Source of the DNA: Golubevia sp. BC0850
Taxonomy: Eukaryota > Basidiomycota > Exobasidiomycetes > Golubeviales > Golubeviaceae
NCBI GenBank assembly: GCA_012976225.1
Contig: JAAVVG010000020.1
Location: 310,001-374,000 of the forward strand
DNA length: 64,000 nucleotides
Reading direction: 5' to 3'
Shown here: positions 1 to 64,000 of the stretch, in pieces
Position numbering within the stretch: position 1 is the stretch's first letter
Layout: the number at the start of each line of letters is the position of its first letter
Notes under the pieces: model-generated
The model's input: only the letters and a program-made list of their open reading frames with translations
The model's database searches: none
What the model was told of the DNA's origin: nothing
Translations under genes and position numbers: made by a program

Positions 1-1101
1 TTCTGAGCTTTACATCTCAATCTCACGTACATGACATTCCAATTTCCATTTTCGGCCTGCATATCAATATGGCATTGCTGGACCACTTCGTTGACCACTT
101 TCTTCCTGACAGCTTCGTCCTCGACAGCGTTTAGAAAGCTACCAGCGAAAGTTTCGAGCCACCTCTCCAACCCTTCCGAGCCGTTTAGAGGAGTGAGTCT
201 CGGATTTAAAGAAATGTGAGAGACTTGAAAGAGAGAATTTTCTGTTAAAAGTCTTGAGAACTCTGTGACTGACGGGAAAAACCAAGGATCCAACTTCTTG
301 GGATCCAGTCCTGATCTAGAGATTGAAGAGTGGAGAGCAGATCTAACCCCGATCATGTTGCATTGCCCACCCATTTCTATAGCTAGAGTTCCGTTCGGCT
401 TCAAGGCTTGGTGGATTTCGGAGATGACTGAAGAAGGTGAAGAGGACATCCAATGGATCTTTTGGAAGTGGAAAAAAATGGAAGTCGTCAACGGAGGCCA
501 TCAGTCAATCATTTTGCTCTTCTCTAGCATTCTACAATAGGAATAGCGTGGTGACTCACAGCAGCGTTACTGAACACCTTGTCAAACTTCCCTACCATGT
601 TCAAATCTTGTGACACCCGTTCCAAGTTTTGACCGTCTCCCACTATAAATCGCAGACCGTTCTCTTCCTCTCCGTATCTTTCCTTCTGTTCAGCTTTTGC
701 TTTTTCAATCATGTCCTTAGAAGCATCAACTCCTATGACTCTTCCGCCCCCTCTTGAGACCATCTGATAAATTGTGTCTGTCAGTTCTCCAGATCCGCAG
801 CCGAGGTCAAGAATGGTTTCACCATCTTGAACGTCTAAGAGATTGAGAACCTCTTGCGCGTTCTTTTGAGAGAATACCTGGGGATGGGTGGAGAGGTTGA
901 AACACCGTAGTAAGTGAGTCACGAATCGAAACAAGAGGGTTCCACTTGGGTACGAACGAACGAAGCATTCCTTCGGTAAATTTCTGCGTCTTCTGAGCTG
1001 TGGTACGTCTTGGGTTTAATCATGTGAAGTTTTGAGGTCAATTGAGATGTTGGTGTGGTAGTGGAAGGAGTAGTCCAATCATCGATCCATCCCTCCTCCA
1101 A
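1..1101 (-). CDS. SAM-dependent methyltransferase, C-terminus cut by window edge
   Basis: Class I methyltransferase, small-molecule type (trans-aconitate/UbiE-like fold). Exons on the minus strand: about 958-1101 (or starting at the Met at 1023), 560-877, and 458 running off the left edge. Motif I reads ILDLGCGSGELTD, followed by the VIGVDAS acidic loop that binds the ribose of SAM. Splicing 560 to 458 joins FSNAA to IHWM, the usual FSNAALHW signature of this family, so that intron is secure. The 877/958 junction is less sure: no standard donor in the right phase is seen and GTTCGT is the best candidate. The open frame continues past base 1, so the stop is outside. The substrate cannot be told from sequence. 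Confidence 0.85.
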
Positions 1102-1477
1102 CCTTTTTGTCGAGGTTTTGTCGGACTGACCGGAAACCCTGATCCCCCTGACTACGAAGACTCGCCGCAGACATCACCATTAGATTCTGAACCAATTTAG
1201 ACAGTCATGAAAAAAGCTGTTTCTCTCATGGGCAGGAAGCTGGAAGAGGGGAAGGTCACTTCGAGCCACGTGGGTAACAGGTTGCATCTAAGATTTCTCC
1301 GTTCTTAACTTCTATTTCTGACCGTGATCGCTTCAAGGACATCTATTCTTAAAGGTCAATCCGCTACTCGCATCCGAAGTGAATTCAAGTTCAATCTTCA
1401 GCAAGATTCGTTACTTCCATTCGACCTCGCTGACTCGCTCTGGCCTCTGACCCTGCTCTCCTTTGACGTCCCAACTT
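1102..1477. promoter_or_regulatory. Divergent intergenic region
   Basis: About 375 bases separate the divergent starts of the methyltransferase and the F-box gene, so this should hold both promoters. I see no clear TATA box, repeat or RNA gene in it. Confidence 0.4.
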
Positions 1478-2704
1478 ATGCTGCCTCCTCCCTCCGATGT
1501 CCCTACTCAAAGCTCAACCATCCGAATGATGGAAGCTCCAACTGCAGGTTCCATCTCTGGACTCACGCCTGAGATTCTTCTCTCCATTTTCTCGGACTTG
1601 GATTCAACTCAACTCGTGATCTCTCGCAGGGCATGTCAGAAATGGTTAGAGATCATCAACTTCAACAAATCTCTTTGGCAGAAACTGAGTTGGGCCCAAA
1701 GGCAACACGAGTCCCTCGTCAATGTCGTCGAGATGTTCGATGAAAGGTCCGCAAGCACCTTGAGAGAGGCTTCAATTCATTCGGAAACTAACAACGAAGA
1801 GGAGTTACCTCTCCTTTTAAAAACTCTTCTTCGATCGAAGGACACTCTGGAGACGATCGATCTGAAGATCTATGATCTACACCGTCAACCTGAGGAGCTT
1901 CAAAGTAAGATCTTGGATTTAGCTTCAGCACCAAGAATGAAGTCCTTTTCATTCTGGCCTACATCAGCGCTCAGTTGGCTTCCAGTAGCACAGTTAGTGA
2001 AGCTGCGGAACGGTGAACAGAACTACTCGGAGGTTAAATCGCAACTTAATGTCTTTTGGTGTTGGAGGGTCGCCGACTTGAGCAAACTCGAGCTGAACCT
2101 ATTCAAGTCTCTCAACTCGTTTGCTACCCTTTCAGTCTATGGACCACAGGAATATCGACCGACACTGCTTAACTTCTGCAACTCTATCGTACACTTAAGG
2201 CTGAGAATATGCAAAGGTGACACTCCCAACCCTGTGCACTTTCCTTCTCTCAAGCTAATCCAGGGTGAATTTGAGGAAGGATTCCCCTCTTGGTTTAATT
2301 GTCCTAATTTACAGACCATCGTATTGGAACAAGTTCAAGGATACTCCCTTCAAACTCTCCCACCTTCCGTTCGGGAGCTTTGGTTAATGGATCGAAAGTA
2401 CGTGTATGCTGAAGGCGGTTATAGTTTCAAAGTAGAAGGCTGGAACAATTTATCTCAAGCTTGCCCAAAACTTATGACTCTCAAAATAACCGAGAACTTT
2501 TTCAAGGGGCTCTTTCACTTTCAAGATTCTCACACTCTGACTGCTAGTCTGCCCAAATGTCTAGAGAGTAGAGAAGGTCCTCTTTCCAGACTAGTGCTTC
2601 CAACCTTTCAATTCAGTCCGAGCCTATCATATGATCTCAGAGGAAGTGTCGATGAGGTTATAGATATCGGAGACTATCCAGACTTCGTTGAGATTCAATA
2701 CTGA
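1478..2704 (+). CDS. F-box protein
   Basis: Single-exon gene of about 408 residues. An F-box-like segment lies near residues 25-70 (LTPEILLSIFSDLDSTQLV, then RRACQKWLEIINFNKSLWQKL), the fold that docks on Skp1 in SCF ubiquitin ligases. The rest has scattered leucine-rich stretches resembling the degenerate LRR tails of fungal F-box proteins, which would select substrates. The ATG at 1478 is taken as the start; the frame is open a little upstream but without another ATG. The substrate is unknown. The family expands freely in fungi, so orthology cannot be inferred. Confidence 0.8.
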   Translation: MLPPPSDVPTQSSTIRMMEAPTAGSISGLTPEILLSIFSDLDSTQLVISRRACQKWLEIINFNKSLWQKLSWAQRQHESLVNVVEMFDERSASTLREASIHSETNNEEELPLLLKTLLRSKDTLETIDLKIYDLHRQPEELQSKILDLASAPRMKSFSFWPTSALSWLPVAQLVKLRNGEQNYSEVKSQLNVFWCWRVADLSKLELNLFKSLNSFATLSVYGPQEYRPTLLNFCNSIVHLRLRICKGDTPNPVHFPSLKLIQGEFEEGFPSWFNCPNLQTIVLEQVQGYSLQTLPPSVRELWLMDRKYVYAEGGYSFKVEGWNNLSQACPKLMTLKITENFFKGLFHFQDSHTLTASLPKCLESREGPLSRLVLPTFQFSPSLSYDLRGSVDEVIDIGDYPDFVEIQY

Positions 2705-2870
2705 AGTGAGTTGAGGCCCTGAGGGCCATTGCTCTGCTGTTGTCTTTTCCAAAGGTCAAGATCTGATCACTTTTTGTTTCTCGCCTCCTGCAGATTTTCA
2801 AACACTCAGAACTGAGTCTCAATTCATCAAAGAAAGCTCTGGCGTGTCAGTGGGTAGATCAAGCCAGCGT

Positions 2871-3161
2871 TTAACCTTTGGCCTGGGCGAACTGTTCCTT
2901 CAGATTCTGATTTCTCCTGTTTCGCGTTCTCTTCTCCTTCTTGTTATGCTTTGAATTTCGAGTCCTCCTCTTAAAAAAAGGGTTTCGGGCGGGAAAGAAA
3001 GTGGCAGCACCGAGACCTCCAACTGTGTAGTGATCGTTTCGAGCAGGGCGTAGTGTTCTCTGTTCTCCTCTCACTTCTAGATTTTTAACACCCAATACCT
3101 TGAAACAAAGCAGAAGAAGCTGGTGTATTCTCATGAAGCTTTTACGCAGAGACCCGTCCAC
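2871..3161 (-). CDS. Possible small basic protein
   Basis: Open frame of up to 96 residues between the F-box and FHL1-like genes. Its second half is very basic (FFKRRTRNSKHNKKEKRTRN), as in small ribosomal or nucleolar proteins, but I do not recognise a family. No signal peptide or membrane segment is seen. It may be a chance frame. Confidence 0.2.
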   Translation of the reverse strand: MDGSLRKSFMRIHQLLLLCFKVLGVKNLEVRGEQRTLRPARNDHYTVGGLGAATFFPARNPFFKRRTRNSKHNKKEKRTRNRRNQNLKEQFAQAKG

Positions 3162-3361
3162 GAGTGTTCAGCTGCAGATCTCAGAAAGAACACGATGCTA
3201 CGCGAGACTTCCTCCTCCCTCCCAAGTCCCAACTACCATCATCATCCTCTTCTGAATTCCTATCGAATGAATCGTTAGGGCTGCCATCCTGCCTCGTCCT
3301 ATTCATTCACTCATTCAAGTCAAATCGATCATAGAGAGCCATACCCTGAAGAGAGCCTAGG

Positions 3362-6300
3362 ATGGTCGCGTCAGAAGAAGCATCCAAAGCTGAGCAAGAG
3401 CAAGAGCAAGTAGAGAGCAATCCCCAACCAAGCAGCTCCAATCTGTCCAATCTCAAAGAGCATAATTCTTCTTCTAATACAGCCAGTCCGGTTACAATAG
3501 TGGAAGAGAACGGAGTAGATGGAGGAGATAGCAAGGGAGAAGCTGAAGAAGTTGGAGATCAAACCACCATCATCTCAACTTCTACTTCTCAATCCCAGCA
3601 GAATCATCAGCAGCCACCTCCTCAAGCTTCTTCATTATCCAATCCTCAATCAGTAAAGTCAGAAGTTCAGGCCTCAACTAGCCAATCCAGCTCTACTGCA
3701 GCTCCAGTGGTTGCTCCTCCCACTCCTCTCACTGGCGCCTTCCCTCAATCCTCCATCATTCCCGCTATCACCCAACCTTCCACTTCAACCTCCACAATTC
3801 CATCTAAGCCTCAAGAAGAGAAGAAGGATCAACCTCCGAAACACGAGACAGCTCTCGATTCCATTCAGACACACGACTTTGAGTGGGAAGAAGGTTCGGA
3901 GGAAGCCATAGAAGAGCTGGATGATGATGATGAGCATGATGTGAAGCCTATTCGGAAAGGAGATGAGGACGAGGAAGAACAGAAGCCAATCCAAGCATAT
4001 GCAAAGCTGGAATTCCCAGGTTTCTCCTATTACGTTCAGACCCTAGACGTTTCAATAGGTCGAAGACCAGCTCATCTACCCCCAGAGAACTCAACTCAAT
4101 CTCAACATCTTACTGGAGAGCCACTAGCGCCAGGTGATGTAGATGTAGATCTCGGTCCTTTGAAGTCGATTTCAAGATTACATGCTAAGATCTATTATCA
4201 ACCTGCAGCAAGTCAAACTGATGCCACCCATTACAATATCGGCAGAACTTCTCTAGAATCTTCAAGACTCTTCTCTTACAAGAATTCGATGGCTAATGGT
4301 CATGAATACGATCCGAACGCTGGAGTAGTTCCTTCCGCAACTCATTCGGCCAGGAACAGTCCGACCCCCTCTGGAATGGAGACTCCAGGGAATTACAATT
4401 ACTGGACTAATGGAGGACAAGAAGGGAGGTTCGTTTTGGAACTTATGGGTAGGAATGGAGCCTTCGTAGATGACTTATGGGTTGGGAAAGGTGGAATTGT
4501 GCCTCTTGGGAGAAGGTGAGTTTTCGATTACTTGATAGAAGTTAAAGCGTTTAGAGCTCAACTCCGAAAGCAGCATCAGTCTGGGGCTATCTAAGTTTGT
4601 CGATATTCTCGACCTTCAAATTGAACCTGATCAAGCCTTTACCTCGCGGATTTCTCATCTTTCACAGAACCAAGATCCAGATAGCAGAACGAGTCTTCTA
4701 CTTCGTGCTTCCTCCGCCGGTCCCTTCACTTCCAATTGGCGACTTCGGAATGGATAGCGATTCACTCTCCACTTCAGAAGAGGAGGAAGAGCTCACTGAA
4801 GAAGAAGGAGCAGCAGGTTCAGCAGGAGCTAGCAGTGTTGCTCAGGAAGAAGACGAAGAGGAGGCGGAAAGCTCGGAGCTGTCAGAAGTCGATTCAGAAT
4901 CTGAAGAAGAAGAAGAGGAACAGGAAGATCAAGTCGAAGACCCGAAGGTCGATCAATCCGAAAGTCAAGAAGTCGCATCTCTGGAGCCAGTTCCAGCCAG
5001 ACCGAGGCCGAAGCTCATCATCAAACGAAGACCTCGAAGATCTAGTGAGGCAGAAGCTCCGGACGCTTCGAATCCTGGAATGGTAACGGGCGTGGGAATT
5101 GGATCTGGGCCTGGAATGGGAAAGGGAAAAGGGAAAAGTAACGGAAAGGGTTACAGCGTAAAAGCTTTCCCAGAGATTGGAACCTCTTCTCAAGCTGGGA
5201 AGTCCATGTTGCTCGATAGTGACATCGAAATGGAAGACGCTGAAGAATTCTATCAAGAAGAGGACGACTTTGGTTACGGAGGAGGGTTTTACCCTAACAA
5301 GAGTAGTCAGAAGAAATCAGGAAAACCTACATCTCGCAAGAGCAGCAACGACAGTAAGAAGAAGAAGAAGAAGGTCAAAGAGCCTGCGGATCCGAACAAG
5401 CCAGCTCCGATTCCGAAACCGAGGCAGTTCAAAGCTCTTCCTCAATGGGCTACTGGTGCTGGTATCGCTGGAAGGAAACGAAAGAGAGGTGAACCTCTCT
5501 TGGACGAAGAGGATGAAGCTGGAATGAAGGTTGGAACACCTATCGGAATCGAGGTGGATCTCAACAGGAAGAGAGCGAAGCAGCAAGCCGAAGCAAAAGC
5601 CAAGAGAGAGAGCAGAGAACCTTCAGCTACGACTTCAAGTGCGATTCCTCGAGCCGGATCGGATTCTATGGATGTCGATGGCAAGGAGCCGGAAATCAAG
5701 TTGGAAGTGATGGAAGAGAGCTCTGCTCCTGTCAAGGCTGGAAAGGCTCCTGCGAAAGCTCCTGCCGGTAAAGCTCCAGCCAAGAAGACTGTCGGCGGGA
5801 AAGGAGGAAAGGGTGGAAAGGGAGGGAAAGGGAAAAGTTACAAGCCGGCCCCTGCTCCAATTGCTGCCTCACCTCTTCCTCCGCCAATCGGTACAGCAGC
5901 ATCTATCGCTCCTGCTGCTTCTCCGACTGTCGCTCCAAGCTCAGCTCCAGGTCTTCCAATCGCTCATGCGACCAATCCTGCAAGCTCGGCCACTATCGCA
6001 AGACCTCCTCCTGGCCCTGCCGCCGCCGCTACTCCAGCACCGCTCAAACCACCCTATCCTTTCATTCCTCAACGTCCAGGTCCTGGAAGACCTCCATCAG
6101 CTGCCAAGACTCTGGCTCTCAGGGCTGCAGCAGCTGCTGCTTTGGCCGCTGGACAGCCTCTTCCCGAAGGAGCGAAGCACATGCCTGCTCTTCCCTACCT
6201 CAGAGCTTCGGTGAAGCCAGCTCCAGGCGACGACCCACTCGTCAGGCCTGACTTGAGTAACACCCAACTCATCACGGCAGCCATGACCTCGCCTCAAGGA

Positions 6301-8037
6301 ATCGAGAGGGGTCACAAGCTCACTCTCCAAGAAGTCTACGAATGGGTCTCTGCTCGATGGGGTTGGTTCAAGGCTAATGGAAGAGCTAATGGAAAAGATT
6401 GGCAGTCTGCAATCAGACAAGCTATCGGAAACTCGAAGGAATTCACTAGGATTCCCAGAGGGAAGGATGAGCCAGGAAAAGGAATCTTCTACTCCATGAC
6501 TGATAGCGAGCCTGCCATCAGACACAGAGCTGAACAAGAAGCATTGAAATCAGCTCTGCCTCAAGGAACTCAAACTCCAGCCTTGCCTTCAGCGGTTCCT
6601 TCGACGGTGCCTTCAACGCCTACCTCAACTTCCTACTCAACAGCCCCAGGAAGTATCGCAGCCTACTCCACCGCTCCCTACCGACCTCAAGCTCAAGCTG
6701 CGGCTCAAGGTACAGCCTACAGACCTGCCCCTGCGCCTCACTCCTCAGCTTCTTCTAGCACGCCCAGGCCGCTGCCGAACGGTTATCGACCTCCTGGGTA
6801 TCGACCTGGTGCAGCTCCTGGAACGACTGGCTACTATCGACCAGCGAATGGTGCTCCTGGTGCTAGACCTTACGCGTATTCGACTGGAGCTCCTCGCCCA
6901 CCTGGCTCTTACGCTGCTAGACCAGCTGGGACCCAACCCTATCGACCTATGGCTCAAGGGGCTGGTAGACCACCTGGAGCTCCAGGAACTGCGAGACCTG
7001 CTGGTGCAAGACCTCTGGCTCGACCTCCAGGTCCTCCTAGACCTCCTGGCTCTGGACCTGCTCCTCCTCGACCTGCAGCTGGTGCTGGCTCACCTCCAGC
7101 GAGACCTCCTCCTCGAATTCCTATCGTCATCGGAGATGCTCCAGCAGCAGCAATTCCAGCTCCAGATCCAAACAAGCCAAAGCCAGCTCCAGGATCGATC
7201 GAAGCTCTCTTGGAAATCCCTCCAATCGTCCATCACGATGGAAGGCTCTTCCTCAGCAGACCTGTCTTCGGACATCTCAACACAGCTCAGATCACTCATA
7301 TCGAGGGATTGGGAGCAACTCAGGCGTTGCAGGTCTTGCAAGCTTTCTTGGTCTCTCATCTGAAAGAACGAGTCAAGAAGCAAGGAGGGAACAAAGCTGG
7401 AGCTACTGGAACCCCAGGAAGTACAGTCAGACCAAGACCACCTGCTCCTTCTACTGCTGGAACTTCCGTCCCTCGTCCAGGCCAGCCAAGACCTCCATAT
7501 CAAGCCGCTCCAAGACCTCCAGGTCAAGCTTCAGCTGTACGACCACACAACTCTCAACCTCCTCGGCCTCCAGGTCAAGTCTCTCATCATCGACCTCCAG
7601 CTGCAAGACCAAACCCACCTCCTCCTGCTGCAGCAGCTTCTGCCCCTGCCCCTGCCCCTGCTCCCAAAGCGCCCGTTCCAGGAGCAGCGGCAGCTCTGGC
7701 TACAGCCACATCTACTTCCACCTCAACAGCCGTTCCAGCTCGTTCGGTCTCGGATTCAAGCGCCACCTCAGCTCTTGGTTCTCTGACTTCTCACCCAGAA
7801 GCGGCTGGTCTCATCGCTTTACTTCAAGCAACCTCGAATAGTGGAAGCGGAGGTGAAGGAGGTGGCTCGACCCAGTTTAGTGAAGGTCAACTGCAATTAC
7901 TGAGGATGGCTAATGAGTTATTAGCCAAGCAGCAAGCAGCCGAAGGAAGCAAAGGATCTGCAAGTCCGTCGAATGCTGGCGCTCAAGCTTCTGCCTCTAC
8001 GAGTTCTGCTTCTCAAGCTCCTCCTCCTGCCCAGTAG
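3362..8037 (+). CDS. FHL1: FHL1-like FHA/forkhead transcription regulator
   Basis: Two exons, 3362-4515 and 4668-8037, giving 1507 residues. The N-terminal 200 residues are low complexity and acidic. An FHA domain follows in the second half of exon 1 (SIGRRPAHLP, SISRLHAKI, GRNGAFVDD). The splice joins LGRR to TKIQIAERVFYFVLPPP, the conserved tail of the FHL1 FHA region. A fork-head domain lies near residues 910-1000 (EVYEWVSARWGWFKANG, WQSAIRQAIGN, GKGIFYSM). Long Pro/Ala/Gly-rich stretches surround it. In yeast Fhl1 sits at ribosomal protein promoters with Ifh1; that role is inferred here. The domain order (FHA then forkhead) separates it from ordinary forkhead factors. It is much longer than yeast Fhl1 because of the disordered linkers. 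Confidence 0.9.
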
Positions 8038-8598
8038 AAGGTGATTACACGAAGCGAGGTGAGTGTTCTGTGATTTGAAATTGGACTCTTTCGCTATCCT
8101 CCTTTGGAATTCTCTGACTGACCTACTTTCCCTTTCTCTTTCAACAGTGTTCGAGAATTGCTCTTCTCTGACGCTTTATTACAAGCTCTAGCGGACTACT
8201 AGCGGACTTTCCATTAACTCCATCAACTTTCTTGTAATCTTGATTTGTCACCCTGCCATCTTCGGACTCTATTCAAAATTTCCAACCTCCTCTCGCCAAC
8301 CACTCATCCATTTGCTCTGACAAAATACCCCAATCCCTTCTTTTAATTCTGGTAAACCATCAAATCCTCTTCCCTCTCTGCTAACAAGTCATCCCCCTTT
8401 TTTGTTTTCTTATTCTTGCTCTTTCCCCTGACATTCTGTATTTCTGATTCAAGAAACATTCAAGCAATTCTTCTGTGTCTCGCGATTGACTCCGAGAGTC
8501 AAGGATTCTATGCATTTGTGGATATTGAATCAAATGAGTACAGACGAGATTAAGCGCAAGAACAAAAGGGCAGATGAGATTGAATGCAACAACTCAAC
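8038..8598. other. Convergent 3' region with probable 3'UTR intron
   Basis: Between the FHL1-like stop and the PMR1-like stop on the other strand. A GTGAGT donor at 8059 and a pyrimidine-rich CAACAG acceptor ending at 8147 outline an 89-nt intron starting 22 bases after the stop codon. No coding sequence is seen in the remainder. Confidence 0.45.
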
Positions 8599-11500
8599 TT
8601 AAGCCATCCCACCTTCCCACTGAAGATCTGATTTCTCATCCAAGGCTCTTTCATACCGCCTCCTAACTTCATGCAAACCAAAGCTGATCATGGCTAAGAA
8701 GACTAGAAAAGAAAGATCATTGAAAGCTAGACCAGTAGTTTGAAAGATGCCTTGAAGAGGAGAGAAATAGACCAGAAGGATTTGAGCGAAAAGAGAAGCT
8801 GAACAAGTGCAGAGAAGCATTTTGTTTGCTGTTAGAGATGTTGAGATGCCTCTATTCTGAATGGCTGAAGTGAGATCTAGGAAGACGAAAGAGGTGAAAG
8901 TCTGAGGGTCGGGACAAGATTGAGAAGAAGGGGGTTGGTTTAGAGGTCCGATCCACTTTGAATCTGGAACTCAAGCAAATTAAACTCACCATAGTTTGAT
9001 CTCTCCTGTCAGCTTCACCTTCATTCAAATTGTTAGTGTAAACATATAAAGTTCCCAAAACGATAACAGTAGCAGAGAAAGCGACTCTATAAAGTAATTT
9101 CTGGTTAATGACAGGTTCATTTTTTCTCCTCGGAGGTTTTTTCATGACTTTAGGATCAACGGGATCCACCCCTAAAGATTGACTTGGAGGACCATCCATA
9201 AGAATATTGATAAATAAAATCTGCATAGGATTTAGAGGTAATTTCATTCTGAAAGCAGTTGAAAGAGTGATCAAAGTCAAAGCAGCGACAGCAGTTGAAA
9301 GTTGAAACGCCAGGAAATTTTGGATGTTAAAGAAAATTCCTTTCCCTTCTTCTACAGCTGGTAGGATCGTTGCAAAGTTGTCGTCTACTAGAATGACATC
9401 TGCTGCTTCTTTTGCTACGTCGGTACCTCCTTTTCCCATCGAGATTCCGATGTCGGCCATCTTGAGAGCTGGAGCGTCGTTGACTTTGAAAGAAGGGGGA
9501 GAAAAACAGGAAAGTAGTGGAAATAAGAGGGAAGAAGCGGAAAGAAGAAGAAGAAGTTAGTTCGACCCAGCCCTAGGCTGGTTTGACTCGAGAGCACTCA
9601 CCACCATCTCCAGTCATAGCCACCACATCACCGTTAGCCTGAAAAGCGCTAATGATTCTCATCTTATGCCTAGGAGTAGTCCTAGCAAAGACGCTAACAT
9701 TCTTAACTCTTTCCTGAAGTTGCCTTTCAGTTAATTCATCTATCTGTCTTCCAGTCAAAACTCCCTGACTACCTTTGATGATTCCCAATTGTTTTGCAAT
9801 AGCCACAGCCGTAGATTCAGCATCGCCAGTGATCATAACCACTTGAACTCCTCCACCTAACAATCTAGCCACAGCACTAGCGACTCCAGGTCTAGGTGGA
9901 TCTTGCATAGCTTGTAATCCACAAAAGGAAAGATTTGAAGAAGTAGAGCCACAAGCAGTAGCTAGAACTCTTAAACCCTTTTCAGCAAGTTGCGTCGAGA
10001 CTCGAAGGATTTCTGCTTTTTTTTTGTCGTCAAGGTTTGGGTTTGAATAATCTGAACCAATGAAAGTAGAACATTTAGATAAGACAGATTCTAAAGATCC
10101 TTTCATGAAGCACATTTCCTTTTCTGGAATAGCAGAAGAATCAGAATCCAAGTTCGAATTGTTTTGATTCCCATCAGAAGATAAGACTCCAGTGACGCTC
10201 ATGAACTTTGATTCGGAATTGAAAGCCACCTCGTCTTTTCTTTTGAAGTAAGGTCTCTTGTCTTGAAATCCGAAAACTTTGAGGACATTCATCATCGACA
10301 CATCTGTTGCTTGACCTACATTGTCACCTAACTCGTTTCGGTGAGAATTGTTACAGAGGTTTCCGATTAGAAGATTTCTAGATAAAGCTCTTGAAGGATT
10401 ATGAGGTATAGACCTGTGATCCGATAAATCCAAGATCCCATCTTCAACAGTGTAAACCTTAGTCACTGTCATTTGATTTGAAGTTAAAGTTCCAGTTTTG
10501 TCTGAGCAAACCACAGAGACTGAACCCAGCGTTTCAACTGAAGGCAACTTTTTAACGATGGCTTTCCTTTTACTCATTCTAAGAACTCCAAGTGCTAAAG
10601 TGACAGTAACAACGATAGGTAAACCTTCAGGAATAGCAGCCACAGCCAAAGAAACTCCGATAGTGAACATTTCCAAAGCCGGTCGTTTTTGTAAAATTCC
10701 CATTAAACAAATCACTCCAATAATAGCAAAACTCAAAATGGAAAGTTTCTTTGCTAATTCATCCATACTTAATTGCAATGGAGTTCTCCTCTCTTCAACT
10801 TCATCTACCATTGAGAAAATCAATCCAAATTCAGTTGAAGAACCAGTTGCACAAACTATCCCTCTACCATAACCACTTTTAACTAAAGTTCCCATGAAGG
10901 CTATGTTTTCTCTTTCGCTAATTCCAGTTTGACTCTGTGAAGAGAAATCTGAAGGATTGAATTCTGAATCTATCGTCAATTCTTTTCCAACGATTTCACA
11001 ATTCTTTCTTCGAGGTTTGATTTCACCTGTTAAGGTTGATTCGTCTAGTTCTAATTGAACTGCTTGTCCTAATCGAATGTCTGCTGGGATTCGATCTCCA
11101 GTTGAAAAGGTTACTACATCTCCTGGAACCAATTCATTTGCTAGAACTGTTGAGGTAACTCCATCTCTGACGAGATGACAATAATGAGGTACTAGCTTAT
11201 TCAAAGCTTCTAAACTCTTCTCAGATCTCTGTTCTTGAATGAAGCCGACTGTCGAGGGGAGAGAGAGAGAGAGAGAGAGAATGAGAAGTTCGCTTCAATC
11301 AGCTGCTGTCATACGACACTTTTCTCTTTCCCCTTCTTTCTCTCACTACCACCTCTGAAATATTCCACAACCTACTCACCGGTAATCACCACCACCACAG
11401 CCAACGCAATACTAATAGCATCATCTTTCTCTCCGATCAACAAACTAACAGTGGCACTTCCCAACAACAACAAAATCAAAGGTTCCTTGAATTGTTGGAT

Positions 11501-12064
11501 GAATTTCTGTAAAGGTGAATCTGAAGCTTTGACTTTGAATTCATTTGGACCTCCAGCTTTGATCCTTGCGGTTTGAACGTATGAAGTTGGTAGACCTGAA
11601 ATCAAAGTGATTGGAGATGATTGATTTGGTGAGAATTTGGTTAAAGTTGATGAGATTGAGTAACGAGTGAAGATAGAGGAAGCTGAAATAGTTGAATTTG
11701 ATGAAGGAGAAGAAGTCGAGGAGGAGATTTGAGAGGGATAGGCTGTGGAAATGTGTTGTTCCTGGTAGGGATCATCAGAGGTGGCTGGCAAAGAGTTTGG
11801 AGAGAAGGAGGGAGGTGGTTTTGAGAAGTCAGTATACTGCAAGGATCCAGCTTCTAGTGGATTTTTCCTCCCAAAGGTCAAATTGGTAGACCAAAAGCAG
11901 GAGAGACTGAAGATCCAGAGGAGAAGACTCGAGTCGAGTGAGGTGAAATATGGATCTTTGCTGACGTTCTCCGAACCTCTACCCCCTTTCCATACCAGCG
12001 AAAGATATAAGTGACCCCTTGCTCTACAGCTGGAAGAGCATATCATACTTCGAAAGTCGTTCAT
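8599..12064 (-). CDS. PMR1: Secretory-pathway Ca2+/Mn2+ P-type ATPase (PMR1/SPCA)
   Basis: P2A-type ATPase that pumps Ca2+ and Mn2+ into the Golgi. Exons: 11380 upward to the start, 9602-11248, 8990-9483 and 8599-8901. Seen in order: [20 protein letters not shown], the TGE loop, phosphorylation site [28 protein letters not shown], the TGDGVNDAP hinge (split by an intron), [16 protein letters not shown] and a C-terminal [10 protein letters not shown] typical of PMR1. The last exon joins as [10 protein letters not shown]. The N-terminus is uncertain: the frame is open to a Met at 12064, but a CAG acceptor near 11850 means a short upstream exon is possible. The N-terminal 100 residues are Ser-rich. 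SPCA rather than SERCA is supported by the compact length and the C-terminus. Confidence 0.9.
11259..11280. repeat. GA/CT dinucleotide repeat
   Basis: Run of about 11 GA units inside the first PMR1 intron. On the coding strand it reads CT and forms the polypyrimidine tract next to the acceptor. Confidence 0.9.
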
Positions 12065-12465
12065 CGCATATAGCTAATTTCTGGTGGGTCTTCCTTAGCT
12101 CCCAGTTCCAAGACCGTCTCTCACTCATCCCGCCCACTGCGAGGCTGAACTTTTGATCCTTTTTCAATGACGAAATCTGGCTCAGCTTTTCTAGCCTTAG
12201 AAGATGTGTTTCATTGAAAAAGACCGATGTTGAAGCTATCTCTTATTTCTACTCCATCATTTTCGCCTTGTGGCCAGTGGTCATCCTCTTCTTTTTCAAT
12301 GGCAGCCTAGCCTATGAGACCCTTCAACATTTCTGAGACTTCTAGACCCTCGAAATTTAGATCGTGACCATCCTGGGGCAACTGCGATTCTCAGAAGAAG
12401 CTGAAGCTGTCCCCGCATGCTCTGATCTCTCTTTGGCGTCTGACTTGTCTCTTTCTCTCTTGTGA

Positions 12466-12781
12466 CTAACCTTTCCTTAGACTTGTTGAGAAAGCAAAAC
12501 TTTGATTTGCAGTGTTTGGAGTTGAAGGTTGACCATAATCGCTGTTGATGCTTCCAATCCCAATCCCATTCCCAGAAGGAGGATAAGCCGAATCCAATCC
12601 TAGAGAAGATGGGCCTCCGTTCTGATTGAATCCGGTTTGATCTTCATTCTTGAATGAAGGTTGATATCTTGACATTCCCCAAACCAGAAAAATACCCACA
12701 ATAGTAGAGAAGAGAGTGGAATAAGCTAAAGGGGAGAGAGTGACAGCGTTTCTTATCTTCTTCTTCTTGACCCCATCTCAT
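12466..12781 (-). CDS. Possible small single-span membrane protein
   Basis: An open frame encodes a hydrophobic helix (YSTLFSTIVGIFLVWGMSRY) followed by about 65 polar residues rich in Gly, Asn, Ser and Pro and a stop at 12466. No in-frame ATG precedes the helix directly. A short intron ending CCTTTAG would link an ATG at 12781 to the helix, giving a protein of about 90 residues. The family is not recognised. The proposed start lies only 9 bases from the start of the divergent asparaginyl-tRNA synthetase, so one of the two starts is probably wrong or the transcripts overlap. Confidence 0.4.
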
Positions 12782-12790
12782 CCTACCAGC

Positions 12791-15213
12791 ATGGCCTCCT
12801 CTATCCAGGATTCACTTTCAAAAGCAGCGGATGCTCTGCACCTTAACAGGGACAAATCACAGACGGGAGATGGCGAGAAAGGTGAGTAGAATAGAATACA
12901 ACGGGCAAAGATAAGAGAAGTTAGGTGTAGGAAGTCCGTCGAGTCATCTACCAACTCATCCTCTGCATTGGATAGCAAGAGTAAGAGTGCATTCACTGGA
13001 TAAGTTGAATCCCAATCTAACTCCTTTGATCTCTGATCTCCTCTCATTTTCCCTCCCTCCTCCTCTCTCTCTCTCTCTCTCTCTCTCGGTCCTCCTTCTC
13101 TGCCCCTTCCCTCTTCCTGCCAACTCGCAGTCTACATCGACGAAGTCTCTGGTTCCGATTCCACAGGAACAGGTTCTTCCACTTCACCTTTCTCATCACC
13201 ATCTGGGGCTTTATCTTTCCTATCCGGAAGACCAGGTTCGCTCTTCTGGAAGAAACCAGTAGAACAAGGTCAAGAAGTTCCAAAGGATCAAGATTCAAAT
13301 GGTTATACTCCAATCTCAGGTGCAGGTCTCAAAAAAGCAAAGAAAGCTTATGAAGCCGATTTGAAGAAAAAGGCAAAAGCAGCTGAAAAGGAACAGATGG
13401 GAGATTCTAAAGAAAAGGATGTTGGAGTCATGGATGAACAGAAATTGGCTGATAGTAAAAAGATCGTTTTGGAGGAACCAAAGGAAGAATCTAAGAAGGT
13501 TAGTGTAGAGGGAGAGAACCTAAGGTTGAGAGGAGGAGAAGGGAGGGAAGGATATCTTTCCTGCTCAATTCTCACAGGCAGGAAAGCTTTGTCGGTGTCG
13601 CTTTCTTCCTCTGAATACCTTTCATTGGAAACTTTCTCATCTTGACGATTTGATTTGATCTCTCTTTTCTCATTCCCCTTCCGCAGATCAAGCTTCGTGG
13701 AGCCGTCGCAGCTCGTGAAGCGGGAGAAAGAGTCAGAGTTTCAGGATGGGTTCATCGTCTGCGTAGTCAAAAGGGTTTGATGTTCATCATCATCAGAGAT
13801 GGAACCGGATACTTGCAATGTGTCTTAAGTGGGAAGCTTGTGAGTGTAGCCTTTTGAAAATCATCTCTTCCCTCCCCTCGATTGCTGACGCTTTTCCCAT
13901 CTTTCCCTCTCTCTCTTCAGATCCAAACCTACGACGCCTTAACTTTAACTCTAGAATCCACCATTGAACTTTCTGGAACTTTAAAAGCTTTGCCAGAAGG
14001 AAAATCAGCACCGGACAATCACGAATTGGTGGTAGATTTTTGGAAATGCATAGGAAAAGCACCTGGAGGAGATGAATCCTTTTCCAACAAAGTAGCAGAA
14101 TCAGCCGAACCTTCAACTCTAGCAGATTCTCGTCACCTTGTCATTCGTGGTGAAACCGCATCTTCGATTTTGAAAGTTAGATCCTCAGTTTTAAAAGCTT
14201 TTAGATCTCATTTCGATCATTTAGGTTTAATGGAAGTTACACCACCTTGCATGGTTCAAACTCAAGTCGAAGGAGGTGGTACACTTTTCGGTTTCGATTA
14301 TTATGGTTCTCCAGCTTATTTAACTCAAAGTTCTCAATTGTATTTGGAAACTTGTTTACCTAGTTTAGGAGATGTTTTCTGTGTTCAAGAAAGTTTTAGA
14401 GCTGAAAAAAGTCACACTAGAAGACATTTGAGTGAATATACTCATGTTGAAGCTGAGTTGGGTTTCTTGAGCTTTAAGGATCTGTTGGAACATTTGGAGG
14501 AAATCGTGAGTTGGCTGGGAAGAAGTGGAAAGCTGGAAGATGGTTAAGAGTGGAGAACTGACTTGTTGTTCCCCCCCCCCTTTCACGTCATCCTGAATCT
14601 CTAATCAAACCAGATCTGTGGAACTATCGATCGAGCTTTAGCAGATCCTCAAACCAAACAATTAATGTCACAACTCAATCCAGATTTCAAACCACCTTCA
14701 CGTCCTTTCATGAGAATGGATTACGTAGATGCAATTCAATGGTTAAACGAACATAAAATCGTAACTGATGAAGGAAAAGAACATGAAGTTGGAGATGACA
14801 TTGCAGAAGCAGCAGAAAGGAAAATGACAGATGCAATTGGAGTTCCAATTTTCCTTTGTAGATTCCCTAAAGAGATTAAATCTTTCTATATGAGTCGTTG
14901 TGGTTCTAAAGATGGATCTCAAGGTGATGAGGATAGATTTACTGAAAGTGTCGATGTTTTAATGCCTGGAGTTGGTGAAATCGTTGGTGGATCTATGAGA
15001 ATGAATGATCCTGATCAACTTTTGGAAGCTTATAAAGTTGAAGGTATTGATGCTAAACCTTATTATTGGTACACTGATCAGAGAAAATATGGTACTTGTG
15101 AACATGGTGGTTATGGTCTTGGATTGGAAAGGTTTTTGGCTTGGATGACTAACAGGTGGACTGTCAGGGAATGTTCTCTTTATCCAAGATGGACTGGAAG
15201 ATGTACTCCTTAA
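12791..15213 (+). CDS. DED81: Asparaginyl-tRNA synthetase, cytosolic
   Basis: Class IIb synthetase charging tRNA-Asn with asparagine. Five exons: 12791-12881, 13131-13498, 13687-13839, 13921-14505, 14614-15213; 598 residues. The N-terminal extension carries [15 protein letters not shown] and a Lys/Ala/Glu-rich coil, as in eukaryotic cytosolic AsnRS. The OB-fold anticodon domain follows ([25 protein letters not shown]). Class II motif 2 is seen at [21 protein letters not shown] and motif 3 at [13 protein letters not shown]. The end, [12 protein letters not shown], is the AsnRS ending, which separates it from AspRS and LysRS. Pyrimidine-ending codons shift from C toward T along the long exons. 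Intron 1 holds a CT repeat, and intron 4 a run of about 10 C. Confidence 0.95.
13063..13087. repeat. CT dinucleotide repeat
   Basis: About 12 CT units in intron 1 of the asparaginyl-tRNA synthetase gene, serving as an extended polypyrimidine tract. Confidence 0.9.
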
Positions 15214-16766
15214 GAAACCCATTGGAGCTAGACTCTCTCTGCTCTTTCTTCTGGTTTTGAAACATCTTTCGCATTAATTCATTTTTTATACTTTATTTTG
15301 AACATCTATTTCTTCTCCTCTTTACCCGACTCTTCTCTTTCTCTCTGTCTTCAACGTCAATCGCTTGCCACTTCCCAAAAATAAAAGATGTAGAGCCATC
15401 AGACTTAACAAACTAGATACAAAAAGTGAGACTCGAAGATATTGAAAACAAAGTACACAATCGACTTCTTGCTTGGAAGATACAGCTTTGAGTCATGGTG
15501 TCAAAGGACAAAAAAAGGGGGATGGAGAGTTCCTCCGCAATCGCATCTTCAGCACGGCGGGACACAATTTGCAATTCGTTTTCGGTTTATTTTCTTTTCA
15601 AATCGTCAATGCATCAAACGAGACCAAGGAGACTGGTCGGCGTAGGTCGAGTGGAAACGACAGGAAGACAGGGTGGCGGGGATTGGTTGCGGCAAGTCTC
15701 GTTGTACGACTCCTCCAAAAGTCCGTTCGTTTGTGAAGGCTCTTTCCAAGTTCAACGTGAGTTCGACCGCTTTTGAAAGCCAATTGACGAAACAAACGAA
15801 GGAAAGTTTAAGATTTCTACGAACTGAGATTCGGAGACGCAATCTAGAAGTGTTTACGCAGTGTTGGAAAACTGGTCGGTCGACCAGCGATCTTTAGAGG
15901 GTGCACGCCCCTTCCCTCCTTCCTCCCGCTATTCGAAAGTGGTACTGACCGTGATCCCAGGGAAACTTGATAGTGGCTGTACCTGGGGATACAGCAGACG
16001 ACCTATAGTCTCCTAAGGTCTTGTTATTGGTGGTTCATTTGCGTTCTGAGACGGGCGGTTTAGAGTAAAGGTTTGTTACGTATATTTGGTTCGAGGGTAA
16101 GAAGGATACAACAAAGATTGTGGGCTCTTGAGCGAGCGAGGCTGGAATGTCAGGGGACGCGGAATGCGGGAGGGATAGTCTCAAAGGGAAACGATATCGA
16201 CAACAATTTAGACACCGGCATGAGATCTGGGGGAAACAAGAACAACATAGGGGGGAATAAGGTAACCTAAAGAGGAATAGTGGGATAGAGGCGGTGCGAG
16301 GCGGAGACGATGGAAGTACGTAGTTGAGTCTCTAATAGACGCAGAAATGGTTCAGGGAAATGCGAGACGAGATTTCAATTTCTCCAACACGCAGCGACCG
16401 GATCTATACTTTTTGAATCTTCCGTGGGCTGGTGATCTAGACTCACATCCAAAAAGCACCCTAGCGTTATCAATTTGGTTCTCGAACCCTTCTGGATTCC
16501 AATCTTTCCTCCATAAGATCTTCTCGTCCTGATCGAGTTGAAGTTGCGGGGGAACTCTTGTGGGGGAAAGGTTGGGGTAGGTCAGAGACGGGACGAGAGC
16601 GAGAAGAGAGAAAAGGTATAAGTAGTCGACCATTCCCGCTCAATCCTTCTTCTTTTCCCCCATCATAAAGCTTTTCCTCTTTTCTCTTCAACCTACTTCT
16701 TCCTCCTACCTCCCACCTTCAAGCCTTCTCCCCTCTCTCACCCCCCTCTCTCTCTTCTCTTCAAAC
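15214..16766. other. Long gene-free region, promoter of sugar permease
   Basis: At 1.55 kb this is the longest stretch without a supported gene. Several overlapping frames of 60-94 codons are open on both strands between 15.44 and 15.90 kb, but none shows a family motif or coherent splicing. The last 130 bases before 16767 are a CT-rich leader, common upstream of highly expressed fungal genes. A noncoding transcript cannot be excluded. Confidence 0.4.
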
Positions 16767-18426
16767 ATGGCTGGCGGTGCTCCCATCCACACATCTCTCC
16801 AAGCTTCCACAACAATCTCTCGTAGAGTCTACTGGGTTGCTTTCGCCTTGGTCACCTCTCTCTTCTTCCTCTGGGGTTTTTCTTACGGTTTACTTGACGT
16901 TCTCAACAAGCATTTCCAGACGGTTTTCGGAATCACCAAGCTTCAGTCGACGGGACTTCAAGCCACTTACTTTGGAGCTTATTTGGTCTGGTCCTACCCA
17001 GCTGGTCTCATCATGAGCAAGTGGGGATACAAGAAAGGAATCTACATGGGTCTGGCTCTCTATTCGACTGGGTGAGTGCGCGATTGAGAAAGTTCGTCGA
17101 CGTGTGAAAGGTATGCTCGAACTGACTCCCCATTTTCTCTATGTTCTCTTATCAGTGCCATTCTCTTCTGGCCTATGGCTCACTTTGAGACTTTTGGAGG
17201 ATTCTGTGGAGCCACTTTCGTCATCGGATGCGGTCTTGCCACTCTCGAGGTCGCTGCCAACTCTTACGTCGCCGTTCTGGGAAGGAATCCAAAGGAGGCT
17301 GCTTTCTTACTCAACTTCGCTCAATCCTTCAATGGTCTAGCTGCATTCACTGGTCCTCTCATGGCTTCCAACCTCTTCTTCAAGGGAGCAAACGCGCACA
17401 GTCTAACTAACGTTCAATACGTCTACCTCGCCGTCGCCATCTTGGGAGCCATCGTTGCTGTCGCCTTCTACCTCTGCCCTCTTCCAGAAATCTCAGAATC
17501 AACTCTTCAAGCCAGGCTAGCCGCAGACGGAATGGCCTCCAAGAAGCCTCTCTGGAAACGTCATCACACCACTCTAGGATTCGTCACCCAACTCTTCTAC
17601 GTCGGAGCTCAAGTCGCCACTGCCTCTTTCGTCCTCAACTTGGCCACCGAATGCAAAAACCCTTTCTCATCCGAGGAGGCTTCAAGACTTTTCGGTTACA
17701 TGCAGATCACCTTCATGGTCGCCAGATTCGTCTCCACTGCTCTTCTCAAGTTCGTCGAGCCAACGATTCTTTTGGGAACCTACGGACTTCTAGCTTCTGC
17801 TTTGATGGTCGGAGTGGCTACTAGTGACACCCGTGCTGGAGTCTACATGCTCTTCGGAATCTTCTTCTTTGAATCTACCATGTGAGTACTCGAGCTTGCT
17901 TGACCTATCGCTTCTTCTTCGACCTCGAATCACTGACTGTACAATCTTCGTTCTCTTGTCCCTTCTTCCTGCTCTCTCTTCCTTTAAGGTACCCAACCAT
18001 CTTCACCACTGCCACCTCCAACACTGGAGCTTTAGCCAAGCGTGCCTCTGCTCTACTGGTCATGGGAGTCGCTGGAGGAGCTGCTTTCCCTCCGATGCAA
18101 GGGTGAGTAATAGTTTGGTTCTCTCTCTTACACATTCAGTCAAATAATCGAATGTTGACTGATCAACCTTCTTTACTTTCTTCTTCAGAGCCGTAGCCGA
18201 TGCTACATCGACACACACCTCCTACTTCATCTCCTTCATGGGTTTCGTCGTCGTAACCCTCTACGGATACGGATACTACATCCACAAGAGATGGTTCGAC
18301 ACCGAGACCAGGGATCAAGTCCAAGATCATGAGAACTCCTCATCTCGCCCAGAGAGCATTCAGACTCCCATCGACGAAAAGAAGGAGTTCGACGGAGCCA
18401 CTCCAATCAGCACCCTCACCTACTAA
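16767..18426 (+). CDS. MFS sugar permease, FucP (fucose/glucose/galactose:H+) family
   Basis: Four exons: 16767-17071, 17156-17881, 17989-18102, 18189-18426; 460 residues. Twelve hydrophobic segments are expected, and the FHS-family signatures are present: the first helix FFLWGFSYGLLDVLNKHFQ, GAYLVWSYPAGLIMSKWGYK after helix 2, LEVAANSYVAVLG and NFAQSFNGL in the middle. The C-terminal tail is hydrophilic and acidic. Homologues import L-fucose or hexoses with protons at the plasma membrane; the substrate is not certain. Codon choice is rich in C-ending codons and the leader is CT-rich, both suggesting strong expression. All splice sites match GTGAGT/CAG except a TAAG acceptor for exon 3. Confidence 0.92.
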
Positions 18427-18922
18427 TTCTCAATAATTCCACCTTTTTGATCTTCAATTCTTCTTCATCTGCTTCACTTATATCACTCACATTTTCCACG
18501 CTGTTCTCATCTCTCACCTCTCACGCACACACGACCATTCAATCTCTAGGCTTTTGCTATTCGTCACCTCCAACTAGATCATCCATTCTGTTGTATAGAT
18601 AGAACCACTAAAATTACAATCGAGCCCAATCGCAAAAGATTGTTCCAATCCACAACCTGCTCTTGCGGACAGTTCGACTACTCCCAACTACTCTGAGCTC
18701 TCTGTGTTCCAATGGTTCAGGTGCGCTTTGAAAGTTGACGGAGCGAGGTGGTCCGAGCAACACTGAATTATATGACCTCAGTCCAACATTTCGAGGCACT
18801 TCGAAAAGTCGCGTTTCTCACGAGCAAACAAGGAGTAGCATCGGTGTTTCTCTCGGGAGTGTGTCATACATAAGGAGGGCTTGAATGGATCCTTCTTCTA
18901 CTTTCCCCCAGATTCACTCAAA
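18427..18922. promoter_or_regulatory. Intergenic region upstream of SDR gene
   Basis: About 500 bases holding the permease 3' end and the promoter of the dehydrogenase. No gene or repeat is seen. Confidence 0.3.
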
Positions 18923-20485
18923 ATGGCACCTCCACCTTCAGTCAAACAGACCCACTGCGATGGTCCTGGATTGTTATCATCGACCACTCCTTGGTGAGTG
19001 AAGAACTGGAAGAGAAAGAAGGTACTTTCTCGAGAATCTCTGCTCACCTACCCCGCATGCTCTTCCTCTCGATATTCTTCTCAATGTTCAGGTGGTTCTT
19101 AACTCAGAAGTATAAGATGTACTTTGATGAATTCCCAAGTAAGTGGAACTCGAGAGAAAGGACTCTCAAGCCTTTCTGAAGAGCTTTCGCTCATCTCCCT
19201 GTTCCCTCTCTATTTTGTCCCTCAAAAGACTCCTACGATCTCCCACCAAAGATCGATCTGACAGGAAGATGGGCTATAGTTTCAGGATCTAACTCCGGAA
19301 TTGGAGCTGCCTGTGCCAAGACTCTGGCTTCATGGGGATGCAATTTGATTCTAGCTTGCCGAAACCCTCCACCTCATGAAGATCATCCAGACAAAGTCAT
19401 CGAAGAGATCAGACAGCATCTAGAAGATTCTCAGTGTGGTTCAAACCCAGAGATGGAATGGTGGGAAATCGACTATGCAAAGATGGATTCAGTCAGAGCG
19501 CTTGGGAAAAGATGGTTAGAGACTGGCAGGACTTTGGATTATCTTTTCAACAACGCCGGATTATCCGTTGAAAAAGTGTAAGTTTTGAGCTTTGCTCTTT
19601 CTTTAGCTTGATGAACTTCTTGGGGACTAACTTTTTCACCCCTCTTCAACACAGGATCAAAACTACAGATGGATTCGAACTCACTCATCAGGTCAACTTC
19701 TTGAGTCACTGTCTTTTGACTTTCATCATTTTACCTTCAATGAAGTCTTCGAGAGCTCCAAGAATCGTCAACACTTGTTCGGCTTTCCATAATGGTGGGA
19801 ACCTCGACTTCAACAATTTCAATAACGAGAAAAGGACTTCTATCGGACTGCAAGGAGTTCAAATGTATTGCGACTCGAAGCTTCAACATATGATGTTCAC
19901 CAGAGAACTGCAATCTAGACTCAGCAGATCTGAAGATTACCGCCATGTGATTGTTAATGGGATTCATCCTGGCTTCGTAGGTGAGTTTCAAAAAGCGAGG
20001 GGTAGGAATTTAAAAATTTGCGGAGAGCCTTTGCACTTCTTCCCCCCTCACCCCCTCTCCATTTTGATCTTTGCTGACTGAGACCCACTCTCCTGGTCCC
20101 TCAATCTCTCTTCTCAGCCTCCAACATTTGGAACAATCCAACAATTAAAGCTCTCCCTTGGTTCTTACAAGCTGGTCTAAATTCCCTACTCTCCTCAAGA
20201 GCCATCACTACTCATCAAGGAAGTATGGCAATGATTTACTCAGCTCTGGATAAAGATCTCGGATTCTCAGAAGAAGAATTGGAGAGGAATGGATATCCTT
20301 CAGTTGGAGAATCTTATCAGAGGGGAGGCAAGTATGTGAATCGCATTACAGAGTTCGAAGCTCGACCGGAAGTGAATGACGTCCTAGCTAGAGCTAGGTT
20401 ATGGCAGAGAGTGGTCGAAGATGTGAAAGCTGAGAAGGATGGTAGGATGAAGAGTTTACCTGGACATCCGGAGGGGTTGGCGTAA
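18923..20485 (+). CDS. Short-chain dehydrogenase/reductase
   Basis: Five exons: 18923-18993, 19092-19138, 19229-19577, 19655-19980, 20118-20485; 386 residues. A Rossmann NAD(P)-binding motif is seen near residue 50 (SGSNSGIGAA), then NNAG and the catalytic YCDSK (YxxxK). The architecture (about 40 extra residues at the N-terminus, WW-domain-oxidoreductase/retinol-dehydrogenase-like core, long C-terminal segment) fits the large fungal group of uncharacterised lipid- or ketone-reducing SDRs. The small first two exons (71 and 47 nt) are supported by keeping the frame from MAPPP into LTGRWAIVSG. The substrate is unknown. Confidence 0.88.
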
Positions 20486-20727
20486 TTAGAATGGATTTGT
20501 TGATGCTTATTTATATTATTTTGAATCGTGATAAGGCGAGGTGTAAAAAAAAGTAGGGGAAACACACTTCTTGACAAGTCGAGTGACGTCATGACGATGC
20601 GAATGAAATGCACAAGTTAACATCCAAACGCTCAAAACTAAATAGAGATCAAAACATAGATAACCTTCGTAGGTTGAGCAATGGAAGAGTTCTGGAGATG
20701 AAAAGTAGCTGTGCATTTACAAACGGT

Positions 20728-21415
20728 TTACAGCTTCCCCTTGACAACAACGTCAACCTTAGTATGAGTTCCTGAGATAGTCTTCTTGATCCTCCCACCA
20801 TCTGGCCCTTTGATGGTAAAGATATCAGTCTGAATCACCGCCAGAGTCTTTCCAACTGACAAGACTTTATTCTCGATTTCGATCCAAGATCCGACTGGAG
20901 TTGCAGCTAAATAGAGAACTTGAAGGCTTTGAGAGACTCCAGTGCTTTGCCATGAGCTACCTATATCTAGAGGCGAGTGTAGCCACATCTATAAGATATG
21001 TGCGAACAGAGAAACTGAGAAGGCATAAGCGAAGATAGAGGACACTGCAGCGGAGTCCTTCCCTTCGACTCTTCGAGCGATGAGCGAGAGCGTCTCCTTG
21101 ACTGTTGGCTACCTTACTCACACAGAAACTGGAGAACAAGTCGACCATGGTAGCTACAGCCCCCCCATGAACATTTGAAGATCCATTATCTAGATTCTCT
21201 TGGTTTTGCATCCGGAAGATGGCAACTCCTTTTCCGTCCACTCGATCAGCCTCGATCAACTTCAAAAATGAGTTATTGAAAGCAGAACTGAATCCCGAGA
21301 GCTTCGAGGCCCTCTGTTCCATTAGTTTTTTAGCTGAGGCAACTTCTGGCAGAGCTGGAGCTGGCATTGTGTGGTGTTGGTAGGAAAGATGATGAAGGAG
21401 ATGAGATTCACTCAT
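20728..21415 (-). CDS. Hotdog-fold acyl-CoA thioesterase (ACOT13/PaaI-like)
   Basis: Two exons, 21122-21415 and 20728-20988; about 184 residues (168 if it starts at the inner Met at 21367). The hotdog helix motif NVHGGAVATMVDLFSSF contains the HGG of ACOT13-type thioesterases. After splicing, LQVLYLAATPVGSWIEIENKV is the typical second half of the fold. Such enzymes hydrolyse medium- or long-chain acyl-CoA, often in mitochondria. The N-terminus has no strong targeting signal. The gene is divergent from the DUF3431 gene, with only 104 bases between the starts. Confidence 0.85.
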
Positions 21416-21519
21416 GACAGAGAGGACCTTGCTTGCAGGCGCTGCAGCTCTGTCCGCCACCCACCACAACCGCCCCAATCGACATTGATTCGGAATCAAC
21501 GGAATCAATGCAGTAGAGT
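21416..21519. promoter_or_regulatory. Short bidirectional promoter
   Basis: Only 104 bases separate the thioesterase and DUF3431 start codons, so both must initiate from this segment or from within each other's 5' ends. Confidence 0.45.
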
Positions 21520-23645
21520 ATGTGGACATCATCAAAGCCAAAGAAATTGAAATCGGATTATGATTTAGAGAAAAGGGAAAGAGGTGATAAACAGCACCTA
21601 CACCTTCTACCTCTGCCTTCATCATCATCATCATCTTCCTCAACTTTCTCTAAACGATCCCTTTCATCTTCACGTTCAACCTTTTCAGTTCGGTTTAAGC
21701 ATCTACCAAGAGCTCAACAATACCTTTTCCTTTGGATTCCAATCCTGATCTTCTTGACTCTAATCCACCAACTCATAACTCATGACATTCTAGTCATTAG
21801 ACCCTCTCACTCCTCTCTCTCAAATTCGGATCTTTTACGTTTGAAGTTCAATAACCCAGACTCGCCAACTCATGATGGTGCTCATAAATCAGATTCAGAT
21901 TTATCCTCGAATTCAATCTCTAAAATCAACAACTTCCCTCCTCCGACTAAATTAGACATCGTAATCTCCTTTTATGATCAAGATCTTATCTCCTTAGATT
22001 ACAGTCTTCAAAATATCAGAAAGGTACTTCAATCGAAGGGTGATTACAAGTACAAGAGTAATGAGATTAGAACTATCATTTATTCAAAGAGTGACAAAGT
22101 CAAACCTGAAGATCTCAGGTTGTACATTGGAGTAGAAGCCGTCATTCAATTGCCTAATACAGGTAGAGAAGGTGGAACTTATTTGGAACATATTTTGGAG
22201 GAATATGGCTATGATGGGAAATATGGAGGAGCTGGAGGTGGGAGTAGCAGATTGGGAGGATTGAGTGATCATACTTTGTTTGTTCAAAGTCATCTAGAGT
22301 GAGTAGCTATCTGAAATGAAGTGGCTAGAATTATAATCGCTTTGAAGCAAGGAGAAGTGGGAGAAATTGGATGTGCAAGGGACTTGCCAGGCAACAGATT
22401 GAGGTGGACCTCGATTCTCATCTTCTCCTTCTTCTTCTTCGATCCTTTCGCCCGTGACCTTTCATTGTTCTCGACACCAGATATCCTTGGACAGCTCTAC
22501 GTCGTCTAAAGCTTCTGTCCCCATCCACTGGTTTCTTGAGTCTGGTAAGTAAAGCCTCATCCCTTCTAATCGACACCCTCCCAATCCTTTCCCTTTCTCT
22601 CGACCTCCCGGCAAGTGCAACACTTTCAAAAGTATTCTTCCACTAACCGCTCTCCCATCCTTTGTTTCTGTCCAACCTCCTGTCGTCTCATCTCTGAAGG
22701 GAACCTACGGTCTAACAAGATGCGGTTCAGACGTGAGGAAACGTCCAGATCAGAACTTCCCTGATTTTGGTAGGGTTTTCGAATTTTTCAGAGGGAAAGC
22801 CTGTCCGGTTTTGGAAGGGGAAGAGGGAGAACAAGTGGTGAGTCACAAATTGGATAGGAGATCCATTGGCCCTGTATGCGTCTCTCATCTCCTTATTTCT
22901 GTGTCTGACTTCAAGATGACATATCGAGGTCAATTCGCAGCTTCTAAAGAAAGGATCTTGGCAAATTCTAAGGAGAAGTACAGTCAACTTTATTATTGGT
23001 TGAGTGTGAGTTTAGATTTTGAAGAAGAAGAAGAATTTGCTTCTCGAGCTGCTATTTTCTCCTTTTCTCAACTTTGGAGCTTTGAGCTACTGTATATTCA
23101 TGGGAATTTCCAAAAGCCTTGGTTTCTTTTTCCTTTTGCTGACTCGTTCTTCTGACGTCTCGTCTCGGTCTGCCTCTCCCATTTCATCTCGACTAATCTC
23201 ATCAAACAGAATCCACCTGAACCTACCCTGAAGTAGTGAGTCCCATTCTACTAGGGAACAATTTTACAAGAAAAGCAAGAATTGTCTCTAACTCTCAGTC
23301 TTGTGTACTTCTCCATTACCTCCGCACCTTCTCCCGTTCCTCCTCAGCCCCGCTCCCTCACTTCAAATAGAATCCTCCCCTTCCAATCCTCTATTCGGTC
23401 ACACTCTAGAGAGATCCTGGGGACTCATCTTCAACTGCGCTGGAGTGGGTTCCAGCTCTTCTCCTGAACTAACTTCTCAAGATCCAAACTCGGAGCCAAA
23501 TTTAGCTAGAAGCTGTGGAGATGGGTTTTTTGCTTGGGCCAATCGCTGGAAAGGTGGACAGTGTCAATGCTATGACAAAGTGGAAGAAGACCGGAAGGAA
23601 ACGGCAGGAGGAGGAATGGTTGGGATGGGAGGGGGTTTGTATTGA
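21520..23645 (+). CDS. DUF3431 family membrane protein
   Basis: Five exons: 21520-22298, 22481-22544, 22700-23005, 23210-23235 and 23348-23645; 490 residues. One membrane segment near residue 70 (LFLWIPILIFLTLIHQLI) makes it a type II protein. The lumenal part shows the DUF3431 pattern: LDIVISFYDQDL, then PNTGREGGTYLEHI, DHTLFVQSH, YPWTALRRL and a C-terminal LERSWGLIFNC. The family resembles Golgi glycosyltransferases in layout but has no proven function that I can name. The 26-nt fourth exon is needed to keep the frame. Before the membrane segment there is a poly-Ser stretch. Confidence 0.85.
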
Positions 23646-24384
23646 CAAGGAAATAGACTTCGAAGGATGTATGCTGTACATAGTGAAGGGAATTCTGGAA
23701 TGTTTTAGTTCTTCCTCGTCGTAGAAATTGAGGTCTGTCTCGATCTGATCGAGGAGCGCTTTTCTAGAAGAACGCTCACTTCCAGAGAGAGAGGGTGTTG
23801 GAAAGTGGAGTTGAAGGTAGAAAGTGAGATCCGATGATTATCGTTGGAAAGAAAGTCCAGCGGAATACTATAGAAGCATAGCTATGGCTTCCAGACCTAT
23901 TTCGAGGCTTCTAGAAGCGGGAGGGAGGGACTCGAGGAGGTGAGTTGGAAGTTGCAGTTGACGGCCAGTCACACGTCGAAGCAGAAAGTAACGAATGAAA
24001 CTTTTAGAGAGACTTTGCAAATAGATGCAGAGCAAAAAAAAAAGAAGAAAAAAAAAGAGTGAAGATGGGTGTATCAGATGCATCGAAGCTTAGTAAGTCT
24101 CGAGAGAAAATTGTAAGAGAAAAGAAAGACGAGTGAACTTGAATTGGGCAAATTGAGAGCGACCCTCCCATTCTCCTTTCTGTACTCTGAATCCCCCGAA
24201 AGGATTCAGTAATCTCAAAAGGTCAAATTTAGTCCAGTCCCTTTCCTCAGAAGATCTGGAAGGAGCGATTAAAGAAGTTTTGCACATAAACAATTAATTT
24301 TACATTCGCTGCTGTTCTAACACCCCACTCAGCATCTATCAACCAAATTCATCAAGCATCTACCCTCCATCTTTGTAAACCTTT
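23646..24384. other. Convergent 3' intergenic region
   Basis: About 740 bases between the DUF3431 stop and the uS4m stop. It is purine-rich in parts (an A/G tract near 24035-24060). No gene is supported. Confidence 0.35.
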
Positions 24385-26016
24385 TCAAATTCTCTTTTCC
24401 CCCAACCCAATCCTCGAACTTCCATTTCCAATCCTACCAATCCTATCTTCTCTCGCCCAACCTTTCCTAACAGCTCTCTTTCTCTTCCAACTATCCTTCG
24501 CTCTAGCGCTCAAAAATCCATTCCTTCCAAGTCTAGCCTCATCTCTTTCTCTTCTCAAATCACCTCTAACTCTAGGAGAGTTCCTTGAATAATGTTCCGA
24601 AGCTAGGGAGAACAGTTCAGAAGCTGGATTGTATGGAGAAGGTAAATCCGTTCGATATGAAGTTGAAGTTGAAGTTGAATATTCTAGAGAGTTGTTTGAT
24701 GAAGAAGGGGAGGAAGAGGAAGAGGAACGAAGAATTGTAGGATGACGTAAATAAATGAATGAACAAGTTTTAAAGGAAACTTCTAAGAATGGAGGAATGA
24801 AGAGGAAAGGACTTGCAAAAGGCGGTAAATTGAATGGTAAAACTCCTTCTGGTAAAGTTGAAGATTTGGAAGTTGATTTGTTTTCTGATTCTAAATCTGA
24901 TTTAACTTCAGTTTCTGAGATTTCTTTGTTGATTTCTTCTGTTGATTTGACTTCTCCATCTGATTTAACTTCTACTTCTACTTCATCTTGATTAATCTTA
25001 CCACTATTGGAATCGTTTCTGGCCTTTGCGAATGCTATCGATTTCTCTAAACGAGCCTTCTGTTTTGTGGATCTAGATTCTAGTTCAGATGATAACATAG
25101 GGATTGACGAAGGAGTTACGGAGATTAAGTCTGAAGGATTTAATAAATGATTCGGATCGGTTTGCTAGAGGGTTTGAAGGTAAGAGATGGAGGAGAAATC
25201 ATCGGAGAGAGGGGTGGAAATGTGGGAAAAAGAGAGAGTTAGAATCTTTCGAGAAGAGTTCATCTTCTGGCTTCCTCTTCCTTCTGGAAGCAAGCTCAAC
25301 ATCCTCATTAAAGTTACTGAAGGTTCAATTCTAAAGCAAAGCAGGGGGGCACCTCTACCTCCAGATCTTGCTTGTCCTCTGCTCTCCCTCCTTCATCTCA
25401 TCTTGTTCCACTCACCTTAACACCATTCAAGCTAACCTTACCATGAACGATTAACCTCCTAGCTTCATAAGCACTCCTAACAAAGCAAGCTCTAAAGAGT
25501 GCAGTATCCAGTCTTCTCTCTACATCTCTCACGAAAAGACTGGCTATTGGTAATTTTTCATCTCCTTCTATCAAATTCATCCCATCTCTAGATTTTCCAA
25601 AGGCACCTTTACTTCTAGCAGGACCTGAAGTAGATCCGATCTCTTTCCCTTCAACCAATTGTTTTCGAAAAGCAGGTAAATTGGTTGGTAAGAACCATCT
25701 TTTGAAACGATTTTCTTGAATCCAATCTCCATGATAACCTCGAAGTAATCGCTTTGAAGACCAACGTTGTTGATAAATCGTTAAGGAAGTCTTTGTGAAT
25801 GAAGTTGATTGAATGTGAGTTGGTACTGTAGATCGAGCTAGAAGGTTATAAAGGTTTTTTGGTGACCATGACTGAGAAGAGATAGGATAGGAAAGGTTAG
25901 AAGAACTACTCTGAACTGCAAGAGTCTCTCTCTCTCTCTCTCTTTCTCTCTGTTGCATGATCACTGACCATTCTAGGGATGACCGATTGATGAGAGAAAG
26001 TGCTGGCTTTCCTCAT
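24385..26016 (-). CDS. NAM9: Mitochondrial small-subunit ribosomal protein uS4m (NAM9)
   Basis: Three exons: 25969-26016, 25416-25871 and 24385-25164; 427 residues. The 48-nt first exon encodes a basic start ending VIPRM, which splices onto SWSPKNLYNLLARS, the conserved uS4m N-terminus. The S4 RNA-binding domain follows: RRLDTALFRACFVRSAYEA and RRLIVHGKVSLNGVK, continuing across the intron as QTDPNHLLNPSDLISV. The C-terminal half has a Ser/Glu/Lys-rich insert and then FIPPFLEVSFKTCSF and DLPSPYNPASELF, matching the mitochondrial extension of fungal NAM9. It acts in the mitoribosome small subunit. It is divergent from SAM synthetase with a 289-base promoter between them. Confidence 0.9.
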
Positions 26017-26305
26017 CTTGAAAAGACAAGATGATTAATCGAAGATGTGGTGATGTACAAGTACGCAAGGAGAGAAAGTCAAAGATCCAAGTGTGAACGA
26101 TATCAATTATCTGAAATTTCGATCATTTTTTATTTTTTTCATTTTTCTCGGAGTGTGAATATTTAGACGAATCTGCGTTGAATTTTGGTCCTCGCACGTT
26201 TCACCTGTTCTGATTTCATTTCTTCTCAACTTCTTCCCTTCCCTCTGCAACCCAATCCCATTCCCACTTGACTTTCCCCTTTGACTTCTACATCTTATCT
26301 CGAAA

Positions 26306-28231
26306 ATGGCACCAGCTCCACGTATTCCTCTTCCAGAAGGTCACTTCTTATTCACAAGGTGAGTCAACTTTCAACCCAACACTTTTGGTCCTCCCTTCTC
26401 TCCACACCTTTTCTTCGCTCTAATGGGAATCGGTACAAAATACGCTTCGGGATGACTGAGGATGCAGATGGATTGGAATAGATGGGAACGGAGTGATGAA
26501 GACAGACTAGGCTGGTTGGGAATGACAGCTGGAAGGATGATTAGAACTCTCACCACCCATGTTCTTCCATCTTCCTTGTTCTATCCTCTTGCGTGATCGG
26601 GCGACAATTTCAACTTTCCCCTCCAATTCTACCTCTTACTCCTCCCCACTTCAAACAGTTACACTCTACTTTGAATCATTCCATAGATCATATGCGTCTA
26701 TCGATTCGATTCAAGGTAGCAGCTGCAGAATTGGTCTTCTTCGGAAGCAATCGCTTGCTGGCCATCATCTACCTTCTACATCCCTTCATCTCTTCCCCCT
26801 CTCCTTATTCCGATATTCCTCAAGGCTACATCCCTTCTCATCTCCTTATCGACCTCTCTGTATCGTCTCTTCCTTCATTTCACTGACTCGCCTTCTCCTC
26901 TTCTTCCTTCCCATTTCTTCTTTCTTCAGTGAATCTGTCGGTGAAGGTCATCCAGACAAGATTTGTGATCAAGTCTCTGATGCTATTCTAGTGAGTGAAC
27001 TTTTTTGAATTTTCTGGCTCTCTGTTGCTAAACTTTCAATTGGAATCTCGGGTTCTAATCTACTTCCACATTTCCTTCAGGATGCCTGTCTAGCCCAAGA
27101 TCCAAACTCCAAAGTCGCCTGTGAAACAGCCACCAAGACTGGAATGATTATGGTTTTCGGAGAAATCACAACCAAAGCCGCCTTAGATTATCAATCAGTC
27201 ATCCGTAATACGATTAAACAAATCGGTTACGATTCATCAGAAAAGGGATTCGATTACAAGACCTGTAACGTCTTAGTAGCAATTGAGCAACAATCCCCAG
27301 ACATTGCTCAAGGATTAGATCATGGATCTTTAGAAGAACATGGAGCTGGAGATCAAGGAATCATGTTCGGTTATGCAACAGATGAAACTGAAGAGAAAAT
27401 GCCAATGACGTTGGTTTTGGCTCATAAATTAAATGCAGCTATGGCAGTTGCTAGAAGAAATGGTTCTTTAGGTTGGTTGAGAGCTGATTCTAAAACTCAA
27501 GTCACTATTCAATATAAGAAGGATGGTGGTGCTATGGTTCCTATTAGAGTTGATACCGTAGTTGTTTCTACTCAACATGCTGAGGAAATCTCTACTGAGA
27601 AATTGAGAGAAGAAATTATGGAAAAGATTGTTAAGGCTGTTATTCCTGCTAATCTTTTGGATGAACGTACTGTTTATCATATTCAACCTTCTGGAAGATT
27701 CGTTATTGGAGGTCCTCAAGGAGGTGAGTTAGTGGTGAAAGAAAGTAAGAGCATCAAAGGAACCTCAGTAGACTGACGCCTTCTCCCTTACCCCCCTTTC
27801 TCTATTTCTCTTCAGATGCCGGTCTAACCGGAAGAAAGATTATCGTAGACACTTACGGAGGATGGGGAGCTCACGGAGGAGGAGCTTTCTCTGGAAAGGA
27901 TTTCTCAAAGGTTGATCGTTCAGCTGCTTACGCTGCTCGTCAAGTTGCCAAATCCATCGTTGCTTCAGGTCTTGCCAGAAGAGTTTTAGTTCAATTGTCT
28001 TACGCTATCGGAGTTGCTGAACCATTATCAGTCTTCGTTGACTCTTACGGAACTAGTAAACACACGGATGAAGAATTGGTTACTTTGGTTAGGAAAAACT
28101 TCTCCTTAACTCCAGGTACTATCGTTAAAAGTTTGGATCTTCAAAAACCAATTTACTTGAAGACTGCTTCTTATGGTCACTTTGGTCATGCTGATTACTC
28201 TTGGGAGAAGGTTAAGCAATTGTCTTTCTAA
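26306..28231 (+). CDS. SAM2: S-adenosylmethionine synthetase
   Basis: Makes SAM from methionine and ATP. Four exons: 26306-26358, 26930-26990, 27081-27723 and 27816-28231; 390 residues, the usual length. Signatures: [21 protein letters not shown] (ATP-binding, spanning exons 1-2), [16 protein letters not shown], and [19 protein letters not shown] (phosphate loop). Intron 1 is long for this window (571 nt) and separates only 17 residues from the core. Exons 3 and 4 both begin with C-ending codons and end with T-ending ones. The end, [14 protein letters not shown], is canonical. High expression is likely. Confidence 0.97.
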
Positions 28232-28753
28232 GTTGAAGGGCCCTTCTAACTTCTACTACTACTTCTTCTTGTTCTCCTGTTAGAATCCTTTCTCAAAAAT
28301 CAAAAATCATCTCATTTAAATTTACATAGAATTGCAATTACATAACAATCAAAACTCACGATTCAACATCGAGTTGCTCTTAACAGCACTCGTTTCTTTT
28401 TAAACACTTCATCTCTCTTAAGTATCTTTAGATTCCATTATCTTCCGCCTTTCGTTTCATCCTACTTCTTGTCATCCATCTCTTTTTTCCTTGTTTCCTT
28501 TCTTTCTTTTCACAACTTTTCGTTTCCGACTCCCATTACTTACTACCCGGTCTGCTCTCTTTTTTTCTCTTATCAATGTACTCTCAAATTGCAATTCTCA
28601 CTTCAACCGTGACACCCAAAATCAATATAATCTTCATAAATTTCACCAAAGCTTGAGAGAGTCTGTGGAATTGACCTCTTCAGACGTCAAGAGGCTCAAA
28701 AATTGGGGGTTCCTAGATGCGTTGCGTGGGGGGCTATATGCAAATATGGATCT
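28232..28753. other. Convergent 3' intergenic region
   Basis: 522 T/C-rich bases between the SAM synthetase stop and the NagA stop, probably overlapping 3' UTRs. No gene is seen. Confidence 0.4.
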
Positions 28754-30281
28754 CTATCCAACCAATTTCTTGCCCCCAATCCAAACACTTTCAATCCCGC
28801 CAACTTTATTCCAAATCACAAAATCAGCTCTAGCTCCAATTCTCAAAGTTCCAATTTGATTTTCCATTCCAAGAAACTTTGCTGGATTTAAAGTTGCGCA
28901 AATCAAGGCCTCCGGTATCGAGATCTTTGCAAATTCAGAAAGATTTCGAACACAGGTTGAAAGTGAGGCACAGCTAGATAGGGAGAGAGAGAGAAAGAGA
29001 ACAAGAAAAGGTGATGAGATGTTCTGAAGCTCTGAAGGGAATGTCGAAAAGAAGCTTACCTTCCAGCCAAAACCTCACTTCCTTTAACATAAAGTGCATC
29101 ACCTTCCTTTATCAATTCTCTACCTCTTGACCAAGGATAGATTCCATCTGATAGGTTTGGATCTAAAGGAGGTAAAGCGTCTGTGATCAAAATGCAAGCT
29201 TTGGGATTGGCTCGATGAGAAAGTCGGACTATGTGAGGTGATAAATGTATCCCATCCGAGATCATTGAGAAGAATGGATTTGGAATTGAGGTTGAAGTTG
29301 AAGCTGAAGATAAGACGTAACCTGGAAGATTGGGAGATCGATGAGATAATGAAGACATTGCATTGAAGAGATGAGTTACCAAAGTCGCCCCATTTTTTAC
29401 TGCTTGTGATGTTTCTTCGTAAGTTGCATTACTAGAAAGAAGAAGGGAGAGATTCAACATCAACTGAATGTGGAAAGGCCTCACAGTTCGAAAGAGACTC
29501 CTCTTACCTGTGACCAATAGCAACCTTAATCCCTCTCTTCCTAAGTTCTTCAATACTTTCCCCGACCCCTTTCATTTCAGGAGCAAGTGTTATGATCCTA
29601 ACAAACTCTTCTCCCTCTTCAAGTGACCTCAAATTCTCTTCTCCATAAATCTTTTCAAAAGTTCGTATTCCATCTTGAGCATCTCTCATCAGATTCTCTT
29701 GATGAGCTCCCTTTTTCAAAGGGTTCAAGAAAGGACCTTCTGTATGAAAACCTAACAGCCTGGCTCCTTTTCTCAAAGAAGGCTTGAGAAGTGGTAGAGT
29801 GATGGGATAGGATGATGAAGGAGAAGTGAAAAGTGTTGGAATGAAGGAAGTCACTCCTGTTTCTGGAAGTCTGGAACAGACTAGATCTAAACCGGATTTA
29901 TAGCTATCTATGGTCTCTTTGGAAGAAGAATCTAATCCGGAGAAGTCATGCAGGTAGGCTCCATTGATTTGGATATCTATCAAACCTGGACTGGAGAGAG
30001 ATCAGAGAACAAGAGAAGAAAGCCATGCAGGATGATGAGCTGTTTTCCTGATCTTGTCTAGCTCTCTTAACGTGTAAATATTGAGGGCCAAGGGGTTGGA
30101 GTGAGAGAAGAGGAGAGACCCACCTTAGAAAACCATTGGGAAGCGGCAGAACCTCTTGAATGCCTTCTGTTTGATTTGTTGGTTGGATTATTAAACCAGT
30201 TGCTTGGTCTATGTAGAGAGATCCTATCTTGGTTGAGCCATCTTCTTGTAAGAGGGAGAAGTCTCTGAAGATGAGCGTCAT
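28754..30281 (-). CDS. N-acetylglucosamine-6-phosphate deacetylase (NagA)
   Basis: Amidohydrolase that converts GlcNAc-6-phosphate to glucosamine-6-phosphate in chitin/GlcNAc catabolism. Exons: 30124-30281, 29508-29990, 29060-29431 and 28754-28973; 410 residues, normal for NagA. Seen in order: NGFLSPGLIDIQING, FHTEGPFLNPLKKGAHQ (metal ligand), GHSNATYEE, THLFNAMSSLSHRSP, ISDGIHLSP, ITDALPP (catalytic Asp) and a C-terminal GARADFVIWN. One donor is GTGGGT and one GTAAGC; all others are GTAAGA-like. It is cytosolic. The nearest possible pathway partners are a GH18-like protein and a GT2 synthase further right, but they do not form a tight cluster. Confidence 0.93.
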
Positions 30282-30475
30282 TTGGCAGGGGGGTGGAAGG
30301 AGAAGAAGAAGGAACCGAACCGAACTGTTGAAGGGTGAGTGGCAAAACAACACACAACTTTGCTCGTTCCTCTTTGCTTAATTACTTTCTATGCCGTTCC
30401 TCCATTGTCATCTGATTCTTTCTTTGTTTCTTCTTTCTTTTTCTTCTCTCTCTCTTCTCCTCCTTTGCAACTGAG
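30282..30475. promoter_or_regulatory. Divergent promoter
   Basis: 194 bases between the NagA start and the unrecognised seven-exon gene. The half nearest the second gene is T/C-rich. Confidence 0.4.
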
Positions 30476-32775
30476 ATGTCTCAGGAGTATTCTTACCCAA
30501 CTTCTTCAGAAGCTTCTGAACAAGCCAATCAATCAAATTTCCGATTCAGTCCTCAATCCACCTTCACTTCAAATCCCGATTCCAATTCCAATTCAACTCA
30601 TTCTACCAATACCAGCCCCCAAAGTCACTCTCAACATTCCCAATCACTCGCCCAACTCGCATCTGCCGTCATCTCTGCTCAAGCATCCCAAGCTACTCCT
30701 TCTGAACATTCAACTTCTTCATTTCATCCCTCTACATCTGCATCTGGGACATCTCTTTCTAGACCTCAAACCGCTCAGACCTCTGCCCTTACCTCCCCGA
30801 CCCAATCGATTCAAGCATCCCATTCGGAAGAACTGTCTCTGGCTCAAGCAAGAAGTAGAGCTGGTAGTACTAATGTTCCAGTACAATCTGATAATCAAGA
30901 ACCTTCTTCCTTGGTAAAGGTTCAATTGATGGACGGCGAAATGTTGATTCCCAAAAACCTGTTGCATTTCAGGTGAGTACGGGGGTTAGGATGCCGAGGA
31001 TATCCGATGTCGAAAGGTGGATCTGTTGATGATATGAATATGACTGGGAGCTTCCAAACAAGTAGATGGAGAGAAGCTCTGGGAAAGAAACAGAGTACAC
31101 AATAGAGTGAATTTATTGACTGGGAAGTCAAGGGATGTCATCACCATCTCACATCATCAGAGCAAGTCACTCCTTTCCTTTTGGAACTTTAGCTCTAACC
31201 CAAGAAATTGAATTGGAAACTTTCTAAATCTTGAGATTCTAAAGATCGAAAAACTAAAACTAAATCTCTCTCCTTTCACCCCACCCTCTGTTCAGATCCT
31301 TCATCCACCTCATCCAAGCCCCATCACCAGAAACTCCAATCTTCCTAAATCTCTTATCTTCAGAAATGAGACTTTTCCTTCATTGGAGTCGATATCAGAA
31401 ACTCCCAATCATGTCGGTGTCTGAGACTGAGTCTCTCTTATGTTTAGCAAAGGAGAAAGGGATTGACGATTTGGCGGGACAGTTGGTTAGATCTAGAGAT
31501 CACAGAGCTTTGACTGGAGAAGAGAGAGAGATTTTGGATCAGGAATTGATGAGAAATATGGAGAATGTGAGTTATGGGAAAAGAAGGGGAGGTGGGGTCA
31601 CGGGAGTTGTTCATTTTGAGCTGAGAGGGTCATAGTGACTGATAACTTGTTGACTCCCCCTTTCTCCTTTCCGGGAAATGATTTCAGTCACTTGCGGGTG
31701 TGATTCTTTGGCCAGAGCCTTCTAGACCCGGTCATGGAGATGGTGAGTATGTGATATTCTTGAAAAGCTAGAAGATGTCCTAACTTGACTTCCCAACGTA
31801 TCCTCTTCTCCTTCCAGGTGTTCATGCCGCAAAGCTCTCTACAGTCACCTACAGAGTGAGTCTCTCTCCTCCCTCTCTCCATCTCTATCTCTCTATTTTC
31901 TTTCTTTAACAAAACCCCGACCTAATCTCAACCAGGCATTCACTCACACTCTAGACACCTCAATCTGGGATCTTCCAATCGGCCAAAAAAGGATGATCGC
32001 CTTAACATTTCGTTTCCCTTTATCATTTGCACGTCCTTTCGCAGTCTCTGTAGAAGCAAATGATAGAAGAAGAGAAGAAATGGGTCAACCCGGTTGGGAT
32101 GCTTCTAATTCTCCTGCGGGAGGTCGATGTGCTATTTGGAATACCTATAGAGGTGAGTAGAGGGTGAAGGAGAGATGAACCAGTCATCAACTAGGACATA
32201 CTAAAATGGTCTTTGGGAAAATAGAAATCACTGACGATTGTCCATGGTGATCTCCATCCTTTATCCTTCATCTCTAGCTGATCCTGGTCGCCAAATCTGG
32301 CACAGAGTCTTCTTCGATACCATCGCCAAAAGAATCTATAGAGACGGGTTAGTATACCAACTGATTGAGAAATATACCGCTTCTTACATCGACTTTCTTT
32401 CCCGTCTCCTTTTGTCCACTAGTTTCGAAATAGAACGAGAATTTTTCGACGTGGTAAACTCAAAGACCTATTATCACTTGAGTCATTGAAGATTCTTCTT
32501 GCAATTCCACTCACTCTGTCTCCAGACCTGAGCTCTCGTCTAAGCGAATCGAGCGACTGAAAGTCAGACCACCTTTACTCCCCTTCTTTCCTCGAACGTC
32601 GCCCTCTGCTTCACTTTGCTTCAATACCTGGCTCTATACCAAACTTCGAGAAATACATTCAGAAATGACTTTCAGAGTTGTTGAGCCTCTCATGTCACAA
32701 GATACATTCAATCCTCAATGGCTTCAATTGCAGGCAAATTCAAGTTTGAAAGAATCGATGGAAAATGAGGCATAG
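30476..32775 (+). CDS. Unrecognised seven-exon protein
   Basis: Exons 30476-30972, 31296-31566, 31688-31742, 31818-31855, 31936-32152, 32278-32347 and 32526-32775 give an uninterrupted 465-residue frame, so I treat it as real. The first 140 residues are Ser/Gln/Thr-rich and probably disordered. A compact part follows from about residue 148 (VKVQLMDGEMLIPKNLLHF), faintly like a BTB/Skp1-type strand-helix start, but I would not call it. The second half has WPEPSRPGHGDGVHAAK, IWDLPIGQKRMIALTFRFPL and RQIWHRVFFDTIAKRIY. There is no signal peptide or membrane helix. The five inner exons are short (38-271 nt). Exon 6 reads on into its intron without a stop for over 40 codons, so a retained-intron form ending at 32489 is possible. 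Confidence 0.7.
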
Positions 32776-33453
32776 ATTCGTCCGTTGGACGTGGCTACAC
32801 ATACAAAACTGTTGAGATCGAAAGTAGTAAATCCCAAATCGAAAAGTTGAGAGAACTTCGATGGAACTGAAGCGTTGGAAATCGGACAGTGGAAATTCAG
32901 GGGGTTGGGTTGGAGATTTCTCCCAAGACTGACCGATATGTACAGGTTTTGAGTTCAAAACGGAAACTGACTTGATCGAAGTAGCATCCGAGGAACTCGG
33001 GCAGATGTTTTGTACCTCCCGGAAGATGGAAAGGGAAGAAAAAGAAGTGGAAGCAGTCGGTGGATAGTGAATCAACCATAGCGCTGAGTTTCAAATTTCA
33101 GTTGATGAGTGTTAAGATACGTACATACCAATGATCGGACTTTCGGATCTTGCAACGAGTGAATTAATTAAGCTGGTTCCAGGAAATTGAGTTCGTTCTC
33201 AGCTTCTCTGCCCTTGTACCTAACGGTTTGTATCGAGAGGAGTGACGCTGTAAACAAGGAGGAGATCTTGGGCGTCTCTTATCCTTCTCCCATACTGCTT
33301 GACAAAAGCTTGTTCCTGGTTGTCTTTTTGATTTTGTGTCCTCCACAGGAGATCAACAAAGGAACTGCTCCAAGAGTCTCCTAGTAGAAAAGGGCCGGAC
33401 TGAAAACATTTTCTCTCATTTTTTCTTTTCCTCCACTTCTCAACGATTTTTCG
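32776..33453. other. Intergenic region upstream of GT2 gene
   Basis: About 680 bases with no supported gene. Several short frames on the minus strand lack family features. Confidence 0.35.
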
Positions 33454-36336
33454 ATGAGTCCCACTTCTGACAACCACTCCCCGTATGCGAGAGCTCTACC
33501 TAAGCACTTCAACTCTCAAAGAAGACCTTCTTTCGTCAGAAGTCCTTCAATGCCTTCTGTTCCTCAATTTTCCGAAGACATCAAAGTCGTCAATTCACGT
33601 CCAAATCTGCCGCGTCTGCGCTCCCTACCTAAGGTTGTCACTCTTAAAGATATAGAAGCAAGATTGGAAAGTTCTTCAAAAGTCAATTCAAGTCTCCGAA
33701 ATGGTTATCAGTTCGGTGATTCTCCTGCAAGTGACGTCTCTCCTCCTGGAAGTGTCGTTTCTCCCCTACCTCAATTGAGTCCCTTCTCAGACGGAGGAGC
33801 CGAGACGGATGTGACCTCTCCTGGTTTGTCAGTTCCCGGGGATTGCGAAGTTGTAGTGGTGAGTAGGATTAGGTCCGATACTTTCTGGTTTAGATAGAGA
33901 GGAGAGAATGTTGACCTTTACCTTCTTTTTCTCCCACAGCGACCACGCAGAGCTTCAGCTGTAGATTGGGATTCCTCAGATACCGATGTATCATCACGCT
34001 CTTCCACTAGAAGGAACTCTCAGGATACCTTTGTTGAAGACAGTATACGTGTAGTCGAGAACGAGATGGAATCTGAGGATGAGGAGTACGCTGCCGTCAT
34101 CGTTCATCCCCATCTTCAAGAGGATGATGGAATGACTACTGTGACTCAGACTCAACCTCCTTTTCATCACGTTCTTCCTGAGTTGGATCCATTCGAAAAG
34201 GAAGAAGCTTCTCCCAACGTCGCATTGGCAGTCTTGCCCAAAGAACAATCTCTTTCATTCAAGAAACGATTCAATTTGTTTCTGGACCATCATTTCCATC
34301 TCACAACTTCAAATCCCGAGATCGTCCTTCCCTATCCTCCTACAGAAGAGGAGAAAGGAAGTTACCTTGCTACTAAGAGAGCTCTAGTGGTGGCGATTGG
34401 AGCTTTCTCCTTCTGCGCAACGGTGAGTCCACTTCTGGAATCGGTCGCCACTGGAAGAATTACTCACTCGACGCCTCGTTCTTCTCCTTAGATGGCTGGG
34501 TTTTGGCTCTTTTCACTCGCTGCTTCTTACTTCTACTGGTTTGCTGGTTTGGCTACCCTCTTACAGTGCGTAATGATGAAGTGGAACGGTTCTGAAAAGG
34601 CAAGAAGTTGACCTTTCTTCTCAATCCCCTCCCCTTCAACTTCTCTCTCTCTCTCTCTCAGGGGGCATATCATCCTATCTTACCTACTTGGTATCTTCTC
34701 GCGTGACTTCGATCACGAGGGACATCTCAAGATATTAAAAGACAACCCCATCACTCTAGCTTCCGCGCCAACGGTCGACATCCTCCTACCAGTTTGCAAA
34801 GAACCGCTGGAGGTTCTGGAAAACACATGGAAATACGTTTCGCAGCTCCATTATCCTTCTCAGAAGCTCAATGTTTACGTTCTAGACGACGGAGCTCTGG
34901 AAAGCGTAAAGGAAATGGCCGCGAAGTTTGGATTCAACTACATCGTTCGAGATGACAGACCTTATCTTTGCAAAGCTGGTAATCTAAGATGGGCCTTTCA
35001 AAGAACCGAAGGAGCATTCTGTGAGTGGTCTCTCCTGCTCTCTTACCTGTTTCATTCGAGTACTAATCTATTCACTCTTTCTATTTCTTTCCAGTTACCA
35101 TTTTCGACGCTGATTTCGTCCCCAGAAGCGACTTCCTAGAAGAAGTCATTCCAAGAATGATAGCAAATGAAAAGGTTGCCTTGATTCAGACTCCTCAATT
35201 TTTCAGAGGTGATGTAAAGCACACTTGGGTCGAGAAAGGAGCTGGAGAAGTCCAAGAGCTTTTCTACAGATGGGGACAGGTTAATCGAGACAAGTGGAAT
35301 GCTTCGATCTGTGTCGGGTCCAATGCTACCTATCGTCGAGCCGCTCTTGTCGATGTGGGTGGGACGGCTGCTGTTGGTGAGCTCTTTTCTTCCGGAGGCA
35401 ATTGTGCGTCGACACAAATACTCACTTTTCTGCTTCTTTCTCTCTTTCGACAGGTGCCTCGGAAGACGTTCATACTGGATTCGGATGTGTCACGAGAGGC
35501 TGGAGACTCGAGTATATCCCCGTTGTTCTTGCAACAGGTGAGTCTTTCTGTTGACGAGATCATTCATTCGAGAAGAGAGAAGAGGCTGGCCTGAGGTATT
35601 GAATCGATTTCTGATGCGTCAACTCTTTTCTTTTTCTCCAACCTCGAAGGTATCTGTCCCGATGCGCCTCGTCAGTTCTTTCTACAGCAAGTGAGATGGT
35701 GTCAAGGATCATGTAGTCTCCTTGTAGCTGGTCAATTCTGGAAAGCAAAGGTGAGTATCTTACAGTCGAACCCCTAGTTTTGTGTTCTCTCACTAATACC
35801 GTCCTTCCCTCCCTTCTTACCAGCTCTCTGCTGCTCAAAGAGCTTGTTACCTCTCTGGAATGCTATACTACTGGAGTACTGCAGTCAACGTGTTCCTTGT
35901 TCCTCTACCTGGAATTCTTCTGATGTGGTTCAGACCTGAGTATCTGAAATACTACAACCTCGCATTTGCGGTTCCCTCTATCCTCACGGGTCTTCTCTTC
36001 TGGAGGCTTTGGGCTGCTACAAATCACTCCATCGCCGTTCAACAAGTCAGAATCATGCAATCTTACGCCTACATTTCCGGGCTGAAAGACAGATTGCTAG
36101 GAGTTTCTCTCACTTGGGTCCCGTCTGGTTCGAAATCTAGCAAAAACGCAAGATACAGAAATAGCAGGTATCTAGCGATCTGTTGGACTACAATAGTCGA
36201 AGGATTCTTCATCTCAGGCTGTACTTACAGAATGCTTCCGATAGGAGGTAGTATAGCTTGGTGGAACTTCTTCCCTTTGATTCTCTTGAACGCTTTCAAT
36301 CTTTACATCTCATTGCCTTTCCTACTATCTGCTTAA
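33454..36336 (+). CDS. Cellulose-synthase-like glycosyltransferase, family GT2
   Basis: Eight exons: 33454-33858, 33940-34422, 34492-34565, 34662-35020, 35095-35376, 35454-35537, 35650-35750, 35824-36336; 766 residues. The first 270 residues are polar and probably cytosolic. Two to three membrane helices precede the catalytic domain, and four or more follow it. All processive GT2 residues are present: VLDDGA (D1), FDADF (D2, DxD), GASEDVHTGF (D3, TED-like) and QQVRWCQGS (QxxRW). Such enzymes polymerise a beta-glucan from UDP-sugar across the plasma membrane; fungal members include cellulose-synthase-like CslA/Tft1-type proteins. Chitin synthase is less likely because its QRRRW and EDR motifs are absent. 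The product is inferred only. Confidence 0.9.
34640..34660. repeat. CT-rich tract
   Basis: CT repeat acting as the polypyrimidine tract before exon 4 of the GT2 gene. Confidence 0.8.
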
Positions 36337-36974
36337 TCAAGCTTTCACATTCTTTCTACTCATTTCGCTTCCTTGTGCCTTTCCCCTTAGACTTTTGCTG
36401 CGGCAACATATACCCTTCTGTTCCCCTTTTCCGCCTCTCACTCTCGTTTCACTCTTTTTTCCTTTTGCTTCTCTTCTCTGCTATACCCGACCATCTCATT
36501 AGACACTCCAACATCGCTTTACAAAGCGTTCTACAGTCTTTTCCTTCTATCTAGTGACAGATACTTCTTTGTGTTGACCATGAATTGAAAGATGATATTG
36601 AGAGAGAGTGCGGTGACCAACCAGTATTAGAGTGAAGAAAAGAAAAAAAGATTGTACAAGGAAATAAAAGAGTGTGGTTTATGGGAGTTAAATGGGTGTA
36701 AGATAGAAAACGGCCACAAAAGGAAGAAAGTGGGTAAGACCAAATCTCCTACGCAGAGTTGGAAGATTGAAAAAAAGAAAAAATTGGGATATAGGAGAAT
36801 TGTGACTTGGAAGGTTAAATGAGAAGCCCAGGGGAAGCAGATTGAAGTAAACGAAGACCCTTGGCCTCTTCGTTGCATGTGATGTTGCATTGAAAAAGAG
36901 TTGGGAGTTGAGAAGATCCGGTGAAACAGGTTTGTGGAAGTTTGTTTTTGATAGAAGCGGAATAGAAAATTGAC
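36337..36974. other. Convergent 3' intergenic region
   Basis: 638 bases between the GT2 stop and the G-alpha stop. No gene or clear repeat is seen. Confidence 0.35.
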
Positions 36975-39413
36975 TCATAAGATTCCACTATCTCGTAGAG
37001 CATTCTGAAGAATAGTTCTGAGAAGAAAGAAGAGGAGAGTAAAAGGGTTAGCCAGAAAGTCTGAAGATGTTGTGGTTCATCGCTTCTTCCGGTTCTCTAC
37101 TCACTCTTTGACAGCTGCAAAAACCAGCCTGATGTTACTTGTGTCAGTGGCTTGAGTGAGATGCGGATAGATGCTCAATCGAGCTCTATTCGTTTGTGTG
37201 AATCTCCAGAGAACGTATTTGGCTGCTTTGTTGATGTCAGCACCTCCACTGTATTCTGGGAAGTATTTGGCTAGAGGCTGTCGAGGGATTTTGGTCTTGA
37301 ATATGTCTATCTTGTTGAGGAAGAGAATGATTGACGTCCGTAGGAACCACCCTGGAAGTAGATGGGTGGTTGGGTAAGAAATGATTCGTCCAACAATTTT
37401 CGAACTCGAGGGATCTTCTACTCACTGCTATTTACCACACTTTCAAACAATACCAAACTTTCCGCCATACGATTCTGACCGCTCTCCTCCAACAACACCT
37501 GATCGTATTCACTCAAAGCTACGCAGAAGATGATGCTAGTGACAGCTTCGAAGCAGTGAATCCACTTCTTCCTCTCCGATCTTTGTCCACCAACATCGAA
37601 GAGATGAATCGATAACTGTCCCATATTGAATCTTGTCTCTGAAATTCCGGTAGTCTTCGAACGAGCTCTGAGAACATCGTTTTCATTCGGAATGTAGTCT
37701 GACGCCCCGATTCTGAGCACGTTGTCGAAGAAACTTGAAGAAAGAAGAAGGAGGGAGGTTGTGCGAGAAGGCAAAGGAAGAGGTCAGGGAAGGGGAGGGG
37801 AGGGGCTCGAGAACTAGATTGAATGTATGCCTTTCGTTCCAGACCTGCTTCGGGAAAACTCACTATGGAGCACTATCCATCAGATAAAATTCACTGCTCT
37901 TCTCCATGATGGCTGGAATACACGGATCGTGCCAAAGACTCTCAATAGCTTTCACCAAAGTAGGGTCTAAAGTCGTTCCAGGATCCGCGTCCACTCTATG
38001 CTGAAGAACCACATCAGCACATTCCTGTTGGCGAGCGTGAAGTCAAGAGAGAAGGGGAAGCGAAGGGTAAGGAGATTCAGAAGGTAAGGTCTAAGAAAGG
38101 CGTTTTGATGTGTAGGACAGGAAATCTAGTCTCCGCATCTCAAGGAATTGAAACTTAGATCGCTTTGACTAAGTGGTCGGCCCGGTCGGTCTCGAGTTTA
38201 CCCACCCTATTCTCAGCGACCTCAACTTCAATCTTGAATTTCCTCAGAGCCAGAACGATAGCTTGAGCACTGTCCACCAGATTCTTGATCACCGTCAGTC
38301 GGTACAGGAACAGTTCATCTGTCGTATAACCGTTTTGATGAATAATTTTCATCTGTTTCACGATCGTCGATTTCCCTGACTCTCCGGAACCTGGAGAGAG
38401 AAAAGGAGGGGAGAGATGAGGACGGAGATCAAGGTTAGGAAAGGACTACGACGGAAATGAGGCAAGTAAAGAAGGGCTCGAGTCGAAGCTCTCCGAAGTT
38501 TCGGAAGGCTGAGAAAGGTCTTTGATGAATTTGAGAGAAGAAAGGAATGGAAACGAAGGACTCTCTCGTTCTGTTTCTTCTGACTCCTAGCTCTCCACTC
38601 AGAACCTCACAGACCCTTGCTTCTACCTCTGATATGTCTAATGGTGATGCAGCCCGTATGATCCCAGCCATCATGCTTTACGAAGTGAGATCTCCTCGTT
38701 TCCTCTCCACATCTCGAATTTAAAAATCCGATGCCCCTCTTTCTGCTCGATGAAGCAAGTCCCTTCACCATTCCCCTCCTGCACCCTTGATCTGAACAGC
38801 AAAATCCGATGAGAACGACCCACAACTTCTCTTCCGGCACCATTCTGTTCTTGTCTCATGCATCGATGAGGCTTCCTTCCCAACCTCATGGTCCTACCTC
38901 AACAATCCTGCCTCACAAAGCGGAAAATTACCAGATGAAGACGTTTGTGATTCAATCTTCCTAAGTCTACCTAGGCGGTTCCGAGAATATCCTCAAATGC
39001 AGCATTTACTGTTTGGATTGGTCCAACTCTAGAAGAGAGGGTCTCTCAGACTCAACCAACCACTAATCCAGCTTTGAGATCGTTCAACTTTGCTAGAGAT
39101 TATGAGTGATAATATCAAGTAAAGCGAAGAAAGACAATCCAAGTACCTCTCGAAGAAGCCAAGATTGTGTAACGTCTAGGTTGATTAACCATCCACCATC
39201 TCGCCTAAGCTCCCCCAACAATGGAGGACTAACTCCCACCATCATGTCTGTTGAATGACAAAAACGTATCCTGCTTGAATGCAATGACTCACCTAGCAAT
39301 AGAATCTTGCATTCCTTTTTGAATTTCCTACTATCCTCCTCTATTTGCTTGTCTATAGCGTAACTCCTTTCCCTAGCGTCCTTTTCATCTCCCGAGGAAA
39401 AACAATTCCCCAT
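36975..39413 (-). CDS. Heterotrimeric G-protein alpha subunit (group III, cAMP type likely)
   Basis: Six exons: 39293-39413, 38206-38390, 37864-38024, 37426-37733, 37105-37351 and 36975-37017; 354 residues, exactly the standard G-alpha length. MGNCFSS at the N-terminus offers Gly2 for myristoylation and Cys4 for palmitoylation. The P-loop is [20 protein letters not shown] is switch [18 protein letters not shown] switch [10 protein letters not shown] the guanine-specificity loop and ATDTSNIR the TCAT-like loop. The end, ALRDSGIL, lacks the Cys of the pertussis-toxin site. [14 protein letters not shown] followed by [14 protein letters not shown] resembles the Gpa3/GNA-3 group that drives adenylate cyclase; this subgroup is inferred. 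Intron 1 is 902 nt, many times longer than the others. Confidence 0.95.
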
Positions 39414-40317
39414 CTTCTGATGACAGAGTTGCTATGTTTGATTCGAGAAGACTGAAGGAATGGACAGAGTTCAACTTGAAAAAGACCAAGTATCGGACTG
39501 AATGAGGATTTGAACGTTGGAGGAAGTTTGATGAATGGTCGAATGGACTTGACTTTCTCACTGGGATCGAGATTTGGTCTCTGCCGCTTCTGGATGGTAA
39601 ATTGCTGGATCGCAGAATTTGGAGTCTCTGAATGGGAATTAGATGAGGACAAGAGAAAGGACTGAAAGGTTGAGATGGATGAGAGGATTCCAATCGATTG
39701 GTATATTGAAGACTTGTCAAGTGAGCCCGTGAGGGGGAAGTTCATCGCTCCCAGCAAGGACGTCCACGCAGCCCACTAGGTATAGAATCTCGCTGTCCAT
39801 AGAACGAGCCCCTCCGGACACCATTTCCCATAGAATTCTAATCTTTTCTAACTCTCTTTGACTCATTATGTACGATGCTTCGTAGCTTCATTGTTTGTGA
39901 GATTCAGCGCGATCCGGCGAAGATCCAAGTCCAGATCCGAAGGGACCTCGATCTCAAGGGGGAACGAGACAGGGAAGAAAAGGCTGGAGATGTTTGAGTT
40001 GAGAGGCAGTATAGTGTGTCTAGTTAAATTATGGAGAGAACTGTTCGATGATTGGAGATTGGAGGGGGAAGAGGCAGGATAGTGAGGGGAGAAAATCTGG
40101 TCGACGGCAAGGTGGCGACAGAATTGAGTTGCAAGGCTTCTACAGGAAAGAGGCACTTCTGATAGTGTCTAGATAAGTGTTCTATAAATTCAGAAAAAGG
40201 AGAAAGAAAGGAAGAATCAACATGGGCCCTGGCATTTTTTCCCCCTAAGTCTACCAACACCTTTCTTCTGCCCAGTCAACGCAAACAGCTAATGCAGTTG
40301 AGTTCAGCTCAGATCAT
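39414..40317. promoter_or_regulatory. Upstream region of G-alpha gene
   Basis: About 900 bases between the G-alpha start and the GH18-like 3' end, presumably the G-alpha promoter and the other gene's 3' UTR. No gene is supported. Confidence 0.35.
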
Positions 40318-41946
40318 TCAGAGACTTACGTTATATCCTGCTTTGTATTGCCAAAAAGCCAGACCGCCGTTCCAACCCATCAACACAGCTTATGAGGTCA
40401 GGGATTTGAAGGAAAAGGTGGTTAGAGGTTTGAAATTTGGGAAATTGATGTTTTTGTTCTGTGGAATGAATTTCTGGGCTCACCTTCTTGTAACCAACTT
40501 CCCAAGTCAGAAGGTGCGACATAACCGTTAGCAGCATCAGCTTCTGTTACGGGCTTTCCAACAATAACCTTGCTTGGCTCGAATCCGTTATTCAGGATGA
40601 TTTGCCAAAGAGAACTTCCAGGATAAGTTTCACCAGACTTGTAGAGTAAAGTTTCTTTGGTTACGTAGTCGTTTTGAGAGTAGAATTGGAAGTTGTAATA
40701 ATCGATGAGATGACCAACTTGCTTGTTTAGTCCAGAATATCCTCCGTCAATGGGGTAGAGTTCAGCGGAAGCCCAAGGTGCCAAAGGAGCGTGAGACAGA
40801 AGGTAACGAGGAGATGTGAGGTGGACTCTCAAAGCCTGAGGGAAAGGCGATGGGGAGTAGAAGTGAAACAGCGTCAACAGATTGCTCAAATCGATCGAAG
40901 TACAGGAATGACGTGAACAAGCTCACCTTGGTCAATTCAACCAACCAAGAGACAGATTTACCTAATATCAGAGATTTTGATAGATGGGGGAGGAGTAAAG
41001 TATCGAGTCAGAAATCAGCAGTGTCAGGTTCTAATCTTCTTTTCCTCGAAAATACAAACCGGCAGACATCAACTCGTACTCCAAATAGTCAACCTCGACA
41101 CCATCCAAGCTAAGGCGGAGGAAATAGGGTGAAAAATCATTCAGAAGAATCACTCAGACAGCCGAAGCGGTAAACGTAAACATCTCTTTCGTAACTCACT
41201 CGTTGTCTAAAACGACCTTAGCGAGTTGATCAGCGGCGTCTTGAGGACTCAGCCCATTGGTTTGTGGAGTATCAGTTGAACCAAAAGCAGTAAGCATGAC
41301 GGAGATGCCTCTGGATCTGTAAGATTTTAGAGCAGCCGTTCTGTTCGAAAGGGACGCATCAGTGAAATGTTGAAGAGCATCGACAGAGCCGTTTTTTGAG
41401 AGCCAGAAGGCTAGGTTGTAGTGATTGAAGCCTGCACATAGAGAAAATGAGACCGTTCGAAAAGAGCAGTTCCCGTGTCAGAAAGAGAAGGCTTGAAAGG
41501 GGGTGGGAAGTCGACATCTGGAAAAAAGACCTTCTTCCAAACGTGTAACACGTAGCGCACGACTGTTCCCAGATTCATAATTTGTATCCTTTTGAAACCT
41601 TTACTCTACTCAATCTATTCTTAAGCCGTGTCACAAAACGTCTCATCCGAAACTTACCTTCGATGGTTCTGGGATCAGGGAGCCCGGTTGGAGTCTCTTC
41701 ATTTCCATTCCAGGCATCTTGGTAAAGGGTGAAATGCTTTCCAACTCCTTTGAAGTCGACTTCTACGTTAGCTTGACTTGCAGCAGTGATGTTGGAAGTA
41801 GTAATGGTAGAGTTGAACTTGGCAGAGTTCCAACATGGTTTGGCGTTTGATGAGACTGAAGCTTGTAGGGAAAGAAGGTTCCCGAGGTTCAGATTTAAGG
41901 AAACATCGAGATGACGATGAGCTAGGGAGATAGGAGAGTGGTGCAT
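40318..41946 (-). CDS. GH18-like (chitinase-fold) protein, degenerate active site
   Basis: Six exons: 41658-41946, 41200-41431, 41060-41109, 40927-40961, 40484-40835 and 40318-40388; about 342 residues. The frame shows fungal GH18 landmarks: FNHYNLAFWL, SRGISVMLTAFGS, YLLSHAPLAPW, LIDYYNFQFYSQNDY, SKVIVGKPVTEADAANGY and GWNGGLAFWQY. The catalytic strand reads LDGVEVDYLEYE instead of the usual DGxDxDxE: the first Asp of the DxD pair is Glu and the acid/base Glu position is Leu, with a Glu one residue later. The protein may be inactive or a binding protein. No strong signal peptide is seen at the chosen Met. The start follows a TATAAAG box about 75 bases upstream. GTAAGT just before the stop could be a further donor, giving another C-terminus. 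Confidence 0.82.
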
Positions 41947-42009
41947 TCTTGAAAAGAGTGTGAGGGAAAGGAGATGGAGAGAGAAACGATGTGGGAAGGA
42001 CGAACGAGT

Positions 42010-42036
42010 TAAGAGTCCCCTCTCCTTTATATTCTC
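42010..42036 (-). promoter_or_regulatory. TATA box of GH18-like gene
   Basis: On the minus strand the sequence AATATAAAGGAG lies 75-90 bases upstream of the GH18-like start codon, a plausible core promoter. Confidence 0.5.
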
Positions 42037-42175
42037 TCACAATCTCGGAACCTCATTCCAGTACAATTTAGGATCGTTTGTTTCAGTACATAGTCCTCAA
42101 ACTCCAGCTAAGAGGTGGCGGATAGGAGGGAAATATCATTACTCAGAGCTAGGTCAGAACCAGATATGAGGAATG

Positions 42176-42203
42176 GGTCTTCCCTTCACGGTCTTCCCTT
42201 CAC
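42176..42203. repeat. 14-bp perfect tandem duplication
   Basis: The unit GGTCTTCCCTTCAC occurs twice without a gap in the region upstream of the GH18-like gene. Confidence 0.9.
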
Positions 42204-42349
42204 CCCTTTTTTGAGGGTGATGTCAGAACGAGCCAGAAGTTTGAGGGCCCTATGCACACTTATTTGAGGCATTTCAAAATTCAATCAAGTCATGCCGAGA
42301 GTGGAAGGTGCCTCGTGGCTTCTCAGTAAAGTTGAACCTACCTCAGATA

Positions 42350-42406
42350 TGTCAGAAACACGTCAAAAGTACGACGAAACGTCAACTGTATGTCACGAAT
42401 ATGACA
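42350..42406. promoter_or_regulatory. Cluster of (T/C)GTCA motifs
   Basis: Within 57 bases there are TGTCA at 42350, CGTCA at 42361, CGTCA at 42380, TGTCA at 42391 and the inverted TGACA at 42402. ACGTCA is the CRE/bZIP half site. The cluster lies about 400 bases upstream of the GH18-like gene. Factor binding is a guess. Confidence 0.35.
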
Positions 42407-42582
42407 AAAGATACCTCAGTTACTTTTCCCAGAATTTTCAAAAGACATTTTGGAGTTTCTAGTTTTGAGAAAATGAAAAAGTTGGGTAGAATTTTGCTTG
42501 TCGATTTTCCTCAGATTTCTTCCAACTTTCGTCACACTTTTTAATCCTCTCTCTAAACCTTCCCAATGCACATTGATTGTCA

Positions 42583-42625
42583 ATTCAATTCAAAATAGAT
42601 GCTTTGGAGCGCATTTGAATTGAAT
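42583..42625. repeat. Inverted repeat, 12-bp perfect arms
   Basis: ATTCAATTCAAA at 42583-42594 pairs with TTTGAATTGAAT at 42614-42625 around a 19-base loop. It could form a cruciform or an RNA hairpin. No flanking duplication or transposase is seen. Confidence 0.8.
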
Positions 42626-43376
42626 GCCCTGCTTCTACCCAGCATAGACTCTGGACTTGGTGGATTCGCCTTACGTTCGAGAGAGCATCTAGCACATTCT
42701 GGTCTTCTGGGCTTATATAGCTTATCTTGAGCCGATCGAGCCCTTCAACCTCTTCCTTTACGAACACTCACTCCTTTTCACCCTTTTTCCAAGAAACAAG
42801 CTAAACACTCTTGGTCTACTTTTCAGCTTATTCTTAATCTCTTCGACATTCTATTCTTTGAACCTCAGGAGTCCTCAAGTCGAGACAGTCTTTGGTCGAG
42901 CACCTACCTTCTAAATCGATTTCTTCCTCTGCCCTTTCACTTCGCTCATTCCTTCAATAAAAATTTTCCATCCCTACTCTGATTCAGGACTTCTGCCTTG
43001 GTCTTCCCTTACGTTTTTGGAAGTGAGGTAAGTCTACGACTCTGTCGTTCTCAACTCATCTCGATCATCTACTGAAAGATTCCAACTCTCCATCGTTTCA
43101 TCCTACAGTCTTCAACCCTTCACCATCTCTACATCTTTACGTGTCAGTGAGTGCGCTTCGCTTTCATATCAGGTTCTGCCTTTGTTTCTTTTGTCTTTGA
43201 CTATAGCACCATCCTCGAGCGCTTCTCGTTCTCACTCATGTGTTAAGCATCTCAAACCGTCGAACAAAGCAATTCAATCACTTTTATTACTATCTCATAG
43301 ACGCTCCAGACTGAAAAAGGAAGCACAACTTAAATACTACCACTTTCTCCGAATTCCATCTTCTCACCAAACTCCT
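42626..43376. other. Intergenic region, possibly transcribed
   Basis: No coding gene is supported. A GTAAGT donor at about 43028 and TACAG/TCAG acceptor-like sites further right suggest a spliced noncoding transcript or UTR, but this is weak. Confidence 0.25.
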
Positions 43377-44998
43377 CTAGTTTGAGTAGATCAATTCCTC
43401 CGTTGGGATTCCTTTATAACCTCTCTCTTCGTAATCTAGCAAACTAGCAGTGCTAGCTTCGATAACTTCCACGAGACTCTTGTACTTCAAACCTAGCTTC
43501 TCAACACTTAGACTACTGTTGAGAGTGTTTTGAACGACTGATTTCCCACTTCCTGGTTCTCCCTTTTGGACCTTGTCCTTGATAGATTGGGGAATCTTCT
43601 TAGAAGAATGAAGAGCGTCGACGATGTCCTGATAAGTCCACCCTCCTCCAGAAATCGCAAATCTCTGACCACCCTCGGAGTGATTCAAAGCCGCTACGTG
43701 AGCTTGAGCTGTGTCAAAAGCGGGAGTGAGGAGGGTCAGATGATGTTCAAAATTCGAGATCGATCTTTTAAGACTCACCAACGTCTCTGACGTCAACAAA
43801 AGCTCCAGCTGGGTTCTTGTAAGTTTCAGGATCTTTCTTTCCTTCAATCAATTGATGCATGTTAGCAATCGAGGTGTTCAACTTCTCCGGACTAGCAACT
43901 TGATGAATGAAAGGACCTAGGATAAGAGGTGGACAAATGGTAGCCAGATCCCATTTCGAATCAGGTCTAGCTTCTAAGAACTCCCAAGCAGCTTTCTCTG
44001 CCATACTCTTAGACGCCCTATATGCGTTCATTCTGACGTGAAGAAAATTCAACATGGTCAGCAATTTGGATCTTCGATCCTCCAAGATTTTATGATGAGA
44101 TACCTACCCGGTTTGTTCGTTCTTGATCTTCTCAGCTTCCTCTGGGTCTGCATTGTTCCAATCCTTCTCAGTGAACTCGTAAGGAACCTTTTTGTTACGA
44201 TCTAGGATAGCTGCGTAAGAGGAAGTGATGGCTACTCTACGAACTGAAGATCCATTCTTCTCGATTGATTTGAGGATTGATAGAGTTCCGTTGACTGCTG
44301 GCTTGATGAGAGTTCCTTGAGGATCGTTTTCCACGTTGAAATGGAATGGGGAAGCCGTATGTAGAACTCCATCAACTCCTTTTACGTGATCATCGAAGAC
44401 TCCGGGCTGGAGAGGGAGGGAGAGGGAGAACGGAGAGGGAGAAGAGGTCAGCTTACACCTATGAGGTTCTCGCATGCTTTCTCCAAACTCCTAGCAGGAC
44501 AGTAAGATATCAACACGGATTTGAAAGGTTGATTCCGACAGCTTCTTCAAACTGAGAGAGTCGCCAGAAGAGCCTGGGAGCTCACATCTTCACTTCTGGG
44601 TCCTTGTCCCACCTTCGCTCTCGTCTGCTCCTCTCCCTACACCCTCTCCTTCTCTATCTGCTGGTGGTGCCATCATTTGTTCACTCAACCGTTGGCCCAC
44701 TCACAGCTTCTAGGTCCTCAGCGATAACATATTCAAACTTTCCTGGGTGCTTCTTCTCGAAGAGCTGCTTCACGTACTCTCCCTTTTCAGACGACCTGAC
44801 CGTACCTCTGACTCTGTGGCCTCTTTCTAATGCCTCTTTTACGCAATAGATTCCTAAGAATCCCGAGACCCCTGAGATGAGAATGACTGCGGAATTGAAA
44901 GGGAGGTGGGAAGGAGACAAGGTTAGGTAATCGTCCATTCTGCTTTGAGAGTTCAAAGAGAAGCCAAACCTACGTGAATTAGGTCCGATTGGTGCCAT
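43377..44998 (-). CDS. GRE2-like NADPH-dependent ketone/aldehyde reductase
   Basis: Extended short-chain dehydrogenase related to dihydroflavonol-4-reductase and yeast GRE2. Five exons: 44974-44998, 44705-44886, 44108-44406, 43779-44032 and 43377-43708; 363 residues. The nucleotide-binding motif ILISGVSGFLG follows directly on the 25-nt first exon. Further signs are FDDHVKGVDGVLHTASPFHF, VAITSSYAAI and the catalytic YRASKSMAEKAAWEF (YxxxK), then AFVDVRDVAQAHVAAL. Homologues reduce methylglyoxal, isovaleraldehyde and diverse ketones in the cytosol and are often stress-induced. The substrate is open. Intron 2 is nearly 300 nt. It is divergent from the GH43-like gene. Confidence 0.92.
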
Positions 44999-45434
44999 TG
45001 AATAGATTTGGATTTGGATGTGGGTGTTGTGAGGGACAGGAAGTTTCGATGAGAAGTTCTTCTGCCTCCTCTCCACCTCCATCTTAGCCGCAAGGGTGCC
45101 GAAGCGTGACCAAATGCCATTTCGATATTAGTTCCCTCGAGAACTTTCTCTCTCCTTCTCTACCGACCTTTATGACTATACCACTACTCAGAATCGCCAC
45201 AGAGAAGTTGTAGATTCAAAATTTGCGAAAGAGTTATGTGCGTAACCTACTCAAGCCACTACTCACTACTACGCCGTTCGGATTCTTCCGGTCCCGGTCT
45301 CTCACCCTCTCGCTTGAAAAGTCGAGCTTGGCTACCATTCCCCCACAGAATTGGTAGGGGGTCAAAGCTTATAGCATTCGTCTATAAAAGGAGGGCATTC
45401 TTTGAGACTTCCCCTCATCCTCCCCATCTTTAAA
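44999..45434. promoter_or_regulatory. Divergent promoter with TATA box
   Basis: 436 bases between the GRE2-like and GH43-like starts. TCTATAAAAGG near 45382, about 50 bases before the GH43-like ATG, is a good TATA box for the right-hand gene. Confidence 0.55.
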
Positions 45435-46862
45435 ATGTTCTTCAAACCTTCATTCCTCATAGCAACTCTACCTCTCTTATTCTCTTCCCTATCTCAAGCA
45501 GCTCCTTCGTCTTCTCGTTCAAACCCAGACTGCGATGAGAAAATAGGATATCTCTGGACTAGTTTCCCAGTCGACGATGAAGCCATCTACATGCATCTGT
45601 CCAACAACAACGATCCATTGAAGAACTGGACTGCACTAAGTTTGGATGGAACGAAGGACACTCAAGCTATCTTGAGGTCTAACATTGGAAACAAGGGAGC
45701 GAGAGACTCTTTCATTCAACCTTCACAGGATGGCAGCAAGTACTGGTTGACTGTGAGTACTTGCTTAAGCTCGATCTTGTTCTATTTTACTGACAACTCT
45801 TCTCCCCTTAATCTTCTTTTCACATCCAGGCAACCGATTTGAACGTCCAATCGTTCGGGTCTAACTTCATCGACGCAACACGTTATGGCTCACTTTCGAT
45901 CGTTATATGGGACAGCCCTGATCTGGCTGAATGGTCTGAGCCCCGTCTCTCACCTCCCCTTGTCAACTCTACTGCTGGAAATGTTTGGGCAATCGAGTTC
46001 AATTGGGAGCCTCTCACAAAGACCTATGTTGGAATCTTTGCCTCTAGATTCTGGGATGTCGAGGAGTGAGTGCTTCAAAAGATTTTGTCGATGGTGAGGC
46101 TGTGCTGGAGTTCGTCATTCGCCTTTAATCATCTCTTCTATCGCTTTCTTCTAAATTCTTGCTTTTCAGGGATCCCGGCGTGAGCACTGTTTCATTTCTA
46201 ACCCATCTTGTTCGAGAATCTCTGACATCTTCTCTCTGACTCTTTCATTCTCTCAGAGAAACGGAACTGCTCCCGATAACGTACTCATGCAAGGTCAGTC
46301 TTCACGTTGAGTTGCACCAGCCCTCTTTGGCCTACCCACCCCCATCTGACCTTGTCGCCTCTTTCCTTTCCCAGTCCAAACCAATGACTTCGAAACCTTC
46401 ACCGAAGCTCAAGACTACCTAACTCCAGGATATCCAGTCATCGATGCCACCTTCCTGTCCTACCCAGAAGCTGGAGAAAACGCTTGGATTCGTTGGGTCA
46501 AAGACGAAAGAGATTTCACCATCTTCCAAGAGATCTCTACGAATGGAATTCTGGGTGACTGGTCTCGAGTTTCCAATGCTCCTCAATCAGAAAGGATCAC
46601 TGCCAATTCAGCTTATCATAACAATGAAGGTCCACTCTGTTTCAGAGATAACGTTGACCAAGGTTTATTCCATCTTTGGATCGATGAGAATACTCAAGAG
46701 AGATACATCCCTTATTCTGCTAGAACTGTCGAGGACATGCAAGCTTGGAAGCAGGAATCTCTAGATGGATTCCCAGAGAATGTCAAGCATGGAAAGGTCT
46801 TAGCTATTAATCAGAAACAGTACGATGCCATCAGTAGCAAGTACAAAGCGGTGGAGAATTAG
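45435..46862 (+). CDS. Secreted GH43-like (arabinanase-fold) protein
   Basis: Five exons: 45435-45752, 45830-46065, 46170-46179, 46257-46293 and 46375-46862; 362 residues. A signal peptide (MFFKPSFLIATLPLLFSSLS, cut near QAA-P) marks it as secreted. The body has five-bladed beta-propeller features: IGYLWTSFPVDDEAIYMHLS, RDSFIQPSQDGSKYWL, VIWDSPDLAEWSEPRL, AIEFNWEPLTKTYVGIFASR and YPVIDATFLSYPEAGENAW. This matches GH43/DUF-type secreted proteins near arabinofuranosidases. The usual catalytic triad cannot be assigned with confidence. The third exon is only 10 nt; leaving it out breaks the frame and retaining its downstream intron meets a stop. Confidence 0.82.
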
Positions 46863-47196
46863 AGGTGGCAAACGTCGTCCCTCTCTCTTTGATGTCCCTT
46901 CTCTCTCTCTCTCTCTCTCTCTTGAAGCAATTCCCTCCCACATTTTTTACTCTGTCTCTCAAACACCAACTTTTCCTCTACTGAAATCTGTCAAGCTGTC
47001 AATGCTTATTTGCCACCCGCCACCTAATCGAGATGCTGGGCGAAAGCGAGACGACTGAGAGCATTTTCTCAATCACGCCATCGACTCATCGAACTTCGAA
47101 GCCATATATAAGAGCAATTCCCACATTTTTCTCTTAAAATCTTTTCTAGACCACCAATACTCTCAGCATAAACTCACCTCAACAAATCAAAGCAAG
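46863..47196. promoter_or_regulatory. Promoter of peroxiredoxin gene
   Basis: 334 bases with a CT repeat at about 46903-46921 and a TATA box (CATATATAAGAG) near 47103, roughly 90 bases before the start codon. Confidence 0.5.
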
Positions 47197-48522
47197 ATGC
47201 CAAATTTGAGATTAGGGTGCGTTGAGCCTAAGCAGAATCTCGGCAGGTGTAGAGTTGACCTTCCCTGCTTCTCAATCTTCCTAACTCATCCTCTCCATTC
47301 TCCCTTATCTCCACCTCCAGATCCGTCGCTCCAGACTTCACAGCTGAAACCACCCATGGTTCCATTCAATTCCACGAATACTTAGGAGATTCTTGGGGAG
47401 TTCTGTGAGTGCTCAATTCTTTCTTTGTTCAGTGCTTTGCTTTGCTTTGCCTTACTGCAAAACTTGTTTACTCATCAAAGCTCAATTCCTCCACCCCAGA
47501 TTCTCACACCCAGACGATTTCACTCCAGTATGCACCACAGAACTAGGAGAAGTTGCTAGGAAATCACCAGAGTTCAAGAAGAGAGGAGTCAAGGTTATTG
47601 GTTAGTGTTGGGAGATTAGGTCTGACTGATGGAGAGAACAGGAAGGTTTTGGGAGTTTGAAGAGTCGGAAACTTGAAGTGGGGAGGTTTCAGTGCTCTTC
47701 AGCCCTTAGATTGAGTCAGGACTGGCAATTAGATAGAAGTGGAAGTGAAACAGAGAAGAGAGAACCTCCAAAAAAAAAGCTCCTTCTTCCTAATTCCAAG
47801 CATACATTCGGTTTTCCTAATCTCTCTTCTCTTTGCCTCTACCTTCTCTTTTCAGGACTATCCGCCAATGATATTGCCTCCCACGACAAATGGATCAAGG
47901 ACATTACTGAAATCTCGGGATGCAAGGTTGACTTCCCAATCATCGGAGATAAGGACAGAAAGATTGCTACTGAATACGACATGTTAGACGCTCTAGATGC
48001 TACAAATGTTGATTCAAAGGGAATGCCTTTCACTGGTGAGTCAGGAGCAAATTTCTCCTATCTGCAGGAACAGAGATTTCTCCCTCGAAAATCCGACCTG
48101 ACTAAACACTTATCCTACTCTCTTTCGATTTCGACCCTTTCCCCAACAGTTCGTGATGTCTTTGTAATTGATCCAAAGAAAGTCATTCGTCTCAAGATCT
48201 CCTACCCAGGTGAGTCCTCTTTGAAAACACTTTCCAGGGAATCGAAGCTCTTTGTACTTGCCTGCCAATTCCAACTTCTCAACCTCCTCCTTCATTTCTC
48301 CTCTCAGCTTCTACCGGTCGTCATTTCGACGAAATCCTACGTGTCATTGATTCACTTCAGATCGGAGACAAGCATAGAGTCACCACCCCTGTCAACTGGC
48401 AGAAAGGTGACAAGGTTATCGTTCACCCTTCAGTTCAAGGAGAAGAGGCTGAGAAATTATTCCCAGGTTATGAGACTGTCAAGCCTTATCTCAGATTCAC
48501 TGCTGATCCATCTCAGGCTTAA
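47197..48522 (+). CDS. 1-Cys peroxiredoxin (Prdx6/PRX1 family)
   Basis: Thiol peroxidase that reduces H2O2 and organic hydroperoxides. Six exons: 47197-47216, 47321-47404, 47500-47600, 47856-48035, 48150-48209 and 48308-48522; 219 residues. The peroxidatic Cys lies in [17 protein letters not shown]. Other conserved parts are [48 protein letters not shown], and the long C-terminal domain typical of the Prdx6 type ([36 protein letters not shown]). No mitochondrial presequence is seen, so cytosol is likely. The 20-nt first exon and six-exon split are supported by an unbroken frame. Confidence 0.95.
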
Positions 48523-49058
48523 TAGGGTTGGGTTATTTATCAGACGAGCACTGTTTTGGATCTTCTAATCCTTTGTAACAATGTACCCGCTTCCCCCTTG
48601 TTTTTGACGTTGTCCTCGTTTGCCCTTCTTCGAAGTTTTCCGCTAATTTCAGTTTGTGCCATACCTTCGTTAGGGAATGAAACGTCTGAAGCGCCTAAAT
48701 GGTTCCTCAAATTGGGAAGTGAATCACAACAGGGAAAAGGTGAATTGGCGAACTGATACAGAAGATTGACAGTACGAAGAAAGACAAATGACACGATAAA
48801 GAGAGAGAAAAATCAATGCAAAGGTATTTACAGATAATCGCCTCTTTTCTCAAGAAAGAAGAGTTCATGAGATTCTAAAAGTTGGACGAAAGAAGGCGCA
48901 ATGAATTGAAATGGATATACGGAACTCTATAGGCGAATGAATGAGAAGGAACTTAAAGAGATGGAGAGAGATCTGAAGGGACTTGACGAAAATGGATTAA
49001 AAATGGAGGACGGGGAGATCTAGATGCAAAGAGAAATAACCATTTGATCAGAGAGAAA
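48523..49058. other. Convergent 3' intergenic region
   Basis: 536 bases between the peroxiredoxin stop and the hydrolase stop. It is A/G-rich in the right half. No gene is seen. Confidence 0.35.
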
Positions 49059-52000
49059 TCACCACCAGACGTCTCCCTTTGGTTTCTTTCGAGGGATCGG
49101 CTTAGGGAAAGGATTGTCATCGTCTTCAACCTGTTGGTCGGGGTTTGCAGTTGAAGCTGAAGGGTTCTCCATTGTTGAAGTAGAGGCGAGATTTGAGAGA
49201 TCTTCAGAGCTCTGCCAACCAGGTCTTGATCTGCTGGAAGTGAGAGGGATTCCTGGGCCTGGCTGAGGAGCGGCTGGAGGAGAGAAGGCTAGATTTCCTA
49301 CCACTGGGTTTTCTCCCACATCTTCTTCGTTGTCTTCATATTCGTCTTCAAAATCGCCTTCTTGAGCCTGAACCGATTGTTCATTTCTCAAGGCAGCATT
49401 TCTTCTAGCTTCCCATTCTCTATCCCTTTCTTGCAATGCGGATCTAAGAACCGAAGGTCCTTCCGAGCAATTAGGCATACGACTTTGAGATTGTTGATGC
49501 ATAGTTGGATTGTTGAGAGATTGTCTGACTAGAGGTGGAGACATCGATCCGTCCCAGCCTGCTCCTCCACCAGATGTGATGCTAGCACTTAGAACCGATC
49601 CTTCTTCAGTAATGTCGCTCAATCCTTCAGGTTCAGGTCTATGGAAAGCGAATCCTGATTGGAATTGAGATAGAGTTGATGGATCCATAAAGGAAGAAGA
49701 CGAAGCTTGACCAGCGGAATCTCCCATCGAAAGTCCAGCTGAAGCGAAGGAACCCGAATAGGATTCTGAAGGGCGACCGAGAGACTCGAATCCTGGAGGA
49801 GAGGCAACTCTGTTGGGAGAGCTGAAGCCGGAGAGAGCTCCTTCGGATACCTCCTCGATCTGGACAAGAAAGTGAAGAAAGGAGAGGAGAACTAAGCCAA
49901 CTTTGAATCATGTGGAAGTTCTGAAAGTCCAATACTCACATCTTCAAGCTCTAGCTGTTCATGCAAATTGGGTCTCTGAACCTCGTCGGAGTTCTGAGCC
50001 TCCCACCACAACGGATTAGAAGTGACGTTCGATCTTCCTCTGCTTCCAGAGCCTGGAGAGTCTGAAGCGGGGCTTCGAAGAGTGCCAGACCTTCGACCAG
50101 GAGACGCAGAACCAGAAGATCTTGAACCAAAGGATCGAGTCGGAGAAGGTGGGTCGTTCAGAGAGAGTAGAGCTCCAGGCGAAGAAGGACTTTGACCTTG
50201 ACTTTCGTACCTAGTCAAAAAGACTGGCTGATGAGTCTCAGTTTTCGGAGTGAGCCTTTCACTTCCATCTTCGTTTCCGTCTTTCTCTGGATCTGGAGAA
50301 GAGATTGGAGCTTGGGAAGGTTCATCGACTAGACCTTCGATCTGAACTTCGTTTTCCTCTTCTTCAGAACTTTGATCTTGATGACCTTCATACTCTCCAT
50401 CTTCAATCTGCATAGTATCCGTTCCGACTTGTTCACCTGGAAAGACGTCAAGTCCTAGACCCAATCGTCTCTCCTCAGAACCTGCGTCTCTAGCTGGACT
50501 TGGAGATTGACTCTGATCTTCATCTAAGCCGAACCCTTTGAGGCCAAGACTGTTCTGCTCGGCTCTCCCTAGAATGTGAGTCTCTTCTGGACTAAAACTT
50601 CCACTTGCGCTTTCAGAGTTGTATCCGAAGTCTGATCCTCGAGGATAGCCAAATCCGTAATTGCGTTCGTCCTCCATTCCAACGTCTGATGGCATAGAAC
50701 CATGACTATCAGCAGGAGAGACCCCGTAAGATCCTCTCTGAGCTTCTCGGTAGGCAGAAGTGTTGATTTGGAATCCAGTGGAGGACGAGTCCGGTACTGT
50801 CTGAGGCGGAGAGTGAGGTCCGTAGGTTGGCGTGGGGATTGGCTGTGAACGTCTAGTCCTTGGTTCTTTTGAAGAATCATCGATGGATGGTCCTTTGGAA
50901 GCACAGAACCTGGCGAACATGTCCAGCCCTTGTTCCCTCTCGGCTTCAGTTCCAGCGAGATACCTGGCAAGAAATGGGAAGAGAAGAAAAGTCAGGTACA
51001 GCTTCATTAAACAATCCTTTCATGAAGGATCATGTCTTCAAACTCACATAGAAACGAATGGCCAAACGTGAACTCCTCCTGCTCCATGCTGAACAGTTGG
51101 GTGAATCCAATTAGCGTGATCCTTCTTCTCTTCATCTACGTCTCCTGACATCTTCTCCTCATCCGAGTCAGGACTCTTTCCATCTTGATTTGGCCTAGAA
51201 TCTCTTCTCCTCTCTTGACTTCTTCCTCTGACCTCCTCTACCTGCATCGAACCTTTCCCAGCCTTCGCTCTCTCGACCCAACCTTGAATGTCGGTAGCCA
51301 TTCTTTCTCTCTCACCCCAAGAAACCAGCATTCCACCTTCGAGCTTGATCTTGTCAGAAGACCAGTCTCCTAAGATGGGACTGATCAAAGGATGAGTGTC
51401 AAGGATTCTTGAAGCCTTGGCTGCTTTCGAGGCATCGGATTCCGTCTCTGTGTCTGAGGAAGAAGCTCCAGTAGCTCCATCTTCGAACCTTCCACCCCTT
51501 GGATCGGAAGCTTTGAAGGGCACGTAGAGTAGATGACGGGAACTCACGATGTCCGTCTTGCGTTCGTTGGCTGGGAAGATGGGTGCCAGAAGGGCTTCAG
51601 AGGAGTCGAAACTTTCCAATTGGACTGTTGAAAAATCTTGAAGTTGTGAAGAGTTCTTGAGCTTGGTTTGCTTGATCGAACTATTGAGAAAGACGGGTTC
51701 GGTGAGAGCTTCTTGGATCCTCCTAGCGACTCTACGAGGTGGAGCTGTGAGAACTGCGAGGGCTCGAGGAGCATGGAAGAGAGTTCTAGCAGCAGCTGAT
51801 CCATTGCTTTCTGAAAGACCTTCGCCTCCTCCTGGAGAACTAGAGACAGAAGTCGAGAGATTTGAACTACTTGAAGCCTTTCCATTCTTTCTACCTTTGC
51901 TCTTGCTCTTTCTCCTCTTTCCAGAGCTCAGACCAGGAGTCTCTCCAATCTTCGCTGCCTTTTCAGAAGTAGGGAAACCATCAGCTACAGCTCCGCAGAT

Positions 52001-53868
52001 GTTTGCAATCCAACCTAAAGGACCAGAAACTCTTCTAGGAGTATCTAGCACTCCAGCGTAAAGTTGAGCGAAATGAAGTAGTGTTTCTCCAGTAACGTAA
52101 TCCCATTCATAGGCTGAGATTGCAGCAGCCCAACTTGCATCTGACTTGACAGGTTTGACTTCTGGATTTGGGGTTGAAGTGGAAGAGAAAGGTAGGGAAG
52201 GCTGCTTCGAATTTCCGTCCAGATCTCTGAGATGAGCGAAAGCATGAGCTTTGGAAGGTCGAAGATCTACCCAAGGAGATAGCAAGATTGCCTTTCCTGG
52301 GAGAGGTAATTGTTTCCAATCACATTCTCTCTCCATCCCGCTTCCTGGCATGGCCTTCTCCAATTCGTATTGTCCGCTCAAGATGAGCAGCATCGACATG
52401 ACTAGATTTCCTCCTGCACTGTCTCCACTTAAGATGATGTTGGCAGGGTTGATCTTCTCGACTTCAATGAGGTGTCTGTAGCATCTGAGGCACTGAAGAA
52501 GTGGATGTGGGAATCTAGCTGTTGGTGCTAGATCGTACTCGACAGCTACGCAGCGGGCATCACAGTGATTTGGATCCAGCTCCTTCTCCAGAGAGTTGAT
52601 CTTGACCAAGATTCTGAGTAAAGCTTCTGCGTAAAAGGCAGCAGATCCCAAGCTGAATCCTCCTCCGTGAAGGTAGCAGATCGTAGTGGCTGAAGGAGAC
52701 AAGGGAGTGGGTCGAAATAAGAGAGAAATGGTTGTCAGACTCGCATGAAGAGCACCGAACTGGCACGACCCAATTTTGAAACTGACCGTGCTGAGCAGAT
52801 CTAGACGCTGCTCTCATCTCAGTAGAGAGCATAGCGTCGTTCCCAATCCACTGAGCTCTGAAACTTGGAACTGTCTTGAGAGGAAGCTTCCCACCCGAGA
52901 CTTTCTTCGATTCCGATTCATCCTCCATACCGTACTGTTCTGAAGCATCTTCTTCAACTGGAATCTCCTTTCCCAATAGAGTGTGAACCAAAGGTTTAGC
53001 TCCACCTCCAGTTCTCCAGTCGAAGAAAGCTCCGATAGTCTCTTCGGCGAATAGAACTCTAGGTAAAAGATGAGGGAAGTTCGTACAAGCAAACTTGGTC
53101 AAAAGAATGACCAAATGATGGAAAGGAGAAAGTTGAAGAGGTTCTTTTTGGTCAGTAGTTGAAGTTGGATCATTTGACCAATTACTTGATCCGGGTTGAG
53201 AGGAGGAGGCGAAGAGGGAAAGGGAATCTAGAGTTGAGGTTGGGCTTAATTTGGAATTGGAAAGTTGAGATTTGGGACTCGATTTCGATGTGATCGTAGA
53301 GGTAGATTGAGAGGGAGATTGCTGGTTGGAGGTCTGCTTAGATTGGAGTTTGCGAGTCTCCTTTGAGCTTCTCTGCTCCGCCTGAGATAGGTTCCAGCGT
53401 TGATAGAAATCCACTGGCAATCCAGAAACTATAGAATGAATGAAATAGGAGCATCAGAGCATAAGATTCGGAACCCACATCGACTCAATCTCCTATCTCT
53501 CTTCCACTCCACCTGTGCTCCCCACATTCCCAATGCCTCACTGCTCTCTCCAACTACTCACCAAGATAGACAAATCCCTTAAAAGCAGCATCGAACAATT
53601 CAGCCAATCCACAAGTCCTAATAAGGTTCAGAACGTAGACTGGAATCAACAAGAAGAAATCATTCCAATATAATCCACCTAGAAGAGGAGTGCTTCCACT
53701 TCCACCACTGCTACGAGAACCGCTGTTCGCAAGTGATTGACCTTTTGAACCAGAAGCGTATCTAGTGGTGGAATGTTTACGTTGAAGTTGACCTCTGGAA
53801 CGAGATCGATTCGGATTCAATGAGGAAGAATCAGCGGATGCTGATGCTGAAGATTTGGTTGACTTCAT
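49059..53868 (-). CDS. HSL-type alpha/beta hydrolase with long disordered tail
   Basis: Five exons: 53562-53868, 52787-53428, 51048-52689, 49940-50963 and 49059-49859; 1471 residues. A probable membrane-associated segment is at residues 65-95 (YWNDFFLLIPVYVLNLIRT). The hormone-sensitive-lipase fold starts with YLHGGGFSLGS (oxyanion HGGG, about residues 324-327) and continues with the nucleophile motif LSGDSAGGNLV near residue 407. The likely catalytic His is in GGVHVWPF near 856. About 300 residues between these are mostly low complexity. A Ser/Pro/Glu-rich tail of some 600 residues follows the His. Yeast SAY1-type steryl deacetylase and lipid esterases share the fold; the substrate is unknown. 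Confidence 0.88.
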
Positions 53869-54148
53869 GAAGGTCTGGCTGGATGATCTGCAGCTGGTCT
53901 CATTCCAAGACGCAGCTTTGATCTGACTTTCTTCTCTTGTGGGTTGAGGATAATTTGACAGATTTCAGGAGAGATACTGACTTGCGAGGAATGAAAGAGG
54001 AATCAGTGGTGGAATGGGTTCCACAGAGAGTAGAGTTCCAGCCAAAGCTTGCATGTGAAGTTCAGAAGTTCAACTTGTTCTTTTGCCCTTGCAGGTCCAT
54101 CCCTTCTCACCTATCATCGATCATCTTCCACCCTCACTGTCCCACAAG

Positions 54149-54381
54149 AGAATCAATTCTTCTTCCTTCTATATCTACGGCATCATTTCAAACATCCCTC
54201 TCAAGGAGGTGGAATCAAGAAACGAGACTTCTCAGCAGTAGATTACATGATTCGAACAGGTCACAGAATGATAGATCAAGTCTTTAGAGAGAAAGGGGCC
54301 ACGAGTGTCGTTCTTCCTAGAGAGGTTCTACAGGAAATGCAAGAAAAGAAGTTGGCAGAAGAAGGCACACGGAAACAGTAA
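54149..54381 (+). CDS. SDHAF1/Sdh6-like LYR-family fragment, 5' exon not found
   Basis: The frame ending at 54381 contains LYLRHHFKHPSQGGGIKKRD followed by FSAVDYMIRTGHRMIDQVF. This resembles the second half of SDHAF1 (Sdh6), the LYR protein that protects and inserts Fe-S clusters into succinate dehydrogenase subunit Sdh2 in the mitochondrial matrix. A family member should begin with a Leu-Tyr-Arg motif about 30 residues earlier. I could not find that exon in the 280 bases between here and the divergent hydrolase gene. Either a small first exon is hidden upstream or the gene is incomplete. The similarity is by eye. Confidence 0.45.
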
Positions 54382-54943
54382 TCGAAGGAAATGGAAAAGA
54401 TTCAGCGGGTGGCGAGGGGTTTCAACTGTCAGTTCTTGCATCTCTCAACTTTCAATTCAATAACACACAGAAACTAGGCTCTAGTCTTGGCTCGGGAAGG
54501 GATGCTCGAGGATGGAGTACTCTCTGAGGATGGTATACCGTATCAGGCAGCTCTTCTCGGAATCGGAACCCGCTTTCTCTCCACTACAATTAATTCATTA
54601 CGGGTGGAGATTACAACGGAAGAGAAGATTGACAGCTGACAGTTGACTGTCCCTGCTTCTTCGTCTCTTATCTGTATTTCGCGAAGAAGGAAAGCATTTC
54701 CATTTCAGTATGATAGAGGTGAGAGGTGTAGTTACACTGAGAGCTAAGCTTAGCGAGACAGAGCAAAGGACGAATTAGAGGTTGAGAAAGCATGGCTTGA
54801 TGACGAATTAGGGATACACCTTCTTGAGGAAAGACGAAAAGGGCATTTGGTATACATTTGGAGAAGCAAGAGGAAAGGGGTGGAAACGAAAAACTCGACC
54901 AAGATCAACAAAGGTTGCAGAAATTGTCTGTGGTTTCTGAAGC
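54382..54943. other. Convergent 3' intergenic region
   Basis: About 560 bases between the SDHAF1-like stop and the mtSSB stop. No gene is supported. Confidence 0.3.
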
Positions 54944-56082
54944 TTATGCTGTTTCCGCTGGCTTGGGACGAGAGATGACGGAAATGCTACCTGTTGAATT
55001 GAAGATCGAGGGTCAGGAAAGGAAGGAAGAGGTGATGTGGTCAGTCGCTCGTTCCAGAGCAAGAGAAGGATTTGTCAACTCCGCTTTTTCTTTTGAGATT
55101 CTTATCGGTGTTAACTTGTGGCATCTTGAAGGGCAAATGAAAAGAAGAGAAAGATTCTGTAGACTCACGATGTTGAACCAAGATGTTATCTTTGAACAAT
55201 CCTTCGGATCCCTCGATTGGGGCGCGTTCAAGACGAAAATCAGCATCCACTAGAACTTGAGTTCTGAAAGATCAAGAGGGATTGGAGTTGAAGGAAGGAA
55301 GGAAGGAAGGAAGGAAGGAAAGGTGAGCGATTGGATCACGAAGGGGAAGATAAGGCGCAGTCTGTCTTTCTTGCGATGGGAGACTCCCACTGCTACTAAC
55401 CCTTTGCTGATCTTTGAGAGCCTTTCAACAGAGTTCTCTCCGAAAGCGAAGATGCGGTGGTAAGAGGTGGTGGGAGGTGGACGTTCTAGAAATAGGAAGG
55501 TAGGTGAGAATAGAGGTAGAAGATCGAATCAGTCACTTCGAAAGAGTCGTGAGTTGCCTTTCTAAGTCTTAGCTCTATAATAGCTGATTAACTGGCTACA
55601 AGCCTTCAGCTGAGCTAGTTAAGGCGACGTAAGAGGGGCCTCATTTCTCTATCTAGCTCCGCAGCTGCACCAACCTCCTCATCATCCCTCTCTCCCTTCG
55701 TCACGTATCATCACCTCGAGGTTCACGTAGCTCTACAAATACACCTCTTGACTCACCTCCGTTCTCTCCTGGTGGAGCTGGAGAGTCAGTAGTGGCTAGA
55801 GAGTATCTAACGTAGTCCTTTCCGGAGCGAGTCTGCTTGATCTCTGGGTCTGCTACGAGACGTCCTAAGAGCGTCATCCTGGCTACATCATTATGAGCAG
55901 CTGAAGTAGAGAACTAGATGTAGAAAGGGAGTTGATAGGTGGAGAAAAGAGGAGAGGAGAGGGAGGGGAGGAGAGGGGAGTGAGGATAGGCGGTCTGAGA
56001 AGGAACATGGTTGGAAGAGCTTACTCACGCTTGCAGTTCTTGGAATTGAGGAGGTAGCGCGTTGAGCGAAGTTGCGTAGCAT
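54944..56082 (-). CDS. RIM1: Mitochondrial single-stranded DNA-binding protein
   Basis: Five exons: 56029-56082, 55757-55913, 55401-55485, 55169-55263 and 54944-54990; 145 residues. The basic, Ser/Arg-rich start (MLRNFAQRATSSIPRTAS) is a typical matrix presequence. The OB-fold reads RMTLLGRLVADPEIKQTRSG, DYVRYSLATTDSP, SYHRIFAFGENSVERLSKI, TQVLVDADFRLERAP and a final ILVQHRSISVISRPK, the bacterial-type SSB pattern of RIM1. It binds and protects single-stranded mtDNA during replication as a tetramer (family knowledge). Intron 3 carries an AAGG repeat. The gene is divergent from the TDT exporter. Confidence 0.92.
55290..55322. repeat. AAGG tetranucleotide repeat
   Basis: About eight AAGG units inside an intron of the mitochondrial SSB gene. 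On the coding strand it is CCTT and could support the nearby acceptor. Confidence 0.9.
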
Positions 56083-56346
56083 TGTCAGAGATTTAGAAGT
56101 TAGGTTAGGAAGATTAAGCAAAAGATGTGATATGGTGAAGAAGTTCGTGTCGTGGTCGTGTTTTTGAGTAGGTAGTGGATGCAGCCTGCGAAATACTGAG
56201 ATATCAGTGGGTTTCAACGAATAGCGCTCTGTATTTTGAAATACTGCATGCGTCAGCCCATTGATTGACGTTCGGCTTCCCCAGTTTTCTCAACCACTCA
56301 ATCCTATTCTTCAAGCTTCAAGGCATCTGTTCGATTCTTTCATTCG
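56083..56346. promoter_or_regulatory. Divergent promoter
   Basis: 264 bases between the mtSSB and TDT exporter starts. No clear TATA box is seen. Confidence 0.4.
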
Positions 56347-58575
56347 ATGAATGGACCTCAGATCCAAGTGGATGTAGAAAAGAATGCTCACAGAAGCATC
56401 GATGAGACGGTACAAAGAGGGAGAACAAGACTCCCAATCGGCCTCCCTTTTCTTCCAGAAGTCCCTCCACCACCCTCAGAACCTTCAAGATGGCTCAGAT
56501 TCAAGATAGAACTTAGGAATAGAATTCTCAATACGACTCCGTCTTTCTTTGTTATCAAGTGAGTCAACAATTTCTTGGTAACTTTGTGATTAACTCAAAA
56601 CAGTGACGGCTACTAACACCTCTTCACATCGAATCACAGCATGGGAACTGGAATCACAAGTATCTTACTTCATGATTTACCATATCAGTTCAAAGGTTTG
56701 AAGATCATCTCTTACATTGTCTTTGGTCTCAATGTCGTTCTCTTCCTTTTATTCCTCGGGCTTTCCTTGTTCGTACAGTATAAGCCGCTTCGTCTTTTGG
56801 ACAGAGTTTTGGGACTCAAGCTCATATCGAAGGCAGTTTCAAGAGTTGAGATCAAACTGAAGAAGTAAATCGACTAGAAAGGATATCATGGTCAAATCTT
56901 TCCTGAAGAGACGCAACAGTCTACCCGGTCTCACACTCTCACTCATTGAATAATTTCTTCCTGCTCCTTTTCTGACTCGCAGGGCCAAGTATCTAATCTG
57001 GCCAAGAACCTTCAAAAGTCAGCTTTCTTCTCAGTCTCAAGAACCTGCTATCAGAGAAGACCTGTAACTAGGACCCCAACCTTCTAACCCCCTTCTCTCT
57101 TTCTCCCTTTCTCCAGCTATGATCGTCCATTCATCTCAATCGCTTTTCCTAGGAACCTTCTCAATGGGACTCACCACCATCATAGGAATGTGCGCTCTTG
57201 CTTGCGTTCCAGCCTGGGGTGATGGAATGATGGTCTTCACTTGGGTGCTCTGGTGGATCAATCTGGTCTTGACCCTAATCATTGCATTGGGAGTGCCTTT
57301 CGTTCAATTCACTAGACACGGAGGAGTCGAGAACTCAACGGTCACTGGTGCTTGGCTCTTACCAGCTGTCTCTCCGTTAGTCTTCGCGTCTGCTGGAGCT
57401 TTCGTAGCAAACGTTCTACCTCCTGATCGTGCAAGGTTGACTTTGACTCTGAGCTACATGTTATGGGGAACTGGGTTCCCAGTGGCTTTCATAGTGTTGA
57501 CTCTGTACTATGGTAGACTTGCAGTCCACAAACTTCCGGCGTGAGTAGATTTGAAGCGTGGTTTCATCGTCAATCATTCCGAGTTCTCCGATTTCTCATC
57601 CCCGCCTTCCATCGTCGAGTTTTCTGATTTCTCATTTTTTATCTCCACTTCAATTGATCTCTCACCCACGCCGTTCATCGTCGATCCTGCTGGTTTCTCA
57701 TTTATGCCTTTCACTCCAATTTCACAGAGCGTCAGTCATCTACACAGCTTTCATTCCAGTAGCTCCTTTAGGTCAAGGAGCTTTCGTGATTCTCAAATTG
57801 AGTCAGGTTGCGAGAGATCTGACCTACAGAACTGGAGTTCCACCTTTCGGCGGAGACAAGTTGTACAACGTAGAAACTGCTAGGATGATGGCTGATGCTG
57901 TACTCGCAGCCACCATTCCAGTGGCTCTGGTGTTATGGGGGACGGCCCTCTTCTGGTTCATCATTGCAGGAGCTGTGATTTCAGACATGGCATTGTGAGT
58001 GTTAAAGGTGGAGTCAACACTCTCTCGTGTTCGAGTTTCTGACTGCTGTTCTTTTCCTCTCTTGTCGGTTTCTCAGAGTCTCTCGAATACCCTTCTCAGT
58101 CAGTTGGTGGGCCTGTACCTTCCCCATTGGTGTGTGGGCAACGTCGTGAGTCGATACTTTTCACTAGAGTCGCATCTTGAAACCCGAATCTCACACGAAA
58201 CGCATTCTCTTCCCATCTAATAGGACAACTCAGCTTGCGAAGGAACTGGATTCGGGAGGTTTCAGAGTCGTGGGAACTATTCTTTCACTTCTCGTGACTC
58301 TGTTCTGGCTTTTACTTATACCGGTAACTCTTTTCAAGCTGGCAGATGGATCTCTATTCCTGGCTCCTGATCTTGGACAAGTAGGAGGTCAACCTCGGGT
58401 GGGACCGAGAGCCAAATCGGTCGCCACGACTCGGAAATATATCTACACTGCTTCACGCAGAAGCTTTTCTCTTAGTCCTTCACCTCTAAGAGGAAGGAGA
58501 TCTAGGAGTAGAGTTAGTGAGAAGAGCTCTCAGAGGGAACAGAGTAATGAGACGCGAGTGGTCGGTGACGACTAG
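56347..58575 (+). CDS. TDT-family exporter (SSU1 sulfite / C4-dicarboxylate type)
   Basis: Seven exons: 56347-56558, 56640-56864, 56983-57017, 57117-57540, 57728-57994, 58077-58145 and 58224-58575; 527 residues. The TDT/SLAC1 fold is indicated by about ten hydrophobic segments and by NMGTGITSILLHDLPYQF, HSSQSLFLGTFSMGL, AWLLPAVSPLVFASAGAFVA, YMLWGTGFPVAFIVL and FSVSWWACTFPIGVWA. SSU1 exports sulfite at the plasma membrane; related Mae1-type members import malate. The start GTGI(T)SIL and the WWA-TFP stretch favour the SSU1 branch, without certainty. The C-terminal 90 residues are Arg/Ser-rich and cytosolic, a possible phosphorylation tail. The third exon is 35 nt. Confidence 0.9.
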
Positions 58576-59395
58576 TGGCTTAGCAGCTCGCTTTGATATA
58601 CCTCTTGCTTTTGTTTTCTTGTTTTTCATTTTTCATTTAGTTCGTTTCGTTGTACTTCACTCTTTCTTATTTGAATTGCATTGAGATCTCATTCCTCATT
58701 TCTCCTTTCAACCATGTCTTTCAACAAAACACGAGTTCGAAGAATGTTTGGAAGAAAAATTCAAGAGCTCTTTTTCCCGCTTTCTACGTTTCTACGCTCA
58801 ACTCCTTTTGATATCCCGCTCTCACTTATTGCAGTCTTTTGGCGGTCAGACTTTCTACATGGGGCTCGAGATTTAATTGCCTTTCTTTGACAATTTTGCT
58901 CTACATATTAGAGAGAAATAATCTCCCCTTGGATCGATAGAGGTCAAATTTCACCAGCGTTACTCGAATCTCAAGACGACCCTTTACAGCCTCAATGAAA
59001 GCACGAACACCTAGGAGAGGGAGAGAGAAACAGGAAGAAGAGAGAGAGGGTTTTCGTCGAGGAGGACAGGTGGCAATCCATCTTCTTCGACTGCCAGACT
59101 TGCCATCGCTTTCTCTCCGTATCTCCTGGCTCATTTCTGAGAGTGATATAGCTTCTGACTTTAACGGAATCATGCAGGTGAAGTACACAGGATCAATTTA
59201 AAAGTGATGCTTTCCCTGATTTAGTTTCTCAATCAGCACGATCACCAACTTAGACCAATCTCACAAAGTTTGATTCGTAACTTGTTCGAGAAGAACCTAT
59301 TATGTGTGTTTACGATCGAATCGAGGCTTCAGCAAAGACGAAAGCTTACAAGAGAGTGACCTTGCTCCAAAAGACTACCAACCTAATCGAAGTCC
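58576..59395. other. Convergent 3' intergenic region
   Basis: 820 bases between the TDT exporter stop and the stop of the left secreted-peptide gene. A 95-codon minus-strand frame at 58901-59188 is open but shows no family feature. Confidence 0.3.
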
Positions 59396-60241
59396 TTAAT
59401 CAGAAAGAGAAGAGAGAAGATCGTCCTGAAAGCCACGTGACTCGATCAATTCATCGAAGAAGGCCTCGTCTGAGTTCAAGTCCTGAAGATCAGGAGTACA
59501 GAGAAAAAGAGAGAGGGAATGGAGAGAGAGGGAAGAGAAGGAAAGGTGACGTCAGCAACGAGCATCTCAGATTTGGAAAAGGTGCTGAAAGTTACTCACC
59601 CTTCCGCCAATGCCAGAGATCACCCTGCCGAGAAACTTCCAGATTCTGCCAGCGCGACCCAGAGGAGTAACTCCATAGTCTTTTCCGTTGACAATGACGC
59701 GACGTTCCAAAGAGTCTTCGTCATCCCTCTCCTCGAACAGAGAGGCGAGCAGATCCTCATCTACATCGCGAGACTCAAGAAGGGAAGCTAAGAAGGCATC
59801 CTCGTCAGAGACGTCTCGTCTGCCGTTCTGAGTTAGATGGAAAAGAGGATACCAATGGTCAGCTTCTGTGAAGAAAGACTTGACTCGCTTTAGATCAGAG
59901 CTGTTGATTGAAGATCGCCTTTTCACTGACCTTTTTTCTGTAAGCACTAGTGAGCCACTTCAAAAAGACAGCTGCAGGCTTCCTGATCGGTTTGTATTCC
60001 ATATCTTTTCCGTTGATGATGATGCGACGATCCAAAGACATCGGCTGGAACAAGGAGGAAGGCAATGGAAGAATTAGCAAGGGTGTGTCCAAAGTCTGAT
60101 CGATTCATCATCTCGACTCACCTCATTTTGGACGTCTCTTGATTGAGACTCCAAGAACAGATCATGAGAAATTGGCAAAGCAGCGGCAGAAATGAAAGTG
60201 GCCACAAAGGCCAAAGGGAGAGCTAATTTTAAGAGTTGCAT
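59396..60241 (-). CDS. Small secreted precursor with two Kex2-flanked cationic peptides
   Basis: Four exons, all phase 0: 60122-60241, 59931-60044, 59600-59827 and 59396-59482; 182 residues. The signal peptide is MQLLKLALPLAFVATFISAA. Exon 2 holds LDRR (residues 44-47) followed by a basic peptide (about net +6, with KPAAVFLKWLTSAYRKK). Exon 3 starts NGRR, then a strongly acidic spacer (residues 83-119, about net -14), then LERR (118-121) and a second basic, Gly-rich peptide containing GRAGRIWKFLGRVISGIGG. Exon 4 is an acidic tail. The core IIINGKD/VIVNGKD follows RR in both units. The acidic part also repeats: SDEDAFLASLLESRD and SDEAFFDELIESRG. Dibasic sites point to Kex2 cleavage in the Golgi and secretion of amphipathic peptides. 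No known family is recognised. Antimicrobial, repellent-like or signalling peptides are possible. Confidence 0.72.
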
Positions 60242-61237
60242 TTTGATTTTTGAAGTTGAAGTTGAGGTCGAATCAGAACCAAAAAAAAAAGTTAAAAAAG
60301 TTGAAAGGATAATTGAAATGGAGATAGTCCGGCTATCCAAAATAGAATTAGTAAGTGAAGTAGTAAAAAAAGAGGTTGGCAAAGTGAGTTCGTGGTGGTG
60401 TGGTCGTTTAAATACGTTTTCAGACAACTGAGAGAGAGAACGAGAGGGCGCAAGTGCCTGGAAGATCGACCTCCGATGCTTCAGATCTTTCATTCCAGGA
60501 GTTCACTGCTGTAACCAAGAAGGTGATCAGAGAATTTGTCGGGTTTTTTGAGGGCGGGAGAACTGAGGAGGGGGGAGGGAGATGAAAAGTAGAACGTCAA
60601 CACTTTCCGTCACTTCAAGTTCAGATAGGCGAGCTGAGAGATCGATTTCGGGGAGACGTCTTCCATATCAACTAACTGGGGAGACAAGCGCCACCTCCGT
60701 TGCCTCAGAACGGACCCTAAGAAGGGAGGCATCTGAGGAATCGTAAGATCCATTTGTGAATATCTCTTTAGGTTGAAGCGGCAGAAAATCTTGGGTCGCG
60801 AATTGTCAGATTTTCAGGGTTCTAGGTAGCATTCTCGAGCACGCCATACCCATTTATTATCTACCCAAACTTCTTCATCTATGCTTAAAAGGAAGGGCCG
60901 CAAGATTTGTACGCACCTCGGACTTTGTAGATGGCCACCCTCTCTGTCCTTTTGAAGCCTTTGATCCTATCCTCCGTCTGTCGATACCAACCAAACTTTA
61001 CTCTGATGCTGTATCATCTGAGACCTATCCCTCTGTCTCTAAAGCTCTATTTAAGAAGCATCAAACCTCCCACCTTGCTACTCTTCCCCCAACTTGACGT
61101 TCATCTCCATCTCTTCTCTCATCCTTCTTCAAACCAGTCGTAGCCGGTCTACTTCTCTTCCACTTTTACATTCTAATTTTTTCAATCTTTTCTACAAACG
61201 TTCTTTCAACCTCTCCTTGTTCGAATCTTATTTCACG
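60242..61237. promoter_or_regulatory. Divergent promoter between the two peptide genes
   Basis: 996 bases. A TATTTAA-type box lies on each side: near 60408-60417 (reading leftward, about 170 bases from the left start) and near 61048-61056 (about 185 bases before the right start). The similar boxes and spacing suggest shared control. No gene is supported inside. Confidence 0.45.
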
Positions 61238-62104
61238 ATGCAAATTCTCAAATTAGCTTTTGTTTCTGCTTTGGTCTCAGTCTTGGTCTCTGCTGCCCCA
61301 GTTCAGGTGAGTCTACGACCTCCATCCCAACAAACGGACGCTTTCCCGGTCCGAAATCCTTTGTCTGATTCCTTCCTCTGCTTCTCTTCGTCCACCTCTA
61401 ACAGCAAAGACGCGACGCTGTCACTTCCGATGCTCAAGCCCAGATTGCCAGGTCATTCGACTACGGAGTGAGTAACTTCTCACTAATCTCAACCCGAGAG
61501 AGAGAGAGACCAATCTTGGCCTTCGCTGAGCAAGAATCTGATTCACCTCTCCCTGGAATCTCTACTTCACAGACTATTCCAGAGAAACGTCTCTCCATCC
61601 CATTTTTTGCCGGTCGCGCCTTGAAAATGATTGGATGGAAGGAAGCAGAGATTGATTCCTTCTTAACTACAGATGAAGGAAAAGATTTCGTATCGAAGCT
61701 CGCCTTAGTAGAGAAAAGAGACGCAGAGGTCGAAGGAGATGAGCACGAGAAGCGTCTTGTCCCTTGGGTCGTCGGAGCTCGTGCTGGACTGGGAATCCTC
61801 AACATGGCCCAGAGAATCATCAAAAGCAACAAGGAAACCATCAACGTGAGTTCCATTTCTGGATGTTGATCTAAGATCTGAATAGTAGACGAAGCTTTGC
61901 TCAGCTTGTGTTTGCTGAGGATCTCGATCTGATCTTCTGACTCACCATCTCCGACGCTCCTACATTTCAATTCTCTCCTGCTAGGATAATTTCTATATCA
62001 GAGACCTAGTTGCCGCGTCCGAGATTCAAGCTCGCAACACCAACGTTCATGCGGATATTGACCTTTTGGGACTTCTTCATCCAGAGCTCAACATCAGCCT
62101 TTAA
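61238..62104 (+). CDS. Small secreted precursor with KR-flanked hydrophobic peptides
   Basis: Four exons, all phase 0: 61238-61306, 61405-61467, 61573-61845 and 61985-62104; 174 residues. The signal peptide MQILKLAFVSALVSVLVSAA is close to that of the divergent neighbour. Dibasic sites are QRR (24-26), PEKR (47-50), VEKR (90-93) and HEKR (102-105). After KR come an amphipathic peptide starting LSIPFFAGRALKMIGW and another starting LVPWVVGARAGLGILNMAQR. Between them is an acidic linker (DAEVEGDEHE). The last exon encodes a 39-residue tail without dibasic sites. The layout (signal, acidic spacer, KR, amphipathic segment, repeated) mirrors the neighbour, so the two look like diverged paralogues. 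No Cys residues are present, which argues against a disulfide-rich effector or hydrophobin. Function is unknown. Confidence 0.72.
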
Positions 62105-62145
62105 GCGTCGATTCGAATGCTGTGGGTAGCTTGTATTTTATTGTA

Positions 62146-63449
62146 TGAATGAAGGGCTTCACCAAACATTGAATGCCATTGAATCTTTTGAGATGTTGTT
62201 TGAGACTCGAGGTAGCGATATCAAAGCTGCGAAGATGTGAGTCAATGATCGACGCTTCACTTTCACTCGACCTTTTCATTCCATCCGACTGCCGAAGAAG
62301 GGAGGCTTTCTTCTTAAGCTCCTATATGGAATCCCTCTTCCGCTTCCGTGTCCCTTCATAGGATTACAAGCCTCGTCCTGATGCCGTTCTAGTTTCTCGA
62401 GCGCACCCCTTCCCCTGCTCCTCTCCCCCAAGACATCCCGTCTGAACCTTATTCTGTCTTTCTCATATCTCTTGTTCCTCTCTATAGAGCTCATCATGTT
62501 GGTCAAGAGAAAGATGTAAAGGTCTTCCACATCATCGCTGCTAACACGGTGGAGCAAATAGTGCTCGGCATCCAGGCAAGTGAGGAGAACTTAGTAAGGA
62601 AAGCTTTCAGAACAGAGGAGCGGCGATCGAAGAAAAAAGAAACAGACGTGAAACTAAATCAGTGTTCACACTGCAAGCGCTAGCGTCGTCGACGAGTAAG
62701 ACCCGAGTTGTTCACTTACCTCCTTTCACTTCTCCCCTTTCGTTTCCTTCAGCGCTCCTGGAGGAGAAATAGTCGAAGATCTAGTTGCTCTCTTCGAATT
62801 GGATCCAGCAAATCTTAGAAGAACATACCCTCACAACTTCATTGAATACTCCTTCTATTCTTTCCCTGGGGGGCGAGGTTCGGGAATCCCATGGAATCAT
62901 GCACGCATCTTCAATACCTGCGAGGTTTGGGAAGCCGTTTTTCTTTCTCAACAGAGTGTGAGTCTCAGGGTAAAGAATCAGAGGAGGTTAGTCATTGGAC
63001 ATCACCAACTTGGCGGCGAGAAACAAATGAGCTTCACAGCTCCTGCCATCTCAACTCAACGTCTCATTCAAGCGTCTCAACTTCTAGCAAGGACTTTAGC
63101 AGCACTTTCGGTTTTCTTGAGGGTAGATTGAGACCTGAAAACGGTTTCTTTCAGCTTGGATGAACTTCATCGAACCAGCATGGAAAGAGGCGGAGCTTCA
63201 CTTTGAAACCCGTCGCGAGTGGTCTCATCGTGTAAGATGACCTCGTTCTCAATGCTCAGCAGCATGATAAAAAAGGATGAACCTCTGTATGTATCTCAGT
63301 TTGAATTTCCAGGATCGAAGCTCAACGCCACCTAACTGCGGTGGGACAGCTGAGAGAGGGAATGTCGACTCTTTTCACAGAGAATGAGAGAAAGCAGAAC
63401 CTCGAGGTCCGACTTCCTCCCGCGCAGACTTTCTCTTTGCCAAGTTAGA
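62146..63449 (+). pseudogene. Decayed 3' part of a SNF2-type helicase gene
   Basis: Consecutive exon-like blocks read as the C-terminal half of a SNF2 ATPase. 62146-62236 has LFETRGSDIKAAK (motif V-like). From 62362 comes DYKPRPDAVLVSRAH. 62488-62579 has AHHVGQEKDVKVFHIIAANT and VEQIVLGIQA, the RAHRIGQ/TVEE motif VI region. About 62613-62700 continues as GAAIEEKRNRRETKSVFTLQ. From 62753 comes GGEIVEDLVALFELDPANL. About 62950-63120, 63173-63230 (WMNFIEPAWKEAELHFETRR) and 63314-63449 (HLTAVGQLREGMSTLF, stop at 63447-63449) complete it. The ATP-binding N-terminal half is absent. The first junction is out of phase and drops the expected VIIY, the second lacks a GT donor, and the last junction is also out of phase. 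It is therefore most likely a 5'-truncated, broken copy. The intact parent should be elsewhere in the genome. Confidence 0.6.
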
Positions 63450-64000
63450 ATCTCCACAGCATCTTCCAAGACTTCTCACAAAAAGCAGGGTGGAAAAAGC
63501 AGGGGAGCGCCTTCCACTCTGTCACTTTCCTGCAGGGGGGAAGCTGAATTCTAAATTTTTCTGCCCCGCGACAGCACAGATGTTCCTGCTTGTAGACTCT
63601 AGATCTACGACCCTATCTAGAAATTTTTACTGCGGTTTATTTGCAGCTCCGCGATGTTTCCAAAAGTGGACTTGTGGAGTTGTGGAAGCAAAATGAAGCC
63701 CTCCCCTCTCCGACTTTTTTCAATAACCCTCTCATTTTGAGTTTCGTTTCTTGATTCAGCGTGTTATTTATTCCAAAGAGTCTTGAGCCTCTTTGAGTTT
63801 CAACGTGAAAGTAAGCAGATGGGTTTCAAGACCACGTCGCGAGAGAACACTGTCGAAGGAGAAGTCAGACGAGTTGGAATTGTCGACACACATTTCTTTT
63901 TGGGAATCAGCATTGTTTGTCTTTTCAGAGTTGGATTTGGTTTCGAGTCAGAGATTTTACAATTAGAGGTTAAAAAGGAAAAAGAGAACGAGGGAATAAG
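63450..64000. other. Right-end region without supported gene
   Basis: 550 bases after the helicase remnant. No gene, repeat or RNA could be supported. The last bases may belong to a gene outside the window. Confidence 0.3.

Follow-up and report, generated by a model that had tools for sequence, protein, structure and literature searches.

Two adjacent genes lie head to head in the 64-kb window, as we call the whole stretch of DNA that was analysed, with 996 nt separating the two ATGs. The left gene (182 aa) is on the minus strand, with exons at 60241-60122, 60044-59931, 59827-59600 and 59482-59396 (120, 114, 228 and 87 bp), and has relatives at C10, C61 and C6. The right gene (174 aa) is on the plus strand, with exons at 61238-61306, 61405-61467, 61573-61845 and 61985-62104 (69, 63, 273 and 120 bp). 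Both models were recomputed with a splice/codon script in which all phases were allowed, and the arrangement given in the first-pass annotation, two divergent neighbours with four phase-0 exons each, was recovered; all eight exon lengths are divisible by 3.

The model chosen for each gene was the third of three printed by the script. For the right gene (score 28.5 versus 29.2 and 29.0), the last exon at 61985-62104 was selected because a similar exon ends the paralogues C12:538612 and C12:551174. For the left gene (18.5 versus 19.6 and 18.6), the last exon at 59482-59396 was selected on account of a similar stretch in a relative at C2:564.6k. All three printed left models began at an upstream ATG; the start was placed at the ATG at 60241 because the relatives have the same ATG.

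Compared with the paralogue C12:551174, right exon 3 shows purifying selection (dN 0.19, dS 1.08, dN/dS 0.18), and exons 1 and 2 together gave dN 0.03, dS 0.27 and dN/dS 0.12 in the same comparison. These low ratios therefore confirm the right gene as coding, and a metagenome fragment, P0001, is 99% identical to it. The corresponding search with the left gene gave only P0004, in which this reading frame of the window is itself recorded.

Peptide features of the two precursors

KR or RR sites fall after residues 47, 82 and 121 of the left protein and after residues 26, 50, 93 and 105 of the right protein, and Cys is absent from both, as had been described for residues 47 and 121 and residues 50 and 105. 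Taken alone, the dibasic count of the right protein is modestly raised (4 versus 1.36 expected, P = 0.03), and that of the left protein is not above chance (3 versus 2.24, P = 0.4). Left exon 2 (59931..60044, minus strand) encodes DRR and then IIINGKDMEYKPIRKPAAVFLKWLTSAYRKK, a cationic module. Left exon 3 (59600..59827, minus strand) encodes NGRR, an acidic spacer (net -14), ERR and a second cationic segment; by residue, segment 48-80 carries +6 and segment 83-119 carries -14. Right exon 3 (61573..61845, plus strand) reads EKR, a hydrophobic/cationic segment and an acidic stretch, then EKR and an acidic spacer, then EKR and an amphipathic segment. Folded alone, it gave a mean pLDDT of 65.8 and was mostly helix, a quality too poor for a fold search. 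The peptide segments are cationic or glycine/alanine-rich and hydrophobic, some of them amphipathic, with acidic spacers between. The alternation of charge originally reported is thus real; the amphipathicity claimed with it is marginal (P = 0.039, 0.046 and 0.064 in three segments, 0.28 to 0.96 in the other six).

Both genes start with signal-peptide-like sequences, as do their relatives, judged by reading and a hydrophobicity script. The view that these are secreted Kex2-type peptide precursors is supported by these predicted features, and neither window protein had a Pfam match over the cut-off. By their sequence, both precursors would be expected to be cleaved by Kex2 at KR/RR. Monobasic LxxR-like sites recur in the precursors and may add Kex2 cuts; in the part of the review available, an extended Kex2 motif permits sites of this kind (PMC8528282). 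As defined in the accessible text of a survey of Kex2-processed repeat proteins (KEPs), such proteins have a signal peptide, give at least 4 fragments on KR/RR cutting and contain at least 3 similar repeats (PMC6339444). Cutting at KR/RR gives five fragments for the right protein and four for the left, the N-terminal one included, and each window gene has at most two similar segments by eye. The combination of cationic or hydrophobic segments and acidic spacers fits membrane- or surface-active peptides of the Ece1 or Rep1 kind, and by this analogy the peptides would most likely be membrane-active or surface-active.

Four of six relatives scanned likewise had no Pfam match over the cut-off. The matches in the other two (DUF413; DUF7930, MMS21_N and BESS) were rejected as signs of a known domain family, as the proteins concerned are repetitive and none of the stretches exceeds the cut-off by itself. 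Rfam gave nothing at E ≤ 1 in 59300-62300. Precursors of ustiloxin-type fungal RiPPs have modifying enzymes nearby (DUF3328 and others). Here, the ten ORFs flanking the pair matched only AhpC/TSA, alpha/beta hydrolase and SLAC1, and no modifying enzyme that would point to a RiPP cluster was found among them. The SLAC1-type anion channel gene, at 57068-58575 of the window, adjoins the pair.

A dispersed gene family

The 25.8-Mb genome holds a dispersed family, in which 52 gene starts were placed: 30 by protein similarity, two in the fetched C7 locus, three via sites of the GATAG form of the 5' element described below and 17 behind sites of its GTAG form. The 30 are not an independent set, and recent duplicates are among them; one of the 30, C2:565293, is doubtful, its signal segment being in a different frame from the ATG (L042), and C10:361k, C61:170k, C61:808k and C7:414k were left out for want of a clear start. 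For the 17, membership is a matter of reading (a signal-like start with KR/RR or family-like Arg sites and a spacer), and some gene models in the family are surely wrong in their later exons. The protein searches gave 17, 2, 13, 8 and 28 matches, overlapping and some of them weak, and a signal-peptide pattern matched at seven places, of which six are family genes, the window pair among them.

Right-type genes have one to three tandem exons similar to right exon 3, built as acidic stretch, EKR, acidic spacer, PEKR and hydrophobic/cationic helix. In left-type genes a cationic exon (DRR, IIINGK...KWL...YxKK) alternates with an acidic one (xRR, DVSDED...LLESRDVDEDL). E-K-R-L is invariant across six aligned modules and R-R across four. 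Four metagenome proteins match an exon of another member, and these relatives keep the KR sites; P0006 contains three KR-preceded copies of the exon, and P0008 matches over a short length only. The L096 precursor contains five near-perfect 31-residue repeats around MERRLLSxLPYIKWLGGKEGEVEARSQD. At L045 (C10:360830-360900), a left-type copy has its signal segment directly after a damaged-looking 5' element with no ATG seen, and looks like a decayed gene.

The signal peptides of the left and right proteins are identical at 11 of 20 positions. A second match (17/54, E = 0.008 in a two-sequence comparison) is weak and proves little, so that, on sequence comparison, the resemblance is clear only in the signal peptide. 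The term "paralogous" applied to the pair at first is therefore well founded for the signal peptide alone. The head-to-head layout, the 996-nt spacing and the similar signal peptides would suit a dedicated two-peptide system, either a two-component toxin or a pheromone pair, with a divergent promoter in common. Left-type and right-type genes are, however, scattered over many contigs, mostly without the other type alongside in the fetched stretches of about 3 kb, and clear similarity is confined to the signal peptide. We consider such a system very unlikely; the idea of a special two-component locus is not borne out, and no support was found for the two products acting together.

First exons were measured in 31 of the 34 listed genes, and every one of the 31 ends in phase 0. 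Later exons of several genes at C61, C55, C6, C7, C8 and C17 are not multiples of 3, and phase 0 throughout is therefore not a rule for the whole family. C12:538612 and C8:631878 agree in exon 1 at 71 of 75 nt and in the aligned leader at 97 of 132 positions, and the similarity score of the next 810 nt is below that of shuffles. These observations fit peptide exons having been shuffled behind a portable cassette of 5' leader, hairpin element and phase-0 signal-peptide exon.

The 5' hairpin-like element

Each window gene is preceded by a hairpin-like element with a loop of the class C[C/T]GGN: GTAG(CCGGT)CTAC at 61140..61152 (plus strand), the loop 94 nt before the right ATG, and GATAG(CCGGA)CTATC at 60323..60337 (minus strand), the loop 91 nt before the left ATG. 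The pattern TAGCYGGNCTA occurs at these two places only in the 64-kb window, each time in the sense of its gene. The two genes had been proposed to be co-regulated, and this common 5' element is a sign of it.

Of the 30 similarity-found genes, 16 have a hairpin with a CNGG loop and a stem of at least 4 bp within 160 nt upstream of the ATG, against a mean of 0.095 and a maximum of 1 in 200 rounds of dinucleotide shuffling. With at least 3 bp the count was 20 of 30 (shuffles, mean 0.455); one of the ten genes lacking such a hairpin within 160 nt has one at -164. The reverse strand gave 3/30 and 4/30 at the two stem lengths, and the next best of the 64 loop classes was found in 4/30 genes. In every one of the 22 hairpins with a stem of 3 bp or more the base before the loop is G, though the search did not require it. 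The core AGCYGGNCT occurs 20 times in sense and never in antisense orientation, in 18 genes, and three genes carry a self-palindromic tetraloop form of the element. The genes at C7:413214 and C7:415891 (L018) have AAG(CCGGT)CTT as a second copy, 17-18 nt upstream of the ATG.

Recent duplication of leader and signal exon could have spread such elements as functionless, hitch-hiking remnants, and some leaders are indeed near-identical (153/158 nt between C12:538612 and C12:551174). This explanation is very unlikely, given that elsewhere the leader sequence around the element has diverged, that precursors whose signal exons differ have the motif in front of them, and that CNGG stands out among the 64 loop classes.

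The form of the element matches the Smaug recognition element (SRE) to which Vts1/Smaug SAM domains bind, whose loop is given as CNGGN0-3, with a preferred G before it, in the accessible part of the source (PMC4053848). Both window elements have a loop of this form and the preceding G. One Vts1-like SAM domain was matched in the genome, at C2:131889-132062 (E = 4e-15, 52% identity to yeast over 58 residues); SAM matches at C6 and C1 were rejected as unlike Vts1 on reading, and a further SAM match lies at C63. In yeast, Vts1 destabilises mRNAs with SREs, and Eap1 helps decapping, according to the available text (PMC3468468). With a rough probability of 0.47, we propose that both genes encode Kex2-type precursors of an exon-shuffled family and that the 5' hairpin is an SRE bound by the Vts1-type SAM protein. 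The hairpin would act in the 5' leader of the mRNA, and the SAM protein would bind it and destabilise or repress the set until a signal releases it. Kex2, perhaps with trimming enzymes, would cut the precursors at KR/RR and possibly at LxxR-type sites, and the products would be acidic spacers and helical peptides of cationic or hydrophobic character. We infer from the sequence that the element is transcribed and bound by Vts1, and likewise the sign of that binding.

Nineteen of the 20 copies were aligned for covariation (one exact duplicate was dropped); they had been chosen by GCYGGNC, and the constancy of those letters is no evidence. The arms pair as UA, CG or AU at the fourth position and as AU, GC, UA or CG at the third. 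The covariation score was 0.336 versus 0.122 in shuffles (reached by 0 of 500) and 0.05-0.11 when the arms were slid, and 19 cells showed double changes versus 7.1 in shuffles. Two counts are inflated least by related sequences, and neither was above the shuffles: double-changed pairs (4 versus 3.1; 133/500) and pair types (10 versus 9.6; 271/500). Pairing fails at the three outer positions in 11, 5 and 6 of 18 sequences. Covariation of the arms is thus suggestive. The stems are weak, with a closing-pair probability of 0 to 0.70 in a 160-nt context and near 0 in several copies.

The element may lie in the promoter rather than in the mRNA. In the same family, it could be a DNA site through which a dimeric transcription factor activates the genes jointly, and the weak stems and the unusual 5' position make this a serious rival, one to which we give a substantial share of the probability. 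In favour of such a site, the element is nearly palindromic, its core is constant, and it lies about 54-134 nt upstream of the ATG in CT-rich sequence that resembles a promoter; the two indifferent covariation counts agree with it. The 20:0 sense orientation and the arms changing together on both sides would be unusual for it, however, and the loop and preceding G fit the SRE rule.

A genome search with GTAGCYGGHCTAC alone gave 32 sites, against one for a control pattern. Six were at loci already known; the 26 others were read as 17 family-type precursors, two other secreted proteins and seven sites with no precursor or an unclear one. KR/RR is present in 14 of the 17 new precursors (all except L090, L097 and L106), and 14 of 17 have no Cys behind residue 20. 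By an automatic test, a signal-like ATG lies 50-140 nt downstream of 18 of the 26 new sites, versus 184 of 4000 random positions (4.6%) and 102 of 3484 CT-rich positions (2.9%); the 18 include L105 and L108, not counted as family, and miss L098, which was. No clear precursor was seen at the GTAG sites L088, L094, L095, L100, L104, L108 and L112, among which L108 reads as a transporter and the non-family model at L088 has four KR/RR. The copies at L094 and L095 lie in a common, less CT-rich context, perhaps a repeat. At L105 and L107 the element precedes secreted proteins that are not Kex2-type precursors.

The search with GATAGCCGGACTATC gave four perfect matches, every one at a family gene already known, and five sites with one mismatch, four of them at family genes and only C10:159910 new; at C12:527614 (one mismatch) no family precursor was found on the side examined. 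In all, eight of nine GATAG sites with up to one mismatch precede family genes (one of two at new sites), and since seven of the eight were already known, these sites test little independently. Up to two mismatches gave 30 sites versus 19 for the control. Two of 21 two-mismatch sites were fetched, picked for their form, and both were family genes (C61:145141 and C64:304072); two further ones fall at known loci (C10:360830 and C61:321908). All three TTAGCYGGHCTAA sites are at known family genes, and its control pattern gave seven.

A wider form of the SRE proposal is that about 50 or more exon-shuffled precursors would form a fast-changing arsenal under one post-transcriptional Vts1 switch, any new peptide exon arriving behind the leader-plus-signal cassette automatically acquiring the hairpin and, through it, Vts1 control. 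We put it forward tentatively, as a possibility of a little under even odds, and the claim that the element alone suffices to find precursors missed by sequence similarity belongs to it and shares its standing.

Comparison with known systems

If the SRE proposal is true, Kex2-type precursors and Vts1/Smaug hairpins, known apart, would be joined in one regulon; the joint expression of unrelated secreted peptides would be explained, and such peptides could be found in a similarity-free way. Targets of Vts1 are of wide interest because Vts1 is reported, in the part of the paper available, to be a regulator required for disease in the rice blast fungus (PMC13224767). Among the literature matches listed, a coverage that leaves out most subscription papers, no paper was found that links Vts1/Smaug with peptides secreted by fungi or that describes the element for fungi.

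The family resembles KEPs, as these are presented in the accessible part of the survey, in its signal-peptide-like starts and KR/RR-separated peptides, and the relatives L096, L109 and P0006 have at least three repeats (PMC6339444). It differs from them in that the window genes lack three similar repeats (by eye), in being exon-shuffled and in the common 5' element. The same text counts 1193 KEPs in 226 species, whereas the 25.8 Mb analysed here would hold some 50 or more family members; the survey rules are stricter, and the comparison is not like-for-like. According to the available text of a review, 8 of 15 repeat proteins of Ustilago maydis are apparently Kex2-processed, and Rep1, with Kex2-cut repeats, gives surface-active peptides (PMC8528282). 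Ece1 of Candida albicans has a signal peptide and seven KR sites, and one membrane-damaging peptide among others, in the part of the source consulted (PMC5784256). The likeness to Rep1 and to Ece1 is one of description.

With the targets of Smaug and Vts1, as far as the accessible texts describe them, the elements have in common CNGG at the 5' end of a short loop and the preceding G, and the genome has a Vts1-type SAM domain (PMC4053848, PMC3468468). Most SREs in those texts lie within coding sequence, and others in the 3' UTR (nanos and the yeast reporter). Unlike known SREs, the elements here are usually single, at a constant position upstream of the ATG and in one kind of gene.
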